A stretch of DNA of 26,136 nt. Origin: a virus. Positions 1 through 26,136 of this stretch are shown one piece after another. The stretch lies in the IMG/VR virus record IMGVR_UViG_3300027861_000175, positions 1 to 26,136 of that record; one strand, written 5' to 3'. The translations under genes and the position numbers were made by a program. Position 1 is the stretch's first letter, and the number at the start of each line of letters is the position of its first letter. The notes under the pieces are model-generated. The model worked only from the letters and a program-made list of their open reading frames with translations. It was not told where the DNA came from and ran no database searches.

Positions 1-362
1 CATGAAGATATACTTCCAGTTTTTTTATCTACTATTCCTATATCAAGATGTCCTACCACATTTAATTCAGGAATTTCAAGCCTTTTTTCCATTATTATAG
101 TATAATTATCATCTGCCATTTCTTCACTATTTATTATTGCTTTTTGTATATCTTCATGTACAACTGTTCCAAGACGTAATAATCTCATAACCCTGTCATC
201 CATTTTGGGTTCTATCTTTCCTTCTTTTCTTAGCATTAATTTCTTGAAACATGAACCAGCAGAAGAAGCACTAAACCATCCTTCGTGATTTATATACTTA
301 GCTCTGTTGATTTTTTGTTCTTTTTCTAATTCTGAGGCGTAAATTTCCTCTACATTTATCAT
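1..362 (-). CDS. PD-(D/E)XK nuclease, Cas4/RecB-like (partial, runs off left edge)
   Basis: Only the first 120 residues are in the window; the gene continues beyond position 1. The start ATG at 362-360 follows a strong AAGGAGGAATAC Shine-Dalgarno. Visible motifs fit the Cas4/RecB/AddB-type PD-(D/E)XK fold: SASSAGSCFKK (res 31-41) with Cys38, a helix with LGTVVHEDIQKA (res 64-75) carrying the typical G-x(3)-H, and GHLDIGIVD (res 104-112) with the probable metal-binding Asp107. The downstream E-x-K part lies outside the window. Such phage nucleases act in recombination or DNA degradation; whether this one has the Fe-S cysteines of true Cas4 cannot be seen. It is separated from the upstream gene by a strong terminator, so it may be translated from readthrough or from its own transcript. 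Confidence 0.8.
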   Translation of the reverse strand, partial: MINVEEIYASELEKEQKINRAKYINHEGWFSASSAGSCFKKLMLRKEGKIEPKMDDRVMRLLRLGTVVHEDIQKAIINSEEMADDNYTIIMEKRLEIPELNVVGHLDIGIVDKKTGSISS

Positions 363-374
363 GTATTCCTCCTT

Positions 375-414
375 AAAAATGCCCCCAAATTTAATAATAT
401 TTAAACTTAGGGGC
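375..414 (-). terminator. Rho-independent terminator upstream of the nuclease gene
   Basis: On the minus-strand RNA a 14-bp stem (GCCCCTAAGTTTAA against TTAAATTTGGGGGC, positions 414-401 and 394-381) with a 6-nt loop is followed by ATTTTT. All 14 pairs form only in the minus-strand RNA, using two G-U wobbles; the plus strand would have two C/A mismatches, so the orientation is minus. A T-run also follows on the plus side, so weak bidirectional function is possible. It lies between the genes at 423-767 and 1-362, directly before the latter's ribosome binding site. Confidence 0.8.
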
Positions 415-422
415 TATTGTTT

Positions 423-767
423 TTACCAGTACGTTCTTTTATCGAGCATCTGTTTTTGTACTTTTGCACGACCTTTGTAAACAGATTCATCACGAAGTTC
501 TGGATGATTTGATTGTATTTGTCTTCTGCATCGAGTAACTGAATCATGTCCTGTTAAAGAGCCATCTCTAAGTAATTCAAGGAATTGTATTGCAGTAGTT
601 CCATTGACATTATCATGTTTTATTCTCTTTAAATCCTCAAACCATATTCTAGAGATTAAAGCTAAATCAGACTTTTGATAAGTTTTGTTTTCAACTAATA
701 ATCTTCTTACTCTTGCTTCTAGATACTTTCCTTTTCCCATTCTATCACCCTTGTATTTACCTAACAT
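423..767 (-). CDS. conserved phage hypothetical, small basic helical protein
   Basis: 114 residues, rich in Arg and Lys and predicted helical. The core (SDLALISRIWFEDL, then FLELLRDGSLTGHDSVTRCRRQIQ and NHPELRD) resembles a small protein family seen in many phage genomes whose C-terminal half ends in a helix like RRxIQxxHPELRG; I know of no established function, but a DNA-binding role would fit. The ATG at 767 overlaps the stop of the upstream gene (ATGTTAG) and has GGAGGT 8 nt before it, a codon-embedded Shine-Dalgarno. An alternative start at 740 (AAGGGTG upstream) would remove nine residues. A terminator follows directly. Confidence 0.75.
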   Translation of the reverse strand: MLGKYKGDRMGKGKYLEARVRRLLVENKTYQKSDLALISRIWFEDLKRIKHDNVNGTTAIQFLELLRDGSLTGHDSVTRCRRQIQSNHPELRDESVYKGRAKVQKQMLDKRTYW

Positions 768-1384
768 ATTGCAAAACCTCCCGATTCACCACAAAATACT
801 CCAAATCTGACAATTGCATCTCTTGATGGTGGATAGCTGGATGCCCAACTTCTTTTATGGTATATGCTGTCCCAGATAGGTTTGTCATGAACATCATAGT
901 TAGACGGAACAATATCAGAACCATATTTTATTCTCATTTTGTCTTGAAACACATCAAGTTCAGCATCTACTTTTTTGTTATGTATTTTAGCTTCATTATA
1001 AGGAATCATCATTTCATCTTCCCATGTTTGGATTATGCCTTGTTTATCTAATTTTCTTAGTCTACTTGCTATTCTATTAGCTTTTGTTTTACAGATTTCA
1101 TCTCCGCTATTAGAAAGCCCAGCATTTATGTCATCATCAGATAAGAAATCATCACAAGATGCACAAACAAAGTTCCAAATTGGTCTCCAAAACCATACAT
1201 TAGCCCGAAAATACTCCCCAGGATTTAGGTCTTGGTGTTCATTTTGTGCTTCAAAGTACAGTTTCTTATCATTCTCATTCATCTCATCCCAATTATTCCA
1301 ACCATTTTCATCATAAAACTTTGACAAAATAGTTGGAGGTATTTCATTTACTTTAGGGTTTATCCCATATATATCATATCCCAT
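761..1384 (-). CDS. conserved phage hypothetical (MGYDIYG-type)
   Basis: 207 residues beginning MGYDIYGINPK, with an aromatic block YFRANVWFWRPIWNFVC around residues 58-74, a CxxC (Cys74/Cys77), and a helical segment with KTKANRIASRLRKL near residue 100. Proteins with this start and this Trp-rich block recur in phage genomes, but I know of no demonstrated function. The start has AGGAGA shortly upstream and lies 9 nt after the stop of the ParB-like gene, so both are in one leftward operon. The C-terminus ends CGESGGFAIC, overlapping the next gene by 7 nt. Confidence 0.75.
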   Translation of the reverse strand: MGYDIYGINPKVNEIPPTILSKFYDENGWNNWDEMNENDKKLYFEAQNEHQDLNPGEYFRANVWFWRPIWNFVCASCDDFLSDDDINAGLSNSGDEICKTKANRIASRLRKLDKQGIIQTWEDEMMIPYNEAKIHNKKVDAELDVFQDKMRIKYGSDIVPSNYDVHDKPIWDSIYHKRSWASSYPPSRDAIVRFGVFCGESGGFAIC

Positions 1385-1393
1385 ATTATCTCC

Positions 1394-2143
1394 TTAGTAT
1401 AGTCTGATTGGTTGTTGATTCCTGTAATTATAAACATCCTCTATCATTCTTAGGTAGTCTACTTGATTATCACATTTTATGAATTGCTCAGGAATAATAC
1501 TTACTTTATGCACTAGTTTATGATGGTCAAAGTCTGGATGAGTAAGACAATCTATATATGTTAATACAAATGTCTTATGTCTATAGACTTTATCATTAAA
1601 CTCTTTAAACTCAGAGACTTTATCAAGGATAGTCTGTACTTCAGCAATACTTTGTCTTACAACAAATTTCCCAAACTTATAATCTTTGAATAATTGCTTA
1701 GTATGTTCACCAGACAATAATACAAGAAGAGTAGAGATAGGATATTTATACTTTTTGACAAATTCATTTAATATCAAATAGTGTTCAAATCCTCTTATAC
1801 AATAATGACTAAGCATTTGAGCAGAACTCCACGGTCTTTGCGCTCCATTGTATCTGCCTATATCGTCTACAGTCATTCGTGAAAAGATATATCTTACTGG
1901 CAATCCTTCTCTTTCGCAACCAGCAAATGTATGTTGTCCTTCCATTATCTCGAATTCCTTGTTTACTTTAACTGGTGACTCACTGCGCAAATCATTATTT
2001 TCAATCTCTTGAATAATTTCATTAATATGATGTTCATTCAAATCACGATTCGCTTCAACAAATTTAAACTTACCATAATCTGTTGATTCATATTGTTGTG
2101 GACCCTTTACCTTTTTATCCACTTTATTGTTCTTTTTTACCAT
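1394..2143 (-). CDS. ParB/Srx-like domain protein
   Basis: 249 residues. The N-terminal 90 residues carry the ParB-like nuclease-domain layout: a basic Lys-rich leader, FKFVEANRDLNEHHINEII (res 26-44), and EGQHTFAGCEREGLPVRYI (res 68-86), matching the (D/E)GQHR box plus the 'GLPVxxI' strand typical of the family. Thr72 stands where Arg is usual, so catalytic or CTP-binding competence is uncertain. The C-terminal part is helical and has no recognisable centromere-binding HTH. In phages such proteins are often DNA-modification or nuclease-type accessory proteins rather than partition factors. The start overlaps the upstream gene by 20 nt and has GAGGAACC upstream. Confidence 0.75.
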   Translation of the reverse strand: MVKKNNKVDKKVKGPQQYESTDYGKFKFVEANRDLNEHHINEIIQEIENNDLRSESPVKVNKEFEIMEGQHTFAGCEREGLPVRYIFSRMTVDDIGRYNGAQRPWSSAQMLSHYCIRGFEHYLILNEFVKKYKYPISTLLVLLSGEHTKQLFKDYKFGKFVVRQSIAEVQTILDKVSEFKEFNDKVYRHKTFVLTYIDCLTHPDFDHHKLVHKVSIIPEQFIKCDNQVDYLRMIEDVYNYRNQQPIRLY

Positions 2144-2342
2144 CTTTGGTTCCTCTGTTTATTTCCGTGTTAGTAAATTTAATTCTACAAGTATCTAATA
2201 CCATCACGGCATTCTTTCCTTCAGCATATGCATCAACAACTTTATCGGGATACTTATCCATGATTTCTTTTATTGATACTTTACCAAGCCTAAATTGAGT
2301 ATAACTCTCTCTATGCTCATCATTCAGTTCAATCTTTTTCAT
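2124..2342 (-). CDS. small hypothetical protein, 72 aa
   Basis: Starts MKKIELNDEHRESYTQFRLG. I choose the ATG at 2342 rather than an in-frame ATG at 2357 because GGAGAG lies 7 nt before it and the stop of the preceding membrane-peptide gene overlaps it as TAATG, which indicates coupled translation. The sequence is hydrophilic, with a possible short helix-turn-helix-like stretch (VSIKEIMDKYPDKVVDAYAE) and a beta-like segment NAVMVLDTCRIKF. No family recognised. It lies directly upstream of, and overlaps, the ParB-like gene. Confidence 0.7.
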   Translation of the reverse strand: MKKIELNDEHRESYTQFRLGKVSIKEIMDKYPDKVVDAYAEGKNAVMVLDTCRIKFTNTEINRGTKDGKKEQ

Positions 2343-2452
2343 TAAAATACTCTCCATATTCTTAATATTGATATAATTATTGTTAGTACAAACAATACAA
2401 TAATAATTATTTCAAAATACATATTTATAAATTCAACTACTCTATCTATCAT
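2342..2452 (-). CDS. 36-aa single-pass membrane peptide
   Basis: Short ORF starting MIDRVVEFINMYF and ending ISILRIWRVF. It has GAGGTAAGAT directly upstream as Shine-Dalgarno, and its stop overlaps the next start (TAATG). About residues 13-30 are almost entirely Ile, Val, Leu and Phe, a clear membrane helix, flanked by an acidic N-terminus and an Arg/Trp C-terminus, suggesting insertion with a basic cytoplasmic tail. Such peptides in early phage operons are often unknown host-takeover or holin-like factors; the function here is unknown. The coupling to the downstream gene is the main support that it is translated. Confidence 0.7.
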   Translation of the reverse strand: MIDRVVEFINMYFEIIIIVLFVLTIIISILRIWRVF

Positions 2453-2469
2453 ATCTTACCTCAAAATTT

Positions 2470-2542
2470 GGGAATGCTTCTCGTATGTTGGTTGGAGGAA
2501 CATGAGAAGGAAACACTCCCAACCATAGCTCTTCTCGAAGCT
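2470..2542 (-). ncRNA. compact structured RNA element, possible pseudoknot
   Basis: In the minus-strand RNA: a small 5' hairpin from inverted AGCT repeats (2542-2539 with 2530-2527), then an outer stem GGGAGTG/CATTCCC (2520-2514 with 2476-2470; 7 bp including one G-U), enclosing CTTCTC-ATGTT pairing with AACAT-AC-GAGAAG (11 bp with a 2-nt bulge). The terminal loop contains CCAACC, complementary to GGTTGG (2524-2519) at the 5' edge of the outer stem, so an H-type pseudoknot or alternative pairing is possible. It occupies the 157-nt gap between the 41-aa gene and the membrane-peptide gene and may be a leader regulator, a processing signal or a small RNA. No strong U-tract follows, so a simple terminator is less likely. 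Confidence 0.5.
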
Positions 2543-2609
2543 AAGTTATTAATTTTCTGCTATTAATTCCATTTACCATCAAAATTACTAGTATGAAAAC
2601 TTGTTTTTT

Positions 2610-2735
2610 TTACATCTCTTTAGCATCTTTATAGCCTCTTACATATTCATCAGTAGGTTTAAGCCGTTTTAAATACTTCTTCAAAGACTTAGCCGACTTA
2701 ACTAAATCTTCTTGATACATTATTAAATGTTTCAA
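2610..2735 (-). CDS. 41-aa basic helical protein, TTG start
   Basis: Starts at TTG with a near-ideal GGAGGATAACAA upstream, giving a 41-residue peptide MKHLIMYQEDLVKSAKSLKK... ending GYKDAKEM. It is Lys-rich, amphipathic and probably all-helical. No family recognised. It is the first gene after the large RNA locus and sits about 25 nt after that locus's terminal hairpin, so it is translated either from readthrough or as the 3' ORF of the same transcript. Strong ribosome binding site and reasonable composition support it; TTG as start lowers certainty slightly. Confidence 0.65.
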   Translation of the reverse strand: MKHLIMYQEDLVKSAKSLKKYLKRLKPTDEYVRGYKDAKEM

Positions 2736-2756
2736 TTTGTTATCCTCCAACATTAA

Positions 2757-2793
2757 TTATAAAAAGTTTAGGTAGCCCTAGCTTCTAACTACC
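2757..2793 (-). terminator. terminator-like hairpin at the 3' end of the large RNA
   Basis: Minus-strand RNA: GGTAGT-TAG, loop AAG, CTA-GG-GCTACC (2793-2771), followed by TAAACTTTTTATAA. The stem includes a T-G wobble valid only for minus-strand RNA. The U-tract starts 4 nt after the stem, so termination may be imperfect; the downstream 41-aa gene would then be served by readthrough. Confidence 0.5.
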
Positions 2794-3598
2794 AATAATA
2801 CGCTTTCGGGGCATTGACTGTTCTCCCTTTTAGCCACTCCATCTTTCGGCAGAGTACGTATCAAACACAACATCTTAGGGACATCATTCCTTACAGATTG
2901 GTTTATCTCTGCAACTAATAAGTTCAGTTTAGGATTCGCACCCTACTAACAAGTAATTAACTTGACCTGACTCTTCATCACAAACTATCAGCCTTGCGAG
3001 CGGATAGCACCCTAGTATTTCAAGGGTCTAGTGTTCTATGGACCAACCGTTTAGAGACTAATGCGTTATCTTTATTTAAGGTTAGCCGTCCCACGGGGGT
3101 TACCCGAGAGAGAGCCATCTTTTTAGAGATAATGGAAGGGGTGAAATGTCTGCTCTAAATTGTAGCTTACTCTCTTTCGAGAATCTATACTACGAGACAT
3201 CTCTATGTTCTCCGTTACAAGTTTACATGGTACAAATACCCACATGACAACCATTACTGGTAAGTCTAGGATACTCTACTGAACACAAGGTTTATTAGTT
3301 AACGTACTAATATAACTCATATTCTATGCATTTCCTTATTGTAGTTTCCTACTCACTCGGCTATTCCAAACCTTGATAATCGACCAACGCCTGCTCAAAG
3401 AGACTTAACGAGGCACCATATAATATGCACTTGCATACACAAACACCCTAAGATGTCGCTTACTCATCCCATCACTGAGAACTTTCAACTTTATATCTAT
3501 CTCTAGATTTATCTAACGAGTATATACACCCGAACAGTTTATGGACTGTTAGCCAAAGTTTGGTTGAGTTTGAAGACTTCCCAGGTCTAAAACTTGCC

Positions 3599-3736
3599 CT
3601 ACTCTTTGCCATACAACAAAGCTTCGGGGTACTTCTCTTTACATTGCTGCAAAGATACAGATATAAATACTACCTGTCGTGTACAATCAAGTACAACACA
3701 CCACACTTTAGTGGCGTAATCCAATCGTATAGACAT
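3599..3736 (-). CDS. possible 45-aa protein encoded inside the large RNA locus
   Basis: ORF MSIRLDYATKVWCVVLDC... ending ALLYGKE, preceded by an excellent AAGGGAGGTAAT ribosome binding site. The peptide has a plausible beta-hairpin-then-helix composition (VWCVVLDCTRQVVFISVSL followed by QQCKEKYPEALL) and three cysteines. It divides the locus into a 5' part of about 490 nt and an ORF-free 3' part of about 840 nt. Against it: it lies in a strongly structured region, where chance ORFs occur. A longer in-frame ATG at 3856 lacks a ribosome binding site and is probably not used. No family recognised. Confidence 0.45.
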   Translation of the reverse strand: MSIRLDYATKVWCVVLDCTRQVVFISVSLQQCKEKYPEALLYGKE

Positions 3737-4228
3737 ATTACCTCCCTTAGTCTTGATTAGTAAAAATCTTGATGTTATAGTCTTTGTTCTGACTTTATTA
3801 TACAACTGTCGATGTGGGACATAAGTTTTCGTACTAATGAATTGTCTCCGTGACAAAACACTTTCCTTACTTGTCGGTCAAGCATTTCCTATGCTATCCC
3901 ACATCCAACCGTTCATGGCTCTTGCAACCATCATACTTTGTGCGACCACATTGTATCGTTAAAATGTTATTTACATTCAACACCTGCTCGTGACAGATGT
4001 GGAAATAAAATCACATTATCCTTTAGACATTATTTGAAAAACATCCGTGGACTTCCTATCTAATGTGAGTTCTTTCGAACGCTTTGAGCCTAACACCTAT
4101 TTATACTCGCTCAAACGAGTTGATTGGAAGGATGGATATACGGAGAACGAAGGTATCCACCACCAACCTGTTCGGTATAAGTTACATCTATATAACCTAT
4201 CAGTTTATTAGACTGACATACCAATACA

Positions 4229-4275
4229 ATTAAAAACAAAAAAAGGAGGAAATAGTTCGCTACGCTACTTCCCCC
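4229..4275 (-). terminator. strong Rho-independent terminator after the 4317-4598 gene
   Basis: Minus-strand RNA: GGGGGAAGTAG (4275-4265), 9-nt loop, CTATTTCCTCC (4255-4245), 11 uninterrupted base pairs with two G-U, then TTTTTTTGTTTTT. Wobble polarity fixes the strand as minus. It ends the transcript of the small gene just upstream and implies that the large RNA locus either starts from its own promoter immediately downstream or is reached by readthrough. Confidence 0.85.
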
Positions 4276-4316
4276 CCCAACCCATACGAAAAACCTTAGC
4301 TAGAATGCTTACTTGA

Positions 4317-4598
4317 TTAGATGTCCCAAGAGGATAACTTTTCAAGCTCGTCTAATATCTCTTTAAGTGCCGCTTTACCATCTGCTACGCAAGTGATAGA
4401 GTCATTCCACTTCTTCCTTGTAGCTCTCCGCTCAAGAGTAGACACCATAGTGATGTACTTGTTCTTAAGTTTAAACTGAGTTCTACGTGGCTTCAGAGGA
4501 ATCTCTTCAATTGCATCAAAGATTGCTTCAAGTAATGTCACACACATCTTATCAGAAATAACCGAAGATATTGCTGACGTCAAAATCATACCAGTCAT
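4317..4598 (-). CDS. small hypothetical protein, 93 aa
   Basis: 93 residues, beginning MTGMILTSAISSVISDK, with ATTAATAGGAGTAAAGT upstream (AGGAG, good spacing). The N-terminal 30 residues are hydrophobic to amphipathic, the middle is basic (LKPRRTQFKLKNKY, ERRATRKKW) and the C-terminal third is an acidic helix (AALKEILDELEKL). No family recognised. It is the first leftward gene from the divergent control region and is followed by its own strong terminator, so it is a monocistronic unit and may be an early regulator; that is inference. Confidence 0.7.
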   Translation of the reverse strand: MTGMILTSAISSVISDKMCVTLLEAIFDAIEEIPLKPRRTQFKLKNKYITMVSTLERRATRKKWNDSITCVADGKAALKEILDELEKLSSWDI

Positions 4599-4928
4599 AC
4601 TTTACTCCTATTAATGTTTAGATTAACGAAAAATCATCAAAAACTAAATCAAAAATAACGTAATCACGATAGTGAAAACCATCCCGTAAGGGGTACCACA
4701 AGAAAGAAACCCTATACTGCATTTTCACATAATTTTTAAAATCTCTTTCTTTTTTTCATTTTTTTTTATATATTTTCATACCTCCTATTTGACATTAACT
4801 CTAATTTCAAGGTGGGAGGATGGGATGTAAGGCTTAAATATAACAACTAACGACTTAAGAAAAGAATTAGGGGCTGTAGAGGTTAGTAACTGTTTTTCAT
4901 ATATATATTTTTTTAGTATATTCTAGGT
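4599..4928. promoter_or_regulatory. divergent intergenic control region between leftward and rightward genes
   Basis: 330 nt with no convincing gene. It separates the leftward gene starting at 4598 from the rightward late cluster starting at 4929, so promoters for both directions should lie here. Visible elements: an inverted repeat GTGAAAA / TTTTCAC (near 4671 and 4723) around a CCC-GTAA-GGG hairpin; a T-rich tract at 4741-4778; a perfect TTGACA at 4789-4794 with no good -10 at the usual distance; AT-rich TTTTTTTAGTATAT at 4908-4921, just before the first plus gene, with its last 12 nt repeated before the terminase gene at 7443-7454. I cannot name a promoter with confidence; phage-specific polymerase or sigma sites are possible. 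Confidence 0.5.
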
Positions 4929-5117
4929 ATGGCTAAAGCAATTGAAGAATTAATGTGTATGTCCGCAAAGGGACAGGAGTACGTATTGTCTCGGTTCAAT
5001 GATAAGTATTGTTCGATAGAGCTAGATAGTGTTGTCTATATGATACCGAAAGCTGTAAATCAACTTATCAAAGACTTAATCCAACAGAATGCGAATGAGA
5101 AAATACAGGGTAAATAA
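4929..5117 (+). CDS. small hypothetical protein, 62 aa, first gene of the late cluster
   Basis: MAKAIEELMCMSAKGQEYVLSRF... a 62-residue protein with a helical N-terminus, a central beta-like stretch (YCSIELDSVVYMIP) and a helical C-terminus. Only a weak TAGGT precedes the ATG. It overlaps the terminase small subunit gene by 29 nt. No family recognised; position suggests a packaging accessory or regulatory role, but nothing in the sequence proves it. Confidence 0.6.
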   Translation: MAKAIEELMCMSAKGQEYVLSRFNDKYCSIELDSVVYMIPKAVNQLIKDLIQQNANEKIQGK

Positions 5118-5850
5118 AGTTCCATATACTGTATTTGATAACATTAATGAAGTTCCTCTTGATATAAGAGCAAAGATTATTGACGACTGGAAAGCTGCTG
5201 AGATAGGAGATTGGGTAACGGCTGACGATGGCTCTATAATGGAAGTCCTACGAAAAGGTAAAATGGGAAGGACTAAGGGGAAGGATAGAATACGATATAA
5301 CATAGGTACTTGTACAGGTACTTATCCTTGTGTAGAGGGTGCAAAGTTCTCCAGTGAAAAGATGGATAATATTTATTCATTTGGTGGAAAGTTTTCTATA
5401 GATTATATATTAGACAGAGACAAATTAACAAAGAAGGAAGAGGTATTTGTTAGTTTTCTGTCAACAGGGATGCCTATGCAAGAAGCATATTTAAAAGCAT
5501 TTCCAACTAATGATGAGGGTTATGCCTTAAGTGCTGCTAAAATTTTAACATCAACGGAGAGAGTAAAAACTGCTATGAAGAAAGAATTAGAACCAGTAAT
5601 GGAAGAATTGGGGATTACCCCAGAATATGTATTAGGAACTATTAAAATAATGGCAGATGACGCTGAGAGAGATGAAACTAGACTAAAGGCTCTTATGAAG
5701 TTATCTGATATACTTGATTTAGAAGACAAGACAAGTACTAAGGTTACTCAAATAAGTGGGGCTATTTTCAAAGGATTTTCCGATAAACAATTAGAAGATA
5801 CTAAGCGACCACTTCTTGAAGTGCATGAAGGAGGTCTGGCTGATGGCTAA
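5089..5850 (+). CDS. terS: terminase small subunit (TerS)
   Basis: 253 residues. The stretch from about residue 112 (LTKKEEVFVSFLSTG-MPMQEAYLKAF) to 205 follows the Terminase_2-type small-subunit pattern: a helix-turn-helix that recognises phage DNA, followed by long helices (ERVKTAMKKELEPVMEELG, then ETRLKALMKLSDIL) that form the oligomeric ring. TerS binds the packaging site and hands DNA to TerL. The first 100 residues are an extra N-terminal domain, beta-rich and not recognised, making this longer than a typical 150-180 aa TerS. The start is uncertain: ATGs at 5089 and 5095 lie inside the upstream ORF without a clear Shine-Dalgarno, so translation may be coupled. Confidence 0.8.
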   Translation: MRMRKYRVNKVPYTVFDNINEVPLDIRAKIIDDWKAAEIGDWVTADDGSIMEVLRKGKMGRTKGKDRIRYNIGTCTGTYPCVEGAKFSSEKMDNIYSFGGKFSIDYILDRDKLTKKEEVFVSFLSTGMPMQEAYLKAFPTNDEGYALSAAKILTSTERVKTAMKKELEPVMEELGITPEYVLGTIKIMADDAERDETRLKALMKLSDILDLEDKTSTKVTQISGAIFKGFSDKQLEDTKRPLLEVHEGGLADG

Positions 5851-5929
5851 TCAAGACATATATATACCTAAAGATACTATTGAAAAAACAGATAAAAGAA
5901 CCCCGTGGGAAAGACACGATGAATCCTAA
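5843..5929 (+). CDS. 28-aa micro-ORF coupling TerS to the phosphoesterase gene
   Basis: Starts MANQDIYIPKDT and ends WERHDES. The ATG overlaps the TerS stop region and has GGAGGTCTGGCTG upstream, a strong ribosome binding site. Its stop (TAA at 5927-5929) lies just inside the metallophosphoesterase ORF (ATG at 5919), so the two overlap by 11 nt. It either encodes a real peptide or serves as a leader that delivers ribosomes to a start with a poor Shine-Dalgarno. Confidence 0.45.
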   Translation: MANQDIYIPKDTIEKTDKRTPWERHDES

Positions 5930-6998
5930 TGACAAAGTAGTGGATGATTTTAGGAAGGATGATGAAGGGAATGTAATAGGGTGTCCTAAATGCGGTGCAA
6001 GAGCGATGAGGAAGGATGGCTTCAGTTATTATAAAGAAAGCAAAAAACAAACATGGCATTGTAATGCCTGTGGTAAAAAGACATTAAAACCTACCATTGT
6101 TGAGGCTTCCCCATTCACAGTTGCTGACCGTGACCCTGACATGGTTCCCATAGAAGAAATTATAGATTTTAGGAAAAAGCAATATGACCAGAAATTAAAA
6201 TCAAAAGAGACTAGAAAATTAGTAAATATTGATATACATACGTCTGGTCCAATAGGTATTGCACATTTTGGAGACCCTCATGTTGATGACGATGGAACTG
6301 ATTTATCACAAATTATTCGTTACATGGATGTTCTCAATGAAACCGATGGTATGTATTGCGGTAATCTTGGAGACATTCAAAATAATTGGATTGGGAGGTT
6401 GGCTACTTTATATGGTCAACAATCGACTTCTGCGAAAGAATCGTGGAAATTAACTGAGTATTTTGTAAATAAAGTAAACTGGTTATATTTAGTTGCTGGC
6501 AACCATGATGTATGGAGTGGAGATGGAGACCCATTAGAATTTATCATGCGTGACCATAGAGGCTTGTATGAGAGATGGGGTGCCAGAATGAATCTGAAAT
6601 TTCCAAATGGTAAGGAAATCAGAGTAAATGCTCGTCATACTTGGAAAGGTAATAGTATGTGGAACTCTGCTCATGGTGTAGCAAAAGCTGCTCAAATGGG
6701 ATGGAAAGACCATATTCTTACTTGTGGTCATACTCATGTTGCTGGCTATCAAGTTATTAAAGACCCCTCCTCTGGTCTAATAAGCCATGCTTTGCAGGTT
6801 GCTTCTTTTAAAATAATGGATAATTATGCTGATAAACTTGGTCTTGATGATAAGAATATCTTTAATTGCCCAGTAACTATTATAGACCCTAGATATGATG
6901 ATGATGATAATAGATTGATTACTACTATATTTAATCCATTAACAGCGTGTAAATATTTAAATTACCTTAGAAGTGATAAAAGTAAAAAGGGGGAATAA
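5919..6998 (+). CDS. zinc-ribbon metallophosphoesterase (calcineurin-like)
   Basis: 359 residues from ATG 5919 (a TTG at 5880 would add 13). Residues ~21-51 form a zinc ribbon, CPKCGxR...HCNACGKKT, like those next to transposase DNA-binding domains. From ~115 the calcineurin-like phosphoesterase motifs appear in order: GDPHVDD (~117), GNLGD (~147), GNHDVW (~194), a metal-ligand His in ARHTWKGN (~240) and GCGHTHV-like CGHTHVAG (~269). All metal ligands expected for a binuclear centre are present, so it should be an active phosphomonoesterase, phosphodiesterase or nuclease. The zinc ribbon suggests nucleic-acid targeting. Its place between TerS and TerL fits a packaging-linked or replication-linked DNA-processing enzyme; the substrate is unknown. 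Confidence 0.85.
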   Translation: MNPNDKVVDDFRKDDEGNVIGCPKCGARAMRKDGFSYYKESKKQTWHCNACGKKTLKPTIVEASPFTVADRDPDMVPIEEIIDFRKKQYDQKLKSKETRKLVNIDIHTSGPIGIAHFGDPHVDDDGTDLSQIIRYMDVLNETDGMYCGNLGDIQNNWIGRLATLYGQQSTSAKESWKLTEYFVNKVNWLYLVAGNHDVWSGDGDPLEFIMRDHRGLYERWGARMNLKFPNGKEIRVNARHTWKGNSMWNSAHGVAKAAQMGWKDHILTCGHTHVAGYQVIKDPSSGLISHALQVASFKIMDNYADKLGLDDKNIFNCPVTIIDPRYDDDDNRLITTIFNPLTACKYLNYLRSDKSKKGE

Positions 6999-7206
6999 GC
7001 ACCCGAAAGACAGGATTGTATTTGTCAATAATCATCAAATCACATATGAAGAACTTGCTAAAATATGTGTTATTTTTTGTACGAATGAAGATAATATATA
7101 TCCACCACCACAATTTAAGGGAGGCGAAATGTTAAGAGAATTTTTGAATGAATGTATGATAAATCGCACAGTTAATGAGGATACTTTAAAAAAATACAAT
7201 TTATGA
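6973..7206 (+). CDS. small hypothetical protein, 77 aa
   Basis: GTG start at 6973 overlaps the end of the phosphoesterase gene by 26 nt; no other standard start is available nearer the GGGGG at 6990, so the start is uncertain. The sequence (KDRIVFVNNHQITYEELAKICVIF, then GGEMLREFLNECMINRTV) has a short beta segment followed by helices. No family recognised. The stop overlaps the next start as ATGA, indicating coupled translation within the packaging operon. Confidence 0.6.
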   Translation: MIKVKRGNKHPKDRIVFVNNHQITYEELAKICVIFCTNEDNIYPPPQFKGGEMLREFLNECMINRTVNEDTLKKYNL

Positions 7207-7439
7207 AGAAAAGAAATACATATACCAAACATGATTTAAGAAGAGCAATAGAAGACTTATATAGAGGCACTGAACATACACTACAAAGATTAACAACCTT
7301 TGAGACAGTATTCAATGAATATATTGCTATGGAAGGTAATGAGGTTAGATTCAGGGAGTTTTTAGATAAAAAATATGCAATAAAACCAGATAAGACTCCA
7401 AAAGCAGATAATAAGGTTAAAAAACAGAAGAAAACTTGA
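7203..7439 (+). CDS. small basic helical protein, 78 aa
   Basis: MKKRNTYTKHDLRRAIEDLYRG..., highly charged, helical, with a Lys-rich tail (KVKKQKKT). ATGA overlap with the preceding stop. It sits directly before TerL. A nucleic-acid-binding or coiled-coil accessory role in packaging is possible from charge and position only; no family recognised. Confidence 0.65.
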   Translation: MKKRNTYTKHDLRRAIEDLYRGTEHTLQRLTTFETVFNEYIAMEGNEVRFREFLDKKYAIKPDKTPKADNKVKKQKKT

Positions 7440-7475
7440 CCATTTTTAGTATATAAGCTTAAATTAAGGGTGTAT

Positions 7476-9050
7476 ATGGCTAATATAAACTCTCAAAATG
7501 TATCAAAAGCAGAAGAACACTTACTTTTAGCTTATCAAGATTTAATTGCTTTTGGTAAATTATTCCTTCCTGGGGATTTTGGTAAGTCCGAATCTCCTGT
7601 ATTCCACTATGAAATAGCAGATGCATTATTAGAGCCTACAACAAAGTCATTGGCTCTTATATTACCTCGTAGTTCTGCTAAGACTCAATTATTTAAAACA
7701 TTTTTACTTCATAAGATACTATTTAAAAATCCAGATGAATTAATGTTTCTGGCTTGGGTAAGTGATAACCATAGAAAGTCAATATTAAATCTTCAATATA
7801 TTAAACAGCATTTAGAAACTAATGAAAAAATTAAATACTATTTTGGGAATATCGTTGGGACTAAGTGGACAGAGACTGATATTGTAACTTCTACAAATGC
7901 TAAATTAATTAGTAGGTCTAATTTATCAAGTGTTCGTGGTGAAAACTATTTAGGGAAAAGATATGATATTGTGGCACTTGACGATACAGAAAGTGAGACT
8001 AATACAGTTACTCTTGATGCGAGAGAGAAAATTAAGAACATTGTTTATAATGGGGTCAAACCTGCTCTTGATGTCAATGGGAGGCTGGTATTTGCTGGGA
8101 CTCCTGTTCATTTTGATAGTTTATGTCAAAACATTTTAGATTCATATTTAAAAGCAAAAAATAAAGATGATTATACTTGGGATGTTATCCATTATAAGTC
8201 TACACAGCCAGAAATGGAAGGTGGAGTATTATGGAATTCCTATATGCCGAGAGAGAAGCTTAATAGGATTAAAAAGGAATATCAACAAGCTGGGAGAATA
8301 CACGGGTATTATCAAGAATATGAATTAGAAGTGCAAAATGAAGAAGAGGCTGTATGGGGTAGGAAATATATCAAATATCACGATGCTTTTTATACCCATG
8401 AAGATGGTATGAATTTTATAGTTATAGAAGGTGAGAAAATTCCAGTAAATACATTCTCTGGTTGTGACCCTGCGACAGACATAAACACGAAAACATCTGA
8501 TTTTAGCGTAATAATGACAGTTGCAATCACACCAGAGAACCATTGTTATGTTTTAGAGTATGAGAGACATAGGAGTATTCCTACTATTGCTCAAAGAGAT
8601 TCTGATGATAATATTCTAGGGAAGAAGGGAGTGATTGATTATGTAATGGATATGCATGAGAAATATCATTGTTTAAGTAGTACGGTAGAAGATGTCGCTA
8701 TGAATAGAAGCGTATTCCAATCTCTTAATGATAGACGAAGAATCACAAATAAATTTGATATTGCTGTTATTGCTGAGAAACCTGGGGGGAGAGAAAAGCG
8801 TAATAAGATTTATTCTGGGCTATCTGGCAGGTTTAGTAGTGGTAGTATTTATATAAGAGAAAGTATGTTTGATTTAGTCCATGAGATAACAACTTTTGGA
8901 CCAAAGATGGCTCACGATGATACAATTGAAACATTATTTTATGCTACTTTACACGCCTTTCCGCCAAGTGTAAAGAGTAAGGAAACTAAGGGTGGAATAA
9001 GACAATGGTTTAAACCAAAACCTAAAGCTAAAAATTGGATAACCGCATAA
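7476..9050 (+). CDS. terL: terminase large subunit (TerL)
   Basis: 524 residues from ATG 7476 (AAGGG upstream); a GTG at 7470 is in frame but badly spaced. The N-terminal ATPase has a deviant Walker A LPRSSAKT (~63-70), Walker B DIVALDD (~164-170) followed by T-E as catalytic Glu region, and FAGTPVH as the coupling motif. The C-terminal RNase-H-like nuclease has SGCDPATD (~330), VEDVAMN, and HDD near 480, giving the usual acidic triad. TerL drives ATP-powered DNA translocation into the procapsid through the portal and cuts the concatemer. Length is normal. The Walker A lacks the usual first Gly, as in several phage terminases where Arg precedes Ser. Confidence 0.93.
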   Translation: MANINSQNVSKAEEHLLLAYQDLIAFGKLFLPGDFGKSESPVFHYEIADALLEPTTKSLALILPRSSAKTQLFKTFLLHKILFKNPDELMFLAWVSDNHRKSILNLQYIKQHLETNEKIKYYFGNIVGTKWTETDIVTSTNAKLISRSNLSSVRGENYLGKRYDIVALDDTESETNTVTLDAREKIKNIVYNGVKPALDVNGRLVFAGTPVHFDSLCQNILDSYLKAKNKDDYTWDVIHYKSTQPEMEGGVLWNSYMPREKLNRIKKEYQQAGRIHGYYQEYELEVQNEEEAVWGRKYIKYHDAFYTHEDGMNFIVIEGEKIPVNTFSGCDPATDINTKTSDFSVIMTVAITPENHCYVLEYERHRSIPTIAQRDSDDNILGKKGVIDYVMDMHEKYHCLSSTVEDVAMNRSVFQSLNDRRRITNKFDIAVIAEKPGGREKRNKIYSGLSGRFSSGSIYIRESMFDLVHEITTFGPKMAHDDTIETLFYATLHAFPPSVKSKETKGGIRQWFKPKPKAKNWITA

Positions 9051-9072
9051 GTGGGTAGTTTGACTAACCACT
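9050..9072 (+). other. hairpin after the terminase gene
   Basis: AGTGG-G-TAGT, loop TTG, ACTA-A-CCACT: nine base pairs around one G/A mismatch, starting on the last base of the TerL stop codon. It is followed by A-rich rather than T-rich sequence, so it is not a clear terminator; mRNA processing or stabilisation between packaging and head genes is possible. Confidence 0.45.
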
Positions 9073-9090
9073 ACTAAAAAGGAAATAGAT

Positions 9091-9612
9091 ATGCCACAAT
9101 ACGAAAAATATGAAGGCGAAAGCCAAGAAGCAGCTGACGCAAGAATAGCAAAAAATATACAATCAGATGAGCTTCCTTCTCAGGAAAGAGCAGCAGTTAA
9201 AGAAACATATGATGATGAAGACTCATATAGTGAAGGAGAGAGCGATGGGTATATGAAGAATTTTAATTATCTTCTTAAGAATATGCCTGGAGATGCAAAA
9301 ATGAGTGAAATAATCGGCTGGGATGACAATCGAGACGAAGTTGGTCTCTATGCAGTTAGGACGGATGAAGGACTTAAATTTGTGTATGGGTTGACAGACA
9401 GGTGGACTGGATATGGAAAAAGAGGTAATCCTAATTATAAAACAAGTGCTGATGCTAAATATGGTAGTGCAAGAAAGAAGAGTGATAATGGTGATTTCCT
9501 ATCTTACGAAGATGCTTATGAAATTTATAAAAGACAAGCAAAGAGAAAAGAGCCTGGAATAACTGAAAAAGTTATGAAATCAATATCTAATTATATGGGT
9601 GGAGAAGAATAA
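9091..9612 (+). CDS. late hypothetical protein, 173 aa
   Basis: Starts MPQYEKYEGESQEAADARIA after AAAAAGGAAATAG (AGGA). The N-terminal third is acidic and disordered-looking; residues ~70-110 (IIGWDDNRDEVGLYAVRTDEGLKFVYGLTDRWTG) form a beta-rich segment; the C-terminus is basic and helical. Between TerL and portal, so probably a virion or assembly protein. No family recognised. Confidence 0.65.
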   Translation: MPQYEKYEGESQEAADARIAKNIQSDELPSQERAAVKETYDDEDSYSEGESDGYMKNFNYLLKNMPGDAKMSEIIGWDDNRDEVGLYAVRTDEGLKFVYGLTDRWTGYGKRGNPNYKTSADAKYGSARKKSDNGDFLSYEDAYEIYKRQAKRKEPGITEKVMKSISNYMGGEE

Positions 9613-9613
9613 A

Positions 9614-10609
9614 ATGCGCCCTGATTGGAATGATTTGCTTGCCGCGCTTTCTAAAAGCAAAGTTGCAACGGATTTAACATCGGCTGCGTTAAAAGCAGTA
9701 AATGTTATGGGAGAAGCTGGTGTCCCAGGCGCTACGTCTATAATGGAATGGGCAGATGATAAGGCTTTTAAAATAGGGGCGCAGGGTGCGAATCCTGGCA
9801 GAAGCAGAAGTGGAATACAGGCTGTCACAGATGGTAGGGAACCCACACCCAAGATAGAGGGACACTTTGATAACTTCGGAGAAAATTATAGTGGGATATA
9901 TGATGAAAATCAATCACTTGCAAATGTAGAAAAAACTAAGGATGACCCTAATTTATTGAAAATTTTTTTAGGAATAGATGAAAATACTCTTCTAGAATCT
10001 GAACATAAACCTACTTCTTGGACTAAAGGAGACCCAGAACAGGGGTGGAGAAGTATAAAAGATTATTCTAATCTTGATGTAACTAGTACGTCTGACTTTC
10101 CTTACCTTGCTGACAAGGACCCTTCTATGAAAGATTATTATGTAAAAGAATGGGGAAATCTAGAATATGACGGTATTGTTAACGAAATAAATTCTATGAG
10201 AAATGCTGTTGCTAGAGATGAATATACTCCAGATATGGCTGTAAAAAGAAAATCTTTTCCTGGATTGAAGTATGATACTAGGGTAAACGTAGGGCATCTG
10301 ACAAAATCCATTGGATATGATACAGATAAAAAACAATACTATATGAGTGTTGCTGATGTATGGGATTTTGAACCAGAACTATACACAAAGATATGGGGAA
10401 GTGGGTTAAGGGACGAATACTATTCTGCTTCTAATAGTCTTGATGAAGAAACATATCTTCAGTCGTCTCTTATGCAGGCATCTGGGAAATCTATTGGGCT
10501 ATATGACAGATACTATCTTGACGATAGTTATATGGATGATTGGTATGGTTCAGAAGATGAAGGATTAGACGATATGGAGAGCAAGCTAATGCGTGTTATG
10601 TCAGATTAA
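9614..10609 (+). CDS. late hypothetical protein, 331 aa, possible virion protein
   Basis: ATG 9614 chosen because GGAGAAGAATAAA precedes it; a GTG at 9599 in frame overlaps the previous gene and has no Shine-Dalgarno. The N-terminus is a small Ala-rich segment (LTSAALKAVNVMGEAG); the middle is acidic with many aromatic residues; around residues 220-255 is a stretch with GHLTKSIGYDTD and YYMSVADVWDFEPELYTK; the C-terminus is very acidic (DDSYMDDWYGSEDEGLDD). No family recognised. Location immediately before the portal suggests an internal head or ejection protein, but no motif supports a specific activity. Confidence 0.65.
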   Translation: MRPDWNDLLAALSKSKVATDLTSAALKAVNVMGEAGVPGATSIMEWADDKAFKIGAQGANPGRSRSGIQAVTDGREPTPKIEGHFDNFGENYSGIYDENQSLANVEKTKDDPNLLKIFLGIDENTLLESEHKPTSWTKGDPEQGWRSIKDYSNLDVTSTSDFPYLADKDPSMKDYYVKEWGNLEYDGIVNEINSMRNAVARDEYTPDMAVKRKSFPGLKYDTRVNVGHLTKSIGYDTDKKQYYMSVADVWDFEPELYTKIWGSGLRDEYYSASNSLDEETYLQSSLMQASGKSIGLYDRYYLDDSYMDDWYGSEDEGLDDMESKLMRVMSD

Positions 10610-10632
10610 TAAATTAATGGAGAGTAAATAAA

Positions 10633-12921
10633 ATGGCTAAAATTAAAGCAGCCGATAGAATAAGAGCATTATTTAATTCAGCAAATTCATCAACTAGATG
10701 GCAATGGAAGAGAGTAAACCAGAAGGGATACGAGTATGCCAATGACAACCAATTATCTAGTGCCGATAAAAAAGACCTTGAAGAGCAGGGAATGCCTACA
10801 TTTACAATTAACAGGATTAGCCCAGTCGTTGAGATGCTTAATTTTTATGCAACTGCGAATAACCCAAGATGGCAAGCCATAGGGAAAGAAGGGAGCGATA
10901 GTGATGTAGCTGCTGTTTTTAGTGACTTGGCTGAATATGTATGGCAATTATCTGATGGTGACACATTATACTCCAATGTTATAAATAATTGCATTACTAA
11001 ATCTTTGGGATATATGCTTATAGATATTGATGCTGATATGGATAATGGAATGGGTGAGGTTGTAATAAAGCAACCAGAACCTTTTGATGTTTATGTTGAC
11101 CCAAAGAGTAGGGATATTCTTTTTAGAGACGCTGCCTTCGTTCTCATTAGAAAAATTCTTCCCAAAAGTCATATGATAAAATTGTTTCCAGAATATGAGA
11201 AAAAACTTAAAAAGGCATCTAGTGAGCATCTATCTTATGATTCTGCTTCTTTTCGTTCCCAAGATGGGGAGACACATGATTTTTATCATGATGATAATGA
11301 TATTATTGCTATAGACCCAGAAGAAGGATACGAAGAAGAAGTTCAAGAGTATTTTGAATTATATGAGAGAATAAAAGTTCCTTTTATAAATGTATTTTAT
11401 AGAATGATGCCTAGTCCAGAGGAGTTGGAACAAATTAAGCAACAAGTTCAAGTTAAAATGCAAGAAATGGCTGAGGAAATGCAAGTCGCCTTAATGGAAC
11501 AACAACAGAAAATGGAACAGGCTGTCCAGAGTGGTGAGATGCTCCCAGAGAGATTTCAACTTGAGATGAAAAAAGCACAGGAGCAAATGCAACAACAATT
11601 ACAGTCATCTGAGCAGCAATATATGTCTCAACTCCAACAAGAGGCATCTAAAGTAGAGAATAAAGTAGTTAGTGAAAAAGAATTTAAGTTATTGCAAAAA
11701 GATAAAACTTTCGCTTCGATGATTGTTGACTTTGCTAAATTTCATGATACTAGATTAAAACAAACTTGTATTGTTGGGGATACCTTCCTTTATGAGAAAG
11801 TTTATCCAGAAATGGTAAAAGATTATCCTGTTATTCCTTATCATTTCAAGTGGACTGGAACTCCTTTGCCTATGTCAGCAGTTTCTCCACTCATAGGTAA
11901 GCAAACTGAAATCAATAAATCTCATCAAATCATGGTACATAATGCATCATTGGGTTCATCTTTAAGATGGATATATGATGAAGGTTCTATTGATACGGAG
12001 ATTTGGGAAAAATATTCAAGTAGTCCTGGGGCGTTATTACCAAAGAGGCAGGGTCAAGAAGCACCTCAGCCAATACAACCTATGCCATTGTCAAATGCTT
12101 TCTTTACTATGGTTCAAGAAGGCAAGTCTGATATGGAATACTTATCTGGTATTTATTCATCCATGCAGGGGAACACTCAACAACAACATGATACATTTCG
12201 TGGAATGTTAGCTATGGATGAGTATGGTACTAGAAGAGTTAAGCAGTGGATGAAACACAGTATCGAACCAGCTCTTAGGCAAACTGGAAGGGTTATAATG
12301 CAATTTTGCCAAGCAACATATTCTGCTAATAAGAGATTTAGAATTATACAGCCAAGTGCATTACAGGAAAATAGGGAACAGGAAATCAATATTCCAATCT
12401 ATAATGATATGGGGAATGCGATAGGTAAATCTATGGATGTGCAAACTATGAAGGCTGATATTACTGTTGTTGCTGGCTCTACATTACCAGTAAACAGGTG
12501 GGCTTATCTGGCTGAGTTAAAAGAGCTATTGAAATTTGGGGTTATTGATGATATAGCAGTGTTAGCAGAGACAGATGTAAGAAATAAGGAACAGATTGCT
12601 GGTAGAAAATCTCAATTAGCTCAACTTCAGGGTCAATTGCAACAAGTACAAGAGGCTATTAAGGATAAAGACGGTACTATTGAAACTCTTGAAAGACAAC
12701 TTGTACAGGCTGGTATTAAAGGCAAAGTCATGCAGGCTGAAATGGAAATTACTAAAAGCAAGGAGCAAATAAAGGGTGGGCTAAATAAGCAATTTGTCCA
12801 AACTGAAGGTGAGCAAAAGCTCTTGAGAAGCACTATGCAGAATGAAGCCGCTACCAAAAGCAAGGAAATGGACATGGTGGCAGATATGGTAAAAAATGAT
12901 TTGCAGAATGAAAAAGAATAA
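10633..12921 (+). CDS. portal protein (P22-like, long form)
   Basis: 762 residues. The portal ring is the DNA channel at one capsid vertex and docks TerL and the adaptor. The N-terminal half has features of the P22-type portal: RISPVVEMLNFYATANNPRW (~60-80), a helical turn FDVYVDPKSRD near 150, and after a Q/E-rich coiled insertion (~270-345) the segment GTPLPMSAVSPLIGKQTEINKSHQ (~410-435) and QQHDTFRGMLAMDEYGTRRVKQWM (~515-540). The C-terminal 110 residues (LAQLQGQLQQVQEAIKDKD onward) form a long Gln-rich helix, like the barrel of P22 gp1. GGAGAG precedes the ATG. Length and order (TerL, portal, scaffold, capsid) fit well. Confidence 0.85.
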   Translation: MAKIKAADRIRALFNSANSSTRWQWKRVNQKGYEYANDNQLSSADKKDLEEQGMPTFTINRISPVVEMLNFYATANNPRWQAIGKEGSDSDVAAVFSDLAEYVWQLSDGDTLYSNVINNCITKSLGYMLIDIDADMDNGMGEVVIKQPEPFDVYVDPKSRDILFRDAAFVLIRKILPKSHMIKLFPEYEKKLKKASSEHLSYDSASFRSQDGETHDFYHDDNDIIAIDPEEGYEEEVQEYFELYERIKVPFINVFYRMMPSPEELEQIKQQVQVKMQEMAEEMQVALMEQQQKMEQAVQSGEMLPERFQLEMKKAQEQMQQQLQSSEQQYMSQLQQEASKVENKVVSEKEFKLLQKDKTFASMIVDFAKFHDTRLKQTCIVGDTFLYEKVYPEMVKDYPVIPYHFKWTGTPLPMSAVSPLIGKQTEINKSHQIMVHNASLGSSLRWIYDEGSIDTEIWEKYSSSPGALLPKRQGQEAPQPIQPMPLSNAFFTMVQEGKSDMEYLSGIYSSMQGNTQQQHDTFRGMLAMDEYGTRRVKQWMKHSIEPALRQTGRVIMQFCQATYSANKRFRIIQPSALQENREQEINIPIYNDMGNAIGKSMDVQTMKADITVVAGSTLPVNRWAYLAELKELLKFGVIDDIAVLAETDVRNKEQIAGRKSQLAQLQGQLQQVQEAIKDKDGTIETLERQLVQAGIKGKVMQAEMEITKSKEQIKGGLNKQFVQTEGEQKLLRSTMQNEAATKSKEMDMVADMVKNDLQNEKE

Positions 12922-12955
12922 TAGTAAATTAATTCAACTTAAAAGGGATAAATAA

Positions 12956-13894
12956 ATGTTAGAAAACAACCCTAACATCGAAAACTCTGATTTGGGTGAT
13001 ACAGATGTGATTGAACAACAATCTCCTGCTAATGCTCAAAACGACTCCGATGTTAATGAATTTTTCAACGCACTCGATAAAGAAGTTAATGATATTGCTT
13101 ACGAAGACGTAAACGATATAACCGAACAGGCAACCCAACAAGTTCAAGCTGACCCTCCAATGGCAACTCAGCAACAAGAACAATATGTTGGCTCCGATGA
13201 TAATACGGTTCAGTCAGATGGTAACACGGACTGGAAAAAGCGTTATCAGGATAGTAGTAGGGAAGCACAAAAGTTAAACGAGCAGTATAAGCAAGTTGAA
13301 CCTTTTATCCCTATACTAGACACAATGAAGAATGATAGTGGCCTTGTAGACCATGTTCGTGATTATTTGGAAAATGGTGGAGCACCCGCTAAATCTGTAC
13401 AAGAGCAACTCGGATTAGATGAAGATTTTATCTATGATGAGCAGGAAGCGATGACTAACCCAGAATCTGATTCTGCTAAAGTTAGAGAAGCGCAAACTGG
13501 GGCTATTGTAAATAGAAGGATTCAGCAGGTTCTTGATAATGAAAGACAAGTTGCAGAACAGGCAAGAGCAGGTCAAGCTAGAAAAGAAGAAGAAGAGGCA
13601 TTTAGGAAAAAGCATAATATGTCACAAGAAAACTTTGATTCTATGGTTGATAGGGCGAAACAACACAGATTATCTTTAGAAGATATTAATTATGTGTTGA
13701 ATCGTGACCAAAATGCTACAAATGTTCGCAACTCTACTCAAAAAGAAATGTTAAGCCAAATGCAAAATGTCCGAAATATGCCTACTAGCCAAAGTAACCA
13801 GAACAATACAAGGGAGACTAAATCTAGTGAAGAACAGATGTTTGACTCCGTATTCGGTACTGGTCCTAATGATTCTTCAGGCTTGTTCGGATAA
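12956..13894 (+). CDS. capsid assembly scaffolding protein
   Basis: 312 residues, strongly acidic and Gln/Asn-rich with no hydrophobic core and extended helices (KKRYQDSSREAQKLNEQYKQ, ~90-110; VREAQTGAIVNRRIQQVL, ~175-190; an EEEE/K segment near 215). This composition and the position directly between portal and major capsid protein are characteristic of phage scaffolds, which organise procapsid assembly and then leave or are cleaved. No protease motif is visible. AAAAGGGATAAATA precedes the ATG. The call rests on position and composition rather than on a conserved motif. Confidence 0.75.
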   Translation: MLENNPNIENSDLGDTDVIEQQSPANAQNDSDVNEFFNALDKEVNDIAYEDVNDITEQATQQVQADPPMATQQQEQYVGSDDNTVQSDGNTDWKKRYQDSSREAQKLNEQYKQVEPFIPILDTMKNDSGLVDHVRDYLENGGAPAKSVQEQLGLDEDFIYDEQEAMTNPESDSAKVREAQTGAIVNRRIQQVLDNERQVAEQARAGQARKEEEEAFRKKHNMSQENFDSMVDRAKQHRLSLEDINYVLNRDQNATNVRNSTQKEMLSQMQNVRNMPTSQSNQNNTRETKSSEEQMFDSVFGTGPNDSSGLFG

Positions 13895-13911
13895 ACATAT
13901 AAAGAATTTTT

Positions 13912-13981
13912 ACTCTTAGCCAAGAGTATTGATTGTTGTTTTTCCGCTTTAAATAACCTAATTACCTAAATAGGTAAGGAG
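13912..13981 (+). promoter_or_regulatory. leader hairpins before the major capsid gene
   Basis: The 94-nt gap before the capsid gene contains two perfect hairpins. The first, ACTCTT-AGCC-AAGAGT (13912-13927, extendable by one pair), is followed by a moderately T-rich run and may be a weak terminator or processing site. The second, TTACCT-AAAT-AGGTAA (13962-13977), abuts the GGAG Shine-Dalgarno at 13978-13981. Either could protect or tune the capsid mRNA. Confidence 0.5.
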
Positions 13982-13988
13982 AAATAAC

Positions 13989-15677
13989 ATGGCTGATGAT
14001 TATTCACGGATTAACAGGGGGGTAGCACCTCTCGATACTCCGCACACAATAGACGCGCCAACACAGGCGCAACCTTGGGGAACTGATAACTTTGAAGTCC
14101 CTAACGTAAACCAACGAGGGAGAACGCCAGCGTCACCAGACATAGGCGACCTTCAACGAAGATACGACTTCGGAAACACCTACACAAAGCTCAGTTTCCA
14201 ACGAGACCCCTTCCAACACCTCCTCTTAGCAGGAAAGAAGAAGAAGTTTGTCTCAGATAGCAAATTTGAATATGCTATTAAAAGAGCAACTAACACCTAC
14301 AAGAGATATGGCTATGTTGCTGGTCTTGATGTAGATGCTTCTGCAGCGCATGCAGACGTAACTCTAACGAGTACTCAAGCCGCTTGGAATGATGCTGCTT
14401 ATGCTCATCTGCTTTCTAATGCAGGTGGTTTTAGTGATGCATTTGATGATGCTCAATTAAGTACAGTTGCTGATAGCAACTTTAGTGTTCTTATGATGGG
14501 TGACTACAAGATTAGTGGTAACCTTTCAAACAAAGTTGATACAACTGGAGCTAAGACATTCACTCTAGGAGAATCACTAACTAAGCCTAATTGGTTCTTA
14601 CCGAATCAAATTATCAGAATCCCAGTTGGAACTTCTGCTAAAGTGGTAAAAGACTACGTTATGGCTCGGATTATTAGTACTTCTGATTGTGTTGTTAATA
14701 ATAATGCAACCCCAGCTGTTCAAATTGCTCAAGGCACAATGCTTTATTGCAAAGTGATTAAAGCTGTTGCTGCTTCTGCTAATCAATATGTTACATCATT
14801 GAGTAGTAACACAGCTCTACTTGACGTTTCTCATGGAACAGGGGCAGACTCTATTGCTGAGAAACTAGAACCAAAGCGTACATACATTGCTGGTTCAGCG
14901 TACCACGAATTAAGTGGATATGGTGAAACTTGGAAGTCTCAACCATTCTCAACCGATTATGGTTATACTCAGATTTTCAAGAACACAGCTATGATGAGTG
15001 GACGTGCTATGGCTACTGCTCTAAAATTCGGGGAAAATCCTTGGAAGAATGAGTGGGCTGAAAAAATGGCTGAAATCAATTGGGATATTGCCCAAGCTGG
15101 TTACTTTGGTGAGCAACACATCGATACTGATGGAATTACTTACACAGAAGGTCTTGTGAATTTCGTCCTTAATAATGGAAGCATTTTTGACCTCACTACA
15201 TCCACAAAGACAGTTGATTCTTTTATGGATGATTTGAGCGCATTAAATGACCCTCGTTTTGCGATTGCCCAAAAAACATCACCAGTATACTATTGTAATA
15301 CTCAGGTGTGGAATTGGTTAGCTAAACTTGGTGGCTTCATGAAGAATAATGCTGAAATTAGTCCTAACTACTCCATGCAGTTTAGTGGTCGTGGAAAAAT
15401 GGCTGGTGTAAGCTATCGTCAATTTGATGTTGATGGCTCTTCAATCCGTGTTGTTCGTGACATTCACCTAGATGGAACTAATGTGAAAATGATTGCTGCT
15501 AATATGCAAGCTTGTCACACAGTTGCTCTTAAAGCGAATGGAATTAACCGTGACATGGCAGTGTATCCAGGTGTTAAAACAATCAAAAACTCTGGTGAAG
15601 ATTATAGGGTTGATTTAATTCAAGCTGATGTTGGCTTTGAATTTACAGCTCCTGAGACTCACGCAGTTTGGTTGTAG
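13989..15677 (+). CDS. major capsid protein
   Basis: 562 residues. Position after portal and scaffold, high-quality AGGTAAGGAG ribosome binding site and overall layout support the shell protein. An N-terminal arm of ~75 residues is followed by FQHLLLAGKKKKFVSDSKFEYAIKRA (E-loop-like), a Ser/Ala/Thr-rich inserted domain (~110-290), and a C-terminal half with YHELSGYGETWKSQPF, ENPWKNEWAEKMAEINWDIAQ and a C-terminal beta/alpha part (SIRVVRDIHLDG ... FTAPETHAVWL) compatible with an HK97-type fold like those of P22/SU10-like phages. I cannot assign a precise family. The first ~80 codons have about 52% GC against about 39% later in the gene. Confidence 0.8.
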   Translation: MADDYSRINRGVAPLDTPHTIDAPTQAQPWGTDNFEVPNVNQRGRTPASPDIGDLQRRYDFGNTYTKLSFQRDPFQHLLLAGKKKKFVSDSKFEYAIKRATNTYKRYGYVAGLDVDASAAHADVTLTSTQAAWNDAAYAHLLSNAGGFSDAFDDAQLSTVADSNFSVLMMGDYKISGNLSNKVDTTGAKTFTLGESLTKPNWFLPNQIIRIPVGTSAKVVKDYVMARIISTSDCVVNNNATPAVQIAQGTMLYCKVIKAVAASANQYVTSLSSNTALLDVSHGTGADSIAEKLEPKRTYIAGSAYHELSGYGETWKSQPFSTDYGYTQIFKNTAMMSGRAMATALKFGENPWKNEWAEKMAEINWDIAQAGYFGEQHIDTDGITYTEGLVNFVLNNGSIFDLTTSTKTVDSFMDDLSALNDPRFAIAQKTSPVYYCNTQVWNWLAKLGGFMKNNAEISPNYSMQFSGRGKMAGVSYRQFDVDGSSIRVVRDIHLDGTNVKMIAANMQACHTVALKANGINRDMAVYPGVKTIKNSGEDYRVDLIQADVGFEFTAPETHAVWL

Positions 15678-15686
15678 GAGTTTATC

Positions 15687-15914
15687 ATGGCTGATAAATA
15701 CTGGCTCGCAAAGAATCCTAATGGCGAAGTAACTGACGCTCAGGTTCAGGCTCTTAAATCTTTATCCACAGCGGATTTAGATGCATTGGATGATTTATCT
15801 ATTCCAATGGCAGCTGAGGCTGATTTAGCAGGAGGTGCAGCGGCTTCTGCTATTGTAACAAAAGTTAATGCCCTTCTCGCTAAGTTGAGAACCGCTGGAT
15901 TACTAGCAGAGTAA
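15687..15914 (+). CDS. small head-associated protein (head fibre-like), 75 aa
   Basis: MADKYWLAKNPNGEVTDAQVQALKS..., Ala/Leu-rich, with the C-terminal helix VTKVNALLAKLRTAGLLAE. This tail is close to the C-terminal pattern (N-x-LLxKLRxAGL) seen in small phage head fibre or decoration proteins such as the phi29-type head-fibre family; the similarity is from memory and weak. It lies 9 nt after the capsid gene and is followed by a strong terminator, so it is probably made in high amounts with the capsid protein. Confidence 0.65.
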   Translation: MADKYWLAKNPNGEVTDAQVQALKSLSTADLDALDDLSIPMAAEADLAGGAAASAIVTKVNALLAKLRTAGLLAE

Positions 15915-15922
15915 ACAAAATT

Positions 15923-15953
15923 GCCTCCTCGGGAAACTGGGGAGGCATTTTTT
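15923..15953 (+). terminator. strong terminator with GAAA tetraloop, end of head operon
   Basis: GCCTCCTCGG-GAAA-CTGGGGAGGC: ten base pairs (two G-U) closed by a GNRA tetraloop, followed by ATTTTTT. It lies between the small head protein gene and the connector gene; since the downstream genes start 12 nt after the T-run, expression of the tail genes must come through partial readthrough or antitermination. Confidence 0.9.
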
Positions 15954-15964
15954 AAGGGATTCTT

Positions 15965-16252
15965 ATGACACTAAAACAAATGGTAGAAATGGTGCAACAG
16001 CATCATCCAAAGATTGGGGAAACCCAAATAAAGATTTGGCTTAATCAAGCCCAAAAAGAAATTTCAGACAGAACTAATTATGGGGTGACAGAAACGTCTT
16101 CCTTTAGTACTGTATCTGGAACAAAATATTATGATATAAGTAGTCCTACTGGCGTAACTTTGAATGAAGATATTGTGTCTTTTACTAAGGTTAGTTACGA
16201 TGGAGAAGAGATACAATTCCTTAGAAACCCAGAACACATAGAAGGTTACTAA
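15965..16252 (+). CDS. head-tail adaptor, N-terminal part (95 aa)
   Basis: MTLKQMVEMVQQHHPKIGETQIKIWLNQAQKEISDRTN... matches the N-terminal helical pair of the short connector/adaptor proteins of podovirus-like marine phages (order: two helices with HHPxxGETxIxxWLNxAQ, then beta strands ending in VSYDGEEIQFLRNPE). In the relatives I recall, the chain continues into a 'YYWW' segment and a C-terminal helix, giving about 200 residues; here it stops at residue 95 and the rest is encoded by the next ORF. The adaptor ring binds beneath the portal. TAATG overlap with the following gene. Confidence 0.7.
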   Translation: MTLKQMVEMVQQHHPKIGETQIKIWLNQAQKEISDRTNYGVTETSSFSTVSGTKYYDISSPTGVTLNEDIVSFTKVSYDGEEIQFLRNPEHIEGY

Positions 16253-16641
16253 TGGCTAGTGCAACTAACGCTATAAAATACTGGTGGCTAAAGGGTGAAA
16301 AAATTGGTATTGGCTATTTATCAACTGATACTAATGAAAATGATTCCCTAACAGCAGTAGATGAAATAAAGGCAATAAGTGTTGTTTATGATGAAGAGCT
16401 TCCAGATTTGTCGGCACTTACAGACTCTCCTTCTATTCCTTCAAGATTTCATGAGGCTATTGTGGCTAAAGCTATACAAAAGGGATTTGAGATTAATCCA
16501 GACCCCAATTTTTTACAAGTAGCCCAATATTGGAAATTAGAATTTGAATTAGGGCTTAAAAGAATACAAGAATTTAAAAATAAAGCGTACACGAAGGTCG
16601 TTAGAATTATAAAGACTAATCGCCCTTATGCAATTAAATAA
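16252..16641 (+). CDS. head-tail adaptor, C-terminal part (129 aa)
   Basis: MASATNAIKYWWLKGEKIGIGYLSTDTN... looks like the continuation of the adaptor family: a YWW strand, the segment IKAISVVYDEELPDLSAL, then PSIPSRFHEAIVAKAIQKGFEINPD and a helical C-terminus with basic residues that could clamp the portal. The ATG overlaps the previous stop by one base, with no independent Shine-Dalgarno. In-frame sequence is open back to a TAG at 16222, so a single-base change anywhere in about 25 nt would fuse it to the preceding ORF. Confidence 0.7.
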   Translation: MASATNAIKYWWLKGEKIGIGYLSTDTNENDSLTAVDEIKAISVVYDEELPDLSALTDSPSIPSRFHEAIVAKAIQKGFEINPDPNFLQVAQYWKLEFELGLKRIQEFKNKAYTKVVRIIKTNRPYAIK

Positions 16642-16652
16642 AAGGAAATATT

Positions 16653-16892
16653 ATGGCAAAAGGAATACAGGACTTTACAGCGCAAGAAAGCGTAGCCCCA
16701 TACATTAAGGCAGTACAAGTAGTCGCTGATACAGAATATGCCCCGTGCAGAGCAGTTTTTTCTAAAACTGGGGCAGCTCACGTCTTAACTGTAAATGATG
16801 TACCTATTACATTTACTACTATGCAAGCAGGTGTGATATATCCAATAAGTGCTACTAAATGCACAAGCGTTAATGTAATTTTTCTCTATTAG
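16653..16892 (+). CDS. small structural protein, 79 aa
   Basis: MAKGIQDFTAQESVAPYIKAVQVVADTEY..., mostly beta strands with little charge and a C-terminal strand VNVIFLY. AAAAGGAAATATT precedes the ATG. Composition fits a decoration or plug-type virion protein between adaptor and coiled-coil protein; no family recognised. Confidence 0.6.
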   Translation: MAKGIQDFTAQESVAPYIKAVQVVADTEYAPCRAVFSKTGAAHVLTVNDVPITFTTMQAGVIYPISATKCTSVNVIFLY

Positions 16893-16897
16893 GGTTT

Positions 16898-19891
16898 ATG
16901 CCAAATTCAAGTGTAAAGGCTAAAGTTGAAGCTCTTATAGGAGAGATAGGCTCGAATGATACTACTATTGTATCAGAATGGGCTTCGGATACTGCTAGAG
17001 AAGTAATAAATATACTTCCAGAAGATATGCTTTGGAGTGTATCTACCGAACTTACTGATGATGGAACTGGTACAGATGTCAGTACATCTAAATTTTTATA
17101 TGCACATAAAGATGGATACGAGGCAATAGAAATTTCTCCATCAATGAAGGGAAGAGCCTCTGACGTTGGTTCGATATATAAAGCTACAGACACTAGTTCT
17201 GTTTATTATAGGGAAGGTGGAAGTGTTACAATACTTCCTACTGGTGGAAAGATTGCTGTGGTTTCATTCCCAAATATTCTGTATGATGATTCAGATGTAA
17301 CGGGAGTCCCAGACGATGTAAAGCATTTAGTAATTATGGGGACAGCAGTTAAGGGGAGACTTAATCAATTAAATGATTTAAGGGTGGCTATAAAAGATAT
17401 AAGTAATCCAGACTATGTAATTCCAACTATGACATTTGACGCAAGTCCAAATATTGCTGATTTAGTTATTTCGGCTAATGTCCCATCTTTAACTTTGTCA
17501 GCTGCTCCTTCAATAACTCCATTGAGTATTGTCGCTAGTCCTCCTACTGCACCAGCGTCCCCAGTCTTTACATATGTAGATGTTAATGATTCTGCTACAA
17601 TTGCAGCAACTACTATTACGGAGCCTTCTCAATCATCATCTTATGTGAGTCCAACTATGACAATGGAGAGTGCCCCTATTATATCTTCGTTAAGTACGAC
17701 ATCCGTTCGTCCAACACCTCCTTCTTTGAGTGATAATTCAGTAACCTTTAATTTTAGTTCTCCTACTTATGTTAAGCCGACTTTCGATACAATTAATTTC
17801 CCAACTCTTAATTGGGATAATTTGAGTTCTCCTATAGAACCTTCTCTGGCAGTAACTTCGGTCGGGGCATTAGGGACAAATGCTCCTTCGTATTCTGCCC
17901 CAGTTATAGCCATTGGGACGTTCCCTTCATTAAATTGGGACGTTGGTGCCTTACCAGTTTGTCCTTATTATAATTGGGATACCATAGATGAGGTGTTGTC
18001 TAGTATGGTGATACCTAGTAATATTGTATTGCCATCTTTATCGATTGATGTTGCCCCTATCTTAACATGGGATATGCCATCCTTACCAATTACTCCAACT
18101 ATTTCGGAAAAAGTTGTTGCTGATTTTAGTGCTAGTTATCCTAATTTTTTACCACCTGTTATGGATACACCAAATTGGTCTGACACTAATACTTGGATAA
18201 GCACAGAAGAAGATAATGAAATGCTTGCTGCTAGGGTTCAGGAAATACAGGCTAAAATCGCAGAGTATAGTGCTAGATTACAAGAGTCTCAAGGTGCATT
18301 TAATAAAGACAATGCTATTTTCCAAGCAATTGTTCAGGAAAAAATACAAGAAGCTCAATTAGCAGACGCTACTGTTGCTAAGACAATCCAATTATATCAA
18401 AATGATATTTCAAAATACACTGCTAAGGTTAATGCTGTCATTCAAGAAAACCAATCTCAATTACAAGTTTGGCAAATTGAGTGGAGTACTAAATTGCAAA
18501 AATACCAAGCAGATTTAGGTGTTGTCGTAAGTAAGTATCAAGCTGAAATTGCTGGGGAGAACCAAGTAAGTCAGTCTAAAATCGCAGTAAGAGCTAATCA
18601 ATTACAGGAAGATAGTACGAAAAATACTATGTCTATTCAGACTTTTCAAGCTAAGGTAGCTTTATTCCAGGCTGATGTGGCATCTGTTACTCAAGTCAAT
18701 CAAGGAAGAATTGCTGCTTGGCAGCAAGAGACAGCATTTAAAGTGCAGGTATATAGTAGTGACATACAAAATGCGCTTAATTCATTTAATAAAGAGAAAG
18801 AAGAATATCAGGCTTCTTTACAAATTGCTATTCAAAATGCTCAATTAGAATCCAAGGGAAGCGCTGAAGAATTACAAAAACATTCGATTGAAGTCCAAAA
18901 ATATTCAGCAGAAGTAAATTCAAAAACATCCTTAAATCAAGGCGAAATTGCAGCTTGGCAACAAGAGTCATCATTGGGTATCCAGAAATATCAAGCGAAT
19001 ATTCAAAATGAGTTAAATAAATTCAATCAAGAGAACTCTGCATTCCAAGCGGATTTACAAGTTAGTATACAAAATGCTCAATTAAGTTCAACTGATGATT
19101 CCCAGGCTATCCAAAAATACTCAAGTGAATTACAGGCTTATCAAGCAGATATGAATACAGAGATACAAGAGTATACCCAAAATTTTCAGAAAGACTTTCA
19201 ATTATGGCAAGCTGAGAGGCAAACAGACCTTCAGAAATACACAACTGATATACAAAATAGTTTAAATAGTTTTAATTCTTCTAATGTAGAATTTCAAGCG
19301 TCAGTACAATACGCTATGGAAAATGCGAGAATGAAACAAGAGAGAATTGTATCTGAATTGCAAGGACAGCAAGACGCAGCAAAGCAAAATTCATTACAAA
19401 AGCTACAAAGGGAAGTCCAGCAATATACTAATGATTTAGGTAAATATGGCTCAGAGGTTCAAGATTACCAAGCTAGGGTGTCTACGGAAATTCAAGAATG
19501 GACTACTAATAACCTCCAACATAGCCTAGCCAAATGGAATACAGAAAGGTCAACGGAAATACAAAAGTATTCTACTGATTTAGAAAAGTTTAAAGCAGAG
19601 TCTCAAAATGAGCAACAGGTTTACGCTATAAATGAGATACAGAAGGAAATCCAATTATATTCATCTGACCAAGCGAATAAACTTGGTAAATTCCAAAGCG
19701 ACATACAAAATTCAACACAACGATTCCAATCAGAATTTGGGGTCTATACTAAAAAGACAGATAGCGAATTTCAAAAACATCAGACAATGATGCAGGAATT
19801 ACAATTATTACAACAACAGTATCAACAGGGACTACAAATGTTTATACAATCATATACAGCCCCAAAAGGAGTAGAAGAAAATGGCAAGTAG
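16898..19891 (+). CDS. very large virion protein: N-terminal adaptor-like domain, Pro/Ser-rich beta repeats, long Gln-rich coiled coil
   Basis: 997 residues. Residues 1-165 are a small alpha/beta domain (TAREVINILPEDMLWSVS...; VPDDVKHLVIMGTAVKGRLNQ) similar in style to tail-adaptor proteins. Residues ~170-430 are Pro/Ser/Thr-rich with recurring short PxLNWD-type motifs (NFPTLNWD, TFPSLNWD, PYYNWD, PILTWD). Residues ~435-990 are one nearly continuous helical, Gln-rich stretch with recurring blocks containing IQNxLNxFN and IQNAQL, spaced 79 and 83 codons apart. Similar proteins occur in marine phage genomes as unnamed structural proteins. In this short-tailed context it could be an ejected internal protein, a tail needle or a rod; I cannot decide. 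The end overlaps the next gene by 11 nt. Confidence 0.75.
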   Translation: MPNSSVKAKVEALIGEIGSNDTTIVSEWASDTAREVINILPEDMLWSVSTELTDDGTGTDVSTSKFLYAHKDGYEAIEISPSMKGRASDVGSIYKATDTSSVYYREGGSVTILPTGGKIAVVSFPNILYDDSDVTGVPDDVKHLVIMGTAVKGRLNQLNDLRVAIKDISNPDYVIPTMTFDASPNIADLVISANVPSLTLSAAPSITPLSIVASPPTAPASPVFTYVDVNDSATIAATTITEPSQSSSYVSPTMTMESAPIISSLSTTSVRPTPPSLSDNSVTFNFSSPTYVKPTFDTINFPTLNWDNLSSPIEPSLAVTSVGALGTNAPSYSAPVIAIGTFPSLNWDVGALPVCPYYNWDTIDEVLSSMVIPSNIVLPSLSIDVAPILTWDMPSLPITPTISEKVVADFSASYPNFLPPVMDTPNWSDTNTWISTEEDNEMLAARVQEIQAKIAEYSARLQESQGAFNKDNAIFQAIVQEKIQEAQLADATVAKTIQLYQNDISKYTAKVNAVIQENQSQLQVWQIEWSTKLQKYQADLGVVVSKYQAEIAGENQVSQSKIAVRANQLQEDSTKNTMSIQTFQAKVALFQADVASVTQVNQGRIAAWQQETAFKVQVYSSDIQNALNSFNKEKEEYQASLQIAIQNAQLESKGSAEELQKHSIEVQKYSAEVNSKTSLNQGEIAAWQQESSLGIQKYQANIQNELNKFNQENSAFQADLQVSIQNAQLSSTDDSQAIQKYSSELQAYQADMNTEIQEYTQNFQKDFQLWQAERQTDLQKYTTDIQNSLNSFNSSNVEFQASVQYAMENARMKQERIVSELQGQQDAAKQNSLQKLQREVQQYTNDLGKYGSEVQDYQARVSTEIQEWTTNNLQHSLAKWNTERSTEIQKYSTDLEKFKAESQNEQQVYAINEIQKEIQLYSSDQANKLGKFQSDIQNSTQRFQSEFGVYTKKTDSEFQKHQTMMQELQLLQQQYQQGLQMFIQSYTAPKGVEENGK
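18750..19480 (+). repeat. degenerate ~80-codon repeats in the coiled-coil region
   Basis: The block beginning with IQNxLNxFN occurs at 18764, 19001 and 19250 (spacing 237 and 249 nt), each followed about 12 residues later by FQA or YQA and an IQNAQL-like or MENARM segment. DNA identity is moderate, so these are old protein-level repeats rather than recent tandem duplications. Confidence 0.7.
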
Positions 19892-20324
19892 AATAGAGTT
19901 CGCAGTAAGTGCGACACCAATTGTTAGTGTAGCTGCTGGAGAAAATGTAGCCGTAGACACAATAGCGGCAGACGTAGGAAAAAGTCTAGGAGGAAGCGGG
20001 AGTCAAGTTGCTGTGTGGGGAAGTACGGAAGGATATGTTGCTGGTGACCCCGTTCATAAAATAGCAACAAGCAATGCTGCTGAGCTAGATACACTAGCAA
20101 GCATAAAGTTTCTCTTTATTAAGCATAGTGGATTTGAGGATGATGCAAAAACAACTGCTAATACAACATCTTTAGTAAGCGTTTCTCTTGGGGCAAGTGC
20201 AGTTTTTGCGGTTCTTTCTTCTGGTGATGCAATAGTCTTACCATTCGCAACGGCTACAAGTCCAGATGTACGAGTTAAGACAGATACTGGAAGCGTAGCA
20301 GTGGAATATATGGCTACAGTTTAA
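19881..20324 (+). CDS. beta-rich virion protein, 147 aa
   Basis: MASRIEFAVSATPIVSVAAGENVAVD..., predicted all-beta, Ala/Val/Ser-rich, with a fairly regular strand pattern (FLFIKHSGFEDDAKT, LVSVSLGASAVFAVLSSGDAIVLPF). AAAAGGAGTAGAAGAA precedes the ATG inside the upstream gene. Such proteins in this position are usually minor tail or fibre-attachment components; no family recognised. The stop overlaps the next start (TAATG). Confidence 0.65.
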   Translation: MASRIEFAVSATPIVSVAAGENVAVDTIAADVGKSLGGSGSQVAVWGSTEGYVAGDPVHKIATSNAAELDTLASIKFLFIKHSGFEDDAKTTANTTSLVSVSLGASAVFAVLSSGDAIVLPFATATSPDVRVKTDTGSVAVEYMATV

Positions 20325-20671
20325 TGGCTGCTGGTGTCTATAACATAAGTATTGAGAAGGGCATCCATTATGATGTGACCTTTACTCTAAAGGACTCTGA
20401 TGGGGTCGCTATAAATGTTACTAATTTTACATTTAAAGCAGAGGTAAGGAGAAGGGCTGAGACTGACTTAATAAAAGCCTTTACTATTACTACAACGAAT
20501 GCTGCTGGGGGCATAATCGCTTTAGAAATGACTGGGGCGAATACACTTGCTCTTCCAGTAGGTAAGCTTGTATGGGATTTAGTCGCTAAAGATAGCTCTA
20601 ATAAAATAAGAAGGTATTTAACTGGAGACGTTACTGTGACAGAATCTGTTTCAGATACGGTATTTGCATAA
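20324..20671 (+). CDS. Ig-like/BppU-N-type beta domain protein, 115 aa
   Basis: MAAGVYNISIEKGIHYDVTFTLKDSDGVAINVTNFTFKAEVR... This matches the layout of the small beta-sandwich proteins of marine phages resembling the N-terminal domain of baseplate upper proteins: YxxxIExG start, 'DSDGxxINxT' loop, then IALEMTGANTLALPVGKLVWDLV and a C-terminal strand with RRYLTGDVTVTE. Likely a fibre or baseplate attachment protein. TAATG overlaps at both ends show tight coupling. Confidence 0.7.
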   Translation: MAAGVYNISIEKGIHYDVTFTLKDSDGVAINVTNFTFKAEVRRRAETDLIKAFTITTTNAAGGIIALEMTGANTLALPVGKLVWDLVAKDSSNKIRRYLTGDVTVTESVSDTVFA

Positions 20672-21159
20672 TGGCTGATGTAACTGTAACTCCACCAGAC
20701 ACTATAAGCGTAACAGTATCTGAGTCAACTAACGCTGACCAGATTTTATTTACTTCTACTAATGATGGGCTATCAAGTGAGACTAATTTATCATCTGCTG
20801 TTAATGAATTAGCCTCTAGATTTTTTCAACTATCTTCAGCCCCAACGGGTGCTAATATAAATGAAGGAGATTTATGGTACGATTTAACTGTATCTAAATT
20901 AAAAGTATATGATGGTAGTGGTTGGGATAATGTTGGGGGAGAAACATCTGCAGGCACAAATGATACTAATGGTTGGTTAGAATTTGCTAGTCCTACTACA
21001 TATACATCTGGTGCATTATTCAAATTAAAGAATAATACTAGTACTGTATTTAAAGTAAATTACGATGGTGCTTTACAATTAAATACTATATCAAATAAAG
21101 GTACTGCCGTCACAGGAAGATTTGTATTCGATGGTACAAGTATGTACATAGGAGTTTAA
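20671..21159 (+). CDS. tail fibre-like protein, 162 aa
   Basis: MADVTVTPPDTISVTVSESTNADQI..., with a segment (LSSAVNELASRFFQLSSAPTGANINEGDLWYDLTVSKLKVYDGSGW) that occurs in many tail fibres ('GDLWYD...LxVYDGSxW') and a C-terminal beta part with FKVNYDGALQL. Probably a short fibre, or the stub of one, attached near the adaptor. The first of the fibre series; a 22-nt gap with AGGGGTAATA leads to the next small gene. Confidence 0.75.
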   Translation: MADVTVTPPDTISVTVSESTNADQILFTSTNDGLSSETNLSSAVNELASRFFQLSSAPTGANINEGDLWYDLTVSKLKVYDGSGWDNVGGETSAGTNDTNGWLEFASPTTYTSGALFKLKNNTSTVFKVNYDGALQLNTISNKGTAVTGRFVFDGTSMYIGV

Positions 21160-21181
21160 TTATGGAAATTAGGGGTAATAA

Positions 21182-21373
21182 ATGTCAAATATGTTTAAAA
21201 GTGACGATAAGGGAAGACGACAACTCAACTTTAACGCAAAGGAGATAGGGTTTCTCATCAGGATGATAGAAGAAATGGCAATCTCAGGTAAAGTGCTTGA
21301 ACTCGCTTATCAAACGAAAGTTAAGCTTCAGGCAAAACTAAATGAAATAGCTAATAACGAAATGGAGTTTTAA
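21182..21373 (+). CDS. small helical protein A, partner of fibre 1 (63 aa)
   Basis: MSNMFKSDDKGRRQLNFNAKEIGFLIRMIEEMAISGK..., all-helical, preceded by AGGGGTAATAA. It directly abuts the fibre gene at 21374. A similar but shorter protein at 22790-22951 precedes the second fibre gene, with the same spacing of L-x(2)N, EI/AI, I-E, S/F-x-G and K-L residues, so the two appear to be paralogues. Possible roles: fibre chaperone or trimerisation helper, or virion-linked helix. The function is unknown. Confidence 0.7.
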   Translation: MSNMFKSDDKGRRQLNFNAKEIGFLIRMIEEMAISGKVLELAYQTKVKLQAKLNEIANNEMEF

Positions 21374-22723
21374 ATGGCTAATTGGAAAAAAGTCGCCTTA
21401 TCAGGTGAAATCGTAAACGCAGACTTAACTGGCTCAGCCGCCATTTCATCTGCAAATTTGGCAGATACTGCCGTAACCGCAAATTCCTATACTAATTCAA
21501 ATATAACGGTCAATGCAAAAGGACAAATAACATCAGCTTCAAGTGGAGCAGCATCTGGAGATGCTAATCAAAATGCTTATTCTCATATAGCTGTTGCAGG
21601 ACAAACAACTGCTGACGCTGACACCACAACAGACACATTAACTTTAGTCGCACAGGGTGGAATGACAATAACCACAAGTGGGGACACAATTACATTAAAT
21701 TCTGCTGCATTGAGTCTAATTGATGAAGATACTCTAGTAACGGATAGTGCTACACGCCCACCATCTCAACAATCAGTAAAGGCATATGTTGATGCACAAA
21801 CACATGAGTCTCAATTATCTTTGATTGATGAAGACAATATGGCTACAAATAGTGCAACAAGACCACCTTCACAACAAAGTGTAAAAGCTTATGTAGATGC
21901 ACAAGAGCATACGCCAGAAACAGCAGATATATCTGATGTAAGTGTGACAGCAACTGAGCTTGGACAGTTAGAAACATTGGGAACTACAAGTATATCAGCT
22001 GGTAATTGGGCGGCATTAGCCCTTTTGTCTGGTACAAATAGTGGAAATCAAACAGTTGCTTATACATCGGCAATTACTACAGCACAGGCACAAGCTGCAA
22101 TTGGGTATGGAAATCAAAAATTAGTCCCATCTACTGGTACATCTGGTCATTTCTTAAAACATAATGGTGAGTTTGGATTACCTGCTTATACATCCGCTAA
22201 TGTACCGACAGCAATTTCGTGGACACCAGGAACAAGTGCTGGTCCAACCTTAGTTACGGATGGTAATAATGTAGCAATTCCAGTTGCATCGGCTAGTGCT
22301 TCGGGTGTTGTAACTAATGCGAATCAGACATTTGGTGGAACTAAGACATTCGCGGAAGTAAGGGTTGATGGTGATTTAGTTGTTAGTGGTAGTACAATTA
22401 CTTCTTCTACCGAGACACTCTTAATCTCTGATAATTCACTGGTATTAAATTCAGACTTAACAACAAGTACTGATGTTGATGCTGGTATTGTTGTAGAAAG
22501 AGGCACAACTCATGATAATGCCCTATTTTATTGGGATGAAGGTTCTGATAAGTGGATGATTGGTACTAATAACGATGCTGACATCAACACAAGTAAGACA
22601 TATGGTGGTGATGTTGGTCAAATATTAATTAATGGTGCAGCGACTAGTAACCTTGTCTCTGGAGTTCCTATCGGTCACCTTCACTATAATGCTGGAGTAC
22701 TTTCTGTAAGAGTTGCAGATTAG
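21374..22723 (+). CDS. tail fibre protein 1 (MANWKKV type)
   Basis: 449 residues. The MANWKKV start is shared with fibre 2 and with tail fibre proteins of many cyanophage and other marine phages. After a Ser/Ala/Thr-rich beta region come two 35-residue tandem repeats (LSLIDED...RPPSQQSVKAYVDAQ), then a GNQTVAYTSAI segment, and a C-terminal part (VRVDGDLVVSGST ... DAGIVVERGTTHDNALFYWDEGSDKWMIGT) typical of trimeric phage fibre shafts. It ends with GHLHYNAGVLSVRVAD. No catalytic or peptidase motif seen. Likely a host-binding or structural fibre. Confidence 0.85.
   Translation: MANWKKVALSGEIVNADLTGSAAISSANLADTAVTANSYTNSNITVNAKGQITSASSGAASGDANQNAYSHIAVAGQTTADADTTTDTLTLVAQGGMTITTSGDTITLNSAALSLIDEDTLVTDSATRPPSQQSVKAYVDAQTHESQLSLIDEDNMATNSATRPPSQQSVKAYVDAQEHTPETADISDVSVTATELGQLETLGTTSISAGNWAALALLSGTNSGNQTVAYTSAITTAQAQAAIGYGNQKLVPSTGTSGHFLKHNGEFGLPAYTSANVPTAISWTPGTSAGPTLVTDGNNVAIPVASASASGVVTNANQTFGGTKTFAEVRVDGDLVVSGSTITSSTETLLISDNSLVLNSDLTTSTDVDAGIVVERGTTHDNALFYWDEGSDKWMIGTNNDADINTSKTYGGDVGQILINGAATSNLVSGVPIGHLHYNAGVLSVRVAD
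21710..21919 (+). repeat. two tandem 35-codon fibre repeats
   Basis: Units 21710-21814 and 21815-21919, exactly 105 nt each. At the protein level they differ at about nine of 35 positions and share SATRPPSQQSVKAYVDAQ; the DNA has diverged much more, mostly at third codon positions, so the duplication is old. Confidence 0.85.
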
Positions 22724-22736
22724 TAAATAACAACTT

Positions 22737-22770
22737 GTTAAGGGGGGTCGCCTCGGTGACCTTCCTTAGC
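22737..22770 (+). other. 14-bp RNA hairpin between the fibre modules
   Basis: GTTAAGGGGGGTCG, 6-nt loop CCTCGG, TGACCTTCCTTAGC: up to 14 continuous pairs, counting G-U wobbles that are valid only in plus-strand RNA. It is followed by AAAAACAATGGGAGG, not a T-run, so it is not a normal terminator. Likely an mRNA processing or stability element before the second small-protein/fibre pair. Confidence 0.6.
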
Positions 22771-22789
22771 AAAAACAATGGGAGGTACT

Positions 22790-22951
22790 ATGCCTTATAA
22801 AGGTCTAGATAAAAATGATGTTGCTATTTGTATAGCGTCAATAGAGAATGCGAGTTTTAAAGGAAGCGATGTGGTGCAAATTGCAGAAACATTATCAAAG
22901 CTAAAAGTTTTGCTTGATAAAGAAATAAATAAAGAAATAGCTAATGGCTAA
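22790..22951 (+). CDS. small helical protein B, partner of fibre 2 (53 aa)
   Basis: MPYKGLDKNDVAICIASIEN... ending NKEIANG. GGGAGGT precedes the ATG and the stop overlaps the start of the fibre 2 gene by 8 nt, so translation is coupled. Helical, similar in pattern to the 63-aa protein before fibre 1 (conserved G-x-D/V, I-E and T-x2-K-L positions). Similar small proteins next to tail fibres are, as far as I recall, common in marine phages. Function unknown; a fibre chaperone or adaptor is a reasonable guess. Confidence 0.7.
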   Translation: MPYKGLDKNDVAICIASIENASFKGSDVVQIAETLSKLKVLLDKEINKEIANG

Positions 22952-25160
22952 TTGGAAAAAAGTTCTATTATCTGGGGTCGCAACAGCAGATGATATAGTT
23001 GATTTCGATACTGAGGTTGCTAACAATACAACTGTTGCCTCGAATACATCTTTTGCTACCACAGTCCATGAACTTGAGTCTGTTAATCTAAAGGTTAATT
23101 TAGAATCAACTTTATTAAGTACTGCTGTATTGCATGGCAATGATAATGATATTACTGATATAGGCGTTTCTGGTAAATTACCAATAGCTAATGGAGGCAC
23201 TGGAGCAATTACTGCATCTGCTGCTAGGACTAATCTCGGTCTTACATTAGGTGCAGTACAAGATGGGGGAACAACTATTCCGACTGGTAATGATGTTTAC
23301 GACTTCGTTGTTCTTCAGGGTCATGGTGATATTAGTTCAGTAGTCGCAGGTGCAGGTATGACGGGTGGTGCTACATCTGGTGCTGCTACACTAAATGTTG
23401 TTGGAGGTACTGGTATAACTGCTAATGCTAATGATATTGCATTGACAGCGGCTGGAGCTGGAGCGGCTACATATGGTTCTACTTCTGATGGTACTAAAAT
23501 AGATACTATTACATTAGATGCTTATGGTAGAGTAACTAATGTAGCAACAGGGGGTACAGGTTCTACATCTAATTCAGGTGATATTACAAATGTTACTGCT
23601 GGTACTAACTTATCAGGTGGTGGTACATCTGGTTCGGTTACTATTAATCTAGCGTCAGCATCAAACCTCGCAAAGGGTGCGGTTGAACTAGCAACTACTG
23701 CCGAAACAACGACAGGTACAGACACTTTAAGGGCAGTTACACCCGATGGATTGAAAGATGGTTATCAAGGCTCAACAAATGTTGTAACAGTTGGCGTTAT
23801 ATCTAGTGGTGAATGGAGAGGAAGTGCAATCAATGGTAGTTATGTCTCAACTCTTAATCAAAATACTACAGGTTCGTCTGCTACTTGTTTGGGAAACTCA
23901 GCTACAGCTACTAAGATTAGTAGTATTACAAATAGCAATATTGTACAGTTAACAGCTTCACAAACATTAACAAATAAGAGTATTTCATATGGGCAAATTA
24001 CTGGAGGCCCTTCAGTTGGTGACGGAGGTCTTACACAAAAGAACTTTACTACTACGCTAAAAAACAAACTTGATGGTATTGAGGCATCAGCAACTGCTGA
24101 CCAAACAGCAGCAGAAATACTTGCTGCCATCAAAACTGTTGATGTCAATGGTACATCGGGTGTTAATGCAGGTACTTTAGGAGGTCAATTACCTTCTACA
24201 GGTGTAGGTAATAATACTATTGTACAGAGAACTGGTAGTGGTTATATATTTGCAAATTACTTTTGGACATCTCCAAATGATGTAGCTAGTGGGCATATTA
24301 GTAAGATGCTTGTTGAATCTGATAATGATGGCTATATGCGACACGCAACAGCATCAACTGTTAGGTATTTCTTAGGTGTTGAAGCCAATGCTACTGCTGA
24401 CCAAACTCAAGCTGACATTAATAATTTAGCTATAACGAAGTTAGGTACTATTACTATTGGTACTTGGAACGCCACAGCAATATCTGTAGCGAAAGGTGGG
24501 ACAGGAGCGACAGCAACAACAGGCTCGGGAAGTAATGTATTAGCTTCTTCACCAACTCTTACAGGTTCTCCAGTTATTGGTGGTACAACTTTTCCATCAT
24601 CAACAGGGACAGCAAAGCAAATACTTGAAAACACTGGCTTAGGTTCGGCTACTTGGACAGACAATCATCCAAATAATGTTAAATACTTTTATCAGCAATG
24701 GAGTATGAGGTGGTATATGAGATATGGCTATGCTTATTATCCAAGTACTTCGTATGGTCCAGGTTATTATAATTGGAATAAATATAGTATTTCACCCATT
24801 ACAGCGTGGCAGGATTCTTGGAATCTTGGCTATGTAGTACCTGAGAATGCGACTTTTAAAGGAGCGGAGTTACTAGGAAGCACTAATAACACAGAGACTC
24901 TTCAACTGAAAATATTAAAAGGTACTCCATCTAGTTATAGCAATAGTTCGACAAGTGTAACTATCGGGTCTATTTATGCCCCAACTGCTGCGTCTTTCAC
25001 ATCTGGGCGAAGGAAGTCTATGGGGTCAACATCAGCGGTATCTGTTTCTGTTTCAAAAGGAGACATTATAGTCCCCCAACTTAATAAAACAAGTAATCTT
25101 ACTAATAGCACTACTAGATATTTGCATGGAACTTTAGTACTTAAATTTCAAAAGGTATAG
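22944..25160 (+). CDS. tail fibre protein 2 with receptor-binding-like tip
   Basis: 738 residues, starting MANWKKV; its first 20 nt are identical to those of fibre 1. The shaft is Gly/Thr/Ser-rich with recurring segments (PIANGGTGAITASAARTNLGL; SVAKGGTGATATTG; GIEASATADQTAAEIL and GVEANATADQTQADINN), typical of trimeric beta fibres. The C-terminal ~165 residues change character: YFYQQWSMRWYMRYGYAYY and further aromatic residues, then a compact beta domain to LHGTLVLKFQKV, which I read as the receptor-binding tip. No intramolecular chaperone or peptidase triad seen. Confidence 0.85.
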   Translation: MANWKKVLLSGVATADDIVDFDTEVANNTTVASNTSFATTVHELESVNLKVNLESTLLSTAVLHGNDNDITDIGVSGKLPIANGGTGAITASAARTNLGLTLGAVQDGGTTIPTGNDVYDFVVLQGHGDISSVVAGAGMTGGATSGAATLNVVGGTGITANANDIALTAAGAGAATYGSTSDGTKIDTITLDAYGRVTNVATGGTGSTSNSGDITNVTAGTNLSGGGTSGSVTINLASASNLAKGAVELATTAETTTGTDTLRAVTPDGLKDGYQGSTNVVTVGVISSGEWRGSAINGSYVSTLNQNTTGSSATCLGNSATATKISSITNSNIVQLTASQTLTNKSISYGQITGGPSVGDGGLTQKNFTTTLKNKLDGIEASATADQTAAEILAAIKTVDVNGTSGVNAGTLGGQLPSTGVGNNTIVQRTGSGYIFANYFWTSPNDVASGHISKMLVESDNDGYMRHATASTVRYFLGVEANATADQTQADINNLAITKLGTITIGTWNATAISVAKGGTGATATTGSGSNVLASSPTLTGSPVIGGTTFPSSTGTAKQILENTGLGSATWTDNHPNNVKYFYQQWSMRWYMRYGYAYYPSTSYGPGYYNWNKYSISPITAWQDSWNLGYVVPENATFKGAELLGSTNNTETLQLKILKGTPSSYSNSSTSVTIGSIYAPTAASFTSGRRKSMGSTSAVSVSVSKGDIIVPQLNKTSNLTNSTTRYLHGTLVLKFQKV

Positions 25161-25163
25161 ATA

Positions 25164-25601
25164 ATGGCAAGACCAAAGAAATTCGTTACAATGAAGGGCA
25201 AGACTTTAGATGTTAAGTCTGAAGCTGATACAACATTAGATTTAGCTGAATTAGATGCTTTCTCAGGTAGCCATACTGATACATTAGAACTTGCCTTGAT
25301 AAAACAATTAATGATAAAAGTAGATGCTATCATAGCAGATGTAGATACTATATCTTTGACTCCTGGACCCAAAGGTGATACTGGCTCGGCTGGTGCAAAA
25401 GGTTCTACAGGGAGTCAAGGAGCGACTGGACCACAGGGTGCAACTGGTGCTAAAGGTAATACTGGTAATACAGGTGCTACAGGTGCAACTGGTGCAGCTG
25501 GTTCGGGTACTCTAGATACAACTCAAGCATTTCTGACTAGTGCCAAAGGGGCTACAAAGACAGTTACGGTTGTAGATGGTATAATAACACAAATTAAATA
25601 A
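25164..25601 (+). CDS. collagen-like fibre protein, 145 aa
   Basis: N-terminal 65 residues are helical (LDLAELDAFSGSHTDTLELALIKQLMIKVDAIIADVDTI), then about 15 Gly-X-Y triplets (residues ~68-113, GPKGDTGSAGAKG...) rich in Thr and Ala rather than hydroxyproline-type Pro, then a short C-terminal domain ending VTVVDGIITQIK. Phage collagen-like proteins form short trimeric fibres, often the side fibres or attachment points. It starts 4 nt after the fibre 2 stop. Confidence 0.85.
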   Translation: MARPKKFVTMKGKTLDVKSEADTTLDLAELDAFSGSHTDTLELALIKQLMIKVDAIIADVDTISLTPGPKGDTGSAGAKGSTGSQGATGPQGATGAKGNTGNTGATGATGAAGSGTLDTTQAFLTSAKGATKTVTVVDGIITQIK

Positions 25602-25616
25602 TGATAGTATGTTTAA

Positions 25617-25934
25617 ATGGCTAAATTTGAAACTGCTCGAAGTTACAAGGGTACTGTGGTGGACGATAATGCTATTATTTCTATCAACATCAAATGGCTC
25701 GGACAACTCTTGGTACTGGTTGGGATGCTCGTTTACGGCTATTGGCGTATTGAGTCTAGATTGGGAAGCCTTGAAGAAGCAATGGTTGCGAATGACATTA
25801 AAATTGGGGGTTTACTTGACAAACATATCGTTGAAGAAACTATACAGCGAGAGCAGTTAGAAGAGAAAGTGAATTTCTATGAAAAAGAATTTAACATCAA
25901 CCCATTGAGTTGGGGAAAGAAGAAGAGAAAGTGA
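25617..25934 (+). CDS. conserved marine-phage membrane protein, 105 aa
   Basis: MAKFETARSYKGTVVDDNAIISINIKWLGQ..., one membrane helix at about residues 27-43, followed by a coiled coil (~45-90) and a basic tail NPLSWGKKKRK. This start-TM-coiled-coil-basic tail layout, including 'FNINPLSWGKKKRK', is as far as I recall conserved in cyanophage and other marine phage genomes with no assigned function. A holin or spanin-like lysis role, or a membrane-attached host factor, is possible. No clear Shine-Dalgarno. The stop overlaps the next start (GTGA). Confidence 0.7.
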   Translation: MAKFETARSYKGTVVDDNAIISINIKWLGQLLVLVGMLVYGYWRIESRLGSLEEAMVANDIKIGGLLDKHIVEETIQREQLEEKVNFYEKEFNINPLSWGKKKRK

Positions 25935-26071
25935 AAGATAAAAAGACAAATAAAGCATACAATCCAGATAAGATGTTTGAAAATGCCATTAATTCAAAAT
26001 GGTTCAAACGGATTGCTAAAAGAATTAAGAATAATATTACTCGATTACAATCACCATATCTTATACCATAG
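25931..26071 (+). CDS. small basic protein, 46 aa, GTG start
   Basis: GTGA overlap with the preceding gene. The peptide MKDKKTNKAYNPDKMFENAI... ends LQSPYLIP and is strongly basic, with an amphipathic helix WFKRIAKRIKNNITRL. After its TAG stop the same frame continues for 14 further codons, REYVRYGKKFGKKK, to a TAA at 26114-26116, so the gene may be longer with the amber as a mutation or readthrough point. No family recognised. Confidence 0.5.
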   Translation: MKDKKTNKAYNPDKMFENAINSKWFKRIAKRIKNNITRLQSPYLIP

Positions 26072-26136
26072 AGAGAATATGTTCGGTATGGTAAAAAGTT
26101 CGGTAAAAAGAAGTAAATGTGCGAATTATGCTACAT

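Follow-up and report, generated by a model that had tools for sequence, protein, structure and literature searches.

The window, i.e., the whole 26,136-nt stretch of DNA analysed here, originates from an uncultured tailed phage and contains terminase, portal and other head genes. Its locus at 2757-4228 holds, in 5' to 3' order on the minus strand, a Pistol ribozyme, a structured RNA of ~312 nt, a gene of 45 codons and a divergent GOLLD RNA. A group of minus-strand genes lies downstream of GOLLD, with a match to a ParB-like partition protein at 1394-2143 (phrog_12305, E=4e-20). The raised GC content that the first-pass annotation had noticed was confirmed: the locus has 0.36-0.42 per 300 nt and the flanks about 0.29-0.35, although coding sequence elsewhere in the window reaches 0.39-0.40 in places. 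The reported hairpin density exceeded chance on the minus strand, where 17 hairpins (G-U pairs allowed) were counted versus 5.7 +/- 2.2 in dinucleotide shuffles, none of 200 shuffles being as high, while the plus strand was at the shuffle level (5 versus 4.4). Minus had been proposed as the RNA strand, correctly so because both Rfam matches, GOLLD and Pistol, lie there, and the hairpin excess is specific to it. No tRNA was present in the 26 kb, as stated before, and neither a tRNA nor a tmRNA occurs in the window as neighbour or insert. The cmscan search against Rfam, which the same annotation had proposed, yielded over 2300-4900 and up to E=5 only GOLLD, Pistol and one weak match at chance level.

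The Pistol self-cleaving ribozyme (4064..4120, minus strand) matches RF02679 over its full length with 50.5 bits, above the gathering score of 34.5 (E=1.2e-6 over the window). The core motifs AUAAA, UUAGGC and AGCG are all there. The P1-loop pseudoknot can form between UUUGAG and CUCAAA in the window and between UCUGAG and CUUAGA in two related contigs, L053 and L007, which represents compensatory changes. From alignment to the family, cleavage is predicted between C4069 and U4068. All three sequences have C-U as the scissile dinucleotide, the commoner one being G-U; Pistol cleavage junctions are strict in length and somewhat variable in identity (PMC4604425). Pistols of the window's subtype (GGUGUUAGGC) were also observed directly before short open reading frames, as a tandem pair in L033 (2993 and 3386) and in L040 (988). 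Upstream of the ribozyme, a terminator-like hairpin read by eye, GGAAGTAG...CTATTTCC followed by a T-run (4238..4272, minus strand), ends the preceding gene; it is absent from the list of a consensus terminator scan. L053 and L007 have different terminator-like hairpins at the same place before the Pistol. Between hairpin and ribozyme lies a conserved element, TAGATGTAACTTATAC (GTAACTTATAC; 4175..4190, minus strand), that L053, L007 and L264 also have ahead of their Pistols, the last on a contig (L065/L264) that stops inside its Pistol. Within the window it is the sole near match (1 mismatch), and it may function as a promoter. The predicted order on the minus strand is stop, start, short leader, Pistol and structured RNA.

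The sequence behind the ribozyme (3757..4068, minus strand) is a candidate structured RNA of ~312 nt that belongs to no known class and matched nothing in Rfam at E values up to 5. It folds better than its shuffles (z = -3.27) and is conserved, together with the Pistol, in L053 and L007. Across the Pistol and this region, 18 pairs had changed on both sides; shuffling gave 7.8 such pairs and sliding 0-3. The support for its structure appears good but not deep, because only three sequences exist. Covariation, another of the checks proposed earlier, was seen here and in the GOLLD 5' domain (six phages). The first helix of 8 bp, UCACAUUA with UAAUGUGA, starts at 4068, where the 3' product of the predicted cut begins, and after cleavage would take the place of Pistol helix P2. 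A role of the 312-nt RNA as the 5' domain of GOLLD was ruled out since the pistol-free relatives have in common a 5' domain that adjoins the 3' domain.

The locus had been described as nearly free of open reading frames over 1.47 kb, a view not confirmed, since a conserved gene of 45 codons lies on the minus strand (3736-3599) with the Shine-Dalgarno sequence GGGAGG at 3746-3741. Compared to its homologue in L053, eight codon changes were synonymous and one was non-synonymous, and the differences at codon positions 1, 2 and 3 numbered 2, 0 and 7. A homologue exists also in L007. This excess of synonymous changes indicates a gene under coding selection; the product had no Pfam match. The gene divides the locus into two distinct RNA regions. 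In the gap between Pistol and GOLLD, L053 and L007 each have an additional small open reading frame with a Shine-Dalgarno sequence.

The first-pass annotation had named GOLLD and ROOL as the nearest known types. The ROOL covariance model matched nowhere in 2300-4900 at E values up to 5, and GOLLD was borne out for the promoter-distal half, about 3556-2774. The GOLLD 3' domain (2774..3203, minus strand) matches all 416 positions of RF02032 without truncation (109.1 bits, E=3.6e-29 for the 2.6 kb searched), under the gathering score of 150. A structured, less conserved 5' domain lies directly upstream (3204..3556, minus strand): among six phage sequences, 34 of its 73 consensus pairs had both sides changed with the pair kept in at least one. 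The full-length 3' match and the covarying 5' domain together justify the designation as divergent GOLLD. Of 80 loci collected because they have a related terminase, 44 records were searched for GOLLD; six contained it with 111-168 bits, the scores being 111-141 bits apart from record L341, which at 168.4 bits is above the cut-off. Three of the relatives (L342, L345, L346) have the same GOLLD start behind ordinary small genes and no Pistol module. This common start consists of a hairpin with covarying stem and conserved loop CCAUA, followed by the hairpin CGGGUG-AUAU-CUCG, and it places the GOLLD 5' end near 3556 in the window; together with the covarying 5' domain it suggests a GOLLD of about 780 nt. 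The TTTGG..CCATAAA block before GOLLD was considered as a promoter and is better read as the covarying 5' hairpin with its conserved loop. DNA searches gave no GOLLD relative of the window's lineage among named phages. At classical GOLLD loci, tRNA or tmRNA genes are frequent neighbours. On three contigs (L083 436-519, L180 4199-4274, L187 7165-7223) a tRNA gene begins within about 5-15 nt of the 3' end of GOLLD, and this end could therefore be generated there when RNase P processes the tRNA.

The recurrence of the pair was assessed on contigs that are fragments from uncultured viruses. Two narrow patterns retrieved 97 distinct Pistol-bearing viral contigs (75 and 24, two in both), and seven of them contained GOLLD (L002, L007, L049, L053, L094, L367, L371), in all cases downstream of the Pistol on the same strand, with 0.37-1.5 kb from the Pistol start to the GOLLD 3' domain. 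L094, L367 and L371 are identical in sequence at this locus, hence six distinct cases result when the window is counted. They fall into two GOLLD lineages, A (window, L053, L007) and B (L002, L049, L094). Lineage A has a constant order on one strand with gap insertions of 0, about 270 and about 600 nt; in the window the Pistol is located about 510 nt upstream of GOLLD with the gene between them. In lineage B no gene separates the two. With cut sites positioned by eye from the family alignment, the predicted cut of L002 falls exactly where the first GOLLD helix (UAGU/ACUA) begins, that of L049 lies 4 nt and that of L094 some 50 nt before this helix, i.e., a distance of 0-4 nt in two of the three distinct cases. 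In the reverse direction, a Pistol was found in 1 of 47 GOLLD records searched, among the matches listed, for a sample mostly derived from one motif, and an all-Rfam scan of 19 further GOLLD-type loci detected no Pistol above the cut-off. These counts do not support the idea that GOLLD is generally preceded by a Pistol. A motif search of the stretches surrounding 21 bacterial and 3 phage Pistol loci revealed no GOLLD.

Other elements were observed at the same position. Directly 5' of GOLLD, L085, L127, L132, L165 and L347 carry a conserved pseudoknotted element of ~55 nt (about 2615-2680 in L132), which fills the slot that Pistol holds in other lineage-B GOLLDs. Its helices P1 (7 bp, one position of which shows four pair types), P2 (7 bp) and P3 (3 bp) follow an HDV-like order with CUAA in the junction; the topology would fit an HDV-like ribozyme, but Rfam gave no match. 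L349 has a hammerhead-like stretch (CUGAUGA-UUCCAAAAGGA-UGAAU, about 330-430) just 5' of a lineage-B GOLLD, also without Rfam match and with position 15.1 off consensus.

Given the observed identities, positions and strand of these parts, their covariation and the recurrence of the pair, we lean, by a modest degree, towards the Pistol as a 5'-end maturation device for a mixed unit of structured RNA and mRNA including the divergent GOLLD, which it would probably shield from 5'-end-dependent decay. Transcription would probably start just before the Pistol, and self-cleavage between 4069 and 4068 would remove a short leader and create a 5'-OH end, whose first nucleotides would be held in the 8-bp helix of the ~312-nt RNA. 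This RNA would lead into the 45-codon gene and, by read-through, into the GOLLD of about 780 nt, for which homology predicts assembly as an RNA-only cage. In lineage B the matured 5' end would be that of GOLLD itself, or nearly so, while in the window it would belong to the 312-nt RNA and not directly to GOLLD. This maturation reading is favoured by the Pistol above cut-off and the full-length GOLLD match on one strand, the covariation in the 5' domain and the Pistol module, the uniform orientation in 7 of 97 contigs, the predicted cuts 0 and 4 nt before the GOLLD helix in L002 and L049, the window helix that begins at the cut, and the presence, in the window, L053 and L007, of a terminator-like hairpin and a promoter-like element immediately ahead of the Pistol. 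Against it stand the ~510 nt and the gene between Pistol and GOLLD in the window, the single Pistol in 47 GOLLD records among the matches listed, and the C-U dinucleotide in place of the commoner G-U. The GOLLD start shared with pistol-free relatives implies that the Pistol is not needed for GOLLD.

A tenable alternative, to which we assign clearly less weight than an even chance, regards the adjacency in the window's lineage as lacking a functional link: Pistol and 312-nt RNA would form the processed 5' leader of one or more small mRNAs, and GOLLD would be transcribed from its own start downstream. Pistols elsewhere commonly precede genes: at 37 of 102 sites a start with a Shine-Dalgarno sequence is no more than 250 nt away, and Bacillus phage Troll, Microcystis phage MaeS and Psychrobacillus phage Perkons provide examples; the further genes in the gaps of L053 and L007 and the identical GOLLD start of pistol-free relatives point in the same direction. 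However, the lineage-B Pistol abuts GOLLD with no gene between, and a scan, of consensus only, found no terminator in the interval between the small gene and GOLLD. The single 1.5-kb RNA of the first-pass annotation is not supported: upstream of GOLLD the locus resolves into Pistol, ~312-nt RNA and small gene, and the whole 1.47 kb as one RNA was rejected because the gene is conserved and relatives (L342, L345, L346) carry GOLLD without these parts. A continuous giant RNA of about 1.3 kb, with the Pistol-proximal RNA as extra GOLLD domain and the small gene as insertion, would agree with the constant order on one strand in the window, L053 and L007, but is improbable in view of the variable gap length and gene content (insertions of 0, about 270 and about 600 nt), of relatives having GOLLD without the upstream RNA, and of the coding selection on the gene. 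A new giant RNA class unrelated to GOLLD, suggested by the score below the curated cut-off (109 versus 150 bits) and the lack of a tRNA nearby, can hardly be upheld, as the full-length match (E=3.6e-29) contradicts it for 3203-2774 and leaves it only the 312-nt RNA, and terminase-linked relatives score 111-141 bits, L341 with 168 bits even above the cut-off.

GOLLD forms one of the largest RNA-only cages known. To our knowledge, no function of GOLLD is known, nor is the maturation of its transcript where an adjacent tRNA is lacking. For the maturation reading favoured here, an upstream self-cleaving ribozyme offers a concrete and easily tested step. Beyond the window, it is a tentative and rather doubtful extension that self-cleaving ribozymes are a recurrent means of GOLLD-transcript maturation, with Pistol in two lineages and the unclassified pseudoknotted element in other lineage-B members, and that the 312-nt RNA represents a new class of structured phage RNA. 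The locus reveals a divergent GOLLD subfamily, missed by standard annotation because it scores below the Rfam cut-off, together with an unclassified covarying 312-nt RNA. It links two RNA classes, both already known, whose pairing we found no report of in the literature; no paper with both 'GOLLD' and 'pistol' was retrieved by a search that most subscription papers lie outside.

In comparison to known systems, the window copy resembles GOLLD (RF02032; cryo-EM cage, PMC12286853) in its full-length 3' domain, the structured 5' domain directly before it and the location in a phage. Its length of about 780 nt compares with 833 nt in the solved cage RNA, the one GOLLD with known 14-mer cage assembly (PMC12286853). 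It differs in scoring below the curated cut-off, in having no tRNA nearby, a frequent but not required neighbour, and in what precedes it: a Pistol, the unclassified structured RNA and the 45-codon gene. The ribozyme shares with other Pistols (RF02679; PMC4604425) the full-length match above cut-off, the conserved core and a pseudoknot with compensatory changes; it differs by the C-U scissile dinucleotide, a short GAAA-capped P3 and a context that includes a giant noncoding RNA and not only protein genes. Phage ICP1 has an abundant noncoding RNA of ~800 nt (PMC7567579), likewise a giant RNA in a phage without tRNAs, which the passage concerned likens to GOLLD and ROOL by size only, with no ribozyme mentioned there. 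The HDV-like theta ribozymes beside phage tRNAs (PMC10879173) belong to another ribozyme class and process tRNA ends rather than a GOLLD-containing unit, but they too are phage self-cleaving ribozymes proposed to mature a neighbouring structured RNA.
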